NCBI RefSeq assembly: GCF_007752535.1
Contig: NZ_CP036426.1
Location: 1-64,000 of the forward strand
Source: Tautonia plasticadhaerens
GTDB taxonomy: Bacteria > Planctomycetota > Planctomycetia > Isosphaerales > Isosphaeraceae
Direction: 5' to 3'
DNA: 64,000 nt
The translations under genes were made by a program, and so were the position numbers. The notes under the pieces were generated by a model. It saw nothing but the letters and a program-made list of their open reading frames with translations. It searched no databases and was not told where the DNA came from. Below, one piece after another: positions 1 through 64,000 of this stretch (position 1 is the first letter of the stretch; the number at the start of each line of letters is the position of its first letter).

Positions 1-1455
<1,455 letters not shown>

Positions 1456-1525
1456 CCCGGCCGGCCGCGCGGCCCCCGGCATGCCGTGTGCGTATTCAAT
1501 CCGGCGAATCGGTCACGGTCGATCG

Positions 1526-1552
1526 TTGACGGCGGGGACTCCCTCGTACAAG
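1526..1552 (+). promoter_or_regulatory. weak candidate promoter before the CheB-CheR-kinase gene
   Basis: TTGACG at 1526-1531 and TACAAG at 1547-1552 are separated by 15 bases, shorter than the ideal 17. It lies in the 263-base gap between dnaA and the signalling gene and points toward that gene. The assignment rests only on similarity to sigma-70 boxes. Confidence 0.3.
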
Positions 1553-1718
1553 ATGAACCGTCCCGCTCGTAATACAGCTCAAATGATCGCCCGTGGATTC
1601 GTGAACTCCCTCCCGACACGGCCTTTATCCAGGCGGCGGGACGGGATTGACCCCTCGGGGCCCTCGGCGGGGGACGTCTCTCGTCGACCGTGGGCCCCCC
1701 GCTGGATTGGCCACCCCC

Positions 1719-4700
1719 ATGAGCCCCGTCGAACCCGAAGAACCGCTCGAGCCGGCGACCGGAGATGATCCGAGAGCACCGGGGGAGCCGGGGGAGACAC
1801 GGGCGCCGTTCCCGGTGGTGGGCATCGGCGCCTCGGCCGGGGGGCTGGAGGCCTTCCGGCGGCTGCTGTCGAGGATCCCGGCGGATCCCGGCATGGCGAT
1901 CGTCCTGGTGCAGCACCTCGACCCGCACGCCGAGAGCAACCTGCCCGACATCCTGGCCACCGTTTCGAAGATGCCGGTGGTCTGGGCCGTTGACGGGATG
2001 CCGATCACGCCGAATCGCGTCCACGTCAACCCGCCGAACATGACGCTGGAAGTCGTCTGGGGGAAGCTCCGGCTCACTCCCCGGCCGCATGACAAGCGGC
2101 CATTCATGCCGATCGACTACATGATGCGGAGCCTCGCCCAGGACGTGGGCAGCCGGGCCGTGGGCGTGATCCTCACCGGGGGCGGCACCGACGGCACGCT
2201 CGGGCTGCGGTCGATCAAGGACGCCGACGGCATCACCTTCGTGCAGGACACCGAGACGGCCACCCACGACGCCATGCCCCGCAGCGCCATCGCCTCGGGG
2301 GCGGTCGACGAGGTCCTGCCCCCGGAGGGGATCGCCGACGAACTGGCCCGGATCGGCCGCTCCTCCTACATGAACGGCGGCGACCCGGGGGAGAAGGCCC
2401 CGGAGCCCGGCGGAGACCTTGGGGAGGCGGAGTTGGGCCGGATCTTCGGCCTGATGCGGGCGTCGACCGGCGTCGACTTCTCCCGGTACAAGCGCAGCAC
2501 CATCCTCCGCCGCGTCCGGCGTCGGATGGCCCTCAGGCGGGTCGACCGGACCGAGGAGTACCTCTGGTCGCTCCAGGCGGACGAGAACGAGCTGACGGCC
2601 CTCTATCAGGACTTCCTGATCCGGGTCACCAGCTTCTTCCGAGACCCGGAGGTCTTCGAGTCGCTCCGGCGCGACATCTTCCCCCAACTCCTGCAGGACC
2701 GGGCCCCCGAGGCGCCGATCCGGATCTGGGTGGCCGGCTGCTCGACCGGCGAGGAGGTCTACTCGCTGGCCATCACCCTGCTGGAGGCGCTGGGCGACCG
2801 GGCCCACGCCACCCCGATCAAGATCCTGGCCACCGACGTCAACGACCGGGCCCTGGAGATCGCCCGGGCCGGCTCCTACGTCGAGAACGTCGCGATGGAC
2901 ATTGCGCCGGATCTGCTGCGGCGGCACTTCATCCGGACCGACGGCTCGTTCCAGATCTCCAAGGCCATCCGGGATCTCTGCGTCTTCTCCCGGCACGACG
3001 TGACCCGGGACCCGCCGTTCGCCCGGCTGGACGTGGTCAGCTGCCGGAACCTGCTGATCTACCTCGACCTGGCGGCCCAGAAGCGGATCCTGCCGCTGTT
3101 CCATTACGGCTTGAAGCCCGACGGCTACCTGATGCTCGGCCCCTCGGAGACGATCGGCGGCTTCGGCGAGCTGTTCGCCCCGGTGAGCCCCGAGCACAAG
3201 ATCTTCTCCCGCAAGGCCACGGTCGCCCGACCCCACCCGCTCTTCGAGCGGATGGAGCCGCCGGACGAGGAGGGCCAGCCCCGCCGCCGGATCCCCCTGT
3301 ATCCGGCCCCCGACCCGGTGCTGCTCGACGTGCAGCGCGAGGCCGACCGCGCCGTGCTCGCCCGGTTCTCCCCGCCCGGCGTGCTCGTCGACGAGGACCT
3401 GCACATCCTCCAGTTCCGGGGCCGGACCGACCCCTACCTCGCCCAGGCCCCCGGCTCGCCGAACCTGGGGCTGCTGAAGATGGCCCGGGAGGGGCTATTG
3501 GTCGAGCTCCGGGTGGCGATCGGCCAGGCACGCGTCGAAGACGCCTCGGTCCGCCGCCCGGCCGTCCGGCTGGAGCGGGACGGCCGGGCCTTCCCGATCG
3601 AGATCATCGTCGTGCCGCTCCGCCAGGAGGGGATCAAGGGGCGCTTCTTCCTGGTCCTCTTCGAGGAGCACCCCAGGCTCCCCGCCCGGCTCTCCAGCTC
3701 ACATCAGCTTTCACCGCAGACCGAGGCCGAGACCGGGGGCCTGGCCGTGGAGGAGGCCCGCCTCCAGGTCATCGCCCTGCGACGGGAGCTGGACGCGACC
3801 CGGGAGTACCTCCAGGCGGTCGTCGAGGAGAACGAGGCGACGACCGAGGAGCTGAAGTCGGCCAACGAGGAGATCCTCTCCAGCAACGAGGAGTTGCAGA
3901 GCACCAACGAGGAACTCCAGACCGCCAAGGAGGAGATGCAGAGCACCAACGAGGAGCTGCAGACGGTCAACGACGAGCTGAACCACCGCAACGCCGAGCT
4001 GGCCCGGATCAACGACGACCTGGTCAACCTCTTCGGCAGCGTGAACATCGCCATCGTCATGGTCAGCCGGGACCTGAAGATCCGCCGCTTCACGACGCCG
4101 GCCGAGAAGGTCCTGAATTTGATGGGCCACGACATCGGCCGGCCGATCGACCACATCCGTCCGAACGTCGAGGTGCCCGACCTGGGGAGGCACCTGGCCG
4201 AGGTCATCAGCTCGCTGGCCCCGAGGGATCTGGAGGTCCAGGACCGGGAGGGCCGCTGGTACTCGTTCCGGCTGAGGCCGTACATCACCGTCGAGAACAA
4301 GATCGACGGCGCGGTGCTGGCGATCGTCGACATCGACGAGATCAAGCGGTCGACCCTCAAGGTCCGCCGGGCGCTGGATTACGCCGAGGCGATCGTCGAG
4401 TCGGTCCGGCAGCCGCTGCTGGTGCTCGACGAGGGCCTGGTGGTCCGGCGGGTGAACCAGGCCTTCTGCCGGACCTTCCGGCTGTCGTCGGGGGAGGTCG
4501 TCGGCCGGCCGATGGCCAAGCTGGGGGGCGCCTGGGCCGACCCCGAGCTGACCGAGGCCCTGCGGCCGGTCCTGGCCGAGGGCCGCCCGGTGAAGGGCCG
4601 GGAGCTGACGGCCGACTTCCCCATCATCGGCCACCGCACCTTCCAGTACGGCGGCGGGCTGATCGACTGGAAGGGGGCCGGCACGCCGATGATCCTGCTG

Positions 4701-5888
4701 GCGATGGACGACATCACCGACCGCAAGCGCGAGGCCGAGCGCGACCGGATGCTCATGCGGGAGCTGTCCGCCCGGATCGAGGCCGAGCAGGCCAACCGCA
4801 AGAAGGACGAGTTCCTGGCGATGCTCGCCCACGAGCTGCGCAACCCCCTCTCCCCGGTGCTCAACGCCCTGCTCGTGCTCCGCTCGCCCGGGGCCTCGCC
4901 GGGCGACCTGGAGTGGGCCACGCAGATCATGGAGCGGCAGGTCCGGCACATGGCCCGGCTGATCGACGACCTGCTGGACGTCTCCCGGGTGATGCGGGGC
5001 TCGATCCAGCTTCGCACCGAGCGGATCGACCTGGGCCGGGTCGCCCGGCAGGTGGTCGAGAACGTCCGGTCGTTCGTCCGGTCCCGCCGGCACGAGCTGA
5101 CCGTCTCGATCCCGGAACAACCGATCCCGATGTTCGCCGACCCGGTCCGGGTCGAGCAAATCCTGACCAACCTGCTGCACAATGCGGCCAAGTACACCCC
5201 CGAGGCGGGGAAGATCTCCCTGACGATCGACCGGGGGGAGGGGGAGGCGGTCGTCCGGGTGAAGGACAACGGCATCGGCATCGATCCGGATCAGCTCGGC
5301 GAGGTGTTCGAGCTGTTCATGCAGGCCGACAAATCGCTCGACCGCTCGCTCGGGGGCCTGGGGATCGGCCTGACGCTGGTCAAGACGCTGGTCGAGCTGC
5401 ATGGCGGCTCGATCCAGGGCTTCAGCGAGGGCCCCGGGCTCGGCAGCGAGTTCGTCGTCCGGCTGCCGGAGGCCGCCGACGCCGTCGAGGGCCCCCGCGT
5501 CGAGGAGGACGGCGAGCCGACGCCCCCCCGGCGGATCCTGATCGTCGACGACAGCCCCGATGCGCTCCGCACGATGGAGGTCCTGCTCCATCGCCTCGGC
5601 CATGACATCCGCACCGCCCCCGACGGCCCCTCGGCCCTGGCGGCCGTCGCCGAGTTCGGGCCGGACCTCGTCCTGCTGGACCTGGGCCTCCCCGGCCTGG
5701 ACGGCTACCAGGTCGCCCGGCGGCTCCGGGACGGCCCCCCGACCGCCGGGCTGACGCTCGTGGCCCTCTCCGGCTACGGCCAGGAGGAAGACCTCCGCCG
5801 CTGCCGTGAGGCCGGCTTCGACGACCACGCCGTCAAGCCCATCGACCTCGACCGCCTCCAGCAACTGCTCCACGTCCGCCGCGGCTGA
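1719..5888 (+). CDS. CheB-CheR-PAS-histidine kinase-receiver fusion
   Basis: This is a signalling protein of 1389 residues from the ATG at 1719. The frame stays open upstream to a TTG at 1647, but the extra 24 residues look non-coding. The domains, in order, are: a CheB methylesterase (about 33-210, GIGASAGG, LTGGGTDG and a late DAMPRSA motif); a CheR methyltransferase (about 237-500, SAM motif AGCSTGEEV near 339); a long coiled coil rich in STNEELQ repeats (about 680-770); two PAS domains; a HisKA domain with H-box LAHELRNPL (about 1040); a HATPase; and a C-terminal receiver (about 1271-1388) with the phospho-acceptor in LLDLGLPG. CheB here lacks its own receiver. No chemoreceptors, cheA or cheW are nearby, so a role outside flagellar chemotaxis is more likely. 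The input signal is unknown. Confidence 0.9.
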   Translation: MSPVEPEEPLEPATGDDPRAPGEPGETRAPFPVVGIGASAGGLEAFRRLLSRIPADPGMAIVLVQHLDPHAESNLPDILATVSKMPVVWAVDGMPITPNRVHVNPPNMTLEVVWGKLRLTPRPHDKRPFMPIDYMMRSLAQDVGSRAVGVILTGGGTDGTLGLRSIKDADGITFVQDTETATHDAMPRSAIASGAVDEVLPPEGIADELARIGRSSYMNGGDPGEKAPEPGGDLGEAELGRIFGLMRASTGVDFSRYKRSTILRRVRRRMALRRVDRTEEYLWSLQADENELTALYQDFLIRVTSFFRDPEVFESLRRDIFPQLLQDRAPEAPIRIWVAGCSTGEEVYSLAITLLEALGDRAHATPIKILATDVNDRALEIARAGSYVENVAMDIAPDLLRRHFIRTDGSFQISKAIRDLCVFSRHDVTRDPPFARLDVVSCRNLLIYLDLAAQKRILPLFHYGLKPDGYLMLGPSETIGGFGELFAPVSPEHKIFSRKATVARPHPLFERMEPPDEEGQPRRRIPLYPAPDPVLLDVQREADRAVLARFSPPGVLVDEDLHILQFRGRTDPYLAQAPGSPNLGLLKMAREGLLVELRVAIGQARVEDASVRRPAVRLERDGRAFPIEIIVVPLRQEGIKGRFFLVLFEEHPRLPARLSSSHQLSPQTEAETGGLAVEEARLQVIALRRELDATREYLQAVVEENEATTEELKSANEEILSSNEELQSTNEELQTAKEEMQSTNEELQTVNDELNHRNAELARINDDLVNLFGSVNIAIVMVSRDLKIRRFTTPAEKVLNLMGHDIGRPIDHIRPNVEVPDLGRHLAEVISSLAPRDLEVQDREGRWYSFRLRPYITVENKIDGAVLAIVDIDEIKRSTLKVRRALDYAEAIVESVRQPLLVLDEGLVVRRVNQAFCRTFRLSSGEVVGRPMAKLGGAWADPELTEALRPVLAEGRPVKGRELTADFPIIGHRTFQYGGGLIDWKGAGTPMILLAMDDITDRKREAERDRMLMRELSARIEAEQANRKKDEFLAMLAHELRNPLSPVLNALLVLRSPGASPGDLEWATQIMERQVRHMARLIDDLLDVSRVMRGSIQLRTERIDLGRVARQVVENVRSFVRSRRHELTVSIPEQPIPMFADPVRVEQILTNLLHNAAKYTPEAGKISLTIDRGEGEAVVRVKDNGIGIDPDQLGEVFELFMQADKSLDRSLGGLGIGLTLVKTLVELHGGSIQGFSEGPGLGSEFVVRLPEAADAVEGPRVEEDGEPTPPRRILIVDDSPDALRTMEVLLHRLGHDIRTAPDGPSALAAVAEFGPDLVLLDLGLPGLDGYQVARRLRDGPPTAGLTLVALSGYGQEEDLRRCREAGFDDHAVKPIDLDRLQQLLHVRRG

Positions 5889-6062
5889 TCCGGGTACCCC
5901 GTCGTCCCTCTGGCAACCCGGCCGGTCGGGGCGAGCGTCCTTTGCCGACGTAGGGCCGAGGGCCGAGCGACGCCCCGAGCATCGGCCATCCGTCATCGGA
6001 CCTCGATCATCTCCCATCCGGCAAGGGTCTCGGTCCTTGGAGACGGACGCGGCCCTCCCGCC

Positions 6063-7085
6063 TCAGTTGCCGGAGGCCGACAGGGGTGCCCGGGCGGGGG
6101 CGGCCTCGAGCAGCGACTGGCGGATCTGGCGGATCTGGGCCTCGTCCTGGTCGAGCTGCTCCTCGAAGCGGGCGGCCTGGTCGGCCTTGCCTCGGGAACG
6201 GGCGTCGGCGGCGAGCTGGCGGGAGATGGTGGCCTTCTCCGTCAGCATCCGGACGCATCGCCAGAGGGCGGCCTCCAGCTCGTCGGTCAGGTCGACCAGG
6301 AAGCTCTCCGGCGAGTAGACGTGCCCAACGTGGCAGCGGAACTGGGCGACGGCCCCCTCGCCGAACTGCCAGAGGGTACCGCCGCATTCGGGGCAGGAAT
6401 AGGTGGTGGGCTCGTCTCGCCTGGAGTCGCGGGCCTGGGCCTCCAGGTCGCGCCGGACCGTCTCCGGGTCGTGCTCGAAGTCGTCGGCCATCGATGACCC
6501 TCCCGGGAAGTCGGGGTCCGGCTCTCGTGCCAATTGCGTGAGCAGGCGCGGCATGTCGCCGACCCCCAGGACATGGTGGGGCCCGACGTGCTCGATGGCC
6601 GACCTCGGCATGTCGCCGAAGAGGGCCTCGGTCGGATCCTGGACGATCGCCGTGCCGCCCCGGGCCTTGATCGCCATCAGGCCGGCGGTGCCGTCCCCCA
6701 GCGTCCCGGAGAGGACCACGCCGACCACCCGGCCGCCGAAGGACCGGGCCGCCGACCGGAAAGTCGGGTCGATCGCCGGCCTCGTCCGGTTCTCCTTCGG
6801 GCCCCGGGACAGCTCGACGGATTCCGGCCGGATGATCAGGTGGCGATCCGGGGGTGCGACGACGATCCGGCCCGGCCGGATCGGCCCGCCGTGCTCGGCG
6901 TGCTCGGCGGGCAGCGGGCCCTTCATCGAGAGCAGCGTCGGTAGGCGGCTCGCCGCGTGCGGCGAGGTATGCAGCACGACGAAGACCGCCGCAGGCAGCC
7001 CGGCCGGCAGTCCGCCGACGAGCGTCGACAAGGCCTCGACCCCGCCGGCCGATGCCCCGATCGTGATGATGTCTCGTGACGGCAT
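6063..7085 (-). CDS. stand-alone CheB-type methylesterase with C-terminal zinc-ribbon-like module
   Basis: This 340-residue protein opens directly with the CheB fold (TIGASAGGVEAL at about residue 8) and has no receiver domain. The catalytic elements are the early SAGG serine loop, a His in VVLHTSPH, and a DMPRSA motif near 185. The C-terminal third holds CPECGG and CHVGH, a Cys/His pair that looks like a small metal site, then a helical tail rich in Glu, Gln and Arg. The start at 7085 is supported by a strong purine-rich ribosome site (GAGGAGG) just upstream; the frame is open further but reads as low-complexity shadow. It converges on the preceding CheB-CheR fusion, 174 bases away. Its target protein is unknown. 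Confidence 0.85.
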   Translation of the reverse strand: MPSRDIITIGASAGGVEALSTLVGGLPAGLPAAVFVVLHTSPHAASRLPTLLSMKGPLPAEHAEHGGPIRPGRIVVAPPDRHLIIRPESVELSRGPKENRTRPAIDPTFRSAARSFGGRVVGVVLSGTLGDGTAGLMAIKARGGTAIVQDPTEALFGDMPRSAIEHVGPHHVLGVGDMPRLLTQLAREPDPDFPGGSSMADDFEHDPETVRRDLEAQARDSRRDEPTTYSCPECGGTLWQFGEGAVAQFRCHVGHVYSPESFLVDLTDELEAALWRCVRMLTEKATISRQLAADARSRGKADQAARFEEQLDQDEAQIRQIRQSLLEAAPARAPLSASGN

Positions 7086-7222
7086 CGCCCCTCCTCGGCC
7101 CCCGGGCCCGGATGGATCGATCGGCCCCTCCGGGACGCCCTGGATCCCGGGCCCGGAGGATGTCCAGCCCGATGAAGGGCGACTTTCACGCGATTCCCGC
7201 GCCAAGGCGCAACCCCACTCGG

Positions 7223-7910
7223 TCAGCCGCCGCCGGGGCCGAGGCCGGAGGCCCGGCCGCCGGCCCCGTACAGCAGGGCGGAGATCGCCGAGGGGGCGGG
7301 CACGGTGACGGCCCGGGCCAGCAGGATCCGGCCGAGAACCTTCAGTCGACCTCGCCCCGCTCACGGAGCCCCGAGCCGACGATCCCCCCGGTGGCCGCGT
7401 GGGTGGTGCCGGCCCGCAGGCCGAGCGAGGAGGCGAGGACCACGCCGCTGGCGGCGTCGGAGTCGACGCGGAATCCCCTGGAGCTGTCGATCCGGGCGAC
7501 CCGCTCCGAGCGCGTCCGGGTGACCCGATGGTCCAGCGATGCCGCCCCCGCGGCGATCCCGACGCCGCCGAGGGCCAGGATCCAGAGCGGCACCCGGCCC
7601 CCTCGATCGCCCCGGCATCGGGAATTTCCATCCCCCGGTCGACCGCCAGGGCGACGACGAAGGGCGGGTTGACCGCGCCGGCCGCGTCGTTCGACGCGTG
7701 GACGCAGCGACCTCGCTCGACGTGCCGACCTGCAGCCTCCGGGACACCGCCTCGACCATCCCCCGGTCGTCGGCCTGCTGGGCGGTCCGGCGGCGGTCCA
7801 GTCCACGAGCAAGGCTCCCAGGGAGGTATCGGGGGACGATCGGGCCCGGCTCCTTCGGGCCGATCCCCTTGACGGTCGGCCCCCGGCCGGTCACGCTGGC
7901 CACGACGATC
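7223..7910 (-). pseudogene. decayed PiT-family inorganic phosphate permease
   Basis: Pieces of a PiT permease lie in order on the minus strand but in different frames. First comes MVEAVSRRLQVGTSSEVAAS near 7730-7780, then ASNDAAGAVNPPFVVALAVD near 7635-7695. A hydrophobic stretch PLWILALGGVGIAAGAA is followed by LGLRAGTTHAATGGIVGSG near 7380-7600. The last piece is the closing PAPSAISALLYGAGGRASG, ending at a stop at 7223. The ND and TTHA signatures are diagnostic of PiT. At least three frame changes are needed to join the pieces, and the N-terminal half is missing, so this is a relic. The upstream boundary near 7910 is approximate. Confidence 0.7.
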
Positions 7911-7933
7911 GAGAGCCGCGAGGAGGAGGACCG

Positions 7934-8440
7934 ATGCCCGACCGTCGCCCGCTCCGCTTCGATCGGCTCGACGACGTGCCGGGCGAGGTCGACCGCCTCC
8001 TGCTCGGCCACCGGACCGTCGGCGGCTGGAGCCTGGCGCAGATCTGCTCCCACCTGGCCGCCGCGCTCCGGCTGACGGCCGAGGCCCCCTCGGGACCGGG
8101 GCCGGGACCGCAGCCGAGCCCCGGGGCGACGCCGTCGGGGGGCACGAGGGCCCAGGCGACCTACCGACGCCTCCTCTTCCGCTCGGAGACCTTCCCCGAG
8201 GGGGTCGAGATGCCCTCCCTGGCCCTCCACCCCGGCCCCCCCGAGGCCGACCCCCTCGCCGCGGCCTCGGCCCTCCGGGACGCCGTCTCCCGATTCCTCG
8301 ACGCCCCCGGCCCCTTCCCCGAGCATCCGATGCTCGGCGCGATGGACCGGGAGCAATGGCTCCGGTTCCATCGCATCCACTGCGCCCACCACCTGAGCTT
8401 CGTCCTGCCCCCGGCCCCCGACACCGTCACCGGGCCCTGA
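7934..8440 (+). CDS. DUF1569 family protein (DinB-like fold)
   Basis: This 168-residue soluble protein begins with the DUF1569-type pattern LRFDRLDDVPGEVDRLL followed by WSLAQICSHLAAAL. It ends with HPMLGAMDREQWLRFHRIHCAHHLSF. The histidines at about 40, 132, 146 and 149-153 are placed like the metal ligands of the DinB/YfiT four-helix fold. A Pro/Gly-rich insert lies at about 52-70. The biochemical role of the family is not established; damage-inducible metal-dependent transferases are the nearest characterised relatives. A GAGGAGGA ribosome site precedes the ATG. It is divergent from the PiT relic. Confidence 0.75.
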   Translation: MPDRRPLRFDRLDDVPGEVDRLLLGHRTVGGWSLAQICSHLAAALRLTAEAPSGPGPGPQPSPGATPSGGTRAQATYRRLLFRSETFPEGVEMPSLALHPGPPEADPLAAASALRDAVSRFLDAPGPFPEHPMLGAMDREQWLRFHRIHCAHHLSFVLPPAPDTVTGP

Positions 8441-8469
8441 CCGCCGCCACCCCCTGCGGGGGCGACGGC

Positions 8470-8682
8470 CTACGATTCCGGATCGTCCCGCTCGCCGACG
8501 GGATCGGGGCCGGGCCGATCAAGGGTGGGGGGCTCGAAGCCGGGACACGAGCGGACCGGTTGCATCGGGTACTTGGGGAAATCCCGGTCGGTCGAGGAGC
8601 GTCGGCAGAGCAGGAACCGCGAGCCCCGGCCGGTCACGACGTCTCGCTTCCAGGCACAGCAGGGGCAGAGGCTCGGCGGCAT
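8470..8682 (-). CDS. small Cys-rich conserved hypothetical protein
   Basis: This is a 70-residue protein starting MPPSLCPCCAWKR. It has CPCC at 6-9, a further Cys at 26 in SRFLLCRRS, and PVRSCPGFEP near the C-terminus. The pattern CPxC...FLLC...FPKYP...CPGFEP reads as a small zinc-binding-type protein of the kind scattered through planctomycete genomes. No enzymatic motif is visible. It converges on the DUF1569 gene with 29 bases between their stops. The assignment as a real gene rests on the spaced cysteines and the plausible compact reading frame; the longer ORF upstream on the same strand is shadow sequence. Confidence 0.6.
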   Translation of the reverse strand: MPPSLCPCCAWKRDVVTGRGSRFLLCRRSSTDRDFPKYPMQPVRSCPGFEPPTLDRPGPDPVGERDDPES

Positions 8683-9001
8683 GTGGGATCGACCTCCCCG
8701 GGACTCGGGGGGCGTCTCCCGAGGCTTGCCCCGGCCGGCCCCCCGTCTCGCCGGTCGATTGTAGGCCGGCGGGGAGCCCCCGGATGCGTCCCCTGGGCGT
8801 CGGGGGGGGCATTCGTATAATTTAGGGCTTCTCGAAGCGCCGACGGGCGATCGGATCGCGTCGAGGGGCGTCGAGCCGCGACGGGTCGGGGGCCGGACGG
8901 CCCCCCCTGCCCCCCGGCCGGCCGACTCACCCCCCCTCCCCGGCCCGGATCCGATTTGCCGATCACACCGCCTCGCATCGCCCCCGAAGGACGGCCCAAT
9001 C
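8683..9001. other. intergenic region upstream of EF-G
   Basis: The 319-base gap lies between the small minus-strand gene and fusA. Apart from the promoter-like TATAAT at 8816-8821 it is GC-rich sequence with no supported reading frame. Confidence 0.6.
8793..8821 (+). promoter_or_regulatory. candidate promoter for EF-G
   Basis: A perfect TATAAT at 8816-8821 stands out in otherwise GC-rich DNA about 180 bases before the EF-G start. The matching -35 position (8793-8798) is poor. The implied leader is about 170 bases. Confidence 0.45.
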
Positions 9002-11140
9002 ATGGATAGCGACGGACAACCGAGTCCCCTGGCCTCGATCCGAAACATCGGCATCGTCGCCCACATCGACGCCGGCAAGACGACGACGACCGAGCGCATC
9101 CTGTATTACACCGGTGAGATCCACCGGATGGGCGACGTCGACAAGGGGAGCACCACCACCGACTACCTCCAGGAGGAGCGCGAGCGCGGCATCACCATCG
9201 TCGCCGCCGCCATCTCCTGCAAGTGGAAGGACCTGGACGGCAACCCGATCACCGTGAACATCATCGACACCCCCGGCCACGTCGACTTCACCGCCGAGGT
9301 CGAGCGCTCGCTCCGGGTGCTGGACGGGGCCGTCGTCGTCTTCTCCGCCGTCGAGGGGGTCGAGGCCCAGAGCGAGACCGTCTGGCGGCAGGCCGACAAG
9401 TACCACGTCCCCCGGATCTGCTTCATCAACAAGATGGACCGCATCGGGGCCGAGTTCGAGCGCGTCTTCGAGGAGATCAAGCAGCGGCTGGGCGGCCACC
9501 CGATCCCGGCGATGATCCCCATCGGCGCCGGGCCCGAGGGGTCGATCGGCGAGTTCACCGGCCTGATCGACCTGGTCGAGCAGAAGGCCCTCTACTACAA
9601 GACCGAGGACCTCGGCTCGTCCATCACCGAGGCCGACATCCCCGACGAACTCCGGGGCCCGTTCGACCGCTGGCGGGAGGTCATGCTCGACCAGCTCAGC
9701 GAGTTCGACGAGGCCTTCGCCGAGCAGTACATGATGGCCCTCGAAGGCGAGGAACTGACCCCCGCGATGATCCGGGCCGCCCTCCGGAGGGCCACCCTCA
9801 CGGGCAAGGCCCAGCCGGTGCTCTGCGGGTCGAGCTTCAAGTACGTGGGCGTCCAGCGCCTGCTCGACGCCGTCGTCTCCTACCTGCCCAGCCCGCTGGA
9901 GGTCCCCCCGGTCAAGGGGGAGCACCCCAAGAGCGGCGAGGAGATGGAACGCCCCCCCGACCCCAAGGCCCCCTTCTCCGGCCTCGTCTTCAAGATCACC
10001 CACGACCAGCACGGGGATCTCTCGTTCGTCCGCGTCTACTCCGGCGCCCTGAAGGCGAACACCCGGCCGCTCAACCCGGGCAAGAACAAGAAGGAGAACT
10101 GCTCCCGGCTCTACCACATCCGGGCCGACGACCGGGAGCAGATCGACCAGGCCCTGGCCGGCGACATCGTCGGCGTGGTCGGCCTGAAGGAGTCGGTCAC
10201 CGGCGACACGCTCTGCGACCAGTCGCACCCGATCCTCCTGGAGCGGATCGAGTTCCCCGAGACGGTCATCAGCATGTCGATCGAGCCGGTCAGCGGGGCC
10301 GACAAGAACAAGCTGGCCGAGGCCCTCTCCTCGCTCGGCCGGGAGGACCCGACCTTCACCTACAAGTTCAACGAGGAGACGGGAGAGACGCTCATCTCCG
10401 GCATGGGCGAGCTGCACCTGGAGATCATCAAGAACAAGATGCTCCGCGACCTGAAGCTCCAGGTCCGCGTCGGCAAGCCCCGGGTCAGCTACCGGGAGAC
10501 GATCCAGAAGGCCGTCAAGGGCGTCCAGGGCCAGTGCATCCGCCAGACCGGGGGCTCGGGCCTCTACGCCAAGGTCACCATCGACCTGGAGCCCGAGGCC
10601 CAGCCCAAGGGGGCCCCGGTCCTCCGGTTCGTCAACAAGGCCAAGCCGGGCGACGTGCCCCAGGAATTCGCCCGCGCCGTCGAGGCCTCGATCCGCGAGG
10701 ACGCCAAGTCCGGCGGCATCACCGGCTACCCGCTCGTCGACCTGAAGGTCACGCTCACCGACGGCGAGACGCACGAGGTCGACAGCAACGAGCTCGCCTT
10801 CGGCTTCGCCGCCACCGACGCCCTGAACAAGGCGCTGGAGAAGGCCGGGGCCGTCCTGCTGGAGCCGATCATGAAGGTCGAGGTCGTCACCCCCGAGGAC
10901 TTCCTCGGCAACGTCACCGGCGACCTGTCCAGCCGTCGGGCCCTGATCGACCGCACGTACCAGCGCGGCAAGCTCTGGGTGGTCGACGCCCGGGCCCCGC
11001 TGGAGCAGATGTTCGGCTACTCCACCGACGTCCGGAGCCTCAGCCAGGGCCGGGCCAGCTACAGCATGGAGCCCCTCGACTACGCCCCCGCCCCCGAGGC
11101 GATGCTCCGCAAGTTCACCGGGGAGGACGACTCGTACTGA
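9002..11140 (+). CDS. fusA: translation elongation factor G
   Basis: This 712-residue GTPase drives translocation of tRNA and mRNA on the ribosome. The G motifs are clear: AHIDAGKTT (about 19-27), RGITI (about 62), DTPGH (about 89-93) and NKMD (about 142-145). Domains II-V follow at normal length, including the domain IV stretch RVSYRETI. The switch segment reads TTDYLQEERERGITIVAAA, where the common bacterial form is MDWMEQEQERGITI, so it may belong to one of the duplicated EF-G lineages. I cannot decide the sub-family by eye. Unusually it is far from rpsL-rpsG (57.6 kb) and is followed 52 bases later by a Uma2 gene. Confidence 0.92.
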   Translation: MDSDGQPSPLASIRNIGIVAHIDAGKTTTTERILYYTGEIHRMGDVDKGSTTTDYLQEERERGITIVAAAISCKWKDLDGNPITVNIIDTPGHVDFTAEVERSLRVLDGAVVVFSAVEGVEAQSETVWRQADKYHVPRICFINKMDRIGAEFERVFEEIKQRLGGHPIPAMIPIGAGPEGSIGEFTGLIDLVEQKALYYKTEDLGSSITEADIPDELRGPFDRWREVMLDQLSEFDEAFAEQYMMALEGEELTPAMIRAALRRATLTGKAQPVLCGSSFKYVGVQRLLDAVVSYLPSPLEVPPVKGEHPKSGEEMERPPDPKAPFSGLVFKITHDQHGDLSFVRVYSGALKANTRPLNPGKNKKENCSRLYHIRADDREQIDQALAGDIVGVVGLKESVTGDTLCDQSHPILLERIEFPETVISMSIEPVSGADKNKLAEALSSLGREDPTFTYKFNEETGETLISGMGELHLEIIKNKMLRDLKLQVRVGKPRVSYRETIQKAVKGVQGQCIRQTGGSGLYAKVTIDLEPEAQPKGAPVLRFVNKAKPGDVPQEFARAVEASIREDAKSGGITGYPLVDLKVTLTDGETHEVDSNELAFGFAATDALNKALEKAGAVLLEPIMKVEVVTPEDFLGNVTGDLSSRRALIDRTYQRGKLWVVDARAPLEQMFGYSTDVRSLSQGRASYSMEPLDYAPAPEAMLRKFTGEDDSY

Positions 11141-11192
11141 GCGATCCCGGCTCCGGACGCCTTCATTCAATCCCTGCGGAGGACGACCGACG

Positions 11193-11846
11193 ATGGCCAC
11201 CGCGACCCGAACCGAGTCGACGATCGAGCCGCCGGACGACATCCGCCCGGGGGTGATCCCCGAGGAGCGTGACCCGATCGTCCCGCCGACCGGGGACGGG
11301 TTCTACGAGGTCGTGGACGGCGTGGTCGTCGAAGTGCCACCGATGGGGAGCTTCGAGGCGGACATCGCAAATCTGATCGCTTATTCGATGAACGAGCACG
11401 CCAGGCCGAGGAGGCTCGGGCGGGCCTTCGTCGGGGTCCTCTTCCGGATCGACGTCGGCCGAGAGATCCGCCGGCAGCCCGCCGTGGCCTTCGTCTCGGC
11501 GGCGCGCTTGCCCGCCGGCAAGCGGGCGCCGAAGGCCTCTTCCTGGCAGGTCGTGCCCGACCTCGCCGTCGAGATCGTCAGCCCGAGCGACCAGGCCGCC
11601 CACCTCAACCGCAAGATCGCCGACTACTTCCAGGCCGGCACCATCGCCGTCTGGGTCATCTACCAGGAGACCCGGCAGGTCTACGCCTATTCGTCGCCGG
11701 TCGACGTCCGCATCCTCACCCCGCCGGCCGACCTGGACGGCGGCGCCGTCCTGCCCGGCTTCCGGCTGCCGATCGCCCGGCTGTTCGAGGATGACCCGGA
11801 CCCGAGCCCGAGCCCGAGCCCGAGCCCCAGCCCCGCCGGCTCCTGA
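11193..11846 (+). CDS. Uma2 family protein (PD-(D/E)XK nuclease fold)
   Basis: This 217-residue protein has the Uma2/DUF820 arrangement: an N-terminal YEVVDGVVVEVPPM strand pair, VPDLAVEIVSPSD with the Asp and Glu expected in the nuclease-like core (about 127-139), then NRKIADYFQAGTIAVWVIY. The core resembles a restriction-type nuclease, but the biological role of the family is not settled. Its C-terminus ends in DPDPSPSPSPSPSPAGS, encoded by a short tandem CCCGAG array (about 11801-11826) that could vary in copy number by slippage. It begins 52 bases after EF-G on the same strand and may be co-transcribed with it. Confidence 0.85.
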   Translation: MATATRTESTIEPPDDIRPGVIPEERDPIVPPTGDGFYEVVDGVVVEVPPMGSFEADIANLIAYSMNEHARPRRLGRAFVGVLFRIDVGREIRRQPAVAFVSAARLPAGKRAPKASSWQVVPDLAVEIVSPSDQAAHLNRKIADYFQAGTIAVWVIYQETRQVYAYSSPVDVRILTPPADLDGGAVLPGFRLPIARLFEDDPDPSPSPSPSPSPAGS

Positions 11847-11870
11847 TCCGACCCCCGGAGGATCCCCGAG

Positions 11871-13064
11871 ATGATGCCCCTTGGTGCGCTTCTGCCCCTG
11901 CTGCTTGCCCTCCCCGCCCCCGCCCCGCAGCAGGAGGTGCCGAAGCCCGACCTCTCGCTGGCCCCCGGCGTGGTGATCGACCACAGCCCGGCGTCGACCC
12001 GGCAGTACATCGGCTCCCCCAGCATCGCCGCCCTGCCGGACGGGACCTACGTCGCCTCGCACGACCTGTTCGGCCCGGGGAGCACCCGGGACACGACCGT
12101 CGTCTTCGCCTCGAACGACCGGGGCTCGTCCTGGGTCCGGCTTGCCGCGATCAAGGGCCAGTGGTGGTCCACCCTGTTCTTCCACCGCGGGGCCCTCTAC
12201 CTGATGGGCACCAACCGCGAGTACGGCGAGGCGGTCATCCGCCGCTCCCTCGACCGGGGCCTGACCTGGAGCACCCCGGTCGACTCCGCCACCGGCCTGA
12301 TCCTGCCCGGCAAGAAGTTCCACTGTGCCCCGGTGCCGGTCGTCGAGCGCGCCGGCCGCATCTGGAGGGCGATGGAGGACGCCGAGGGGCCCGGCGGCTG
12401 GGGGGAGCACTTCCGGGCCTTCATGATGTCCGCCCCCATCGAGTCCGACCTGCTCCGGGCCGACAGCTGGACCGTCAGCAACCCGCTGGGCTCCGACCCC
12501 TCCTGGCTCGACGGCATGTGCGGCGGCTGGCTCGAAGGCAACGCGGTCGTCACCCCCGAGGGGGAAATCGTCGACGTCCTCCGGGTCGACACGAAGCCCG
12601 AGCCCGGCCATGCCGCCATCGTCCGCATCTCAGAGGACGGCAACGCCGCCACCTTCGACCCCGAGGCCGACTTCATCCGCCTCCCCGGCGGCGCCAAGAA
12701 ATTCACGATCCGCTACGACCCCCGGACCGAATGCTACTGGTCGCTCGCCAACTGGGTCCCCCCGAAGTTCGACACCGGCCAGCCCGGCCGGACCCGGAAC
12801 ACCCTGGCGCTGCTCGCCTCGACCGACCTGAGGGACTGGGAGGTCCGGGCCGTCGTCCTCCACCACCCCGACGCGGAGAATCACGGCTTCCAGTACGTCG
12901 ACTGGCTCTTCGAGGGGGACGACCTGATCGCCGTCGTCCGCACCGCCTTCGATGACGGCCTCGGCGGCGCCCACAACCAGCACGACGCCAATTTCATGAC
13001 CTTCCACCGGATCGAAGACTTCCGCACCCTCGAAGGGATTCCCGCCGACCTCGGCGACGACTGA
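11871..13064 (+). CDS. secreted sialidase-like (BNR repeat) protein
   Basis: This 397-residue protein starts with a signal peptide (MMPLGALLPLLLALPAPAPQ). The body is a six-bladed propeller type with Asp-box motifs SNDRGSSW and SLDRGLTW in the first half, and later blades such as STDLRDWEV. This matches the exo-alpha-sialidase / BNR superfamily. An Arg in the first blade region (ASTRQYIGSPS) and an Arg near the end (VRTAF) could form part of a catalytic triad, but I cannot confirm activity on sialic acid. Many such planctomycete proteins act on other glycans. It has a GGAGG site before the ATG. It is convergent with the S8 protease gene. Confidence 0.72.
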   Translation: MMPLGALLPLLLALPAPAPQQEVPKPDLSLAPGVVIDHSPASTRQYIGSPSIAALPDGTYVASHDLFGPGSTRDTTVVFASNDRGSSWVRLAAIKGQWWSTLFFHRGALYLMGTNREYGEAVIRRSLDRGLTWSTPVDSATGLILPGKKFHCAPVPVVERAGRIWRAMEDAEGPGGWGEHFRAFMMSAPIESDLLRADSWTVSNPLGSDPSWLDGMCGGWLEGNAVVTPEGEIVDVLRVDTKPEPGHAAIVRISEDGNAATFDPEADFIRLPGGAKKFTIRYDPRTECYWSLANWVPPKFDTGQPGRTRNTLALLASTDLRDWEVRAVVLHHPDAENHGFQYVDWLFEGDDLIAVVRTAFDDGLGGAHNQHDANFMTFHRIEDFRTLEGIPADLGDD

Positions 13065-13086
13065 TCGGCGGCGTCAGGTAGCCGGC

Positions 13087-13122
13087 GGGCGCCCGGCCGA
13101 CCCGAAGGGGGGCCGGGCGTCC
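13087..13122. terminator. hairpin between convergent genes
   Basis: A 12-base stem with one mismatch (13087-13098 and 13111-13122, 12-base loop) lies between the stops of the sialidase-like gene and the S8 protease. There is no T-tract, so termination is inferred from position. Confidence 0.4.
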
Positions 13123-13136
13123 GGATCGGCGGCCGA

Positions 13137-16100
13137 TCAACCGGCCCTGACATGGTCGATCAATCCCACCCCCCGCCTCCGGATCGGGGACAGGTGATCA
13201 AGGGCGATCGAGTCGATCGGCGAACGCCCGTAGGTCGCCGCGAGCTGGGCGTCCAGGGCCGCCAGCCCGACGGCCGACGCGGCCATGCCGCCGCCCTGCC
13301 CGCCGAGGGCCGAGGTGCTCCCGTCCCTGTTGATGACGATGCTGGTCTCCAGATTGCCTCCCGCGTCGTAGGAGAGGCTGGCGTGGTTGAGGCCGGTGAC
13401 GCTGAAGGTGACGGACGACCGGCCGTTGATGTCGCCGCTGCTGATCGCCACGGTGCCGTCGCTCCCGGTGACCCCGGAGCCCCCGCGATTCAGCTCCGCC
13501 CAGATCCCCGACACCGAGGCGTTGGCCACGGGGTTGCCCAGGTTGTCCCGGACGGTCACCGTGGCGATCGCCTCCCACTTGCCGCTCCGGCCCTTGATGA
13601 CGGCGACCCCCGACAGGTCCGCCACGCTCATCGACGTCGCGCCGACGACGCTGTTGTTGACCGTCACGGAGGCGGACGCGGTGGCCGTCTTGCCCGTGGT
13701 GTCGGTGGCCGTGGCGGAGACGACATACGAGCCGTCGTCGAAGGCGGTCGTGTCCCAGGAGTCGGACCAGCCGTCCGAGCCGTCGGCGTCGACCCCGTGG
13801 GAGATGCCGTCTACGAAGAACTCGACCCGGCCGACGCCGTTGTCGTCCCCGGCGACGGCCGTCACGGCGACCGTGCCGGAGACGGTGGCCCCGTTCGACG
13901 GGCTCGCGATCGAGACCGTCGGCGCCCGGTCGTCGATCAGGACGTCGTCGAACACGGCCGAGGAATACGAGAGCGGCTGGCCGATGGCCGTGAACTCCCC
14001 GTAGAGGCCGCCGTTGACCGAGGCGGCGTTCCCGGATCGGTTCCAGCCGGCGGCGGCGGCATCGAAGGTGATCGTCCAGCCGGTCGGCTCGGTCGAGCCG
14101 TCGGCCCAGACCTTGCCATAGAGGACCCCGTCGGCCTCCCTCATCCGGAACCAGTACCACTGATCCTCGTTCATCGTGATCGCCTGGCGGGACGATGCGC
14201 TGATGTCGCCGCTCCAGGCCACGTAGTCGTTCAGGAATTCCAGGGACTTCTGCTCGCCATAGCGTCCGGTGACGAGCAGGTTGTAGCCGTAGCCGCTCAG
14301 CGGGTCGGTCCGCAGGCCGACCCCGACCCGGGCGAACTCGCCGTGCACCCAGTCGGTCAGCTTGACCTTGGCCCGGACCTCCGAGGGCCGCTCCTCGAGC
14401 CCGACCGCCATCGCCTTGCGCTCGATGGGATTCCCGGTGCGGTTCAGGAACCCTTGCGTGGAGGCCTGGGTCAGGACGCCCCCCGTGCCGGTCCACTCGC
14501 CCCCCGTGAAGGCCCAGGGGGTCGGGGCGATCGTCTGGTCGTCGTCCTGACCGCCGTCCTGGAAGTCGTCGAGGTATGGCAGCGCCGAGATCGCCTCGGC
14601 CGGTGCGGCGTAAACGATCTGGCTGGGGGCCGGGTCGTCGGGGAAGGCTGAGCTCAAGGCGATGACCTGGAAGGCATATTGCGTCGAGGAGGCCAGCTCG
14701 TCGACCCGATACGTCGTGACGCCGGCCTCCACGGCGTCCGAGCCCGAATCCGGGCCATTCGACCACTCGATCAGGTAGCTGGTCTCATTGGCGCTGTCGG
14801 CCCAGTTCAGGGCGATCTCGCTCGGCGAGAGGATCGTCGTCGTCAGGCCGGCCGGCGCGGTGGGGGGGGAAGTCGGCGTCGCGTCGAAGTCCAGGGCCCC
14901 GGGCACGTCCAGCCGGCCGCCCGTCAGCGTCTTGCCGGTGAGCGAGGGGGTCGGGATCGCGCCGCCGAGGATCGCCTCCTTGATCCGGGCGGCCGGGGGC
15001 ATCAAGCCGGTGGCAGCCAACGCCTTCGAGGCGTAGAGGGCCGCCGCCCCGGTGACGTGCGGCGTCGCCATCGAGGTGCCATCGTACGACGCGTAGCCGC
15101 CCGGCACCGTCGAGTAGATGGCCGAGCCGGGGGCGGCGAGGTCGACCGAGTTCGCGCCGGAGTTGGAGTAGCCGGCCAAGTTACCGTTCCGGTCCAGCGC
15201 GGCGACGGAGATGATGTTGGGCAGGTTGTAGCCCGCCGGGTAATACGCCGAGGCGTCGGTGTTCGCGCCGTTGTTGCCGGCGGCGGCGACGAACAGGATG
15301 CCGGCCGAGTCGGCCCGGCCGATCGCGTCGAAGAGGCCCTGCGAGTAGCCGCCACCGCCCCAAGAATTGTTCAAGGCGACGATGTTCAGGCCGTGCCGGG
15401 CCTTCAGGTCGATGAAGTAATCGACCGCCTCAATGGCGTCGGCCGTGTTGCCGGTCCCCCGAGGGCCGGTGAGGAACTTGGCGGAGATGAGGGTGACGTC
15501 CCAGTTGACGCCCACGACCCCCTGGCCGGTGCCCTCCGAGGCGTCGGTCCCCTCCGCCCCGATCGTCCCGGCGACGTGCGTGCCGTGCTCGTCCCACTTC
15601 TCGTAGATCGTGTTGGTGTCGGCGGCGAAGTTCCAGCCGTGGATGTCGTCGACGTACCCGTTCCCGTCGTTGTCGACGCCGTCGGCCGGGTCCTCGGGGT
15701 TGGTCCAGACGTTGGCGTCGAGGTCCGGATGGGTGGGTTGGAGCCCCGTGTCGATGACGCCGACGTAGACGCCCGCCGAGCCAGTGAACCCGGAAGCCCA
15801 CGCCTCGCCGGCCTGGCTGCCGTACGGGTTGGCAGGGCTCGTGCCGTCGCCGTACATGCCCCAGAGCGAACCGCCGGTGTAGTACGGGTCGCTGGAGGTG
15901 GCCTGAGTCGAGTAGATCCAGTTCGGCTCGGCGAAGGAGACGATCGGGCTGGCCTCGAACGCCCCGACCGCCCTCGCCACCGACAGGCCCGGCGGCAGCG
16001 ACACCAGTTCCAGGGCCCCCCGCCCCTCGGCCGCCCTGCCGGGGCTGCCGACCGACCGCTCCCGCCCCGCGTCGAATCGACCGAGCAGCTGATCTCGCAT

Positions 16101-16271
16101 CGCCTCACCGACTCCCGGCTCGAACTGCACCAGCACCCGTCCCGGCTCGAACTGCGGCCCGCCGCCCTGGGCCACGCTCAGCAGGCGACGCTCCTCCAAC
16201 CGCTCCAACGCCGGCCGCCGGCCGGTCGAGGCCGATCGGGTCCGGGTGATCCGTCCGTGTCGATTTCTCAT
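13137..16271 (-). CDS. secreted multidomain subtilisin-like S8 protease
   Basis: This 1044-residue protein starts at the ATG at 16271; the GTG six codons upstream is less likely. The N-terminus is Arg-rich and carries LERLEERRLLS, the motif found near the start of many very large secreted planctomycete proteins. The S8 triad is intact: Asp in VGVIDTGLQPTHPDL (about 172), His in HGTHVAGTIG (about 232) and Ser in GTSMATPHVTGAAAL (about 400). Then follow a fibronectin type III-like domain (about 470-555), a beta-rich middle region resembling a laminin-G/glycan-binding fold (about 560-780), a bacterial Ig-like domain with GVGRVEFFVDG (about 790-880) and a second Ig-like domain. It is likely extracellular or surface-bound. 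Substrate unknown. Confidence 0.88.
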   Translation of the reverse strand: MRNRHGRITRTRSASTGRRPALERLEERRLLSVAQGGGPQFEPGRVLVQFEPGVGEAMRDQLLGRFDAGRERSVGSPGRAAEGRGALELVSLPPGLSVARAVGAFEASPIVSFAEPNWIYSTQATSSDPYYTGGSLWGMYGDGTSPANPYGSQAGEAWASGFTGSAGVYVGVIDTGLQPTHPDLDANVWTNPEDPADGVDNDGNGYVDDIHGWNFAADTNTIYEKWDEHGTHVAGTIGAEGTDASEGTGQGVVGVNWDVTLISAKFLTGPRGTGNTADAIEAVDYFIDLKARHGLNIVALNNSWGGGGYSQGLFDAIGRADSAGILFVAAAGNNGANTDASAYYPAGYNLPNIISVAALDRNGNLAGYSNSGANSVDLAAPGSAIYSTVPGGYASYDGTSMATPHVTGAAALYASKALAATGLMPPAARIKEAILGGAIPTPSLTGKTLTGGRLDVPGALDFDATPTSPPTAPAGLTTTILSPSEIALNWADSANETSYLIEWSNGPDSGSDAVEAGVTTYRVDELASSTQYAFQVIALSSAFPDDPAPSQIVYAAPAEAISALPYLDDFQDGGQDDDQTIAPTPWAFTGGEWTGTGGVLTQASTQGFLNRTGNPIERKAMAVGLEERPSEVRAKVKLTDWVHGEFARVGVGLRTDPLSGYGYNLLVTGRYGEQKSLEFLNDYVAWSGDISASSRQAITMNEDQWYWFRMREADGVLYGKVWADGSTEPTGWTITFDAAAAGWNRSGNAASVNGGLYGEFTAIGQPLSYSSAVFDDVLIDDRAPTVSIASPSNGATVSGTVAVTAVAGDDNGVGRVEFFVDGISHGVDADGSDGWSDSWDTTAFDDGSYVVSATATDTTGKTATASASVTVNNSVVGATSMSVADLSGVAVIKGRSGKWEAIATVTVRDNLGNPVANASVSGIWAELNRGGSGVTGSDGTVAISSGDINGRSSVTFSVTGLNHASLSYDAGGNLETSIVINRDGSTSALGGQGGGMAASAVGLAALDAQLAATYGRSPIDSIALDHLSPIRRRGVGLIDHVRAG

Positions 16272-16635
16272 GGCCTGATCTCTCTGCACAGGGGTTCTTC
16301 GTGATGCCGGCCGGCAACCGACCGCGTCGGCACGGTCGGGCGACCCTCGGTGTCACTCACCCTCGTCCTGGTCGGCCCCCGGAGGACCGTCGACGGGGCC
16401 CGGTCGCCCGGCGCAGGGCACGTCGCGCGGGCAGGCGAGGCCTCGGACCACACCACGGTCCGTCGGCGGGTGGGCGGGAGCGGCGGCCTTCGCCGCTCCA
16501 ATCGCGTCGCACGGGGGCTAGAGAATCGGGATCCGGGTCGGGGCAACCCCGTAATGTCCGGGACTTCGGGGAGCACGACGGGAGGGGGAGAGCGACGCCG
16601 GCGAGTCGCGGTTGCGAGGTCGCGGGCCGTGTTTC

Positions 16636-16664
16636 ATTGCATAGATATTCGGGGCGGTTGTCAA
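16636..16664 (-). promoter_or_regulatory. candidate promoter for the S8 protease
   Basis: Reading the minus strand, TTGACA (16664-16659) is followed after 17 bases by TGCAAT (16641-16636). The -35 box and spacing are ideal. It lies about 360 bases upstream of the protease start. Confidence 0.55.
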
Positions 16665-16842
16665 TGAATTAGCCGGTCCGCGGCCCATTCCGCCGGGAGC
16701 CGCGCCCCGACGGGCTCGGGGTGCGGCCGAGATCCGGGGCGTGGACGATCTCTCGGCCAAGCCGCCTTCCCCACCCCGCCAACTTGAGCGGCCCCCATGC
16801 GGGTTGTCCCGGACGGGCTTCGTAAAAAATGGAACAATCGGA

Positions 16843-16871
16843 TTGACGCGGCCCGAGCCCCGCGGTAGCAT
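16843..16871 (+). promoter_or_regulatory. strong promoter of the S10-spc-alpha cluster
   Basis: TTGACG at 16843-16848 and TAGCAT at 16866-16871 have an exact 17-base spacer. An A/T-rich stretch at 16821-16838 sits where an UP element would lie. Transcription would begin near 16878, giving a leader of about 90 bases before rpsJ. This is the best sigma-70-type promoter in the window. Confidence 0.75.
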
Positions 16872-16966
16872 CTCACTTTCCCCGAGGTTGAGTTGCACAA
16901 CACTGTTCGATCGGCCGGACGAGCGAGCGTCGGCGGTTCGCAGAAGCGCGTGAGGGATAACGACCT

Positions 16967-17299
16967 GTGGCGGGCATGAGCAACGAACGCATTCGGATCA
17001 GGATGGAAGCGTACGATCACACCATCCTGGACCAGTCCGCGAAGGACATCGTCGAGACCGCGAAGCGGACCGAGGCGATCGTCCACGGGCCGATCCCGCT
17101 GCCGACGCGCATCGAGCGGTACACCGTCCTCCGCGGCCCGCACATCGATAAGAAGTCGCGGGAGCAGTTTGAGATCCGCACGCACAAGCGTCTGATCGAC
17201 ATCGTGCAGCCGACCAACAAGACCATCGACGCCCTGAACAAGCTCAGCTTGCCGGCGGGCGTCGACATCAAGATCAAGGCCGGCCCCGCCGGGGGCTGA
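16967..17299 (+). CDS. rpsJ: 30S ribosomal protein S10
   Basis: This is 30S head protein S10, 110 residues from the GTG at 16967 ([18 protein letters not shown]). The ATG at 16976 is an alternative start. A GAGG site 11 bases before the GTG favours the longer form. The family pattern [14 protein letters not shown], the loop [25 protein letters not shown] and [15 protein letters not shown] are all present. It opens the ribosomal cluster directly behind a strong promoter. A gap of 238 bases follows before rplC, which is long for this operon. Confidence 0.96.
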
Positions 17300-17537
17300 G
17301 CCTGGTCGCGATCGCGGCCCCCTCGACTCGACCCGGATCGGCCTGAGGCCGTTCCGGCCCGGGCGGTCCCATCCGACCCGGGGCGATGTGGTAGGGGCCG
17401 ATAGCACGGGGGGCACGGGTCTGCCCGAGGGCGACTCGTGCCCGTTCGCGTGTTGTCCGGAGCCGTCGGCCGAGGGGGGCCGGGGGCGTCGCGAGCGGGC
17501 CTCGATCCACTGGTATCCGAGACGGAGCAGTCCAGAG

Positions 17538-18170
17538 ATGAACGTCGGGTTGCTGGGTCGCAAGGTCGGGATGACCCAGATTTTCCAGGAGGACGGCACC
17601 GTCGTCCCCGTGACCGTCCTCGAATGTGGCCCCTGCATGGTGCTGCAGGTCCGGACCGCCGAGCGAGACGGGTATCATGCCCTGCAGCTCGGCTTCTCGG
17701 ACAAGAAGCGGAAGAACGCCTCACAGGCCGAGCGCGGCCACGCCAAGAAGGTCGACGCCGAGCCCAAGCGGTTCGTCCGCGAGATCCGGCAGGAGGGCCC
17801 GGTGGAGGTCGCCGAGGGCACGACCCTGGGGGTCGACGTCTTCGCCGAGATCCCCAGCGTCGACGTGATCGGCACCAGCAAGGGCCGGGGCTACACCGGT
17901 GTCGTCAAGCGGCACGGGTTCCGCGGCTTGCGGGCCACCCACGGCGTCCAGCGGATGCACCGGCATCCCGGCTCGTCCGGCCCCTCGGCCGACCCGGCCC
18001 GCGTGTTCAAGGGGGTCAAGAAGCCCGGCCAGCACGGCAACGCCCGGATCACGGTGCGGAACCTGAAGGTCGTCCGGGTCGACCCCGAGAACAACCTGCT
18101 GCTGGTCCGGGGCGCCGTGCCCGGCCATAACGGCGGCTTCGTCATCGTCCGCCAGACCAACGCCGTCTGA
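17538..18170 (+). CDS. rplC: 50S ribosomal protein L3
   Basis: This is L3, 210 residues from the ATG at 17538. The open frame continues upstream, but the conserved start [16 protein letters not shown] fixes the N-terminus. The extension loop that reaches the peptidyl-transferase centre is recognisable ([20 protein letters not shown]), as is the closing [16 protein letters not shown]3 initiates 50S assembly by binding 23S rRNA. rplD follows after 266 bases of GC-rich sequence that includes a TATAAC near 18321 but no convincing -35 box. Confidence 0.97.
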
Positions 18171-18436
18171 TCGACGCGTCCCCGCGACGGATCGAGACGG
18201 CCCCCGCCGATCTGCTCGCCGATGAGGCCCCGTCGCCCCGGCCGGGCCGGACGCCGATGCCCCCCGGCACGCTGCCCCCCGGGCGATTCGGCCCTCGGCG
18301 ATCGCAAACGCTCACCCTCGGTATAACGGAATCGGATCCGGAACACGAGGCCCGGGGGCCCACCCCACCGGGCCCGACCCGGTCGGCCCGGCCCCGGCTC
18401 GGCCGCCCGGGCGGCCGCCTGCATGGATCAAAGACG

Positions 18437-19180
18437 ATGCTGACCATCCCCGTCTACAACACGTCCGGCGAGCAGGTGGGCGAGGAGTCCATCGATCCGG
18501 CCGACTTCGGCGGCTCGATCAACAAGCAGCTGCTCCACGACGTCGTCGTGATGCACCTGGCCAACCGCCGGGTCGGCACGGTGAACACCCGGGGCCGCTC
18601 CGACGTCGCCGGGTCGACCCGGAAGATGTACCGCCAGAAGGGCACCGGCAACGCCCGGATGGGCTCCAAGCGGACCAACAAGCGCGTCGGCGGCGGCGTC
18701 GCCTTCGCCCGGCGCAACCGGGACTACTCGTACCGGCTGCCCAAGAAGGCCATCCGGCTGGCCATCCGCATGGCCATCCTCTCCAAGTTCCAGGACGGCC
18801 AGGCCTTCGTGCTCCAGGGCCTGGACCTGGGGGCTACGCCGAAGACCAAGGACGTCGTCCGCATCCTCCGCTCGATCCGCCGGCCGGACCTGCCCGCCGA
18901 GGCCCAGCCGGTCGAGGGCGAGACCAAGCGGGACGCCCTCCGCCGGACCCTCGACGGCCGCAAGCTGCTCATCGGCACCGCCGAGTTCGACCACGCCGTC
19001 TACCGAGGCGCCCGCAACATCCCCGGCGTGATGGTCGCCCCGGTCGCCGAATTCAACACCTACGACGTGCTCCGCCAGCGCTACCTGGTCCTCACCCCCG
19101 AGGCCCTCGGGTCCCTGAAGGAGCGCGTCAAGGAGAAGGTCCGCCGCCGCCCCGAGGTCGAGGCCGCCGCCGCCGGCTGA
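18437..19180 (+). CDS. rplD: 50S ribosomal protein L4
   Basis: This is L4, 247 residues from the ATG at 18437. Landmarks are the N-terminal VYNTSGEQVGE, GSTRKMYRQKGTGNARMGS (the exit-tunnel extension) and GVAFARRNRDYSYRLPKKA. It is longer than the usual 200-210 residues, mainly through an insert around residues 145-180 and a C-terminal KERVKEKVRRRPEVEAAAAG tail. L4 lines the peptide exit tunnel and in enteric bacteria represses its own operon. No matching leader structure was identified here. Confidence 0.96.
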   Translation: MLTIPVYNTSGEQVGEESIDPADFGGSINKQLLHDVVVMHLANRRVGTVNTRGRSDVAGSTRKMYRQKGTGNARMGSKRTNKRVGGGVAFARRNRDYSYRLPKKAIRLAIRMAILSKFQDGQAFVLQGLDLGATPKTKDVVRILRSIRRPDLPAEAQPVEGETKRDALRRTLDGRKLLIGTAEFDHAVYRGARNIPGVMVAPVAEFNTYDVLRQRYLVLTPEALGSLKERVKEKVRRRPEVEAAAAG

Positions 19181-19255
19181 TCGCGGGCCGGGACGGATCC
19201 TCACAAGTTCATTCGAGTCAGTCGTCTCGCCGAACGCCCCCGAGGTCCCTAGGTC

Positions 19256-19582
19256 ATGGTTACCCTCCGCCGCGCCCCGCAGTATCAGCGGCCCGGGCCG
19301 AAGCTGGAGCCCTATCAGGTGATCCTGCGGCCCCTGATCACCGAGAAGGCCACCCAGGTCGCCGAGCGGCACAACGCCTACACGTTCGAAGTCAACCAGA
19401 TGGCCACCAAGACCGAGATCAAGCAGGCCGTCGAGGCCCTCTTCGACGTCAAGGTGGACGACGTGCGGACCCAGAACCGCAAGTCCGTCGCCCGCCGCTA
19501 CCGCCTGAAGGTCGGCCGCACCAAGAACTGGAAGAAGGCCATCGTCAAGCTGAAGGACGACTACCGGATCGACTTCTTCTGA
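19256..19582 (+). CDS. rplW: 50S ribosomal protein L23
   Basis: This 108-residue protein sits at the tunnel exit and docks trigger factor and SRP. The conserved core reads [25 protein letters not shown], then [19 protein letters not shown]. The N-terminus is about 15 residues longer than many homologues ([20 protein letters not shown]). It starts 75 bases after rplD. Confidence 0.96.
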
Positions 19583-19703
19583 TGATCGGCGGCCGGTGGC
19601 GACGGGCCCCGGATCGGGCGGCCATCGGATTCGGTCATCGGCCATCATTCATCGGAACGGGTCATCCCGCCGGGTCGTCGGCGGGCCAAGGGAAGAGGCA
19701 GTC

Positions 19704-20564
19704 ATGGGCATCCGCATCTACAAGCCGACCAGCCCCGGTCGGCGCAACGCCTCGGTCAGCGACTTCTCGGAGCTGACCGACAAGAACAAGAAGCCCGAGA
19801 AGAGCTTGACCGTGCCGCTGCACAAGACCGGCGGCCGGAACCACCACGGCGTGATCACCGTCCGCCACCGCGGCGGCGGCCACAAGCGGCGCTACCGGAT
19901 CATCGACTGGAAGCGCAACGACCGGGACGGCCAGCCCGCCCAGGTCACGCACATCGAGTATGATCCCAACCGCTCGGCCCGGATCGCCCTGATCCAGTAC
20001 GAGGACGGCACCAAGCGCTACATCATCGCCCCCGAGGGCCTGGCCGCCGGCATGACGGTGGTGACCGGCCCCGACGCCGAGCCGAAGCTGGGCAACTGCC
20101 TGCCCCTGGCGCGGATCCCGACCGGCATGGTCGTGCACAACGTCGAGATGCAGCCGGGGGGCGGGGCGAAGATGTGCCGGTCCGCCGGCACCAGCGCCAC
20201 CCTGACCGCCCGGGAGAGCACCTGGGCCCAGTTGACGCTCCCCTCCGGCGAGGTCCGCCGCGTGCCGGTCATGTGCCGGGCGACGATCGGCCCGGTCGGC
20301 AACTCCGACCACATGAACGTCGTCTTCGGCAAGGCCGGGCGACGCCGATGGCTCGGCCGCCGGCCCCACGTCCGGGGGACCGCGATGAACCCGCACGACC
20401 ACCCGATGGGCGGCGGCGAGGGGCGCACCTCCGGCGGCCGCCACCCGTGCTCGCCGCAGGGGCTCTCGGCCAAGGGTGGCAAGACCCGCAAGCGCCGCAA
20501 GCCGTCGAACTCGTCGATCATCCGCCGCCGCAAGAGCGTCCGATACGGTCAGCTGAAGGTCTGA
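19704..20564 (+). CDS. rplB: 50S ribosomal protein L2
   Basis: This is L2, 286 residues from the ATG at 19704 ([14 protein letters not shown]), behind an AGAGG site. It binds 23S rRNA and supports subunit joining and peptidyl transfer. Landmarks are [26 protein letters not shown] and the C-terminal rRNA-binding [12 protein letters not shown]. The catalytic-region loop reads [11 protein letters not shown], where the common bacterial form is VDHPHGGGEGR. The first histidine is kept and the second is methionine. It may be normal for the lineage. The gap to rpsS carries a degenerate inverted-repeat element. Confidence 0.97.
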
Positions 20565-20572
20565 GTGTCCGG

Positions 20573-20654
20573 GGTCGGCGGCAGGCGGTCGGCGGGTCGG
20601 ATCCGCGACGATCGAGACCCCGGGCCCCCGCCCCCTTCGCCGCCTACCGCCTAC
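20573..20654. repeat. degenerate inverted heptamer element, rplB-rpsS gap
   Basis: The left arm, GGCGGCAGGCGGTCGGCGGG at about 20577-20596, faces a complementary right arm GCCGCCTACCGCCTAC at 20639-20654. The right arm ends in CCTACTTCC immediately before the ribosome site of rpsS. The same right-arm ending occurs in the rplR-rpsE gap. Confidence 0.5.
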
Positions 20655-20679
20655 TTCCGAGGAGCGAGAAACAAAGGCC

Positions 20680-20955
20680 ATGGGACGATCGCTCAAGAAG
20701 GGCCCCTACGTCGACGAGCGGCTGCTGGAGAAGGTCGAGAAGGCCGAGACCAGCGGCGCCCGGGGGCCGATCCGCACCTGGTCGCGTGCCTGCACCATCG
20801 TGCCGGAATTCGTCGGCAAGAACTTCGAGGTCCACAACGGCAAGATCTTCACCAAGGTCTACGTGACCGAGGACATGGTCGGCCACAAGTTCGGCGAGTT
20901 CTCGCCGACCCGGATCTTCCGGGGCCACGGCGGCAAGTCGAAGGGCAAGCGTTGA
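20680..20955 (+). CDS. rpsS: 30S ribosomal protein S19
   Basis: This 91-residue small-subunit head protein pairs with S13. Clear family landmarks are [42 protein letters not shown] and [18 protein letters not shown]. The length is normal. A GAGGAG ribosome site lies upstream of the ATG. Confidence 0.97.
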
Positions 20956-20998
20956 GCCCCGACCCGGGCGGACCCCGATTCACGCGGTTGATCGAAGC

Positions 20999-21064
20999 GT
21001 AGGGCCGGCGTCGCCGGCCGCCAGTCGAACTCGATGAGACGATGGCCGGCCCCCCCGGCCCTAC
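20999..21064. repeat. 21-base inverted repeat in rpsS-rplV gap
   Basis: Left arm 20999-21019 and right arm 21044-21064 pair over 21 positions with three mismatches, around a 24-base loop. The outer eight bases (GTAGGGCC / GGCCCTAC) match exactly. The element fills most of the intergenic gap and ends 15 bases before the rplV start. Confidence 0.55.
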
Positions 21065-21078
21065 GGGATGCGAAGACG

Positions 21079-21486
21079 ATGAAGACCCAGAGCCCCTACC
21101 CCTACAAGGCGTCGCACCGGTTCGCCCGGATGTCGGTGCTGAAGGTCCGCAAGATCCTCGACCTGATCCGAGGAAAGTACGCCGACGAGGCGATGCAGAT
21201 CCTCAAGTACCTGCCCCACCGCGGGGCCCGGTACACCGAGAAGGTGCTCAAGAGCGCCATGGCCAATGCCGAGGACCAGGGGGTCCGCAACCCCGGCGAC
21301 CTGATCGTCGCCGACGCCCGGGGCGACGGCGCCGCCATGTTCAAGCGGCTCATGCCCCGGGCCCGGGGCATGGCCCACCTGATCCGGCGCCGGAGCTGCC
21401 ACATCACCATCGGCCTGGCCGACCTCGAGACGGCACTGGCCGGCCCCGAGGCCGCCCGCCGGATGGCCGAGGACGACGGCGAGTAA
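21079..21486 (+). CDS. rplV: 50S ribosomal protein L22
   Basis: This is L22, 135 residues from the ATG at 21079 (MKTQSPYPYKASHRFARMS). The 15 codons upstream in the same frame lie inside the preceding inverted repeat and are not conserved-looking. The hallmark tunnel hairpin is RLMPRARGMAHLIRRRSCHITIGL, and the core ARMSVLKVRKILDLIRGKYADEAM is clear. L22 lines the nascent-peptide exit tunnel. Confidence 0.96.
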   Translation: MKTQSPYPYKASHRFARMSVLKVRKILDLIRGKYADEAMQILKYLPHRGARYTEKVLKSAMANAEDQGVRNPGDLIVADARGDGAAMFKRLMPRARGMAHLIRRRSCHITIGLADLETALAGPEAARRMAEDDGE

Positions 21487-21537
21487 CCGCGAGCGAACCG
21501 AACACCCGGCCATCTTGAGCGAGGATCGGACCGACCC

Positions 21538-22242
21538 ATGGGACAGAAGATCAACCCGACCGGCTTCCGCATCGGCGTGATGGAAGACTGGCGGAGCCGC
21601 TGGTACGCCGGCAAGGCCGAGTTCAAGGACCTGCTGGTCGAGGATTTCAAGGTCCGCAGGTACATCAAGAAGAAGTACAGCTACGCGGGCATCCCCAAGA
21701 TCGAGATCGAGCGCACCAGGGACGCGGTGGTCGTGCTGCTGCACACCGCCCGGCCCGGCGTGATCATCGGCCGCAAGGGCGCCGAGGTCGAGAAGCTCCA
21801 GGAGGAGCTGCAGGTCCTGACCGGCCGCCGGATCGAGATCAAGATCGTCGAGGTCAACCGCCCCGAGATCGACGCCCAGCTGGTGGCCGAGGACGTCGCC
21901 GAGCAGCTGGGCAAGCGGGCCAGCTTCCGCCGCACCATGAAGCGGACGCTGGACAACACCATGGACGCCGGGGCCAAGGGGGTGAAGATCCGCCTCTCCG
22001 GGCGCTTGGGCGGGGCCGAGATGTCCCGCACCGAGAAGGCCGCCCGCGGCTCGATCCCGCTCTCGACGCTCCGGGCCAAGATCGATTACGGCTTCGCCGA
22101 GGCCCGGACGAATCAGGGCCACATCGGCGTCAAGGTTTGGGTCCACCAGGGCGACTATCTGAAGATGGAGGCCGAGTCCGATGGCCATGATGCCCAAGCG
22201 GGTCAAGTATCGAAAAAGCCAAAAAGGTCGCGTAAAAGGTAA
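21538..22242 (+). CDS. rpsC: 30S ribosomal protein S3
   Basis: This 234-residue protein forms part of the mRNA entry channel. It starts MGQKINPTGFRIGVMEDW, has the KH-domain GVIIGRKGAEVEKLQEEL and the C-terminal IPLSTLRAKIDYGFAEARTNQGHIGVKVWV. The last 20 residues (DGHDAQAGQVSKKPKRSRKR) are read from DNA that also encodes the start of rplP in another frame. The two genes overlap by 62 bases. Confidence 0.97.
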   Translation: MGQKINPTGFRIGVMEDWRSRWYAGKAEFKDLLVEDFKVRRYIKKKYSYAGIPKIEIERTRDAVVVLLHTARPGVIIGRKGAEVEKLQEELQVLTGRRIEIKIVEVNRPEIDAQLVAEDVAEQLGKRASFRRTMKRTLDNTMDAGAKGVKIRLSGRLGGAEMSRTEKAARGSIPLSTLRAKIDYGFAEARTNQGHIGVKVWVHQGDYLKMEAESDGHDAQAGQVSKKPKRSRKR

Positions 22243-22603
22243 CGCGACCCGGGGCAATTACGTCGCGTTCGGGGAGTACGGCCTCCAGTCCCTGGTGCCC
22301 GGCCGGGTCAGCGCCGAGGTGATCGAGGCCAGCCGGATGGTCCTCTCCCGGGCCGTCCGGGTCGGCGGGGGCAAGGTCTACATCCGGGTCTTCCCGCACA
22401 AGAGCATCACCTCGATCCCGGCCGAGACCCGGATGGGCAAGGGTAAGGGCGAGGTGGACTACTGGGCGGCGATCGTCAAGCCCGGCACGGTCCTCTTCGA
22501 GGTCGCCGGGATCCCCGAGGCCCGCGCCCGGGCCGCCTTCGCCCGCGTCGCCTACAAGTTGCCCGTGACCTGCCGGTTCGTCACCCGCCGGCCAACCCTC
22601 TGA
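22181..22603 (+). CDS. rplP: 50S ribosomal protein L16
   Basis: This is L16, 140 residues from the ATG at 22181, preceded at a good distance by GGAGG. In-frame ATGs at 22187 and 22190 are alternatives that shorten the overlap with rpsC. Landmarks are PKRVKYRKSQKGRVKG, FGEYGLQSLVPG and FPHKSITSIPAETRMGKGKG. L16 contacts the A-site tRNA elbow and is added late in 50S assembly. The overlap with rpsC suggests translational coupling. Confidence 0.96.
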   Translation: MAMMPKRVKYRKSQKGRVKGNATRGNYVAFGEYGLQSLVPGRVSAEVIEASRMVLSRAVRVGGGKVYIRVFPHKSITSIPAETRMGKGKGEVDYWAAIVKPGTVLFEVAGIPEARARAAFARVAYKLPVTCRFVTRRPTL

Positions 22604-22652
22604 TCGATCGACCGAGCCCCGCCGGCCCGGCGCACGGACCAGGACCCCAGCG

Positions 22653-22871
22653 ATGACCAAGCCCGCCGAACTCCACGAGAAGGACGACGAGCAGCTCGCC
22701 CTGCTGCTCAAGGAGACCCAGGAGCAGCTCTTCCGCCTCCGGTTGCAGAGCTCCACCGAGCGCCTGGAGGCCCCCAGCGAGATGCTCAAGGCCAAGCGCG
22801 AGATCGCCCGGATCAAGACCATCCAGCGGCAGCGCGAGCTCCGGGCGGAGGCGCAGGCCGCCGGCTCCTGA
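22653..22871 (+). CDS. rpmC: 50S ribosomal protein L29
   Basis: This 72-residue all-helical protein lies at the exit tunnel near L23. The family pattern is visible as DDEQLALLLKETQEQLFRLRLQ followed by KAKREIARIKTIQRQREL. The length is normal. It lies 49 bases after rplP and 63 before rpsQ. Confidence 0.94.
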   Translation: MTKPAELHEKDDEQLALLLKETQEQLFRLRLQSSTERLEAPSEMLKAKREIARIKTIQRQRELRAEAQAAGS

Positions 22872-22934
22872 GCGCCCCGATCGACCGTCCCGGACCCACT
22901 CATCCCCGACCTCCGTAGAAGCAAGTAATCGACG

Positions 22935-23309
22935 ATGAGCCAGCCGACGCCGACCAACCCGGCCGAGACCTCGCCCACGCCGCGGCCCCGAGGCCGTCGC
23001 AAGGTCGAGATCGGGACGGTCACCTCCGACAAGATGGACAAGACCCGACGGGTCGAGGTCTCCCGCCTCGTCCCGCATCCGAAGTACGGCAAGTACCAGA
23101 AGCGCCGGACGATCTGCTACGTCCACGACGAGCAGAACGATACCCGGGTCGGCGACCTGGTCGAGATCATGGAGAGCCGGCCGCTCTCGAAGCAGAAGCG
23201 TTGGCGGCTGGTCCGGATCCTCCGCAAGGCCCCCGCCCACGAGGAGGCCGACGCCCGGGCCGCCGCCGGGGCCCAGGAGCCGCCGGCCCCGGGCCCGGCC
23301 GCCGAATGA
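22935..23309 (+). CDS. rpsQ: 30S ribosomal protein S17, with extended tails
   Basis: This is S17, the OB-fold primary 16S rRNA binder. The core starts at about residue 23 (RKVEIGTVTSDKMDKTRRV) and runs through HPKYGKYQKRRTICYVHDE and VGDLVEIMESRPLSKQKRW. At 124 residues it is about 40 longer than typical. A Pro/Thr-rich N-terminal tail (MSQPTPTNPAETSPTPRPRG) and an acidic Ala/Pro-rich C-terminal tail account for the excess. Whether the tails are retained on the ribosome cannot be told from the sequence. Confidence 0.95.
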   Translation: MSQPTPTNPAETSPTPRPRGRRKVEIGTVTSDKMDKTRRVEVSRLVPHPKYGKYQKRRTICYVHDEQNDTRVGDLVEIMESRPLSKQKRWRLVRILRKAPAHEEADARAAAGAQEPPAPGPAAE

Positions 23310-23448
23310 CAGGGGGCCTCCCGGCCCGGCAATGGCCCCCCGACGACGCTCGATTCGTGAAATGAACCATCGCTCATCCTTCGGAGATTCGTTGGCCGCC
23401 GGCGATCGCTGGGGACCGCGGCCGCGACCGTGACTGGGGTTCTCGACG

Positions 23449-23829
23449 ATGATCCAGATGCAGACCCGGCTCGATGTGGCCGACAACTCCGGGGCCAAGG
23501 AAGTCATGTGCTTCAAGGTCCTCGGCGGCAGCGCCTCCCGCTACAAGAGGCGGACCGCCGGCGTGGGAGACGTGTTCATCGGCAGCGTGAAGAAGGCCGC
23601 CCCCGGCGCCGACGTGAAGGCCGGCGAGGTGGTCCGCTGCGTCGTCGTCCGCACCCGCTTCAAGACCCGACGCGCCGACGGCTCCTACGTCCGCTTCGAC
23701 AAGAACGCCTGCGTGCTGATCTCCAAGGAGAACGAGCCCCGCGGCACCCGGATCTTCGGCGCCATCGCCCGGGAGCTGCGCGAGAAGCAGTTCATGAAGA
23801 TCATCAGCCTGGCGTCCGAGGTGGTCTGA
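23449..23829 (+). CDS. rplN: 50S ribosomal protein L14
   Basis: This 126-residue protein at the subunit interface contacts 16S rRNA. Diagnostic stretches are [49 protein letters not shown] and [17 protein letters not shown]. The length is normal. The gap in front of it is 139 bases, with no element I can define. Confidence 0.97.
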
Positions 23830-23917
23830 CCCCCCGACCCGAACCGACCCCGAACCGACCGGCCGACGACCTCGGCCCCATCCGCAGGCACGGCCCATCG
23901 CGGCCGGAGAGAGACTC

Positions 23918-24271
23918 ATGAAGGTCCGCAGCAACGACGAGGTCGTCGTCATCACCGGAGACGACAAGGGCACCCGGGCCAAGGTGCTCAAGGTCCTGCC
24001 CGAGCGGGGCAAGGTCGTCGTCGAGGGGGTCAACCTCGTCTACAAGCACGTCAAGCCCAATCAGCGCAACCCCCAGGGCGGCCGCCTCTCCAAGGAGATG
24101 CCGGTCGACGTCTCCAACGTCATGCTCTTCTGCCCGACCTGCAATGGCCCGGCCCGGGTCGGCCGCCGCATCCTCGACAACGGCCAGAAGGAGCGGCACT
24201 GCAAGCGTTGCGACTCCGGCCTCGGCACCCTCGGCCCCCCCAAGCCCACCCGGGCGAAGACGCAGGGCTGA
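23918..24271 (+). CDS. rplX: 50S ribosomal protein L24
   Basis: This 117-residue assembly initiator contains a KOW motif (VVVITGDDKGTRAKVLKVL). The C-terminal half has SNVMLFCPTCNGPARV and, 22 residues on, HCKRCDSG: a CxxC pair set of the kind that binds zinc in many L24 proteins. Length and motifs fit the zinc-binding form. It starts 88 bases after rplN. Confidence 0.96.
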   Translation: MKVRSNDEVVVITGDDKGTRAKVLKVLPERGKVVVEGVNLVYKHVKPNQRNPQGGRLSKEMPVDVSNVMLFCPTCNGPARVGRRILDNGQKERHCKRCDSGLGTLGPPKPTRAKTQG

Positions 24272-24415
24272 TCGGATCGGCCCGCCCCGCCGTCGACGAG
24301 GGCAGGCCCCGGGCCCTGCCCGCCTCCCATCGGACGTCCGACCCACCCCACCGCCCCCGCCGGCATACGGGCACCGCCACCCGGGCCCGCGCCGTCGGCC
24401 AGAGGACCGCCAGAC

Positions 24416-24976
24416 ATGGCCCGCCTGTTCGAAGAATACCAGAAGACCATCGGCCCCGAGCTCGCCAAGAAGTACGGGATCACCAACGTCATGGCGGTGC
24501 CCAAGATCGAGAAGGTCGTCCTGAACATGGGCGTCGGTCGCGCCACGCAGGACAAGACGATCCTCGACACCGCCGTCGACACCATGGGGCGCGTCGCCGG
24601 CCAGAAGCCGGTGATCACCAAGGCCAAGACCTCGATCGCCGGCTTCCGCCTCCGCGAGGGGAACGAGATCGGCTGCAAGGTCACCCTCCGCGGCATGAAG
24701 ATGTATGAGTTCCTCGACCGGCTGATCAACCTGGTGCTGCCCCGCATCCGCGACTTCCGGGGGGTCAACCCCAACAGCTTCGACGGCAACGGCAACTACA
24801 CCCTCGGCCTGTCCGAGCAGGTGGTCTTCCCCGAGATCGAGGCCGACAAGATCACTCACACGCTGGGGATGGACATCACCATCGTCACCACCACCCGCAA
24901 CGACGACCAGGCCCGCGAACTGCTCCGGGCCTTCGGCATGCCCTACCGCAAGCCCGGCTCGCAGCGGGCCGGCTGA
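24416..24976 (+). CDS. rplE: 50S ribosomal protein L5
   Basis: This 186-residue 5S rRNA-binding protein has [50 protein letters not shown] and [11 protein letters not shown]. The length is normal. rpsN (S14), which usually follows rplE, is absent. The 139 bases to rpsH are too short even for the small zinc type of S14. Confidence 0.97.
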
Positions 24977-25115
24977 GTCGACCCGACCCCGGTCCCTCGC
25001 CCGATTTCCCCGATAGATCGTTCAAGACCCCCGCCTCGCCGACCGCTCGGCCGCCCGAGACCCCCCCCGGCGGATCGACCGCGTTACCCGAGGCGGCAGA
25101 AAGGCCGACCCCGCC

Positions 25116-25511
25116 ATGATGACCGACCCGATCGCCGACATGCTGACCCGGATCCGCAACGCCGTGCGGATCGAGAAGCCGTTCGTCGACATGCCGCACT
25201 CCAACGAGAAGCGCGGCATCGCCCAGGCCCTCAAGGAGGAGGGGTACATCTGGGACTTCGAGGAGATCGACACCGTCCCGGCCCGCACCCTCCGCTTGAA
25301 CCTGAAGTACGGCCCCAACGGCGAAAAGGTCATCTCGAAGATCGACCGCGTCAGCAAGCCCGGGCGCCGCATCTACAGCGGCTACCGGGAGCTGAAGCCG
25401 GTGCAGGGCGGCATGGGCATCCACGTCCTCAGCACCCCCAAGGGCATCGTCAGCGACCGCCGAGCCCGGGCCGAGAAGGTCGGCGGCGAGGTGCTGGCCC
25501 TGGTCTACTGA
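25116..25511 (+). CDS. rpsH: 30S ribosomal protein S8
   Basis: This is S8, 131 residues; MMTDPIADMLTRIRNAVR sets the start at 25116 or at the next codon. The C-terminal signature GGMGIHVLSTPKGIVSDRRA is intact. S8 binds helix 21 of 16S rRNA and in Escherichia coli represses the spc operon by binding a similar structure near rplE. No such structure was looked for beyond simple inspection here. Confidence 0.96.
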   Translation: MMTDPIADMLTRIRNAVRIEKPFVDMPHSNEKRGIAQALKEEGYIWDFEEIDTVPARTLRLNLKYGPNGEKVISKIDRVSKPGRRIYSGYRELKPVQGGMGIHVLSTPKGIVSDRRARAEKVGGEVLALVY

Positions 25512-25576
25512 GACCGGCCGGACCCGCCGAGCCGAGCTACCCCACCCGACCACCGCCTTGCCCGGAGCCCAGTCCC

Positions 25577-26125
25577 ATGTCCCGAATCGGTCGCCTGCCG
25601 ATCCCCGTGCCCGACGCCGTGAAGATCTCCCTGGCCGACACCACCATCAAGGTCGAGGGGCCCAAGGGCTCGCTCTCCTTCACCTTCCGCGAGGAGATGC
25701 GGGTCCGCCACGACGCCGACGCCAAGCAGATCCTCGTCGAGCGGCCCGACGACGAGCGCACCAGCAAGGCCCTCCACGGCCTGACCCGAACCCTGATCAA
25801 CAACATGATCAAGGGCGTCACCGAGGGCTACTCCAAGCGCCTGGAGATCGTCGGCGTCGGCTACCAGGCCCAGCTCAAGGGGCCCAACACGGTCAACCTC
25901 CAGGTCGGCTACGCCAACCAGGTGCAGGTGCAGGCGCCCGAGGGGGTGACCGTCACCGTCCCCGACGCCACCCACATCCAGGTCACCGGGGCCGACAAGC
26001 AGGCCGTCGGCGAGTTCGCCGCCCGGGTCCGCCGCGTCCGGCCGCCCGAGCCCTACAAGGGCAAGGGCATCCGCTACGAGGGCGAGCAGGTCCGCCGCAA
26101 GTCGGGCAAGGCGTTCGGCAAGTAA
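25577..26125 (+). CDS. rplF: 50S ribosomal protein L6
   Basis: This 182-residue two-lobed protein lies near the factor-binding site. It starts [19 protein letters not shown]. The C-terminal signature reads [27 protein letters not shown]. The length is normal. It begins 65 bases after rpsH. Confidence 0.97.
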
Positions 26126-26291
26126 TCGGTCGGGGTCGGCCGCACGCGGCGGGAGGCAGGCGGGGTCGACGGCGAGGGCCGTCCCCCGAGGTTGCCCGGC
26201 TGCTGTCGACCTCCGACCGCCGACTCAACAAGGGGCCGGGTGGCCGGTCGGCATCGGCTGCCCAAGGGGCCCGGAGCAGGAGAGCACGAAG

Positions 26292-26669
26292 GTGAAGGGC
26301 AAGAACCAACGGTTGCACGTCCAGGGGCAGCGGCTCCGCCGTCAGCGGCACGTCCGCAAGAAGCTGCACGGCTCGGCCGAGCGGCCCAGGCTGGCGATCT
26401 TCCGCAGCTCGAAGCATATTTACGCGCAGATCATCAACGACGACTCGGCGACGACCCTCGCCTCGGCCGGCACCGTCGAGCCGAGCTTCCGCCAGGAGAG
26501 CGGCTACGGCGGCAACAAGGCCGCCGCCGCGGTCGTCGGGAAGCTCGTCGCCGAGCGCGCCAAGGCCGCCGGTATTGACAAGGTCTGCTTCGACCGCCGA
26601 AGCTACAAGTATCACGGCCGCATCCAGGCCCTGGCCGACGCCGCCCGCGAGGCCGGCCTGGAATTCTGA
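26292..26669 (+). CDS. rplR: 50S ribosomal protein L18
   Basis: This is L18, 125 residues from the GTG at 26292 behind an AGGAG site. It binds 5S rRNA together with L5. Landmarks are the basic N-terminus ([26 protein letters not shown]), [10 protein letters not shown] and the C-terminal [21 protein letters not shown]. The family insert around residues 58-72 ([15 protein letters not shown]) is somewhat longer than usual. A repeat element fills the following gap. Confidence 0.95.
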
Positions 26670-26681
26670 TTATCGGGAGCG

Positions 26682-26836
26682 AGCAGGCAGCAGGCAGTCG
26701 GCAGCAGGCAGGACAGAGGGGGCCCGGCCACCCGCCCCGGCCCCGTCCCTGTCCCGATGCGGCCCATTGTCCCGAATCGTCGACCGCAACGACCCGATCC
26801 GCCCGCCCTCCTGCTGCCTCCTGCCTACTGCCTACT
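26682..26836. repeat. inverted heptamer element, rplR-rpsE gap
   Basis: The left arm (26682-26712) consists of GCAGGCA-type heptamers. The right arm (26810-26836) carries the complementary CTGCCTA/CTGCCTC units. They could form one large hairpin enclosing about 97 bases. The right arm runs directly into the CGGAGG ribosome site of rpsE through CCTACTTCC. Confidence 0.65.
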
Positions 26837-26849
26837 TCCCCGGAGGATC

Positions 26850-27338
26850 ATGGTGTCCAGCGACAGTCGAGATCGCGGCGAGTGGACCGAGAGCGTCGTG
26901 GCCATCCGCCGTTGCGCCGCGGTGGTCAAGGGTGGCCGCCGATTCAGCTTCAACGCCCTGGTGGTCGTCGGCAACGGCAAGGGCCAGGTGGCCTGGGGCT
27001 ACGGCAAGGCAAACGAGGTCCCGCCGGCGGTGGAGAAGGGCGTCAAGGACGCCCACAAGCGGATGTGCCGGGTCCAGACCCGGCGCGGCACCATCCCGCA
27101 CCAGGTGATCGGCCGCTACGGCGCCGCCAAGGTCATCATGCTCCCGGCCAGCCCCGGCACCGGCGTCATCGCCGGGGGCGCCGTCCGGGCCGTGGTCCAG
27201 GCCGCCGGCATCACCGACATCCTGACCAAGAGCATCGGCTCGGCCAACAAGCTCAACCTGGTCAAGGCCGCCATCAACGGCCTGGAGCAGCTCCGCACGA
27301 AGGAAGAAGTCGCCCGGCTCCGTGGCGTCGAACTTTGA
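26850..27338 (+). CDS. rpsE: 30S ribosomal protein S5
   Basis: This is S5, 162 residues from the ATG at 26850, set by the CGGAGG site just upstream. The open frame extends further back only through the repeat element. Landmarks are [31 protein letters not shown], the [12 protein letters not shown] segment, and [24 protein letters not shown]5 controls decoding fidelity and mRNA entry. rplO starts only 5 bases after its stop, so rpmD (L30) is missing from its usual place. Confidence 0.96.
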
Positions 27339-27343
27339 GGTAG

Positions 27344-27802
27344 ATGACGATGCAGATCCACGACGTCCACGAAGGAATCCAGAAGCACAAGAAGCGCAAG
27401 CGGATCGGCCGCGGCGTCGGCTCCGGCCACGGCAAGACCAGCACCAAGGGACACAAGGGCCACTCCTCCCGCCAGGGCTACAAGCAGCACCCCCTGATGG
27501 AAGGCGGCCAGATGCCGATCGTCCGCCGGGTGCCGATCCGGGGCTTCTCCAACGGCCGGTTCAAGAAGGACTTCGCCATCCTCAACCTCGAGCTGCTCGA
27601 GGCCTTCTTCGACTCTGGCGCCACCGTCGACGAGGCCGTCCTCCGGGCTAAGGGCCTGGTCAAGGGCCGCCACGACGACGGCCTGAAGATCCTCGGCGAC
27701 GGCACCCTGACCAAGGCCCTCACCGTCAAGGCCCAGAAGTTCTCCAAGACCGCCGCCGAGAAGATCGCCGCCGCCGGCGGCTCGATCGAGGTCGTCGGCT
27801 GA
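27344..27802 (+). CDS. rplO: 50S ribosomal protein L15
   Basis: This is L15, 152 residues. The glycine-rich N-terminal extension KRIGRGVGSGHGKTSTKGHKGHSSRQGYK is typical, as are QMPIVRRVPIRGF and the C-terminal VKAQKFSKTAAEKIAAAGG. It is tightly linked to rpsE (5-base gap), in contrast to the wide gaps elsewhere in the cluster. Confidence 0.96.
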   Translation: MTMQIHDVHEGIQKHKKRKRIGRGVGSGHGKTSTKGHKGHSSRQGYKQHPLMEGGQMPIVRRVPIRGFSNGRFKKDFAILNLELLEAFFDSGATVDEAVLRAKGLVKGRHDDGLKILGDGTLTKALTVKAQKFSKTAAEKIAAAGGSIEVVG

Positions 27803-28027
27803 TCACCCGATCGGACCACGCCGCCGGGCCGGATCGAGACGAGATCCGGCCCGGCGGCCGTCCCATTGGGAGCAAGCCCGACCGCCCCTCACGCGCCGGG
27901 GCGGACCTCGCCGTGCGCCCGGCCTTCGCACCGACCGCCGGCGATCTCCGGACCGACCGGGACGAATCCAAGGACGCTGTTTGAATCGCCGACGCCCCGC
28001 CCCGACGCGCACAGGAGCCGTCCTGCC

Positions 28028-29425
28028 GTGCAGAAGCTGATCACGATCTTCTTCAAGGTCCCCGAGCTGCAGCGCAAGATCCTGATGACGGCCATGTTCC
28101 TGGCCATCTACCGGATCGGCTTCTACATCCCCCTGCCGATCGTCGACCAGTCGGCCCTGGCCGAGTGGCAGGAGACGATCCGCCAGCAGGCCTTCGGCAA
28201 GGTCCTCGGCATGGCCGCCATGTTCGGCGGCACCCAGATCGGCATGAGCACGATCTTCGGCCTCGGCATCATGCCCTACATCTCGGCCTCGATCATCTTC
28301 CAGCTGCTGGGCAGCGTCGTGCCCCAGCTGGAGGCCCTGATGAAGGAGGGCGAGAGCGGCCGCAAGAAGATCAACGAATACACGAGATACGCGACGGTGG
28401 TGATCTGCCTCGGCCAGTCGGCCATGTGGATCCAGTTCGTCCAGACGCTCGACTTCATCCCGGCGGGATACAAGGACTTCTTCCCGTACGGGTTCATCTG
28501 CATGCTGATCATGACCACCGGGACGATCTTCCTGATGTGGATCGGCGAGCAGATCGACGAGTACGGCATCGGCAACGGCATCAGCCTGCTGATCATGGCC
28601 GGCATCCTCGCCCGCGCCGACGACGCCATGTTCTACCTGGCCGCCGGCTTCACCCCCCGCCTGACCGGGGACGCCGAGAAGCCGTACAGCCTGATCGTCA
28701 CCATCCTGCTGTTCGCGCTGTTCATCGCCGTGATCGTCGGCGTCATCGCGATCACCGAGAGCCAGCGCCGGATCCCGACGCAGTCGGCCAAGCACGTCCG
28801 GGGGCGTCGGGTCTACGGCGGCAGCCGGCAGTACCTGCCCCTGAAGGTGAACCAGGCCGGCGTCATGCCGATCATCTTCGCCTCCAGCCTCCTGATGTTC
28901 CCCTTCTTCATCTTCAAGGGGCTCTCCTCCGGCACCGCCGGCTGGCTGACCGACGAGGACGCCGCCGGCTGGCAGGTCGGCATCGCCCGGTTCTGCGAGA
29001 GCACGCTCGACGCCTTCCAGAGCCAGGGCTACGTCTACACGGTCTTCTACATCGCGTTGATCTACTTCTTCTGCTACTTCTGGACGGCCATCACCTTCAA
29101 CCCCAAGGACATGGCCGATAACCTGAAGGACTACGGCAGCTTCATCCCCGGCTACCGCCCCGGCCGCCGGACGGCCGAGTACCTGGAGAAGGTGATGCTG
29201 CGGATCACCTACGTCGGCGCCGCGTTCCTCAGCCTGGTGGCGGTCATCCCGTCCCTGGTCCAGGCGGGGCTGGCCCAGGCCGGCACGAGCGTGGACCCGC
29301 TGATCACCTCGTTCCTGGGCGGCACCGGCCTGCTGATCGTCGTCTCGGTCTGCCTCGACCTGGTGCAGAAGATCGACAGCCACCTGATCATGCGGAACTA
29401 CAGCGGCCTGATGACCCGACGCTGA
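28028..29425 (+). CDS. secY: protein translocase subunit SecY
   Basis: This is the ten-span membrane channel of the Sec system, 465 residues from the GTG at 28028. An AGGAG at 28013-28017 supports that start; the 54 codons upstream in frame are not SecY-like. Landmarks are VPELQRKILMTAMFLAIYRIG, GLGIMPYISASIIFQLL, GNGISLLIMAGI in the middle, the basic loop GSRQYLPLKVNQAGVMPIIFA and the late loop KDYGSFIPGYRPGRRTAEYL. The hydrophilic segment GTAGWLTDEDAAGWQVG is longer than in short SecY proteins. adk does not follow. Confidence 0.95.
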   Translation: MQKLITIFFKVPELQRKILMTAMFLAIYRIGFYIPLPIVDQSALAEWQETIRQQAFGKVLGMAAMFGGTQIGMSTIFGLGIMPYISASIIFQLLGSVVPQLEALMKEGESGRKKINEYTRYATVVICLGQSAMWIQFVQTLDFIPAGYKDFFPYGFICMLIMTTGTIFLMWIGEQIDEYGIGNGISLLIMAGILARADDAMFYLAAGFTPRLTGDAEKPYSLIVTILLFALFIAVIVGVIAITESQRRIPTQSAKHVRGRRVYGGSRQYLPLKVNQAGVMPIIFASSLLMFPFFIFKGLSSGTAGWLTDEDAAGWQVGIARFCESTLDAFQSQGYVYTVFYIALIYFFCYFWTAITFNPKDMADNLKDYGSFIPGYRPGRRTAEYLEKVMLRITYVGAAFLSLVAVIPSLVQAGLAQAGTSVDPLITSFLGGTGLLIVVSVCLDLVQKIDSHLIMRNYSGLMTRR

Positions 29426-29531
29426 TCCCGGAGGCCGGGATCGCCCGGCGGGAGCCGCCCCGCCCGGCGATCCCCGGGTCCGGCCCCGCTCGCCTCGCCG
29501 CCGAACGCCCCGCCCCGGAGGGCCCCCCCCG

Positions 29532-30341
29532 ATGCTCCGCCCCAGCCGATCGATCATCAAGCTCAAGAGCCCCCGGGAGATCGGCCTCATGCGGGAGGCG
29601 GGCAAGGTCGTCGCCGAGGCCCTCGGCCGCGTCCGAGAGCTGGCCGTGCCCGGTGCCACCACCGCCGAGCTGAACGATGCGGTCGCCGCCGTCTTCCGGA
29701 AGTACGACGCCACCCCCCTGTTCCTGAACTACCCGAGCCCGACCAAGGGCGTCCGCGCCTTCCCCGCCGTCATCTGCGCCAGCGTCAACGACGCCGTCGT
29801 CCACGGCATCCCCAGCCGTCGGCCCTTGCAGGACGGCGACATCATCTCCGTCGACACCGGCTGCCGCCTCAACGGCTGGTGCGGCGACTCGGCCGTCACC
29901 CTCGCCATCGGCGAGGTCACCCAGGAGCACGGCAAGCTGCTCCAGGTCACCCGGGAGACGCTCGAACTCTCCATCCGGGCCATGGGCCGGTGCGAGTACT
30001 GGTCCGAGGTCGCCGGCCTGATGGAGCGATACGTCAAGAGCCAGGGGATGCACGTCATCGAGAAGTTCGTCGGCCACGGCATCGGTCGCGACATGCACGA
30101 GGAGCCCCAGGTCCCGAATTTCCTCAGCAAGGCGTTGCGTCGCAATGACATCCGGCTCGAGCCTGGCATCGTCCTGGCCGTCGAGCCGATGGTCGCCCTG
30201 GGGACCAAGCACGTCAAGGCCCTCGCCGACGGCTGGACCATCGTCACCAAGGACAACCGCGGCGCCGCCCACTTCGAGCACACCGTCGCCATGACCGCCG
30301 ACGGCCCCCGCATCCTCACCCTGCCGCCGGACCAGGAATGA
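29532..30341 (+). CDS. map: methionine aminopeptidase, type I
   Basis: This 269-residue dinuclear metalloprotease removes the initiator methionine. The five metal ligands are visible: Asp in ISVDTGC, Asp in WCGDSAVT, His in GHGIGRDMHEE, Glu in LAVEPM and Glu in HFEHTVAM. The substrate-pocket VNDAVVHGIP is present. There is no N-terminal zinc-finger extension. It follows secY by 106 bases, and the hicBA pair starts 13 bases after its stop. Confidence 0.95.
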   Translation: MLRPSRSIIKLKSPREIGLMREAGKVVAEALGRVRELAVPGATTAELNDAVAAVFRKYDATPLFLNYPSPTKGVRAFPAVICASVNDAVVHGIPSRRPLQDGDIISVDTGCRLNGWCGDSAVTLAIGEVTQEHGKLLQVTRETLELSIRAMGRCEYWSEVAGLMERYVKSQGMHVIEKFVGHGIGRDMHEEPQVPNFLSKALRRNDIRLEPGIVLAVEPMVALGTKHVKALADGWTIVTKDNRGAAHFEHTVAMTADGPRILTLPPDQE

Positions 30342-30354
30342 GACGGGGGCGACC

Positions 30355-30573
30355 ATGGATGCGGCGGGCCCGCTGACGATCGAGGTCGAGCAGGAAGTCG
30401 ACGGCCGTTGGATCGCCGAGGTCCCGGAACTCCCCGGTGCCCTCGCCTGCGGTCCTTCTCGCCTCGACGCGATCGGCCGAGTCGAGGCGCTCGCGCTCAG
30501 GGTATGGGCCGACCGACTGGAACATGGCGAGAAGGTCCCCGAGCTCGGCCGTCTCTTCGCGATCAGTTCATGA
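30355..30573 (+). CDS. hicB: HicB-like antitoxin, short form
   Basis: This 72-residue protein has the HicB partial RNase H-like fold: LTIEVEQEVDGRWIAEVPELPGALACGPS, then a helix DAIGRVEALALRVWADRL. The EVPELPGA strand-turn is the family hallmark. There is no room for the C-terminal helix-turn-helix or ribbon-helix-helix domain found in autoregulating HicB antitoxins, so DNA binding by this protein alone is doubtful. Its stop overlaps the hicA start by 4 bases (ATGA). It sits inside the ribosomal cluster, 13 bases after map. Confidence 0.78.
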   Translation: MDAAGPLTIEVEQEVDGRWIAEVPELPGALACGPSRLDAIGRVEALALRVWADRLEHGEKVPELGRLFAISS

Positions 30574-30863
30574 TTCGATGGCATTCGACCAAGGCGAGAC
30601 ACGTCCTCGCTGCCCTCCTTCGCATCGGCTGGAGTGTCAAGTGCCCTCTCGGAGGCTCGCATCGTGTCCTTGAATGGGTCGGCTGGCCGGACTTCGTGTC
30701 CTTTTTCCACGACACTGACGAGATTGGTCCTCGCATGCTGGCCCGGGTCGCCCGCCAGCCCGGCCTGACACCGGACGATCTTTGGACGGCCTGCAGATCG
30801 GGTCGATTCCGATTGTTCGGGTCACAACAGCCTTGCCTCGGCGGGGCCGTTGCGATACAGTAG
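30570..30863 (+). CDS. hicA: HicA-like mRNA interferase toxin
   Basis: This 97-residue protein has the double-stranded RNA-binding-type HicA fold. After a helix ([16 protein letters not shown]) comes [11 protein letters not shown], with the conserved histidine (residue 31) that HicA toxins use for RNA cleavage. [28 protein letters not shown] closes the family core. The ending EIGPxxLxxxxxxxGLTPDDL is highly characteristic. The last 25 residues are an extra tail. All key positions look intact, so it is probably active or recently active. A candidate promoter for rpmJ overlaps its 3' end. Confidence 0.8.
30833..30861 (+). promoter_or_regulatory. candidate internal promoter before rpmJ
   Basis: TTGCCT at 30833-30838 and TACAGT at 30856-30861 are exactly 17 bases apart and overlap the last codons of hicA. 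It would give the distal genes rpmJ-rpsM-rpsK-rpsD-rpoA-rplQ transcription that does not pass through hicBA. Confidence 0.5.
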
Positions 30864-30988
30864 TCGAATTCCCCCCGGTCCGCGGCGCGCGCCGGTCGAC
30901 CGGCATCCCCGACGCGCCGTCGAGCCCAAGCGGGCTCGAAGAACCGACGCGATCATTCATCAGGCAGCAGCAGACGGGACGAGGAGCG

Positions 30989-31105
30989 ATGAAGGTCCGA
31001 TCGAGCGTCAAGCGGATTTGCGACGCCTGCATCATCGTGCGGCGACGGGGCAAGGTGTACGTCATCTGCAAGGCCAATCCCAAGCACAAGCAGCGGCAGG
31101 GCTGA
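30989..31105 (+). CDS. rpmJ: 50S ribosomal protein L36
   Basis: This is L36, 38 residues ([20 protein letters not shown] to HKQRQG) behind a GAGGAG site. The zinc ligands of the C+ form are all present: Cys in ICDAC (two), Cys in YVICKAN and His in PKHKQ. It starts the distal part of the cluster after the hicBA insertion. infA, usually just upstream, is not here. Confidence 0.95.
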
Positions 31106-31173
31106 GACGGCCCGAGCGGCCTCGACTCGGGCCGCCGGACTGATCGGACCGCCTCCCCGGAGGAACAGGACGG

Positions 31174-31557
31174 ATGCCTCGTATCCTGGGCGTCGACATC
31201 CCCAACGATAAGCAGATTCGGATCTCGCTGCGCTACCTCTACGGCATCGGCCCCTTCCTGGCCGATCAGCTCTGCGAGCGTACCGGGGTCGAGCCGACCA
31301 AGCGGGCCCGCGACCTGACCGACGACGAGCTGGCCAAGATCATCGCGCTGCTCGACAACGAGTACACGGTCGAGGGCCAGTTGCAGCGCGTCGTGCAGCA
31401 GAACATCGCCCGGCTTCGCGACATCAATTGCTACCGCGGCCTGCGGCACCGCCGGGGCCTGCCCGTCCGCGGCCAGCGGACCCAGACCAACGCCCGGACC
31501 CGCAAGGGGCCCCGCAAGACGGTCGCGGGCAAGAAGGGCGTCAAGGACATGCGCTGA
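31174..31557 (+). CDS. rpsM: 30S ribosomal protein S13
   Basis: This 127-residue head protein bridges to the 50S subunit and P-site tRNA. Landmarks are [26 protein letters not shown], the [36 protein letters not shown] block and the basic tail. The length is normal. The 206 bases to rpsK are GC-rich and show no feature I can define. Confidence 0.97.
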
Positions 31558-31763
31558 GCCGGCCCCGAGGCCGCGTTCTCCGGAGGGGAGGGCGGCCCGC
31601 CTCGGCTCAACCCGGCCCCCCGAGGCCCGACGCGGCCCCGGGGCGTCTCGCCCGGCGACGGCCGGGCGCGTTCGTTCCATCGGAGCAATCATTCGGCGGA
31701 TTTTGATCGGAGCGTCCGACTCGATCCCCGTCCCGGACACCCGAAGAGCGGAGCAGCCCAGCG

Positions 31764-32144
31764 GTGGCCAAGGCCAAGAAGCGGAAGACCCGCCGCAACG
31801 TGAGCCGCGCGGTCGTGCACATCAAGGCGACGTTCAACAACACGCTGGTGACGGTCACCGACCCGAACGGCGACACCCTCTGCTGGGCCTCCAGCGGCAC
31901 GGTCGGCTTCAAGGGCAGCCGCAAGAGCACGCCCTTCGCCGCCCAGCGGGCCGCCGAGGTCTCGGCCTCGACCGCCACGAAGTTCGGGGTCAAGGAGGTC
32001 GAGGTCCGCGTCAAGGGCCCCGGCTCCGGGCGGGAGAGCGCCATCACCGCCCTGCAGGCCGCCGGCCTGTCGATCAAGGCGATCGAGGACGTGACGCCCC
32101 TGCCGCACAACGGCTGCCGCCCCCCCAAGAAGCGGCGGGTCTGA
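31764..32144 (+). CDS. rpsK: 30S ribosomal protein S11
   Basis: This is S11, 126 residues from a GTG start ([20 protein letters not shown]). It lies in the platform near the mRNA exit. Landmarks are [40 protein letters not shown] and the C-terminal [19 protein letters not shown]. The length is normal. Confidence 0.97.
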
Positions 32145-32312
32145 TCGGCTCGGCCGGTCGGGTCGTTTCCCCGTATCGGGATGCCTTGCCTCGCGGATGT
32201 CGGGGTGCTGAGCGGGCGGGTGCCGGGCCGTCACGCCGCCGGCCCGATCCCTCAGCAGACGGACGGTTCAGACGCCATCGCTCGGCACTTATCTGGTTGA
32301 GAATCGAGGATC

Positions 32313-32942
32313 ATGGGACGCCACATCGGACCCGTCTGCCGGCTTTGCCGACGCGAAGGGATCAAGCTCTTCCTCAAGGGCTCGCGCTGCGATTCGCCCA
32401 AGTGCGCCGTCGAGCGTCGGGACGGCCCCCCCGGGCAGCAGCAGTACCGCCGCGGCAAGCCGAGCGAGTACTCCATCCGGCTGCGGGAGAAGCAGAAGGT
32501 CAAGCGGTACTACGGCGTCTTCGAGCGCCAGTTCCGCCGCTACTACGAGATGGCCAGCCGCCGCCCCGGCAACACCGGCGACCTGCTCATGGCCCTGCTC
32601 GAGCGCCGGCTCGATAACGTGGTCACCCACCTGGGCTTCGCCGTCAGCCGCCCCTCGGCCCGGCAGCTCGTCCGCCACGGCCACATCCTGATCAACGGCC
32701 GCAAGACCGACATCCCGAGCTACCTGGTCAAGCCGGGCGACGTGATCAAGATCAAGGAGCGCGAGGGCTCGCAGAACCTCGTCGCCGGGGCCCTGAGCAT
32801 GGAGGGCATGCCGCCGGTCCCCGACTGGCTGGACCGCACCTCCACCGAGCCCGCCGAGGGCCGGGTCAGCCGACTGCCCACCATCCAGGACGTCTCGCTG
32901 CCGGTCACGCCCCAGCTGATCGTCGAGCTGCTGAGCCGCTGA
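32313..32942 (+). CDS. rpsD: 30S ribosomal protein S4, zinc-binding form
   Basis: This is S4, 209 residues. The N-terminus MGRHIGPVCRLCRREGIKLFLKGSRCDSPKCAVERR has four cysteines (about 9, 12, 26 and 31) in the zinc-binding arrangement. The S4 RNA-binding domain follows as RLDNVVTHLGFAVSRPSARQLVRHGHILINGRK. S4 nucleates 30S assembly and in enteric bacteria represses the alpha operon. A repeat element lies in the gap before rpoA. Confidence 0.97.
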   Translation: MGRHIGPVCRLCRREGIKLFLKGSRCDSPKCAVERRDGPPGQQQYRRGKPSEYSIRLREKQKVKRYYGVFERQFRRYYEMASRRPGNTGDLLMALLERRLDNVVTHLGFAVSRPSARQLVRHGHILINGRKTDIPSYLVKPGDVIKIKEREGSQNLVAGALSMEGMPPVPDWLDRTSTEPAEGRVSRLPTIQDVSLPVTPQLIVELLSR

Positions 32943-32995
32943 CGCCGGGCCGGCCGGTCGGAGACGCCATCGTCGGATTCGGATTCGGGACGGGG

Positions 32996-33142
32996 ATTCA
33001 CCGCGGAGAACGCAGAGGACGCCGAGGAAGACCCCAGGGGACCGGATCGTCGCCGGGCGAGCCCATCGATCGATCGAGTCGGTCGATCGGCCGCCCGCCC
33101 CTCCCCCAGCCACGCCCGCCCGTCGCGTCCTCTGCGGTGAAT
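32996..33142. repeat. inverted repeat element, rpsD-rpoA gap
   Basis: The left arm (32996-33022) and right arm (33125-33142) are complementary over 18 positions; the left arm carries a 9-base insertion (GGAGAACGC). Both arms contain CGCAGAGGACGC or its complement. About 100 bases lie between the arms, and the right arm ends 20 bases before the rpoA start. Confidence 0.6.
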
Positions 33143-33161
33143 TTGGGAGCCTGATTCAGCC

Positions 33162-34160
33162 ATGCGCATCCGTTGGCGAGGCCTGGAACTGCCCAGCCGG
33201 GTCGTCTGCACCCGGGAGACCTTGACCGAGTCGTTCGGCGAATTCCACGTCGAGCCGTTCGAACGCGGCTTCGGCCACACCGTGGGCAACAGCCTGCGTC
33301 GCGTGCTGCTCTCCAGCCTGGAGGGCAGCGCCGTCACCACGATCAAGATCCAGGGCGTCCAGCACGAGTTCTCGACCATCCCCGGGATGGTCGAGGACAT
33401 CACCGACCTGGTGCTCAACCTCAAGGGCCTGGTCGTCAAGAACCACAGCGACAGCCCCCGCACCATCCGCATCGAACGCGACCGCCGCGGCGTCGTCACC
33501 GCCGCCGACGTCCTCCACGACGAGTCGGTCGAGGTCATCAACCCCGACCACATCCTCTGCACCCTCACCGACGACGTCCCGTTCCACATCGAGATGAGCG
33601 TCGAGAACGGCCGGGGCTACCGCCCCGCCGCCGAGGGGCACACCGACGACCTGGAGATCGGCGCGATCCCCATCGACGCCATCTTCAGCCCCGTCACCCG
33701 CGTCGAGTACAAGGTGCAGGACACCCGGGTCGGCCAGCGGACCAACTACGACCAGCTCACCATGCGGATCTGGACCACCGGCACCCTCAGCCCCGAGATG
33801 GCGCTGGTCGAGGCCGCCAAGATCCTCCGCAAGCACCTCAACCCCTTCGTCCAGTACTACGAGCCCGGCCCCGGCCTGCCCGCCGACGGCTCCGGTGGCT
33901 TCGAGGGGGGCTCCTACGGCGGCGGCGTCGACATGGAGACCGAGCGGAAGCTCAACATGAGCCTCGCCGAGCTCGAACTCTCCGTCCGCGCCACCAACTG
34001 CCTGGAGAGCGAGGGGATCACCTCCGTCCGGGACCTCGTCAGCCGGTCCGAGGACCAGCTCCTCGGCGTCCGCAACTTCGGCGAGACCACGCTCAAGGAA
34101 GTCCGCGTCAAGCTCCAGGAGATCGGCCTGGATCTCGGCATGGACATCGCCCGCCGCTGA
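33162..34160 (+). CDS. rpoA: DNA-directed RNA polymerase subunit alpha
   Basis: This is the alpha subunit, 332 residues. The N-terminal assembly domain contains [26 protein letters not shown] and the [22 protein letters not shown] segment. The C-terminal domain (about 265-332) has [23 protein letters not shown], including the Arg that in Escherichia coli contacts UP-element DNA, and [12 protein letters not shown]-type sequence. A Gly-rich linker joins the two. The presence of an intact alpha-CTD fits the A/T-rich element seen upstream of the rpsJ promoter. Confidence 0.97.
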
Positions 34161-34171
34161 TCTCATTCGGG

Positions 34172-34314
34172 AGTAGGCAGTAGGCAGTAGGCAGTAGGCC
34201 GAACAGGACCGTCCGGCGGGCACGCATCACCCCGGACCGGGTCGCCTCCTCCGCTGCGTCGTCGGGACTCGGATATCCGGCTTACTGCCTACCGCCTTCT
34301 GCCTTCTGCCTACT
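34172..34314. repeat. inverted heptamer element, rpoA-rplQ gap
   Basis: The left arm (34172-34199) is four tandem AGTAGGC heptamers, almost perfect. The right arm (34283-34314) carries complementary CTGCCTA/CTGCCTT units in a more degenerate state. The element occupies nearly the whole gap between rpoA and rplQ. Confidence 0.7.
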
Positions 34315-34326
34315 GGGACCCAAGCC

Positions 34327-34785
34327 ATGCGTCACCGCAAAGCCGGACGGAAGTTCAAGCGGAGCCCCGAGCATCGCCGGATGCTCATGCGCAACCTGGC
34401 CACCTCGTTCTTCGAGCACGAGCGGATCGAGACGACCCAGGCCAAGGCCAAGGAACTGCAGCCCTACGCCGAGAAGCTGATCACGATGGCCGTCCGCGGC
34501 ATCCGCCGCCAGAAGGCCCTCGGCGGCGACGCGGCCGACAAGCTCCCCCTCGCCGAGTTCCGCCGCATCCTCACCGTCCTGACCCGCAAGGACGTCGCCT
34601 ACAAGCTCTTCTTCGAGATCGCCCCCCGCTACATGGAGCGGCCCGGCGGCTACTCGCGGATCTTCAAGCTCGCCCACCGTCGCCAGGGCGACTGCTCCCA
34701 GATGGCCATCATCCAGCTCATCGGCGCGGACGAGCCCGTCCGCTCCCAGTCGGTCCAGCCCGAGGTCGTCGGCTCCGAGGCCTGA
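34327..34785 (+). CDS. rplQ: 50S ribosomal protein L17
   Basis: This is L17, 152 residues. MRHRKAGRKFKRSPEHRRMLMRNLATSFFEHERIETTQAKAKE is unmistakable. The C-terminal extension beyond the usual 115-125 residues (GDCSQMAIIQLIGADEPVRS onward) is of the type found in many phyla. It closes the cluster and is followed 31 bases later by a long perfect hairpin. Confidence 0.96.
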   Translation: MRHRKAGRKFKRSPEHRRMLMRNLATSFFEHERIETTQAKAKELQPYAEKLITMAVRGIRRQKALGGDAADKLPLAEFRRILTVLTRKDVAYKLFFEIAPRYMERPGGYSRIFKLAHRRQGDCSQMAIIQLIGADEPVRSQSVQPEVVGSEA

Positions 34786-34816
34786 TCCGATCCGACCCCG
34801 GCACCCGATGAATTCC

Positions 34817-34864
34817 GCCGAAGGCAGGGGCCAGATGACCCGTCATCTGGCCCCTGCCTTCGGC
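34817..34864. terminator. perfect 23-base hairpin at the end of the ribosomal cluster
   Basis: Arms 34817-34839 and 34842-34864 are perfectly complementary over 23 bases with a 2-base gap at the centre. It lies between rplQ and the HIT gene. The downstream sequence (CGTTTGAG) lacks a proper T-tract, so it is either a U-less terminator or a mobile palindrome. Confidence 0.55.
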
Positions 34865-34918
34865 CGTTTGAGCCCCCCTCGCCCTCCCCTCCCCTCGACC
34901 CGGCCGGGAGCCCCGAGC

Positions 34919-35353
34919 ATGGCCTACGACCCCCAGAACGTCTTCGCCCGGATCCTCCGGGGCGAGATCCCCGCCGCCAAGGTCCTGGAGACCGACGGCG
35001 CCCTGGCGTTCCTCGACGTCGGCCCGGTCAACAAGGGGCACCTCTTGATCGTCCCCAAGGCCGAGGCCGCCACCCTCTCCGACCTGCCCGACGACGTCTC
35101 GGCCCACGTCGGATCCCTCCTGCCCCGCCTCTGCCGGGCCGTCAAGCAGGCCACCGGCGCCGACGGCCTGAACGTGATCGTCAACCACGGCGAGGTCGCC
35201 GGCCAGTCCGTCCACCACGTCCACTGGCACATCGTCCCCCGGTTCAAGGACGACGCCTTCCGCTGGCCCTGGCCCCAGCAGTCGTACTCCGGCGACGAGG
35301 CCGAGCAGATGCGGGACCGCATCCGCCATGCCCTGGGTGACGGGGAATCGTGA
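34919..35353 (+). CDS. HIT family hydrolase
   Basis: This 144-residue protein starts at the ATG at 34919 (MAYDPQNVFARILRGEIPAAK). The histidine-triad motif reads VHHVHWHIVPR, with NVIVNHGEVAGQSVHHVH before it, matching the HinT/PKCI branch. Enzymes of this branch hydrolyse nucleoside phosphoramidates and adenylates; the cellular substrate here is unknown. The upstream open frame runs through the hairpin after rplQ and is rejected. Its stop codon overlaps a GTG of a small following ORF (GTGA). Confidence 0.9.
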   Translation: MAYDPQNVFARILRGEIPAAKVLETDGALAFLDVGPVNKGHLLIVPKAEAATLSDLPDDVSAHVGSLLPRLCRAVKQATGADGLNVIVNHGEVAGQSVHHVHWHIVPRFKDDAFRWPWPQQSYSGDEAEQMRDRIRHALGDGES

Positions 35354-35724
35354 GCGGTCACGGGGCGAGGATCAAGGCATGTCCCGGTCGCCTGGACCTC
35401 GACGCCTGGTTCGGCCTGGTGCCGATCGGGCTCCTGCTGATGGTCGGCCAGCCGGCCGCCCTGGGTCGCGGTCCGTTAGCCTTCCTGGTGAGACGCCGCC
35501 GTCAGCCGGGCCCTGAGCCATACGCAGGGCCCCACCTTCGCCCTCGAAGTCGTCGCCGCGGCGGGCCTCGGCCCGATCGCCGTATGCGCAATACGAACCC
35601 CATCGTGATGGCCATGTTACGATCGCCTCGAACCGGTGACCCCCGCTTGCGGTTCCGGACCGCTACGGGACGGGGGGTCATGGTACGGATGCTGTCACAC
35701 CGCGGCAGTCGGGGCGATCCATGA
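35350..35724 (+). CDS. doubtful small hypothetical ORF
   Basis: This is a 124-residue frame from a GTG that overlaps the stop of the HIT gene (GTGA). It has one hydrophobic stretch (WFGLVPIGLLLMVG, about 22-35) and then becomes Arg-rich and shadow-like. No family is recognised. The overlap with the HIT stop is the only argument for translation. Confidence 0.22.
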   Translation: MSGHGARIKACPGRLDLDAWFGLVPIGLLLMVGQPAALGRGPLAFLVRRRRQPGPEPYAGPHLRPRSRRRGGPRPDRRMRNTNPIVMAMLRSPRTGDPRLRFRTATGRGVMVRMLSHRGSRGDP

Positions 35725-35730
35725 GAGCGC

Positions 35731-37140
35731 CTACGGCTGCTGGTTCCCGAGTCGGTCCTCGATCCGACGCCCGCCCGGCCCGAGCAGCGGCTGCTGGAGG
35801 CTCTCCTGGAACAGCTTCTGCTCCTGGTCCCGATGCGGCTGGCCCTGGCTCGGCGGGGGCGGCGGGTCGTCCAGCCCGTCCACCAGCAGCAGCCCGCAGA
35901 TACCCACCTCCGCCCGGCGGAGGTTGAGCAGCGACTGCAGATACTCCTGCCGGGCCTGGGCGTAGGTGCGCAAGGCCTGCTGGACCTGCGACCATTCGCC
36001 TTTACCGGCCTTCAACCCCTCCAACCGGAGGTCAAACAGCTCCCGGGCCCCCGGCAGCCGCTCCTCCCGGTACTGCTCCACGTCGTCCCGGGCCGACAGG
36101 TACTGCTCGAACGCCGTGGCCAGCCGGTCCCTCAGGTTCAGCTCCACCCGGCGCACCCCGGACGCGGACCGGACGAGTTGGGCCCGGGCCGCCCGGATGT
36201 TCCCCTGGTTGCGGTCGAAGATCGGCAGCATGAACCCGAGCTGGGCGTACGCCTGCTGCCGCTGGTCGGCCGCGTTGTAGGCGGTGGCCAGCTCGAGCTG
36301 GAGGTTAGGGACCGGCTCGACCAGCTCCCGCTGCAACGAGACCTGATCGCTCGCCGCCACGGAACGGGCCACGCCCAGCTCGGGGCTGGCCGTCAGCAAC
36401 TGGGCAAGGGCGGCGTGGAATTCCAGGGGCGGGCCGGCGGCCTCCAGGTCCGCGGAGAGCGGGGCCGGGGGCAGGTCCGGCAGGCCGACCAGCGCGGCCA
36501 GCCGTCCCCAGGCCGCCTGGTGGCGGTTCGCGGTCTCCTCGAGGAGATCCTCGAGCTGCGTCTTCTCCAGCCGGGCCTCCAGCACATCCGCCCGCTCGGC
36601 GTCCCCGGCCTCCTGGCGACCCTCGACCGCCGTCACCGCGTCATCCGCCCGGCGGATCAGCTCCTCCTGGGCCCGGGCCATGTACCGCAGGGCGACCACC
36701 TGCCAGAACTGAATGCGGACGGTATTCAAAACCCGAAGCCCCTGCGCCTTGGCCTGGCAGTCGACGACGTCAACCTCGCGCGCCGACTTCGCCCGGTTGA
36801 GCCTCAGCTTCCCGCTGGTGACGATCATCTGAGTGAGGAATGCCCCCTGCTGCCCGGCCGTCCCCTCCTCCCCGATCTGCTGGCTGAAGTACCCGACCGT
36901 CGGGTTCGGGTAGAGCCCGGCCTGGACCGCCCGGCCCTGGGCCGCGTCGAGCTGGGCGGTCGCCTGGGCCAGGGTCGGGTTATGCGACAGGGCGAACCGC
37001 TCCAGGTCGGCGAGGCTGAGCGGGCTGACCGGCGGCCGGGCCCTGGCGGGAGCCGGCTCCACCACAACGGCTGGGATCGTGGTCAGGAGGGCGCCGATCG
37101 CCACCCAGTTGAGGCGGCGGGACGAGCAGAAGAGCCTCAT
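35731..37140 (-). CDS. TolC-family outer membrane efflux protein
   Basis: This 469-residue protein has an N-terminal signal segment (VAIGALLTTIPAVVVEPAPARA). Two similar halves, each with long helices, form the TolC repeat: LADLERFALSHNPTLAQATAQLDAAQGR opens the first, and PELGVARSVAASDQVSLQRELVEPVPNLQLELATAYN opens the second. Short hydrophobic strands PNPTVGYFSQQ and GFMLPIFDRNQGN correspond to the membrane barrel. The C-terminus is Pro/Gln-rich. It forms the outer-membrane exit duct for efflux pumps. No pump gene adjoins it; the nearest RND operon begins about 5.8 kb away and is on the other strand. Confidence 0.88.
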   Translation of the reverse strand: MRLFCSSRRLNWVAIGALLTTIPAVVVEPAPARARPPVSPLSLADLERFALSHNPTLAQATAQLDAAQGRAVQAGLYPNPTVGYFSQQIGEEGTAGQQGAFLTQMIVTSGKLRLNRAKSAREVDVVDCQAKAQGLRVLNTVRIQFWQVVALRYMARAQEELIRRADDAVTAVEGRQEAGDAERADVLEARLEKTQLEDLLEETANRHQAAWGRLAALVGLPDLPPAPLSADLEAAGPPLEFHAALAQLLTASPELGVARSVAASDQVSLQRELVEPVPNLQLELATAYNAADQRQQAYAQLGFMLPIFDRNQGNIRAARAQLVRSASGVRRVELNLRDRLATAFEQYLSARDDVEQYREERLPGARELFDLRLEGLKAGKGEWSQVQQALRTYAQARQEYLQSLLNLRRAEVGICGLLLVDGLDDPPPPPSQGQPHRDQEQKLFQESLQQPLLGPGGRRIEDRLGNQQP

Positions 37141-37801
37141 GCTCTGCTCCGGGGAACGGCATTGGAAGCGATCGCCCGCGTGGCGTTACGCGGGCGACGG
37201 AGGGCCGATCCGCTCCTCCCGATTATCGGCTCGGCTGCCGCTCCCAATCGATCGAATCGCGTCGCCCCTTCGGGGCAACTCGGCGGGGAGTCGCCGCGGG
37301 AAGCCGGCGCGTCTCTCACGCGAAGACACGTGGATCGCGATACGGTTACCGATCGTCGGTCCCGGGACGGACGCCCGGTCAACGTCGACCCCTCGCCGAT
37401 GCCGGCCCCCGGGGCTCTCCCGGTCCGAGCCGCCCGGCGGTGATCCCGGGGACTCGCCGTCATCCTCGGGACGCCTGACGAGGAGGACCCCTCCCCTCCT
37501 CCGCGCCGGATGCGGCCCTCCCGTTCGACGGCCGCGATGCGTCCCGGCGTGCCCAGGAATCGGGAATGCTTCGCCCGACTCCCCCGCCCCGAGGACGGCG
37601 AAGATGATGGGGATGATGCCGTCCGTCGGACGCGGGGGTCGGGTCGAGATGGGGGGGCGTCGTCGCCCCCTCCCGGTCTCCTCTCGGTGCCGAGACCAGC
37701 CCCCCGACGCCGACCGTCGGGCCGGATTGGGGGGGCCGGGTCGCGGACACCTTTGACGCCGATCGGTCGCCTTGACGGGCCAATATCGGCGTCGGGCCGC
37801 T
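37141..37801. other. 661-base region without a supported gene
   Basis: This is the region between the starts of the TolC-family gene and the end of katG. Open frames exist on both strands but are Arg/Pro/Gly-rich shadows. A 9-base stem (37755-37763 with 37785-37793) lies just after the katG stop and could be its terminator; it has no T-tract. Confidence 0.5.
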
Positions 37802-40442
<2,641 letters not shown>

Positions 40443-40454
40443 CGGGGGACTCAA

Positions 40455-40493
40455 TCGATAAGTCCAAGACGATTTTCCTATCCGGTCGATAGG
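40455..40493. promoter_or_regulatory. candidate OxyR operator
   Basis: CCTATCCGGTCGATAGG at 40477-40493 is a palindrome with 6-base arms. It contains CTAT-N7-ATAG, the centre of the classical OxyR site. TCGATA occurs at 40455 and again at 40486, 31 bases (three helical turns) apart. The outer half-sites match the classical consensus poorly. It lies between the oxyR transcription start and its ATG, suited to autorepression. Confidence 0.45.
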
Positions 40494-40501
40494 CGCAGCC
40501 A

Positions 40502-41389
40502 ATGGAAGTCCACCAGCTCCGCTACTTCGCCCGGCTGGCCGAGCTGGGCAGCTTCACCCGGGCGGCCGAGGCCTGCCACGTCTCGCAGCCATCCTTATCC
40601 CAGCAGATCCAGAAGCTCGAATCCGAGCTGGGCCGCCCCCTGTTCGAGCGGCTCGGCCGCCGGGCCCTGCTCACCGAGTCCGGGCGACGGCTCAAGCCGG
40701 TCGCCGACCAGGTGCTCTCCCTGATCGACGGGGCCCGCGACCTGGTGAACGACGACCCCGAGGCGGCCCGGCTCGTCGTCGGCGCCCCGCCGACGGTCGT
40801 CCCCTACTTCCTCGCCGGGGTGCTCGACGGCTTCGCCCGGGCCCACCCCCGGGCCCGGCTCGAGGTGGTGGAGGACGTGACCGAGTCGATCGTCTCCCGG
40901 CTGCTCGAATTCGAGCTGGACCTGGCCGTGCTCCCCCTGCCGATCGACCACGCCGAGTTCGACGTCGAGCCCCTATTCGACGAGGAGCTGCTGGTCCTGC
41001 TGCCCGCCGGCCACCGCCTGGCCGATCGGCCGAGGGTCTCCATCAGGGACCTCCAGTCCGAGCCCTTCATCCTGCTGCACGACGCCCACTGCCTCTCGGG
41101 CAACGCCCTGAGCTTCTGCCACCAGAAGCGGCTCCAGCCGATCGTCACCAGCCGGGTCAGCCAGCTCGCCACGATCCAGGAGCTCGTCAGCCTCGGCCGG
41201 GGCATCTCGCTCGTCCCGGAGATGGCCCGGCGGCTCGACGCCGACCCGTCTCGCGTCTATCGCTCGCTCTCCGGGGCGCGCCCGAGGCGGACGATCGGCC
41301 TCGTCCGGCACGCCCGGCGTTCCCCCTCCCTGCTCGCCGGCCGCTTCTCCGAGGCGCTCCGGGCGGCCGGCCCCCGATCCGGCCGTTAA
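40502..41389 (+). CDS. oxyR: peroxide-sensing LysR-type regulator OxyR
   Basis: This 295-residue regulator has an N-terminal winged helix (MEVHQLRYFARLAELGSFTRAAEACHVSQPSLSQQIQKLE) and a two-lobed sensor domain. HDAHCLSGNALSFCHQK holds cysteines at about residues 197 and 206 with eight residues between them, the same spacing as the redox pair C199/C208 of Escherichia coli OxyR. That makes it a true OxyR and not a generic LysR protein. It is divergent from katG, the classical OxyR target. Confidence 0.88.
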   Translation: MEVHQLRYFARLAELGSFTRAAEACHVSQPSLSQQIQKLESELGRPLFERLGRRALLTESGRRLKPVADQVLSLIDGARDLVNDDPEAARLVVGAPPTVVPYFLAGVLDGFARAHPRARLEVVEDVTESIVSRLLEFELDLAVLPLPIDHAEFDVEPLFDEELLVLLPAGHRLADRPRVSIRDLQSEPFILLHDAHCLSGNALSFCHQKRLQPIVTSRVSQLATIQELVSLGRGISLVPEMARRLDADPSRVYRSLSGARPRRTIGLVRHARRSPSLLAGRFSEALRAAGPRSGR

Positions 41390-41394
41390 CCCCC

Positions 41395-41439
41395 GGGCCC
41401 GGCCGGAGTCGCCCCGGCCGCCTCCTCCGGCCGGGGCCC
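41395..41439. terminator. hairpin between convergent oxyR and the Tat-exported gene
   Basis: Arms 41395-41408 and 41425-41439 are complementary over 14 bases with a one-base bulge. It lies between the two stops, so it could serve both strands. No T-tract. Confidence 0.45.
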
Positions 41440-41445
41440 GCCCGA

Positions 41446-42579
41446 TCAGCCCGACGGCCGCGCCGAGGCCAGGGCCAGCAGGCCGTAGCCGGTCACCAGG
41501 TTCGGATCCCCCTCCATCCAGCGGTCGGCCGGGTTGACCCACTCGCCGAGCTTGCCCTGACGCTCGGCCAACGCGGCCACGAGGTCGGCCCGCCAGTCGT
41601 GCTCGGTGCCCCCGGCGTCGGTCAGGGTCGGCCGGCCCAGCGCGGCGAGGGCCTTGGCGAAGGTCTGGTAGTAGTAGAACAGGCCCTGCTGGCCGAGGCC
41701 CGGGTTCTCGTCCAGCGAGTAATTGTTCCGAATGAACTCGTGAGCGGCCTTCACCCTCGGGTCGTCCATGGTCAAGCCGGCGTAGACCATGCTCTTGAGC
41801 CCGGCGTAGGTCATGCTCGCGTACGACCGCAGCCCGCCGCCGGGGGCCTCGCCCGCCTGGCTCTCGCCGCCGTTGGCCGGGGTGTAGATGAAGCCGCCGT
41901 CGTCGACGGCGTCGGCCCAGGGCTGGTCGTTGAACTCGCTGTCGAGGTTCTGCGTCCGGCTGACGAACAGCAGCGCCTTCTGCAACGCCGGGTCGTCCTC
42001 CGGCAGGCCGGTCTGCCGCAGGGCCTCGATCATGAACGAGGTGTTGGACAGGTCCGGCCGGCTGTGCCCGCCGTAGCCGGCGCCGCCGTAGAACGGGTCG
42101 GCGGGGGTCTTCCCCTCGCCCTCGTCCCACTGCAAGCCCTTGAGCGCCGCCTGGCCTCCCCGGATGACGGCGTCGTAGCGGTCGCCGGCCCCCTTCTTCT
42201 TCGCCTCGTCGAGGGCCATGATGCCGATGGCGGTCAGGTAGTTTGCGTGAGGCCCCCCGGCCTGCATCCCGTCGTTGCCGACGATCCCCTCGACGTACGA
42301 CAAGCCGCGCTCGACGGTCGGGTCGAACGGCGTGACGCCCGACCTCAGCAAGGCCGTGACCACCAGCCCGGTGATCCCCGGGCTCCGCTCGGTCGACCAC
42401 CCCCCGTTCTCCTCCTGCCGTCCCTTCAGGAACGCCACGGCCCTCGCCGCCATCGCCTCGGCGCCCGTCCCGGCCCCCTGGCCGGTCGCCCGGCCCCGGG
42501 CGGGGCGCAGCGAGGCCCACGCCCCCAGGGTCCCGATCCCCATCCCCAGGAACGATCGGCGGGTGTGCGAATGTTGCAT
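41446..42579 (-). CDS. Tat-exported prenyltransferase/squalene-oxidase-repeat protein
   Basis: This 377-residue protein has a twin-arginine signal (HTRRSFLGMGIGTLGAW, residues 5-21). The mature part is built of alpha-alpha toroid repeats as in terpene cyclases and protein prenyltransferases: KGRQEENGGWSTERSPGITGLVVTAL, then HANYLTAIGIMAL, SNTSFMIEALRQTG and GLFYYYQTFAKAL. The DXDD or other catalytic motif of squalene-hopene cyclases is not evident, so I do not assign an enzymatic reaction. Proteins of this type are common in planctomycetes. It has its own candidate promoter upstream (42651-42679). Confidence 0.82.
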   Translation of the reverse strand: MQHSHTRRSFLGMGIGTLGAWASLRPARGRATGQGAGTGAEAMAARAVAFLKGRQEENGGWSTERSPGITGLVVTALLRSGVTPFDPTVERGLSYVEGIVGNDGMQAGGPHANYLTAIGIMALDEAKKKGAGDRYDAVIRGGQAALKGLQWDEGEGKTPADPFYGGAGYGGHSRPDLSNTSFMIEALRQTGLPEDDPALQKALLFVSRTQNLDSEFNDQPWADAVDDGGFIYTPANGGESQAGEAPGGGLRSYASMTYAGLKSMVYAGLTMDDPRVKAAHEFIRNNYSLDENPGLGQQGLFYYYQTFAKALAALGRPTLTDAGGTEHDWRADLVAALAERQGKLGEWVNPADRWMEGDPNLVTGYGLLALASARPSG

Positions 42580-42650
42580 CTGAAGGGGCCTCCTGAATCG
42601 TCCGCATCGGTCCGGGACCGCCGGGCGATCCTCCGACGGCCGTCCTACGC

Positions 42651-42679
42651 ATTATAGCGCCGCCCGCACCCGATCGGAA
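42651..42679 (-). promoter_or_regulatory. candidate promoter for the Tat-exported protein
   Basis: A perfect TATAAT on the minus strand (42656-42651) lies about 72 bases upstream of the start codon. The -35 position (TTCCGA, 42679-42674, 17-base spacer) is weak. Confidence 0.45.
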
Positions 42680-42791
42680 CCGGTCATCCCGCCCCGCCGA
42701 GGCCCCCCCGGGGGCCTCGGCGCGGGTGCGGCCCCCCCGGGATTCGGCCCGACGCGGCCGGGGGCGGGCGGCCCGGCCCGGACATCCGCCC

Positions 42792-42819
42792 TTGACTCGG
42801 TCGGCGGCCTGTCTAGACT
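42792..42819 (+). promoter_or_regulatory. candidate promoter of the TetR-RND operon
   Basis: TTGACT at 42792-42797 and TAGACT at 42814-42819 are separated by 16 bases. The same pairing (TTGACA-N16-TAGACT) occurs before rpsL, which supports TAGACT as a -10 form used in this genome. Confidence 0.6.
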
Positions 42820-42823
42820 ATTG

Positions 42824-42835
42824 TACCGAGCGGTA
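42824..42835. promoter_or_regulatory. candidate TetR operator
   Basis: TACCGAGCGGTA is a 5-base-arm palindrome with a 2-base centre. It lies right at the predicted transcription start, where a bound repressor would block the promoter. A second CGAGCG occurs at 42842-42847. Confidence 0.45.
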
Positions 42836-42892
42836 GCTTAACGAGCGCTCTATAAATGAGGTTGCGGGCATGCGTGCCGGAAGGGTGGGTGG

Positions 42893-43555
42893 ATGACGGG
42901 ACGAGGGGACGGGCAGGATTCGCCGGAGCAGGGCCATGCGACCGCCCGGCATATCGAGCGGGTCGCCTCGGGGCTCTTCGCCGACCGGGGATTCGCCGCC
43001 ACCCCCGTCCGGGCGATCGCCGAAGCCGCCGGGGTGACCTGCCCGACGCTCTACTACCACTTCAAGAGCAAGGAGGGGCTCGCCCAGGAGCTGCTGACCC
43101 GCCCCTCCTCGGAGGTCGTCGCGGCCCTGCGACGGCTGCTCAGCGACGCGGCGCTCGACCCGCTGGGGCGGGTGGTCCGCATGGTCGACGCGATGCTCGA
43201 CTTCAGCCGGGCGGCCCCCGAGCGGGCCCGGTTCCTCTACGCCGTGATGTTCGGCCCCGCCGACGAGTGCCTGGCGGCCGAGGCCGAGGCCTTCGTCCGC
43301 GAGATCAACGCGCTGCTCGACGAGGCGACCGGCCGGCTGGAGGGGGCCGGGATCCTGGCCCCGGGCCGGGCGCCCGACCTGACCAAGGCCCTCCGGGGCC
43401 TGGTCGTCATCCACACCATGGATTTCCTCTACCGAGACGGCACCCTCCCCCCCGACCTCGCCGACCGGATCGTCCGCGACCAGCTGCTCGGGCTGGCCGG
43501 ACCCGAGGCCCGTCCCGGGCCGTCGGGCCGACCGCCCGACGCCCTCCCCGGGTGA
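42893..43555 (+). CDS. TetR family transcriptional regulator
   Basis: This 220-residue regulator has the N-terminal TetR helix-turn-helix (ASGLFADRGFAATPVRAIAEAAGVTCPTLYYHFKSKEGL, about 24-62). The longer C-terminal ligand domain resembles the AcrR/AefR branch. It is the first gene of an operon with a membrane-fusion protein (44 bases downstream) and an RND pump. It most likely represses that operon and itself through the palindrome at its promoter. The inducer is unknown. Confidence 0.88.
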   Translation: MTGRGDGQDSPEQGHATARHIERVASGLFADRGFAATPVRAIAEAAGVTCPTLYYHFKSKEGLAQELLTRPSSEVVAALRRLLSDAALDPLGRVVRMVDAMLDFSRAAPERARFLYAVMFGPADECLAAEAEAFVREINALLDEATGRLEGAGILAPGRAPDLTKALRGLVVIHTMDFLYRDGTLPPDLADRIVRDQLLGLAGPEARPGPSGRPPDALPG

Positions 43556-43599
43556 TCCCCCCCGGACTTCCCGCCCCCGAGTCAAGGAGCCCGACGTCG

Positions 43600-44955
43600 A
43601 TGACCCGCAGTCGAAGGTCCGGAGTTGCAGCGCTGGCCGCCGGGGTGCTGGCGGCCCTGGGATGCCAGCCGAGGAACGAGTACGCCCCGCCCCCGCCGCC
43701 GGCGGTCGAGGTCGCGACGCCGGTCGAGCGGCCGGTGACCGACTACCTGGAGTTCACCGGCTCGACCCGGGCGATCGCCACGGTCGAGCTGCGGGCCCGG
43801 GTCAACGGCTACCTGGAGGAGATCCACTTCGAGGACGGGTCGACGGTCGAGGAGGGCCAGCTCCTGTTCACCATCGAGCAGGCCCCCTACCGCACCAAGC
43901 TCGCGATGGCCGAGGCCGACCTGGCCAGGGCCCGGGCCGCGTTGCAGCTGGCCGAGGGCGAGCTGGGCCGCCTGCGGACGCTGGTCCGCCGGGACGCCGG
44001 CACGGTGCAGGAGCTGGACATCAAGCAGGCCGAGCGCGAGTCGGCCGTCGCCGGCCTGGCCGCCGCCGAGGCGGCGGTCGAGGACGCCGAGCTGCAACTC
44101 GCCTACTGCGAGATCCGCGCCCCGATCGCCGGCCGGATCGGCCGACACCTGGTCGACACGGGCAACCTGGTCCAGGCCGAGATGACCTCGCTGGCGATCA
44201 TCGAGCGCTTCGACCCGATCTACGTCTACTTCACCCTCAGCGAGGGGGACCTGCTCGACCTCCAGAGCGAGCAGGATCCCAACCAGGCCGCCCCGTCCTC
44301 CCCCCTGGGGGAGGGCGAGCGGGTGCTGGAGGTGGGCCTGGGGGGCGAGCAGGGCTACCCGTACACGGGCCGCCTCGACTTCGCCGACCTGGGCGTCGAC
44401 CCGGGCACCGGCACGCTCCAGCTCCGGGGCATCTTCCCGAACGAGGACGGACGCCTGCTGCCGGGCCTCTTCGCCCGGGTCCGCACCGCCGTCGGCGCGG
44501 CCCGCCCCCGTTTGCTCGTGCCCGACCGGGCGCTCGGCACCGACCAGCGGGGCGACTACGTGCTGGTGGTCGGCGACGAGGACGTCGTCGAGTACCGCTC
44601 CGTCACGATCGGCCGGTCCCTGGACGGGATGAGCGTGATCACCTCCGGCCTGGAGGGGGACGAACGCGTGGTCGTCAACGGCGTGCAGTTCGCCCGCCCG
44701 GGCGCCCCGGTCGACCCCCAGCCGTCCGACGCCGCCGAGGGCCCCGAGGCGGTCGCCGAGGCTGACGCCGAGGCCGAGGCTGAAGCCGATCTCGGCCCGA
44801 CGGCCCCGGAGGCCGCCCCGGGCCTCGCCGCCGGGCCGGACGCCCCCGACCCGGAGGTCGAAGACGCCCCGGCCCCCGGGCCGACCTCGGGCCCGCGCGA
44901 GGGCCCGGTGCCCCCCGCCGCCGCCGCGGCCCCGTCCACGACCCGCCCCCGCTGA
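43600..44955 (+). CDS. RND efflux periplasmic adaptor (membrane fusion protein)
   Basis: This 451-residue protein starts at the ATG at 43600. A signal with a lipobox-like LAALGC ends at Cys 21, so it is probably a lipoprotein. The lipoyl/biotinyl halves flank a coiled-coil hairpin: RARVNGYLEEIHFEDGSTVEEGQLLF, then an Ala/Glu-rich helical pair (about 105-155), then YCEIRAPIAGRIGRHLVDTGNLV. Beta-barrel and membrane-proximal domains follow (PGLFARVRT, VPDRALGTDQRGDYV). The last 90 residues are an unusual Ala/Glu/Pro-rich tail. It couples the RND pump encoded 30 bases downstream to an outer-membrane channel that is not encoded here. Confidence 0.92.
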   Translation: MTRSRRSGVAALAAGVLAALGCQPRNEYAPPPPPAVEVATPVERPVTDYLEFTGSTRAIATVELRARVNGYLEEIHFEDGSTVEEGQLLFTIEQAPYRTKLAMAEADLARARAALQLAEGELGRLRTLVRRDAGTVQELDIKQAERESAVAGLAAAEAAVEDAELQLAYCEIRAPIAGRIGRHLVDTGNLVQAEMTSLAIIERFDPIYVYFTLSEGDLLDLQSEQDPNQAAPSSPLGEGERVLEVGLGGEQGYPYTGRLDFADLGVDPGTGTLQLRGIFPNEDGRLLPGLFARVRTAVGAARPRLLVPDRALGTDQRGDYVLVVGDEDVVEYRSVTIGRSLDGMSVITSGLEGDERVVVNGVQFARPGAPVDPQPSDAAEGPEAVAEADAEAEAEADLGPTAPEAAPGLAAGPDAPDPEVEDAPAPGPTSGPREGPVPPAAAAAPSTTRPR

Positions 44956-44985
44956 CCCCCCCGCCCCGACCCCCGAGCGAGTCGC

Positions 44986-47900
44986 ATGTCGCGTTTCTTC
45001 ATCGACCGGCCGATCTTCGCCAACGTCATCGCCATCGTCACGATGATCTTCGGCGCGGTCGCGCTGCTGGCCTTGCCGATCGAGCAATACCCCGAGATCA
45101 CCCCGCCGACGGTCCAGGTCCGGGCCGTCTACCCGGGCGCCAGCGCCCAGGTGGTCGCCGACACGGTCGCCGCGCCGATCGAGCAGCAGGTCAACGGCGT
45201 GGAGGACATGCTCTACATGCAGTCCACCTCGTCGAGCGACGGCTCGTACTCCCTGACGGTGACCTTCGAGGTGGGCACCGACCTGGACCAGGCCCAGGTC
45301 CTCGTGCAGAACCGGATCTCCGCGGCCGAGCCGCTGCTGCCGGAGGAGGTCCGCCGCCAGGGCGTGACGGCCAAGAAGCAGTCGACCAACATCATCCTGG
45401 TCATCAACCTGCTGTCGCCGGACAACACCTATGACAGCCTGTTCATGTCCAACTACGCCTCGCTCCGCATCCGGGACGAGCTGAGCCGGATCGACGGCGT
45501 GGGCGACGCCCGGAGCTTCGGCAGCACCGAGTACAGCATGCGGATCTGGCTCGACCCGGAGAAGCTCAAGGCGAGGAACCTGACCACCCAGGACATCCTG
45601 CGGGTGCTCCGGGAGCAGAACGTCCAGGTGGCGGCGGGGGCGATCGGCCAGTCCCCGGCCCCGGAAGGCCAGAACTTCCAGCTGACGATCTCGGCCCTGG
45701 GCCGCCTGAGCGATGCGGAGCAGTTCGAGCAGATCGTGGTCAAGGGGGGCGAGGGGACCCGGGTCACCTACCTGAGGGACGTCGCCCGGGTGGAGCTGGG
45801 TGCCCAGACCTACGACCAGTACGCGCTGAAGAACGCCCAGCCGACGGCCAGCATCGCCATCTTCCAGCTGCCCGGCGCCAACGCCCTCCAGGTGGCCGAC
45901 GACATCCGGGCGACGATCGAGCGGCTGAGCGAGGACTTCCCCCAGGGGATGACCTACGACATCCCCTTCGACACCACCCTCTTCGTGCGGGAGTCGATTC
46001 GGGAGGTCTACAAGACGCTCTTCGAGGCCGGCGTCCTGGTGCTGGTCGTCATCCTCGTCTTCCTCCAGGACTGGCGGGGGGTGCTCATCCCGGCGACCAC
46101 CGTGCCCGTGACGATCGTCGGCGCCTTCACGGCGCTGGCCCTGCTCGGCTTCACGGTGAACATGCTCACCCTCTTCGGCCTGGTGCTGGCGATCGGCATC
46201 GTGGTCGACGACGCGATCGTGATCGTCGAGAACGCGGCGCACCACATCGAGCGCGGCCGCAACCCCCGGGACGCGACGATCCGGGCGATGGGGGAGGTGA
46301 CCGGGCCGATCATCGGCATCACGCTCGTGCTGATGGCCGTGTTCGTCCCCACGGCCTTCCTGGGGGGGATCACCGGGCAGCTCTACCGGCAGTTCGCCCT
46401 GACGATCGCCGCCACCGCGATCATCAGCGCCATCAACGCGTTGACGCTCAAGCCGGCGCAATCGGCCTCCCTGCTCCGCCCCCTGCGGGGCCGGAAGAAT
46501 TTCTTCTTCCGGGCCTTCAACTGGGTCTACGACCGCTTCGCCTGGGTCTACCTGGCGATCGTCAAGGGGCTGGTCCGCGTCCCCGTGCTGGTGATGCTCC
46601 TGTTCTTCGGCGTGGTGGCGGGGACGGTCTACCTCTATGCCAGCCTGCCGACGGGCTTCCTGCCGGTGGAGGACCAGGGCTACGCCATCTCGCTGGTGCA
46701 GCTCCCCGACGGGGCCTCGCTGCAGCGGACCTCCGAGGTGGTCGACGAGGCGAACGACATTCTCATGAACACGCCCGGCGTGGAGAACGTGTTCGCCATT
46801 GCCGGCTTCTCCCTGCTGGACAGCACCGCCACGTCGAACGCCGCCACCTTCTTCGTCGTCTTCGAGCCCTTCGAGGAGCGGCACGAGGAGGAGAAGTCCA
46901 TGGAGGCGATCCTCGGCAGCATCCGCGGCCAGTACGCGTCGCGGATCAAGGAGGCCGTGGCGATGATCTTCCCGCCGCCGTCGATCCGGGGGCTGGGCAC
47001 CACCGGCGGCTTCCAGCTCCAGCTGGAGGACAAGGGGGCCGGGCTCCAGGAGCTGGCCCGGATGGTCCAGCAGGTGCAGGCCGACGCGGGGGGCCAGTCC
47101 TCCCTGCAGGCCGTGACCAGCACCTTCCGCGCCGGGGTTCCGCAGCTCTACGCCGACGTCGACCGGGTGAAGGCCAAGACGATGGACCTGGACCTCAACG
47201 ACGTCTTCGGCACCATGCAGGCCTCGCTCGGCTCGGCCTACGTGAACGACTTCAACAAGTTCGGCCGCACCTATCAGGTCCGCGTCCAGGCCGACGAGCG
47301 CTTCCGCAGCTCACCGGAGGACATCCGCAAGCTGGAGGTCCGCAACCTCAGGGGCGAGATGGTGCCGCTGGGCGCCATCGTCGACGTGAAGAAGGTCGTC
47401 GGCCCGCAGATCATCAGCCGGTACAACCTCTACCCGACCGCCGCCGTCACCGGCGAGGCCGCGCCGGGGTACAGCTCCGGGGACGCCCTGACGCTGATGG
47501 AGCAGATGCTCGCGCGGAACCTGCCGCCCGGCATGGGCTACGAGTGGACGGGCATGTCCTTCCAGGAGAAGCGCGTCAGCGGCCAGTCGGTCTGGGTCTT
47601 CGGCCTGGCGGTGCTGTTCGTCTACCTCGTGCTGGCGGCCCAGTACGAGAGCTGGCTGCTGCCGGCGGCGGTGATCTTCGTCGTGCCGCTGGGCCTGCTG
47701 GGCGCCGCCACGGCGGTGGCCCTCCGGGGGTTCGACAACAACGTCTACACGCAGATCGGCATCGTGCTGATCATCGCCCTGGCGAGCAAGAACGCGATCC
47801 TCATCGTCGAGTTCGCCCGGGACCTGCACGCGCAGGGCAAGTCGATCCGGGAGGCGGCCGTCGAGGCGGCCGGCCTGCGGTTCCGGCCGATCCTGATGAC

Positions 47901-48183
47901 CAGCTTCGCGTTCATCCTCGGCGTCTGGCCGCTGGTCAACGCCGAGGGGGCCGGGGCCGCGAGCCGGCAGGCCCTCGGCACGGCCGTCTTCGGCGGGATG
48001 ATCGCCTCGACCCTCCTGGCCGTGTTCGTCGTGCCGGTCTTCTTCGTCGTCTTCCAGTGGCTCGCCGAGTTCCGCCCCTTCGGCCGACGCCGGGCGCAGG
48101 CCGAGGCCGACGCCGAGCCCGCCCCGACCCCCGAGGATGACCCCGCCCCCCACCGGGGCGAACCCGCCGTGCCCGTCCACTGA
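44986..48183 (+). CDS. RND multidrug efflux transporter (HAE-1 type)
   Basis: This 1065-residue inner-membrane proton-drug antiporter is full length, with 12 predicted spans and two large periplasmic loops. It starts MSRFFIDRPIFANVIAIVTM. The proton-relay pair is in GIVVDDAIVIVEN (Asp 407/408, the same numbering as AcrB), and the partner Lys is in LASKNAILIVEFA (about 937). PTAFLGGITGQLYRQFALT and QYESWLLPAAVIF are typical HAE-1 stretches. The C-terminal tail is acidic and Pro-rich. The substrate spectrum cannot be read from sequence. Two strong hairpins follow. Confidence 0.95.
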   Translation: MSRFFIDRPIFANVIAIVTMIFGAVALLALPIEQYPEITPPTVQVRAVYPGASAQVVADTVAAPIEQQVNGVEDMLYMQSTSSSDGSYSLTVTFEVGTDLDQAQVLVQNRISAAEPLLPEEVRRQGVTAKKQSTNIILVINLLSPDNTYDSLFMSNYASLRIRDELSRIDGVGDARSFGSTEYSMRIWLDPEKLKARNLTTQDILRVLREQNVQVAAGAIGQSPAPEGQNFQLTISALGRLSDAEQFEQIVVKGGEGTRVTYLRDVARVELGAQTYDQYALKNAQPTASIAIFQLPGANALQVADDIRATIERLSEDFPQGMTYDIPFDTTLFVRESIREVYKTLFEAGVLVLVVILVFLQDWRGVLIPATTVPVTIVGAFTALALLGFTVNMLTLFGLVLAIGIVVDDAIVIVENAAHHIERGRNPRDATIRAMGEVTGPIIGITLVLMAVFVPTAFLGGITGQLYRQFALTIAATAIISAINALTLKPAQSASLLRPLRGRKNFFFRAFNWVYDRFAWVYLAIVKGLVRVPVLVMLLFFGVVAGTVYLYASLPTGFLPVEDQGYAISLVQLPDGASLQRTSEVVDEANDILMNTPGVENVFAIAGFSLLDSTATSNAATFFVVFEPFEERHEEEKSMEAILGSIRGQYASRIKEAVAMIFPPPSIRGLGTTGGFQLQLEDKGAGLQELARMVQQVQADAGGQSSLQAVTSTFRAGVPQLYADVDRVKAKTMDLDLNDVFGTMQASLGSAYVNDFNKFGRTYQVRVQADERFRSSPEDIRKLEVRNLRGEMVPLGAIVDVKKVVGPQIISRYNLYPTAAVTGEAAPGYSSGDALTLMEQMLARNLPPGMGYEWTGMSFQEKRVSGQSVWVFGLAVLFVYLVLAAQYESWLLPAAVIFVVPLGLLGAATAVALRGFDNNVYTQIGIVLIIALASKNAILIVEFARDLHAQGKSIREAAVEAAGLRFRPILMTSFAFILGVWPLVNAEGAGAASRQALGTAVFGGMIASTLLAVFVVPVFFVVFQWLAEFRPFGRRRAQAEADAEPAPTPEDDPAPHRGEPAVPVH

Positions 48184-48237
48184 CCGGATGGGCCCCCTCG
48201 GCTCGGCCCCGGGCGGGGACGAGCCGGCCCGGATGCG

Positions 48238-48282
48238 GGGGGAGGGCGGGCGACTCGGTGATCGAGTCGCCCGCCCTCCCCC
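48238..48282. terminator. perfect 20-base hairpin after the RND operon
   Basis: Arms 48238-48257 and 48263-48282 pair perfectly around a 5-base loop, 55 bases after the transporter stop. No T-tract follows. Confidence 0.6.
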
Positions 48283-48312
48283 TTGCGCCATCCGACCGAG
48301 CATCAGGGGCGC

Positions 48313-48344
48313 GGCCGCCGGGGCCGATGTCGGCCCCGGCGGCC
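48313..48344. repeat. second perfect hairpin after the RND operon
   Basis: Arms 48313-48327 and 48330-48344 pair perfectly over 15 bases with a 2-base centre. It lies 30 bases beyond the first hairpin. It may be a back-up terminator or a palindromic repeat. Confidence 0.5.
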
Positions 48345-48649
48345 GGGTCTCGACCGATCGGCGTCGGCCGGGGAGGCGGTCGGCCCGGGGCGCGCCGGGG
48401 CCTCGGTGCCGACGCGGGGCCGGCCGATCCGCGGGGCCCCTCCGCCGCCCCCCGATCAGAAACCCGGGAGGTCGGGTGACTGCCGGGGCGGGGTTTCTCG
48501 ATAGTAAGGAGAGGGGCCGATCGCTCCCCGCCCGTCCCCCGTCCGTCCCTCCGACGGGAGGACGATCAGGAGGCAGGGTCGGGCGTCCCTCGTCTTTGGC
48601 AATCCGAACCATCGTGGAGACCCGACCCCCGGCAAGGAGGCTCCGCCTT

Positions 48650-49050
48650 CAACCGAGCCGGCCGTCCTGGCGGCGTCGCGACGAGACGAATCGAAGCCAA
48701 TCCGGTGCGACGAATTGACGGAGCGAAGCCATTTGCGACGCCGGTCGAACCATCGCAAGTCGTTTCATCCGAGGAAAATCAATCCAAAATGCCCCGGGCG
48801 CACCGGCGGCGTCGATCGGCGCACCGGCCCATGCCCGACCGGGTTTCTCGGCGAGCTCGCTCGGCCCGCTCGGGTCGGTCGGGGCCGAGGCGAAACGAAC
48901 CCATCCCCGTCGCGACGAGACGAAGCCGACCCCGGGGTTCATGCGACGGTGGGAAGCCAGTGAGGTCGGCGCAAGCCGAATCCGGAACAGGAAAAACGGC
49001 CGAAGGTCCGGGCGCATCGGAGGCGCACCGGCAGCGCACCAGCCCGAAAC
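48650..49050 (+). repeat. degenerate repeat tract A (CGAAGCC and GCGCACCGG units)
   Basis: Irregularly spaced units such as CGAAGCCAATC, CGAACCCATCC and CGAAGCCGACC are mixed with CGCACCGGC-type units (near 48798, 48818, 49023 and 49033). A related tract in the opposite orientation lies at 54222-54680. Both contain a segment of the form GCGCAA..CC.....GGAAAAAC followed by GCGCACCG units. Confidence 0.5.
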
Positions 49051-49094
49051 CCGTCACGGTCGGGCCGGGGTGATCCGCTGAGGGAGGCGTCGGG

Positions 49095-50795
49095 TCAGAG
49101 GTAGCCGAGTTCGGCCAGGCGTTGCTTGACCGCCTCGTCGTCCTCGGGGTCGGGGGCATCGTCCGACCCGCCCCCGGGAGGGCCGTCGGCGTCGCCCGGG
49201 TCGGGGGGGGCGATCGGCTCGTCGAGGTCGGGGAGGGAGGAGGGGTCGAGGACTTCCAGCAGGGGCCGGCCGTCGAGGTCGTCGGGGGCCGGGACGCCGA
49301 GCAACCGGAGGACGGTCGGGGCGATGTCCAGCAGGGTGGCGTCCGGGCCGAGGGAGGAGCCGGGGCGGATCGTGGGGCCGGAGGCGAGGAAGACCCCCTC
49401 CATCCGGTGGTCCCCCGTGGGGCCGAAGGCGGGGGAGATGACCTTGTGGGTGGTGAAGTCGTGCAGGCCGATCGTCCGGTATCGCCAGTCCCCCAGCACC
49501 ACGGTCAGGTCGGGCGCCAGGTGGGCGTTGGGGCCCTGGTAGAGTTCCTCCGCCTCATAGACCCGGTCGACCAGCGGCCCCCCCGTCTCGGGATGGGTCA
49601 GCCCGGCCAGCTCGGCCTTGAGGTCGTCGAGCAGCGGGCGGACGTCCTCGGGCCGGACGCAGCCATTGGGCTGGCGGCCCTGTTTATTGACGAAGATCTG
49701 GCCGAAATTGCCCTGGGCGTAGGCCCTCGTCTTCGACCAGTCGATGTGGCGCCGGGAGAGGAAGAGCGACTCGGCCATCTGGTCGAGCCGGTTGTCCTGG
49801 CTGCCGCCGAACCGGCTGACCCGGTGCTTCGCCTGGCCGAGCCGGGCCATGATGCGGTAGATCCACTCCAGCGTCACCCCCCGTCGGAAGAACCAGTGCT
49901 TCTGGCGGACGTAGGGGGTGTCGATGAGCGTGATGTATCCGCGGTCGAGCAGCCATACGTTGAAGTTGACGAAGTGCTCGACCGGCCCGAAGCCGTGGTC
50001 GCTCATCAGCACGAGGGTGGCGTCGGCGGGCAGGGCGGCCTCGATCTCGCCGATCCCCTCGTCGAGCCGCTTCCAGAAGGCGACGAAGCCGTCCCGGACC
50101 TTCGACAGGTCCCGGCCCCGGGCGACCCGGTGCGACGGCTCCCAGGCATGCCAGAGTTCGTGCTGGATGCGGTCGGTCGCCATCAGGTCGTAGACGAACA
50201 GGTCCCAGGGGCGGGCGTCCATCAGGAACCGCACGGCCCGGAGGTGGTGGTCGAGGAACGAGGTCAGGCCGGCCAGCGCCTCGGGCTCCCGGCCGCCGTC
50301 GTGGACGGAGACGTCCCAGGGGCGGTAGGGCTCGCCGAGGTGCCGTTCCAGCTCGGCGAACAGCTCCGGGTCGGAGGTGAAGTCCCGGGCGTTGGGGGGG
50401 GCGAGGAAGTCGCCGAGGAAATTCAGGCCGGGGGTCTTCCGGGGCGGGTAGCTCATCGGAACGGCGCCGGCGGTCGTCTTCCGGCCGTAGCGGGCGGCGA
50501 CCTCCCAGAGCAGCGCCGAGTCGATCGACCGGGACGTGTTCACCCGGCCGCCGAGCGGGTCGTGCCCGAACTCCAGGAACTCGAAGATGCCGTGCTTGCC
50601 CGGGTTCTTGCCGGTCATCACGCCGGTCCAGGCCACCGGGCTCAGCGGCGGGAAGATCGACCGCAGGGTGCCCGACGCCCCCCGAGCCCGCACCCGGGAG
50701 AGGTTCGGCAGCTCCCCGGCCTCGGCCAGCGGCCCGAGGATGTCCCAGGTCGCCCCGTCGAGCCCGAGCACGAACACCTTGGTCGCCGTCGCCAT
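49095..50795 (-). CDS. alkaline-phosphatase-superfamily phosphodiesterase-type protein
   Basis: This 566-residue protein starts at the ATG at 50795 (MATATKVFVLGLDGATWDIL); a GTG 14 codons upstream is possible. The AP-superfamily metal and nucleophile motifs are LGLDGATWD (Asp ligand), SPVAWTGVMTGKNPGKHGIFEF (Thr nucleophile region), TDRIQHELWH, LMSDHGFGP and GDHRMEGVF. This fits type I phosphodiesterase/nucleotide pyrophosphatase proteins. No signal peptide is seen. The C-terminus is acidic and Pro/Gly-rich. The substrate is unknown. Tract A lies just beyond its 3' end. Confidence 0.88.
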   Translation of the reverse strand: MATATKVFVLGLDGATWDILGPLAEAGELPNLSRVRARGASGTLRSIFPPLSPVAWTGVMTGKNPGKHGIFEFLEFGHDPLGGRVNTSRSIDSALLWEVAARYGRKTTAGAVPMSYPPRKTPGLNFLGDFLAPPNARDFTSDPELFAELERHLGEPYRPWDVSVHDGGREPEALAGLTSFLDHHLRAVRFLMDARPWDLFVYDLMATDRIQHELWHAWEPSHRVARGRDLSKVRDGFVAFWKRLDEGIGEIEAALPADATLVLMSDHGFGPVEHFVNFNVWLLDRGYITLIDTPYVRQKHWFFRRGVTLEWIYRIMARLGQAKHRVSRFGGSQDNRLDQMAESLFLSRRHIDWSKTRAYAQGNFGQIFVNKQGRQPNGCVRPEDVRPLLDDLKAELAGLTHPETGGPLVDRVYEAEELYQGPNAHLAPDLTVVLGDWRYRTIGLHDFTTHKVISPAFGPTGDHRMEGVFLASGPTIRPGSSLGPDATLLDIAPTVLRLLGVPAPDDLDGRPLLEVLDPSSLPDLDEPIAPPDPGDADGPPGGGSDDAPDPEDDEAVKQRLAELGYL

Positions 50796-51080
50796 CGCTT
50801 CGCGTGCCCCCCGGCCGATCCGCCCCGCCTCGATCACGGCCCCTATTCTAGCGGCGCCCGTCCCCGGGATCGACCCGGCCCCCCTTCGGCATGTCCCGGT
50901 CCTGTCGGTCCCGCGGGCAGGCCCGCAAAAAGTTCGAGCAGTCCCCCGACCGCCTTGGGCCGTGTCACGAAAATTCTCCCAACCCTAACGGCATTCTCCA
51001 TAAGAACCTGCGGCGAATGGATTCGTCTCCCATCCGGGGAAATTCGGGCCTGGCATCAGGGCTGCGTTGGCGACGATCGC

Positions 51081-51206
51081 TCGCAATCGAATACGTCTTC
51101 GGGCACGAGGGCCTCGGCCCCTGTTCGAGCACGGTCGAGATCACGAGCAAGCGTCGTTCTCCCTGGCTATGCCCGGCTCCCTCGTGGGGAGCCGGGCTTT
51201 TTTTTT
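51081..51206 (+). ncRNA. possible small RNA ending at an intrinsic terminator
   Basis: A plus-strand intrinsic terminator at 51171-51206 has no gene in front of it. A weak promoter (TTGGCG near 51067, AATACG near 51090, 17-base spacer) would start a transcript near 51100, giving about 100 bases. I see no match to SRP RNA, 6S RNA, tmRNA or RNase P signatures. Both ends are inferred. Confidence 0.3.
51171..51206 (+). terminator. intrinsic terminator with nine Ts
   Basis: The 11-base stem (51171-51181 with 51187-51197) is perfect, with a 5-base loop, and is followed at once by nine Ts (51198-51206). It is the only textbook Rho-independent terminator found in the window. Confidence 0.85.
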
Positions 51207-51328
51207 GCCCCTTCGTCGGGTCGACGACGGGGAGCAACCCAACCCGCAACAACCTGGGAGGTTTCCAGCTCGGTCAATTCCGCCATTCCTCCCATACCCC
51301 CCTGTTCGCCGATTTTGTCGTTCGCTCC

Positions 51329-51357
51329 TTGCGTGGGTCGAGGACCTGGCCTATACA
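51329..51357 (+). promoter_or_regulatory. candidate promoter of the YTV protein gene
   Basis: TTGCGT at 51329-51334 and TATACA at 51352-51357 have a 17-base spacer. It lies about 110 bases upstream of the start codon. Confidence 0.55.
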
Positions 51358-51467
51358 GTAGATTCGCATCGATTGCGGCGCCTTGAGCGGCTGGGGCGTG
51401 CGTGGCGACGAGGGCGTTTGCTCCGGCCGGGAACGAAGAATAAGCCCCCACCAGCGGAGCGACCACG

Positions 51468-53036
51468 ATGAGACGGTTCAGGAGTGGCGGGATCGGCCTG
51501 GCGGCGGTCGTCGCGGTGGCCCTGGCGGTGCCGGGGACGGCGTCGGCCTGCCACCGATGCGGGCACGGCGCGATCGGTGGGGCCGCCGGCCCCTGCCCGG
51601 CCCCCGTCGGCCCGGCGATGCCGGTCGACTGCGGCCCGGCGATGATCCCCCAGACGGTGACCTCGTATCAGACCGTCACCGAGACGGTCTACGACGAGGT
51701 CCCCGAGACGATCATGCAGACCCGGTCCCGGACCGAGTATCGGGCCGAGCAGGTGCCGGTCACCCGGTACACGACCGAGCGGGTGCCGGTGCAGGTGACC
51801 CGGACCGAGTACCGGACCGAGTACGTCTCGCAGCAGGTGCCGGTCACCCGACACGTCACGGAGCAGGTGCCGGTCACCCAGACCCAGACCCGATACCGGA
51901 CCGAGTACCGGGCCGAGCAGGTGCCGGTCACCCGGACGGTCTACGAGACGGTGGACGTCCCCCGCAGCTACGTCGTCAGCGTGCCGAAGTATGAGACCGT
52001 GCAGCAGCCGGTGACCCGGACGGTCTGCGAGCCGGTGACGTCCACGCAGGCGGTCCACCAGCGGCACACCGTGCTGGACCAGGTGGTCGAGACGGTCATG
52101 CAGTCGCAGCCCTATACGGTGATGGTCCCGCAGGTCCGGACCAGCTACCAGGCCCGGACCGTGGCCGAGCAGGTGCCGGTCACCCGATACCGGGAGGTGT
52201 GCGTGGACATGGGGGGCTACGAGACCCGCACGTTCTCCGTCGGCGGCTGCGGCCACCGGCTGGGGCACGGGGGGAAGGGCCTGGCCTGCCTCGGCCACGG
52301 CGGCTGCGGCCATTCCTGCGCCCCGGCCTCCTGCGTGACCCAGCAGGTCTACGTCCCCCGGCCGGTCCGGCAGCGGATCCCGGAGACCTCGTACGTGACC
52401 CGCCAGCGCTGCGAGACGTTCCCGGTGCAGACGACCGTCCAGGTGCCGGAGGTCCGCCACCAGCAGGTGCCGGTGCAGGTCACCCGCCAGGTCCCCCGCG
52501 AGGAGATCCGGACGGTCCAGGTCCCGGTGACGCGGATGGTCCCCCGGCAGGTCACCGAGATGGTCCCGACCACGAAGGTGACCATGACCCAGGAGACCCG
52601 GACCGAGACCGTGCCGACGCTCCAGGCCCGGCAGGTCACCGAGACGACCACCCGGCAGGTGCCGTACACGGTCACCGAGCAGGTGCCGGTGACCGTCATG
52701 ACCACCCGGACCCGGGCCGTCACCGAGACCGTGACGCAGCAGGTCCCCGTCCGGAAGGCCGTCCAGGTGCCGGTGACCGCCTACACCACCCGGACGGTCC
52801 CGGTGCAGGAGGTCATCACCCGGCAGGTGCCGTACACGGTCACCGAGCAGGTGCCGGTGACCGTCATGCGGCAGGTCCCCCGCCAGGTGACCCGGCAGAT
52901 CCCGGTGACGACCACCGTCATGGTGCCCGCCCCGTCGGCCCAGGCGATGCCGGCGGCCTCGCCGCAGGGCCAGGCCTCGCCGCAGGGCCAGGCCTCGCCG
53001 ACCTCCCAGGAGGCCTCCCCCCAGGCCCAGTCCTGA
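51468..53036 (+). CDS. YTV-repeat secreted cell-wall-type protein
   Basis: This 522-residue exported protein has a signal peptide (GIGLAAVVAVALAVPGTASA, ending before Cys 28). The mature protein is almost entirely short Thr/Val/Arg/Gln repeats such as EQVPVT, QQVPVT, YRTEY and RQVPYTVTEQVPVTV. This is the YTV pattern known only from planctomycete cell-wall-associated proteins. A His/Gly/Cys-rich island (about 262-290, HRLGHGGKGLACLGHGGCGH) interrupts it, and cysteines are otherwise few. The tail is SPQGQA repeated. At DNA level a 48-base segment occurs twice identically (52653-52700 and 52821-52868). It probably forms fibrous or cross-linked surface material. Confidence 0.9.
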   Translation: MRRFRSGGIGLAAVVAVALAVPGTASACHRCGHGAIGGAAGPCPAPVGPAMPVDCGPAMIPQTVTSYQTVTETVYDEVPETIMQTRSRTEYRAEQVPVTRYTTERVPVQVTRTEYRTEYVSQQVPVTRHVTEQVPVTQTQTRYRTEYRAEQVPVTRTVYETVDVPRSYVVSVPKYETVQQPVTRTVCEPVTSTQAVHQRHTVLDQVVETVMQSQPYTVMVPQVRTSYQARTVAEQVPVTRYREVCVDMGGYETRTFSVGGCGHRLGHGGKGLACLGHGGCGHSCAPASCVTQQVYVPRPVRQRIPETSYVTRQRCETFPVQTTVQVPEVRHQQVPVQVTRQVPREEIRTVQVPVTRMVPRQVTEMVPTTKVTMTQETRTETVPTLQARQVTETTTRQVPYTVTEQVPVTVMTTRTRAVTETVTQQVPVRKAVQVPVTAYTTRTVPVQEVITRQVPYTVTEQVPVTVMRQVPRQVTRQIPVTTTVMVPAPSAQAMPAASPQGQASPQGQASPTSQEASPQAQS

Positions 53037-53080
53037 TCCCGGGTCGAGTCCGGGTCGACCCCCTTCGAGCGTCCCCCGAC

Positions 53081-53115
53081 GAGGCGGCGACGACGGCCCG
53101 GGCCGTCGCCGCCTC
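53081..53115. terminator. hairpin after the YTV gene
   Basis: Arms 53081-53099 and 53100-53115 are complementary over 16 bases, with a 3-base bulge in the left arm and almost no loop. It lies 44 bases after the stop. Confidence 0.45.
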
Positions 53116-53618
53116 GACGCGTCCCGGGAGGAGGCCGGGACGGGCCGGCCCCCCATCGGGCAGGGGTGGCGACCCCGGAGATCGGCGTGAGGGAACGGCT
53201 CCCGCCCACGGGTATGCTCCGGAATTGCCCGGATCGATAACCCTTCGGGTGGCCGGGGGCTCGTCCGCGAGGCCTCGTCCGCGAGGCCCCGGCCAACCGA
53301 AGGCACGCCTTCCGGGCAATGCCGGATGAAATGGCCCCGGCCCTTGCAGCGACGGCCCGTCGGCCTACCATTCGGTGGGACACCTCGGCCTCGGCCTCGG
53401 CCGGTCGCGTCGGTCCCGGGACCCGCTCGATGCCTCGGGCGGAGTCCCTTCGGCCTCCCCCCCACCATGCGGGGCCGAGGGCCGATCGAGGAGGACCGCC
53501 CCGGGAGCCTTCCGCCGCGGCCTTCCCCCGCGATCGGCCGTCCCTGCCCCGCCTCGCCCCCATCAGCCGCGATCGAATCCCCGAGATCGATGCGGCCCAC
53601 GCCCGGAGCCTCGCCCTG

Positions 53619-54185
53619 ATGATCGATTGGAACCTCGCGTTCGAGCGGTCCTTGCCCTACGACGAATTCCTCTCCCGGCACGGCAAGGAGGCCGAGCGGG
53701 CCAAGTGGGCGGCCATCCACGGCCGGGTGGCGCTGACCGGCCCGCAGCGCGAGCTGATCGGCGGGTTCGTCCGCCGGATGCCGGTGCTCTGCCTGGCCGG
53801 GACCTGGTGCGGCGACTGCGTCTCCCAGTGCCCGATCCTCGACCACATCGCCCGGGCCAACCCCTCGGCGATCGAGCTCCGCTACCTCGACCGGGACGCC
53901 CTGCCCGAGGTCGCCGACGCCCTGAAGGTCAACGGCGGCCGCCGGGTGCCCGCGGTCGTCTTCCTCAGCGAGGACTTCCTGGAGGTCTCCCGGTTCGGCG
54001 ACCGGACCCTCTCGCGCTACCGCAAGCTCGCTGCCGACCAGCTCGGGCCGAGCTGCCCGACCGGCCTGGTCCCCCCCGCCGTCGAGGAGCTGGCCGCCGT
54101 CACCGCCGAGTGGGTCGACCAGTTCGAGCGCGCCCACCTCATCCTCCGCCTCTCCGGCCGCCTCCGGGAGAAGCACGGCGACTGA
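53619..54185 (+). CDS. thioredoxin-family protein
   Basis: This is a 188-residue protein from the ATG at 53619 (MIDWNLAFERSLPYDEFLSRHG), supported by GGAG ten bases upstream. The frame is open back to 53319, but the extra 100 residues are Arg/Pro-rich and not fold-like. A start in between cannot be excluded. The thioredoxin-like core has VLCLAGTWCGDCVSQCPIL with a CGDC active site and a third Cys four residues on. FLDRD-type sequence (ELRYLDRDALPEV) and a cis-Pro loop RRVPAVVFL follow. It may reduce or sense a thiol partner; no signal peptide is seen. Partner unknown. Confidence 0.8.
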   Translation: MIDWNLAFERSLPYDEFLSRHGKEAERAKWAAIHGRVALTGPQRELIGGFVRRMPVLCLAGTWCGDCVSQCPILDHIARANPSAIELRYLDRDALPEVADALKVNGGRRVPAVVFLSEDFLEVSRFGDRTLSRYRKLAADQLGPSCPTGLVPPAVEELAAVTAEWVDQFERAHLILRLSGRLREKHGD

Positions 54186-54221
54186 CCCCCTCACCGCCCC
54201 GATCGCCGGCGGCGGTATGAG

Positions 54222-54680
54222 CCGGCCGGTGCGCCGTTGGTGCGCCCCCGGTGCGCCTCCCCCGAGATCGCCGTTTCTCCTTGCCAGGTCGACGATTGCG
54301 GCGTGACCGATTGGGTCTGCCCCGTCGCGTCCCCTCCCAGGAATGGGTTCGTTCGGTCACGTCCCGGGCGGTCGACTCGCCTGCCCCGCCCCCGGCCTCG
54401 CGTCGCGCACCGAGGCGCCGCGGTGCGCCTCCGGTGCGCCTCCCCGTCTCGGCCCGAGACGCCGGCCCGGTGCGCGAGCGGTGCGCCCGAGGTGCGCCGG
54501 CCGCGACTGGGAGTTTTTCCTTATTCGGAAAGGGTTTGCGTCGATCCGATTGGCTTCGTTCGGTCGAACTCGTCCCGGGCGATTGACTTCGTCTCGTCGG
54601 CGACGGCGTGGCCAATCGGCTTCGATTCGCCGGGGCCGGATCGCCGGATCGGCTTCGATTCGCCGAGCGGCCCGCGACCG
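54222..54680 (-). repeat. degenerate repeat tract B (inverse of tract A)
   Basis: At least eight GGTGCGCC-type units cluster at 54228-54260 and 54415-54500. They are followed by GATTGGCTTCG, GATCGGCTTCG and GATTCGCCG units to about 54665. Read on the minus strand it resembles tract A at 48650-49050. Confidence 0.5.
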
Positions 54681-54783
54681 GCTCTGGGCGTCCGGGTCCG
54701 ACAGCCCCGCGACCGACGACGGCGATCGATCCCCGACACCTCATCACCGGATTGCCCGGAAGACGGCAGCCTGGTCGTGTGTA

Positions 54784-54856
54784 GCCGGGGCAACGCGGAG
54801 CGTGCCCCGGTGGGCGAGTGCCCGCGATCCCGCGGCACGCTCCGCCCTGCCCCGGC
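54784..54856. repeat. 23-base imperfect palindrome
   Basis: Arms 54784-54806 and 54834-54856 pair over 23 positions with two adjacent mismatches, around a 27-base loop that itself contains GGGCGAGTGCCC. It has the size of a REP-like element. Confidence 0.5.
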
Positions 54857-55016
54857 CACGCCGAAGGGTGAGTGATCCAGGCAACCCCGTATCACCTGCT
54901 CGGCTTGCCAAGGAGCAGGGCCCGACATCCCGGGCCTCCCGGCCGGCCTCCCCCCGGCGTCGGCCGAGGGGAGACGGACGGAGGACGGCCCGGGGGCGTC
55001 GATCCCCTGTCCCTTA

Positions 55017-55468
55017 CTATCGAGGAAACGAGGATCGGCAGTCACACGAAATGGCCGGGCGGACGCTCCGGTTGATCGTCCGATCAGTATGTGCGGGGAT
55101 GGCCAGGTCGTCACCACCCATGCCCGATGAGACAGGGTCGATGCCGACTGCCGCCTCGATGAGGCCGTCGCACAAGGCCATCCAGGCGTCTTGCGAGGCA
55201 CTGGAGACGTCGACCCCCGTCCCGACCGGGAAGGCCATGATGTCGAACCGGTCGTTGGTCGCCGCGTGCTCAAGCTTATGGGTCCCCTCCTCGTCGAGGA
55301 GCCCGGATGCGTCGGGTCGCGCATCATACCCGCATCGAACCTGGGGCTCGAACGCACCACGGTACGATCCAGACCCCCGCTGAATTTACGACATCTCGGA
55401 AAGTCCCGGGAGTGGTCACACGATTCTTTCAGAGCCTCTTCCATTTCTCCAATCGTGATCTTCTTCAC
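55017..55468 (-). pseudogene. remnant of an unidentified gene
   Basis: A GTG at 55468 is preceded by a perfect AAGGAGG ribosome site and starts MKKITIGEMEEALKESCDHS. After about 35 residues the reading frame turns to shadow sequence. A convincing frame resumes in another register with ASGLLDEEGTHKLEHAATND and then FDIMAFPVGTGVDVSSASQD, AWMALCDGLIEAAVGIDPVS, ending at 55017. One frame change joins them. I do not recognise the family. Confidence 0.35.
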
Positions 55469-55672
55469 GTCGCCTCCTTGCTGTCCCTCCACGTTGTGGG
55501 GCGCGTCCTGCTTCTTCGGTCAAGCGATGATTTTCACGTTGTGGAACAAATCCGCAACCGCCTCGCGAACCGGGATCCCCCTTCCCGAATTTCTACTGTA
55601 CGTCCGTTGACTTCCAGCCGATAACTGGTTCCAATCCGGCGTCCCCTCGACCCCAGGGCAAGGAGACCGACC

Positions 55673-56158
55673 ATGACCAAGCTGATGACCTGCCTGTACT
55701 TCGACCGCGGTCAGGCCCGCGAGGCGGCCGAGTTCTACGCGAGCGTGTTCCCCGACAGCCACGTCGGCAAGGCCCACGCCTCCTCCGTGGACCTCCCGGC
55801 CGCGAAGGAGGGCGAGGAACTCCTGGTCGAATTCACCGTCCTGGGGCAGGCTTACGTCGGCCTGAACGGCGGGCCGGAATTCACGCCGAACGAAGCCGTG
55901 AGCTTCATGGTCGTGACCGAGACCCAGGAGGAGACCGACCGCTACTGGGGCGCCATCGTCGGAAACGGCGGCAAGGAGAGCGCCTGCGGCTGGTGCAAGG
56001 ACCTCTGGGGCTTCTCCTGGCAGATCACGCCGCGCGTGCTGCTCGAGGCGGTGGCTGACCCCGATCGGGCCGCCGCGAAGCGGGCGATGGAGGCGATGAT
56101 GACGATGGGGAAGATCGACATCGCCGCGATCGAAGCCGCACGGCGGGGCGAGGGCTGA
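55673..56158 (+). CDS. VOC-family protein (PhnB/3-dmu-9 type)
   Basis: This 161-residue protein of the vicinal-oxygen-chelate fold has the PhnB-like pattern: LMTCLYFDRGQAREAAEFYASVFPDSHVG at the start, FTVLGQAYVGLNGGPEFTPNEAVSFMV in the middle, and ETDRYWGAIVGNGGKESACGWCKDLWGFSWQITP near the end. Proteins of this type are often annotated as 3-demethylubiquinone methyltransferase-like or glyoxalase-like, but true activity is rarely known. It is the first of three small plus-strand genes that look like an acquired set. Confidence 0.85.
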   Translation: MTKLMTCLYFDRGQAREAAEFYASVFPDSHVGKAHASSVDLPAAKEGEELLVEFTVLGQAYVGLNGGPEFTPNEAVSFMVVTETQEETDRYWGAIVGNGGKESACGWCKDLWGFSWQITPRVLLEAVADPDRAAAKRAMEAMMTMGKIDIAAIEAARRGEG

Positions 56159-56305
56159 AGCGGACACGTCAAGGATGCTCGTGGCGACCTCTGTCGCTCT
56201 CCATGAGGAGCAGGCCGGAGCTGACTTGCGACGAAGCGTGGAGCAGAGGGTCGAGGCAACCTTGATTCTACTCCCCGAACGGACCACCCAGGTGAGGAGA
56301 AGAAC

Positions 56306-56689
56306 ATGACGGATGCGATTCCGAAATGGCAGCGCGTGACCGGCTGGGTGCTCTCGGGCATCCTCGCCTTCGTGTTCCTTCCCAGCGCCTTCTTCAAGAT
56401 CGCGCAACCCGAGGGCTTCATCGAGGAGTGGTCCGAGACCTACCCCGCCGCCTCCGCCCTGCTGCTCGGGGTCGTCGAGCTGGCGGTGTTCGCACTCTAC
56501 CTCGTCCCGAAGACCCGCTACCTCGGCGGCCTCCTCATGCTCGCCTACCTGGGCGGTGCCGTGGCGACCCACGTCCATGCCAACGACGGGATGTTCTTCG
56601 TGCCGGTGATCGTCGGCGTCGTCGCCTGGCTCGGGCTGTATTTCCGCGACCGTAAGCTCCGCTCCCTCGTGCCGCTCGTGGCTGATTGA
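56306..56689 (+). CDS. DoxX-like small membrane protein
   Basis: This 127-residue protein has four hydrophobic segments: VTGWVLSGILAFVFLPSAFF, SALLLGVVELAVFALYLV, YLGGLLMLAYLGGAVATHV and FFVPVIVGVVAWLGLYF. The FFKIAQPEG turn after the first span is typical of DoxX-like proteins. Function unknown. A GAGGAGAA site precedes the ATG. It ends 20 bases before the next gene. Confidence 0.82.
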   Translation: MTDAIPKWQRVTGWVLSGILAFVFLPSAFFKIAQPEGFIEEWSETYPAASALLLGVVELAVFALYLVPKTRYLGGLLMLAYLGGAVATHVHANDGMFFVPVIVGVVAWLGLYFRDRKLRSLVPLVAD

Positions 56690-56709
56690 CGCCGACAAGG
56701 GCAGCGTTT

Positions 56710-57063
56710 ATGACCGCCAACGACTTCCGTGAGCTGGCCCTTGGCTTCGACGACGCCGAGGAAAGCGCTCACATGGGGGCTGCCGACTTCCGCGTCGGCG
56801 GCCGCATCTTCGCGACCCTCGCCCATGAGCCTCTCGGGTTCGGGAATTTGATGCTCTCCCCCGAACTGCAGCAGTCGCTCATTGCGGAGGCCCCGGGGGT
56901 GTTCCTCCCCGTCTCCGGCGGCTGGGGGAGGCAGGGCGCGACTCATCTCCGCCTGGCGGAGGCGACGCCCGAGCAGCTGCTCAAAGGGCTCCAGCTCGCC
57001 TGGAATCTGCGAGTGCAGAAGAACGCGAAATCGAGGAAGCCCCGAGGCAAGCGGAAGCCCTGA
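56710..57063 (+). CDS. MmcQ/YjbR family protein
   Basis: This 117-residue protein starts at the ATG at 56710 (MTANDFRELALGFDDAEESAHMG). The MmcQ/YjbR pattern is visible in the opening FRELALGFDDAEE, DFRVGGRIFATL in the middle and WGRQGATHLRL near the end, then a basic tail (RVQKNAKSRKPRGKRKP). The fold binds DNA in some members, but the role is undefined. A TTG start 8 codons upstream is possible. It is tightly linked to the DoxX-like gene. Confidence 0.82.
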   Translation: MTANDFRELALGFDDAEESAHMGAADFRVGGRIFATLAHEPLGFGNLMLSPELQQSLIAEAPGVFLPVSGGWGRQGATHLRLAEATPEQLLKGLQLAWNLRVQKNAKSRKPRGKRKP

Positions 57064-57149
57064 GTCGATGCGTCCCTGACCCCGGGCGGGTGGCCTGGGT
57101 CGGCGGCCTCCTGCTCGTCGCCTCGATGCTCGCGCCGCTGTGGCCGAAG

Positions 57150-57410
57150 CTAACGGCCGGGGGCCCGCCAGCCGGTCGGCTCATCGACCCGCACGACACG
57201 GATCGCGCCGCCGGCCGGCCGCCAGGTCGCCAGGGACGTCTTGTACCTCTTGACCGCCTTCTCGCCGTAGAGCTCGAACGTGTCGGAGGGCCAGCCCCGC
57301 CGCCGGCCACCCTGCTCGGTCAGGTCGATCACCTCGGGGCCGTAGGTCCGCGGCCGGCCTCGTCTCCCCGCGGGACGTGGCCCGGGCAGTCTCAGCAAGC
57401 CGGCGTCCTT
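57150..57410 (-). mobile_element. transposase remnant
   Basis: A minus-strand frame reads GRRGRPRTYGPEVIDLTEQG, then GWPSDTFELYGEKAVKRYKT and SLATWRPAGGAIRVVRVDEP. This is the internal part of a DDE-type transposase (NF/IS4-like group, where RPRTYG...YGK...KRYKTFLATWRPAGG is characteristic). Both ends are missing and no terminal inverted repeats are visible, so it is a dead fragment. It lies directly upstream of the rpsL promoter. Confidence 0.6.
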
Positions 57411-57438
57411 GCGGAGACGACTGACGGGGTCCGGGGCC

Positions 57439-57466
57439 TTGACATCGGGGGGGGCGGGGGTAGACT
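57439..57466 (+). promoter_or_regulatory. promoter of rpsL-rpsG
   Basis: A perfect TTGACA (57439-57444) is followed after 16 bases by TAGACT (57461-57466). The implied leader is about 147 bases. Confidence 0.65.
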
Positions 57467-57619
57467 GGACGTTTTGCCGCATCGGGCGACGGCGCGGGCG
57501 ATGCGCCCGGAGTCCCGCCCCGGCGCGGAGACGGAACATCCCGAGGAGCAGCCCGGGGCCGGGCGCACGGCCCTCCGGGTTCGGGGACGCCCGAGGATCG
57601 CCAGGACGACCGAAGACCC

Positions 57620-58021
<402 letters not shown>

Positions 58022-58207
58022 GTCCACGTCGGCGGCCTTCGGTCGGCCGAATCGGGACGGCGGATGGTCGGGGCCCCTCGGCGATCGATCCTCCGCGATC
58101 CCCCCTCGGCCCCCGGACATCCGCCCCCCGACCGCCGTCCCCCGCTCCTCGACCCCCCGGAAGACTCGAGAACCTGCCTTCGCCTCGCTTTAGGGAACCG
58201 ACTCGAC

Positions 58208-58681
58208 ATGGCCCGCAAGTTCACCGCCAGCAAGATGCAGCTCCGGCCGGACCCGAGGTTCGGCTCGAAGCTGGCCAGCAAGTTCATCAACTGCCTGATG
58301 TACGACGGCAAGAAGAGCGTCGCCCAGCGCGTCTTCTACGACGCCACCGACCTCATCCAGAAGCGGCTGCCGGACATCGACCCCCTGGAGGTCTTCGTCC
58401 GGGCGGTCGAGAACGTCATGCCGGTCATCGAGGTCCGCTCCAAGCGCGTCGGCGGTGCCACCTACCAGGTGCCGATGCAGGTGAAGAAGAACCGCCAGCA
58501 GACCCTGGCGATCCGCTGGCTCCTCATGGCCTCCCGCGAGAAGAAGGGCCGGCCGATGCACGTGAAGCTCGCCGACGAGCTGATCGCCGCCTTCAACCGG
58601 GAAGGCGCCGCCATGAGCCGCCGCGAGAACGTGCACCGCATGGCCGACGCCAACAAGGCGTTCGCCCACTTCGCCTGGTGA
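58208..58681 (+). CDS. rpsG: 30S ribosomal protein S7
   Basis: This is S7, 157 residues from the ATG at 58208 ([22 protein letters not shown]). It is the head-assembly initiator near the E site. Landmarks are [41 protein letters not shown]-type sequence and the C-terminal [27 protein letters not shown]. It is followed by a Uma2 gene where fusA would be expected. Confidence 0.96.
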
Positions 58682-58805
58682 GCCCGGGCCCGGCCTGACG
58701 ATCCGACCAAACTCCGAGGGCGATCCGATCCGAGGCGATCGGGTCGCCCCCGTCTCATTCCGTTCGGGTTCTCCCTTCACCGCCGGGAGCCGGGGAGGTC
58801 CGCCC

Positions 58806-59396
58806 ATGTCCGCCGAAGTCGCCCCGCGCCGCCTGGTCACGTCCGAGGAGTTCTTCGCCCTGCCCGACGACGGGATCGACCGCGACCTGATCGACGGGGT
58901 CGTCGTCGAGTGGGGGAAGCGCATGACCCGACGCCATCGCAAGCACGGGCGAGTCGAAGCCCAGGTGAGCTATCTGCTGAAGCGGTGGCTCTTCGAACGG
59001 CCGGAGCCCCGGGGGGAGGTCGTCGCGGGCGAGGTCTACTTCCGCCTTCGGCGCCCTGGAGACCCCGAGGCCGAGGCGAACGTCGGCATCGACGTGGCGT
59101 ACGTCTCGGCCGGGCTGGTCGCGGCGACGGCCGACGAGGCGACCTTCTTCGACGGCCCTCCCGTGCTGGCCGTCGAGATCCTCTCGCCGTCGAACACCCA
59201 GGAGGAGATCGACGACAAGGTGGCCCTGTACCTGGCCGCCGGCGTCCCGATCGTCTGGGTGATCAACACGAGGTATCGGACGATCACCATCTATCGGCCC
59301 GACGCCGAGCCGGAGCTGGTCAACGCCCTCGGCGAGCTGGCGGCCGAGCCGCACCTGCCCGGCTTCCGGGTCGAGGCCCGGCGTGTGTTCGAATGA
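58806..59396 (+). CDS. Uma2 family protein (second copy in window)
   Basis: This 196-residue protein starts with the Uma2 opening RRLVTSEEFFALPDDGIDRDLIDGVVVEW. The nuclease-like core reads VGIDVAYVS, then PPVLAVEILSPSNTQEEIDDKVALYLAAGVPIVWVIN. Asp, Glu and Lys occupy the PD-(D/E)XK positions. It differs clearly from the copy at 11.2 kb and lacks the PS tail. It lies 124 bases after rpsG on the same strand. Confidence 0.88.
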   Translation: MSAEVAPRRLVTSEEFFALPDDGIDRDLIDGVVVEWGKRMTRRHRKHGRVEAQVSYLLKRWLFERPEPRGEVVAGEVYFRLRRPGDPEAEANVGIDVAYVSAGLVAATADEATFFDGPPVLAVEILSPSNTQEEIDDKVALYLAAGVPIVWVINTRYRTITIYRPDAEPELVNALGELAAEPHLPGFRVEARRVFE

Positions 59397-59420
59397 GCAT
59401 GTCGCAGGCGCAAGAATCAA

Positions 59421-59457
59421 GGCCCGCCGGCCCTTGAAGTGAGGGAGCCGACGGGCC
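59421..59457. terminator. hairpin between convergent genes
   Basis: Arms 59421-59431 and 59447-59457 pair over 11 bases with one mismatch. It sits between the Uma2 stop and the stop of the minus-strand secreted protein. Confidence 0.4.
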
Positions 59458-59498
59458 GTCGCCGTTGCATCGGATCCGGCGGGGGGCCGGAGGGGGCG

Positions 59499-60566
59499 TC
59501 AGGGCTTCGAGTCGTCCAGCCTCAGCGCGGCGGGCTTCTCGTCGGCAGGAGAGCCGGAGTCCTGGGAGGTCGAGGAGGACTGCGTCTCGACCTCGGGACG
59601 ACGGCCGACGGTGTCCCGGAGGGTGATCGTCCGATCGCCGATGCGGATCTGCTCGGCGACCATCGCCTCTTCGCCGTTGAGCCGGGCCGGTCGGACGAGC
59701 ATGGCGGCCGAGGTGCCCTGGCCGAGGTCCACGCCCTGGAGCTTCGACTCGGGGCCGAGGATCACCGAGGACTGCCTCCCGCCGGCCATGGAGACCTCGG
59801 CGATCACCTGGGGCTCGTCCCGGCCCCGGAACGTCGCCGTCCGGGTCTCCCGGATCTCGCCCCGGACCCGCTTCATGTAGCCGTCGTCCGGGCGGGCGAT
59901 CTTCGCCGACTGCCCCTCCTTGGAGATCTCGACGGCCATCAGCACCGGGCGATCATTGATCATGCCCCGGTGGCCGATGACCTCGATCGCGTCCCCCTTG
60001 GCGAGTTCCAGCGGCGCGAGCTGTTCGGCCGGGCCGAGGTCGACCTTGGCCGTGCGTCCCTCGGGGTTGGCGACCCGGGCGACCTGGTGCGGCTGGTCGA
60101 ACCGGGCGAGCGTAACCTCCTGGAGATCCCGGACGGTGCCGGAGAGCCTCAGGATCGAAAGGCCCCGGGTCTCCTGCATCCGCTCGGTGCTCTGGCGGAT
60201 CGCCCGGGAGAGGGCGGAGGCGTAGACGGCCTGGACCGAGTCGAAGGTGCCGTCGCCGTCGGTGTCGATGGCGATCCGGATCGGGCGGTCGTTGCGGGGG
60301 GGCTGCTGCGGCTCGTCTCGCATCTGGCCGGCGAACTGCTCGTCCTGCCGACGCTGGTCGGCCGGGGTCTCGTCCTCGACGACGACCTGGCGCTCGACGA
60401 CCGCCGGGGGCGACGGGGCGACCACCGGGGCCGGGGCGATGGGCTCGGCCGACGCGGGGGGGGCCGGCGGCTCGGGGACGACCTGGGCGGCCGCGGCCGC
60501 CGCCAGGGTCAGCAGCGAGGCCGGGCCGGCGAGCAGGCCGATCCCGGTCCGAAAATAGGTATTCAT
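59499..60566 (-). CDS. secreted protein with paired OB-like repeats, unknown function
   Basis: This 355-residue protein has a signal peptide (LLAGPASLLTLAAAAAAQV), followed by a Pro/Ala-rich linker to about residue 60. An acidic DTDGDGTFDS loop (about 101-110) looks like a calcium site. Two repeated beta-rich segments then follow: LSGTVRDLQEVTLARF to AIEVIGHRGMINDRPVLMA, and VRGEIRETRTATFRG to MLVRPARLNGEEAMVA, each in the style of an OB-fold. An AGGAGA site precedes the ATG. The family is not recognised. It is the last of three secreted minus-strand genes. Confidence 0.7.
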   Translation of the reverse strand: MNTYFRTGIGLLAGPASLLTLAAAAAAQVVPEPPAPPASAEPIAPAPVVAPSPPAVVERQVVVEDETPADQRRQDEQFAGQMRDEPQQPPRNDRPIRIAIDTDGDGTFDSVQAVYASALSRAIRQSTERMQETRGLSILRLSGTVRDLQEVTLARFDQPHQVARVANPEGRTAKVDLGPAEQLAPLELAKGDAIEVIGHRGMINDRPVLMAVEISKEGQSAKIARPDDGYMKRVRGEIRETRTATFRGRDEPQVIAEVSMAGGRQSSVILGPESKLQGVDLGQGTSAAMLVRPARLNGEEAMVAEQIRIGDRTITLRDTVGRRPEVETQSSSTSQDSGSPADEKPAALRLDDSKP

Positions 60567-60698
60567 AAATGAATCTCCTTTGATGTGGTTCGCGTCGCTG
60601 GGGGGCGCTCGAGACCGGGCCGGGCCCCCGGCCCGGGGCCTCCCTCTTGGAGGGCGGCCGGGGTCGGGCGGGGGGCGAGTGCGTCGGGGGGGGGCCGC

Positions 60699-61682
60699 TC
60701 ACCTGGGGGCGACGCCGGCCTCCTGGCGCTCGGGAGCCGGGGCGTCGACCTCGGAGATCCCCTCTCGCGTCTCGGGCTGGGCGAACTCCTGGCCGAGGGG
60801 CTCCGTGGTGCGGTCGTACCAGTCGTCGAAGTCGGCGCCGTCGTCGAACCAGTCCTCGCTGTAGTAGTTGCGGTACCGAGGGCCGATGCCCCGGAGGGGC
60901 TGGTAGCGGTCGCTGCCCTCCTCGACGTACTCGTAGTCGCCATAGCCGCCGTAGAGGCTGTCGTAGTCCTCGTACAGCTCGTCCGACTCCTCGATCTGGA
61001 GGGGGGCGTCGATGGCGGCGGCGCCAGGGCCGGCGGCCCGCCCGCCGAGGCCCGGCGACGAAGTCGCGGGGGTGCCGCCGGCGGCGGCGGGCACGGTGCC
61101 CGCGCCGAGCCCGGTCGTCGGGCCAGCGGCGGGGGTGCCGAGCGGGTCGCGATCGGCCCCGACGGCCCCTCGGCCGAGCTCGTCCGACGCCTCGACGCCG
61201 TACCCGCCATAGAAGTCGTCGTCATAGAAGTCGTCGTCGAAGTCCCGGTACCCGGAATAGGGGGAGTAGCCCCTCATGAAGTACGGCGAGCCGCGATAGG
61301 GGGTCGGCCTCGAGGGCGGGGCCTCGTAGTCCGCCTCGCCCCCCTCGCCGAGGGCGCCGGGGCTCTCGTACAGGCTGCCGTCGAGGCCGCCCCGCCGGGT
61401 GCCGGTACGGCCCTCGATGGCCGCCCGGGGCCGGAATCCGCCTCGGGTGGGGTCGCGGCCCTCGACGCCGGGCATGGCGGCGGTCCCGGCGTCGATGCCC
61501 CCGGCCCGGCCGTACCAGTCGTAGGGGTCGTACCAGTCCTGGGCGAAGGTGTCGGAGGGGGCGTAGGAGCCTCCGGTCGGCACGCCGATGATCTGGGCCG
61601 GGGCGGGCGAGGCCCACGCCCCGGCGATCGTCAGGGCCGCGGCGGCGACGCCGATCGCGCCGAGCTTGGGGGTGCGGTCCAT
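60699..61682 (-). CDS. secreted Tyr/Asp/Gly-rich protein, unknown function
   Basis: This 327-residue protein starts at the ATG at 61682 (MDRTPKLGAIGVAAAALTIAGAWASPAPAQ), with a signal peptide and GAGGAGA upstream. The mature part is low-complexity, with clusters such as DWYDPYDWYG, YRDFDDDFYDDDFYGGYG and YEDYDSLYGGYGDYEYVEE. The protein is strongly acidic and Tyr-rich, which could suit metal binding or tyrosine cross-linking in a cell envelope. No domain is recognised. The upstream in-frame extension to 61967 is rejected. It lies 132 bases from the neighbouring secreted gene. Confidence 0.68.
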   Translation of the reverse strand: MDRTPKLGAIGVAAAALTIAGAWASPAPAQIIGVPTGGSYAPSDTFAQDWYDPYDWYGRAGGIDAGTAAMPGVEGRDPTRGGFRPRAAIEGRTGTRRGGLDGSLYESPGALGEGGEADYEAPPSRPTPYRGSPYFMRGYSPYSGYRDFDDDFYDDDFYGGYGVEASDELGRGAVGADRDPLGTPAAGPTTGLGAGTVPAAAGGTPATSSPGLGGRAAGPGAAAIDAPLQIEESDELYEDYDSLYGGYGDYEYVEEGSDRYQPLRGIGPRYRNYYSEDWFDDGADFDDWYDRTTEPLGQEFAQPETREGISEVDAPAPERQEAGVAPR

Positions 61683-62058
61683 GGTGTCTCCTCTCGATGG
61701 GTCTGCGACGGTCCGGGAGGGCCCATCCGTCCCCGGTCGGGTCGGGCGTCGGGTCTCGGACGCACCCGATCGGGATGGCCGATCGGGCCCTCCCCACGGA
61801 CCACTGGCGTGCGAACCGCGCGCCATGAACCATCGAAACGGCCCATGAATCCGCGAGAATTCGTTTGGTCTGCCAGAAAATGCAGATGTGCGTCGCCGTT
61901 CCCTGTCAGGATGCGGGCGCCGGTCGGGAGGCGATGGCGGGCGGGGCGAGGCCGCCATCCGGCCCACGGGGGATCGCCCGGAATCCGGCCTCCTCGCGGC
62001 ACTCCAAGGCGGAAGTCCCGGGCGGTCCCGGCCCCACGCCGGATGGGGTCCGGCGGTG
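61683..62058. other. 376-base intergenic region
   Basis: This is the region between two minus-strand secreted-protein genes. A relatively A/T-rich patch at about 61845-61890 could hold the promoter of the Tyr-rich protein gene, but no clear box pair is seen. No ORF supported. Confidence 0.45.
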
Positions 62059-62952
62059 TCAGGCGTCCTGGCCCGGGGCGTCGGCCGGGGCGTCGGACTC
62101 GGGGAGGTCGAGGCCGGGGGCGGGGGGCGAGGGGGGCTCGGCGTCGGCGGGAGGGGTGTCGGCCCGGGGGACGACCGAAGTGGGCTCGACCACCGAGGCG
62201 GGGGCCCGGAGGGGCTCGCCCGCCAGCTCGGCCCGGGTGCGACCCTGGCCGGGCTGCTCGGCCCGGGCGAGGACGCGCCAGCGCAGCTCCTCGCCCGGGG
62301 CGAGGGAGGCGATTGGGTCGAAGGTGACGACCTGGCCGTCCGCCTCGCCGAGGCCGGCGCCGGAGATGCCGCCGAACCGCAGCCCGTCGGCGAGCCGGAC
62401 GGTCACCCGGATGTCCGTCTCCTCGAGATCCCCCTGGTTGGAGACCACCACCAGGAACATGACGTCGGAGCCGACCGGGACCGGGTCGTCCAGGTCCACG
62501 AACGTCAGCCGGAGGGAGGGGGCGTCCTCCGGGGCGTCGGTCGTCCCCGGGGGCGAGGGGGCGTACTCCGGTGCGCCGGGCGGTGGGGGGGGCGTCTCCG
62601 GCTCCTCCGGAGTGCTCGGGAGGACCCGGGGCGAAGCGGGGGCCATCGCCTGGGGGCTCGACGTCGGGCCCGGGGCGCCGAGAGGAGGGCCGGGCTGGGG
62701 AGGCCCCCAGGGTGGTCCGGCGTTTCCGATCGGGAGGGGGATGCCCCCCAGCCCGACGGGCCCGGCCCGCAAGCCGAGCAGCTGGTTGTAGTGGCCGTTG
62801 GTGCCGATCGGGTAGGAATCCGAGATGAAGGGGGCGTCGAAGGTGATGGCGAACCTCCCCGGCCCGGCCGGCACGACCGCCGGCCCGACCTGCGCCGTGA
62901 TGGCCGTTGTCAGGCTCAAGGAGGCGGCGAGGAAGGCGAGGGTGCGGGTCAT
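62059..62952 (-). CDS. secreted protein with DUF11/CARDB-like domain
   Basis: This 297-residue protein has a signal peptide (RTLAFLAASLSLTTAITAQV). A Pro/Gly-rich segment occupies about residues 65-145. A single Ig-like domain follows: LRLTFVDLDDPVPVGSDVMFLVVVSNQGDLEETDIRVTVRLADGLRF, then ITFDPIASLAPGEELRWRV-type sequence. This matches the DUF11/CARDB repeat found in many secreted planctomycete proteins. The C-terminal tail is Pro/Ala/Asp-rich. It is probably envelope-associated; function unknown. Confidence 0.75.
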   Translation of the reverse strand: MTRTLAFLAASLSLTTAITAQVGPAVVPAGPGRFAITFDAPFISDSYPIGTNGHYNQLLGLRAGPVGLGGIPLPIGNAGPPWGPPQPGPPLGAPGPTSSPQAMAPASPRVLPSTPEEPETPPPPPGAPEYAPSPPGTTDAPEDAPSLRLTFVDLDDPVPVGSDVMFLVVVSNQGDLEETDIRVTVRLADGLRFGGISGAGLGEADGQVVTFDPIASLAPGEELRWRVLARAEQPGQGRTRAELAGEPLRAPASVVEPTSVVPRADTPPADAEPPSPPAPGLDLPESDAPADAPGQDA

Positions 62953-63099
62953 CGGTTGCGGCTCCGAGGTTCGGGAGGGCGACGCGTCGGCAGGACCTCA
63001 GGGCGAGGGACACGCTATACCTTACCCATTTTGCCCGATCCCCGGCCGTTCCGAAACGGCATGGTCGGATCGAGCCGGGGATGTTAGGCTCATCGGGCC

Positions 63100-64000
63100 A
63101 TGAACCCGACCACGCCCCCGCCAGACGACGATTCCCGAGCCCGGCCGGCCCGATCGGCCGGGCCGATCGACTTCGGCTCGTTCGTCGTCACGGCCGACGC
63201 GAGCCAGGGCCGGCCGGTCTCCTCGTCCGGGCCGCCGCCGAGTTCCCGGCCCTCCCCCGCCCCGGGGCCGATCCCGGGGATGGCGCCCGAGCCGCCGCCG
63301 GGCTGCCCGGAGACGATCGAGGGCCTGCCCCCCTTCGAGCTGCGGGCGCTGCGGATCGTCGACTCCGGCTGGGGGGCCGGCTGGGAGCTGAGGCCGGCGC
63401 CGCCGAGGCGGCCGTGGATGGACGAGCATACCCACGCCTATCACTGCCTGCCGCTGGTGGTGGCGAACCAGTGGGGCTGGGAGGTCCTCTTCCCGGCGGA
63501 CGTCCGGGTGTCCTGGGACGGCTCCCCGGGGCTGGAGGGGCTCCGGGTGGAGGTCGACCCGCAGTACCAGGCCGCGGTCAAGAGCCAGTTCGGCCGGGGT
63601 ATCGTCACGTTCTCCCCCCCCTGGCTGTTCCGGACGCCCCCCGGCTGGGACCTGTTCGCCAAGGGGCCGTCCAACCGCTGGAAGGCGAACTGCGCCCCGC
63701 TGGAGGGGATCATCGAGACGTGGTGGCTCCCCTACACGTTCACCTTCAACTGGAAGCTCGTCGAGCCGGGCGAGGTGAGATTCGAGCGGGGGGAGTGCAT
63801 CGGCCAGATCCTGCCGGTGCCGCACCGGACGTTCGCCGGGGCGAGGTTCGTCGAGGAGTTGCTGGCCGTCGAGCCGGGCCTGGCGGCCCAGATGGGCGCC
63901 TGGCGGGACGAGCGGCGGAAGCGGGCCGGGCAGCGGAACCAGAACCACCTGATGTACCGCAAGGCCCAGGACGTGCAGGGCCACCTCGTCCGGGTGCCCG
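63100..64000 (+). CDS. DUF6065-like protein, 3' end beyond window
   Basis: The open frame from the ATG at 63100 has no stop before the window ends (300 codons visible). After a Pro/Ser-rich N-terminal 75 residues comes a folded region: PPFELRALRIVDSGWGAGWEL, MDEHTHAYHCLPLVVANQWGWEVLFPADV and WDGSPGLEGLRVEVDP. ETWWLPYTFTFNWKLVEPGEVRFERGECIGQILPVPHR follows. The CLPLxxANxxGW and IxxTWWLPYTFT elements fit DUF6065 proteins. Function unknown. It is divergent from the three secreted-protein genes. Confidence 0.75.
   Translation, partial: MNPTTPPPDDDSRARPARSAGPIDFGSFVVTADASQGRPVSSSGPPPSSRPSPAPGPIPGMAPEPPPGCPETIEGLPPFELRALRIVDSGWGAGWELRPAPPRRPWMDEHTHAYHCLPLVVANQWGWEVLFPADVRVSWDGSPGLEGLRVEVDPQYQAAVKSQFGRGIVTFSPPWLFRTPPGWDLFAKGPSNRWKANCAPLEGIIETWWLPYTFTFNWKLVEPGEVRFERGECIGQILPVPHRTFAGARFVEELLAVEPGLAAQMGAWRDERRKRAGQRNQNHLMYRKAQDVQGHLVRVP

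Follow-up and report, generated by a model that had tools for sequence, protein, structure and literature searches.

Intergenic arrays of tandem sequence modules with promoter-like and boxA-like elements are candidate units for long untranslated RNAs in Tautonia plasticadhaerens

Two repeat-rich tracts bracket a 5-kb segment of DNA from Tautonia plasticadhaerens ElP (Isosphaeraceae), whose genome comprises a chromosome and five plasmids at 71.1% GC (PMC7716859; assembly of 9,395,224 bp, 6 contigs), and they raise the question of what kind of element such tracts are. We analyzed the first 64,000 nt of contig NZ_CP036426.1 (the window). A sequence-only reading had described tract A (48650-49050) and tract B (54222-54680) as members of an undescribed dispersed repeat family that could mediate inversion of the segment. 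Both tracts are present, in opposite orientation, and CGAAGCC(A/G) and GCGCACC units are common to the two. CGAAGCCRA is enriched, with 8 copies in the window against 1.7 expected and none of 100 shuffles reaching 8. A further shared unit, GGCGCACCGG, was borne out in part: exact copies are clustered in the tracts, but with one mismatch allowed it is not enriched across the window (28 copies versus 28.1 expected). The GCGCACCGG unit is likewise clustered in the tracts with no over-representation across the whole window. The similarity of the tracts nonetheless lies far above the chance level for GC-rich DNA, because both find matches across the genome. An 85-nt core model (R1), built from 26 modules that did not include those of tract A, matched both tract A modules (48718-48811, E 3.9e-8; 48953-49029, E 2.8e-10) as well as tract B (54480-54563, E 5.1e-16, its own core being in the model; 54239-54316, E 9.0e-7). 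In blastn searches of the genome, tract B alone matched dozens of other loci, down to E 1.9e-13, and tract A matched other loci at 3e-4.

Self-comparison of the genome and a consensus of the units upheld the proposal of a dispersed repeat family and gave it a modular unit. About 80 intergenic arrays, tracts A and B among them, make up this family, which is scattered over the chromosome and plasmids. At E < 1e-3 the core model finds at least about 140 modules in about 75 loci on the chromosome and three plasmids (C2, C5 and C6), and further arrays were met by chance beyond the core-model matches listed (L188, L189 and L198). We analyzed 76 arrays with 148 modules. Each module begins with one to four boxes of the form RCGAA(G/C)CCAWT, followed in many copies by GATCGRCGCAA, then by an A-rich stretch such as GGAAAATC, and lastly by two to seven GCGCACCG units. 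The spacing is directly supported across the 76 arrays: successive boxes are spaced by 32-33 nt and successive GCGCACC units by 10-11 nt, and the interval between a box and the first GCGCACC has modes at 59-61, 70-72, 81-83 and 91-94 nt, a lattice of about 11 nt. The modules are asymmetric direct repeats in a single orientation within each array, both array orientations are represented in the genome, and copies are only about 70% alike. Array density is about 1.6-fold higher within 1 Mb of the dnaA end (29/79 arrays, 18 expected, p 0.007, first and last Mb pooled). A search of plasmid records, from which those of the host genome itself may be excluded, gave no match to the family.

As two of about 80 copies, A and B have no special relation to one another. 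That they form an inverted pair driving inversion of the 5-kb segment agrees with their relative orientation and finds no support beyond it: they share only about 70% identity, their best match in inverted orientation spans 23 nt (91% identity), each has a promoter-like element of its own (see below), and the orientation of unit A relative to the neighboring phosphodiesterase gene is unchanged in Tautonia sociabilis. We therefore regard inversion as barely credible. Many short dispersed intergenic copies are also the mark of REP/BIME and other intergenic repeat families, and the arrays share this habit; however, they are asymmetric rather than palindromic, contain several modules at strict spacing, and have their own promoter-like element and leader, so that an assignment to the palindromic repeats was rejected.

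The units proved larger than the tracts, with promoter-like and boxA-like elements lying outside them (48472-48606 and 54901-55049). An alignment of 13 arrays revealed a gapless element, GTGACTGccg-N-CGATNNTA, in which GTGACT and GATNNT, 18 nt apart, appear to resemble a sigma-70-type promoter. With a search matrix derived from these 13 sites only, 73/76 arrays proved to have the element on the sense strand no more than 750 nt upstream; the controls gave 1/76 (reverse strand) and 1/76 (downstream). It also precedes ordinary protein genes, typically 100-200 nt before the start (L184, L186, L190, L191, L193, L194, L196, L197 and L199), where automatic start calls are unreliable for some; these genes are not all independent, since several are close paralogues. 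Between promoter and modules many arrays contain TCTTTGGCAATCC, and a boxA-like site (at least 10/13 matches in a fixed window after the promoter) lies 79-152 nt past the promoter start in 30/73 arrays, with 0/73 in each of two controls. In over half of the arrays no such site is recognizable; where one is found, the order is promoter, boxA, modules. Exact matches to CTTTGGCAATC number 10 in the 9.4-Mb genome, and the reversed control has none; arrays, unit A included, account for six of them, rRNA leaders for three and an unrelated WD40-like coding sequence for one. In each of the host's three rRNA operons, GCATCTTTGGCAATCCGG lies 450-475 nt before 16S.

The layout is readily followed in the two window units. 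On the plus strand, unit A starts with a promoter-like element at 48472-48510 (GTGACT at 48476-48481, 18 nt, GATAGT; model R2, E 1.9e-6, this copy being in the model). The boxA-like antitermination element TCTTTGGCAATCCG follows at 48593-48606, downstream of the promoter-like element on the sense strand of an untranslated stretch, and matches the boxA-like site of each of the genome's three rRNA leaders at 14/14 nt. Module 1 (48690-48811) has boxes at 48692 and 48724, 32 nt apart, an A-rich stretch and the first GCGCACC, and is trailed by GCGCACCGG units at 48797-48827; module 2 (48919-49046) has a box at 48921, GGCGCAAG, GGAAAAAC and GCGCA(T/C)C units. Unit B lies on the minus strand. Its promoter-like element (55011-55049; GTGACT, 18 nt, GATAGT; R2, E 3.6e-6, copy also in the model) is followed by the boxA-like element TCCTTGGCAAGCCG at 54901-54914 and by module 1 (54480-54658), with four boxes at an exact 33-nt period, one of them CGAAGTCAATC, then GGATCGACGCAA, GGAAAAAC and GCGCACC units. 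Further GCGCACC units occupy 54409-54480, and module 2 with its three GCGCACC units occupies 54222-54364, leaving about 37 nt to the stop codon of a convergent thioredoxin-like gene. Both window units stop just short of convergent genes.

The recurring TKPI-like peptides given by the units in translation had been judged non-coding, and this judgment is directly supported. A protein-coding repeat gene was ruled out, and the units are taken as non-coding, because spacings fall in all three phases, GC periodicity is absent (phase amplitude 0.05 in arrays versus 0.53 in window genes), and 0/76 core arrays overlap a predicted gene. Stop-free frames spanning 65/76 arrays are common but expected at this GC content. 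With gene context taken from a simple codon-usage gene caller, the downstream gene, known for 75 arrays, runs in the same direction in 41/75 and is convergent in 34/75, so flanking orientation shows no preference; independent units are therefore favored over leaders or antisense regulators of one neighbor. Long 5′ leaders regulating the downstream gene would account for the same-direction genes, for start codons close behind the array in L050 and L055, and for the genes driven by the same promoter type. The 34 arrays that face a convergent gene, both window tracts among them, tell against this account, which we consider rather unlikely.

Rfam covariance models gave no match at the gathering score in 20 loci, and in the window region only two weak matches below gathering, both outside the arrays. 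No consistent conserved secondary structure was found: the RNAalifold consensus consists of short stems only, and the median z of single-sequence folds is -0.31. A possible stem, CGGAGCG/CGCACCG, is a near match that was discarded for its invariant A-A mismatch and its disruption by a common A variant. A Rho-binding comb, in which CC dimers would recur every 11 nt or so, was rejected because base composition shows no more than a weak C excess, with a core skew of -0.06. Box pairing with tRNA T-arms was dismissed by reasoning only, as CGAACCC suits GGGTTCG but the equally common CGAAGCC does not. Because conserved secondary structure is lacking, RNA sites and DNA sites are indistinguishable by sequence conservation alone. 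The modules might be double-stranded DNA sites for a nucleoid or chromosome-organizing protein, the promoter being incidental or keeping the site open. Units 10-11 nt apart and boxes 32-33 nt apart are near whole helical turns, and the arrays are non-coding, intergenic and denser near the dnaA end. However, sites of this kind do not account for a promoter-like element in 73/76 arrays, for an order and strand that stay constant, or for boxA-like sites that match those in rRNA leaders exactly, and in other genera the periods of 21-65 nt are mostly not helical multiples. We hold DNA sites to be a minority possibility.

Taken together, we think it probable, with real room for doubt, that the tracts are bodies of separate transcription units making long, antiterminated, untranslated RNAs. 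Such RNAs are more likely than inversion repeats, because the units have their own promoter-like element and often an rRNA-type antitermination signal. In rRNA operons boxA is the NusB/S10 site for antitermination, with the gammaproteobacterial consensus GYTCTTTAANA (PMC4807359, PMC5725501), and NusB/S10 would be expected to bind the array sites as well. The arrays differ from rRNA operons in that no structural RNA follows, and also in their promoter sequence, the rrn promoters appearing to read TTGAC-N-TANNAT. A parallel in overall plan is the CRISPR array, where a promoter and a leader boxA precede a long untranslated tandem-repeat RNA; boxA has been reported upstream of natural CRISPR arrays, and adding it raised transcription of a synthetic array (PMC7862264). 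This parallel invites the idea that the array RNA serves as a precursor from which cleavage at the boxes releases small guide-like RNAs. Variable stretches do lie between the repeats, and in some genera boxes 35-45 nt apart are separated by unrelated sequence (L076, L085). In contrast to CRISPR arrays, the arrays here lack long identical repeats separated by evenly sized unique spacers, two kinds of motif stand at fixed spacing, and the loci number about 80 per genome; the boxes are short and degenerate, their intervals vary or are near-identical (L072, L203), and no cas gene was noted in the neighborhood of the window tracts. A CRISPR array was accordingly rejected, and processing into guides strikes us as very improbable.

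A presence/absence survey in relatives located the core model only in the four Tautonia genomes among 45 of the family; it had 0 matches in the other 41 and 0 in 293 other genomes of the phylum, these large samples being searched with stricter filters that weak copies may escape. The GCGCACC part accordingly looks genus-specific. T. sociabilis GM2012 (NZ_RYZH01000040.1, L151) has a phosphodiesterase gene with 80% identity to that of the window; a promoter-like element and two modules with 61-nt spacing lie downstream of this gene and converge on it, as they do in the window. This directly supported position of unit A is kept in a copy with 53% overall identity over the aligned stretch, in which the motifs stand out and a boxA-like site is absent. 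The conservation of place, motif and spacing points to selection after insertion. It tells against a selfish non-autonomous element that spreads via its own RNA or DNA copies and is useless to the host, as do the age of the copies (about 70% alike) and their intergenic positions; dispersal in many copies, the presence on plasmids C2, C5 and C6, and a promoter-like element on the copies themselves would all suit such an element, which we nevertheless find improbable.

The box RCGAASCCAWT by itself is family-wide, with counts against the reversed control of 204 versus 3, 192 versus 3, 114 versus 14 and 147 versus 2 in four genomes (G028, G032, G026 and G044, respectively). Same-strand tandem box arrays occur in other genera at genus-specific periods from 21 to 65 nt or more, and boxA-like sites (at least 10/13 matches; local controls at most 9) precede several of them (for example L072, L079, L083 and L207). 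A tandem box pair was found in 15/45 family genomes and in 3/353 other genomes of the class, with one match each, and tandem boxes are thus nearly restricted to the Isosphaeraceae.

Based on the sequence features, we propose that RNA polymerase would initiate at the GTGACTG/CGATNNTA promoter, that the boxA-like signal in many units would turn it into an rRNA-type antitermination complex, and that the array transcription so predicted would yield a long untranslated RNA of about 0.5 kb from unit A and about 0.8 kb from unit B. Each RNA would present one to three or more modules of mostly unstructured sequence boxes at fixed spacing, most likely bound by a sequence-specific RNA-binding protein, and the roughly 80 loci would jointly act as a titrating or scaffold RNA. 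This last role is a tentative suggestion, in which the bound protein and titration are a guess; no partner protein for the boxes was found. CsrB and RsmZ are protein-titrating small RNAs, untranslated and with repeated protein-binding sites; CsrB has GGA motifs in hairpin loops and is encoded by one or few genes per genome. The arrays likewise have repeated sites and may titrate a protein, but differ in their unstructured RCGAASCCAWT and GCGCACC sites and their roughly 80 loci.

The claim that the family is undescribed held up, with no Rfam match and nothing in the open literature searched; open-access papers on repeats or non-coding RNA in Isosphaeraceae or Tautonia contain no such family. 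The arrays delineate a class of promoters in an organism for which genetic tools are scarce, offer an immediate test of boxA use outside rRNA and CRISPR, and would explain why spurious TKPI/NEPI peptides recur when planctomycete intergenic DNA is translated. If transcribed, they would rank among the most numerous bacterial transcription units for RNAs other than rRNA and tRNA, and would provide a rare instance in which many untranslated RNAs carry antitermination signals of the rRNA type. For the Isosphaeraceae as a whole we raise, speculatively, a chromosome-wide system in which dozens of antiterminated tandem-box long RNAs may together titrate a dedicated RNA-binding protein or act as its scaffold; the box RCGAASCCAWT would be ancestral to the family, with a module layout specific to each genus.

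The array loci seem to have two types of leader, GTGACTGCCG and GTGACTGAAATCGGCCC; boxA, the rRNA-leader-type antitermination sequence, is often present in the former and usually missing from the latter. In a genome from another genus of the same family, a box array at and around positions 3705940-3706070 of G011:C1 (L203) carries 23 copies of the box at a period of 24 nt, with a boxA-like site 30 nt upstream of the first.

The promoter-like element found upstream of arrays occurs as well at L184, L186, L190, L191, L193, L194, L196, L197 and L199, where it stands ahead of genes for related proteins that form a multicopy family, with the motifs NRRNALRSTGPRTAEGKLRSRRNGL and RRKAQDL, and for LamG-like proteins (L185 and L195).

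Across the whole chromosome, 29 of 79 arrays lie less than 1 Mb from the contig ends, which adjoin the gene for a DnaA-like protein (window 1-1455, + strand), where 18 were expected (p 0.007).

Between the phosphodiesterase and YTV genes, the intergenic stretch at 51011-51212 (+) ends in what the sequence-only reading called the "orphan terminator", a strong hairpin that resembles a terminator and has a T run. Weak, sub-threshold matches to suhB and anti-hemB in an Rfam search of the window region terminate at this hairpin, and the stretch could be a separate, putative small RNA gene.
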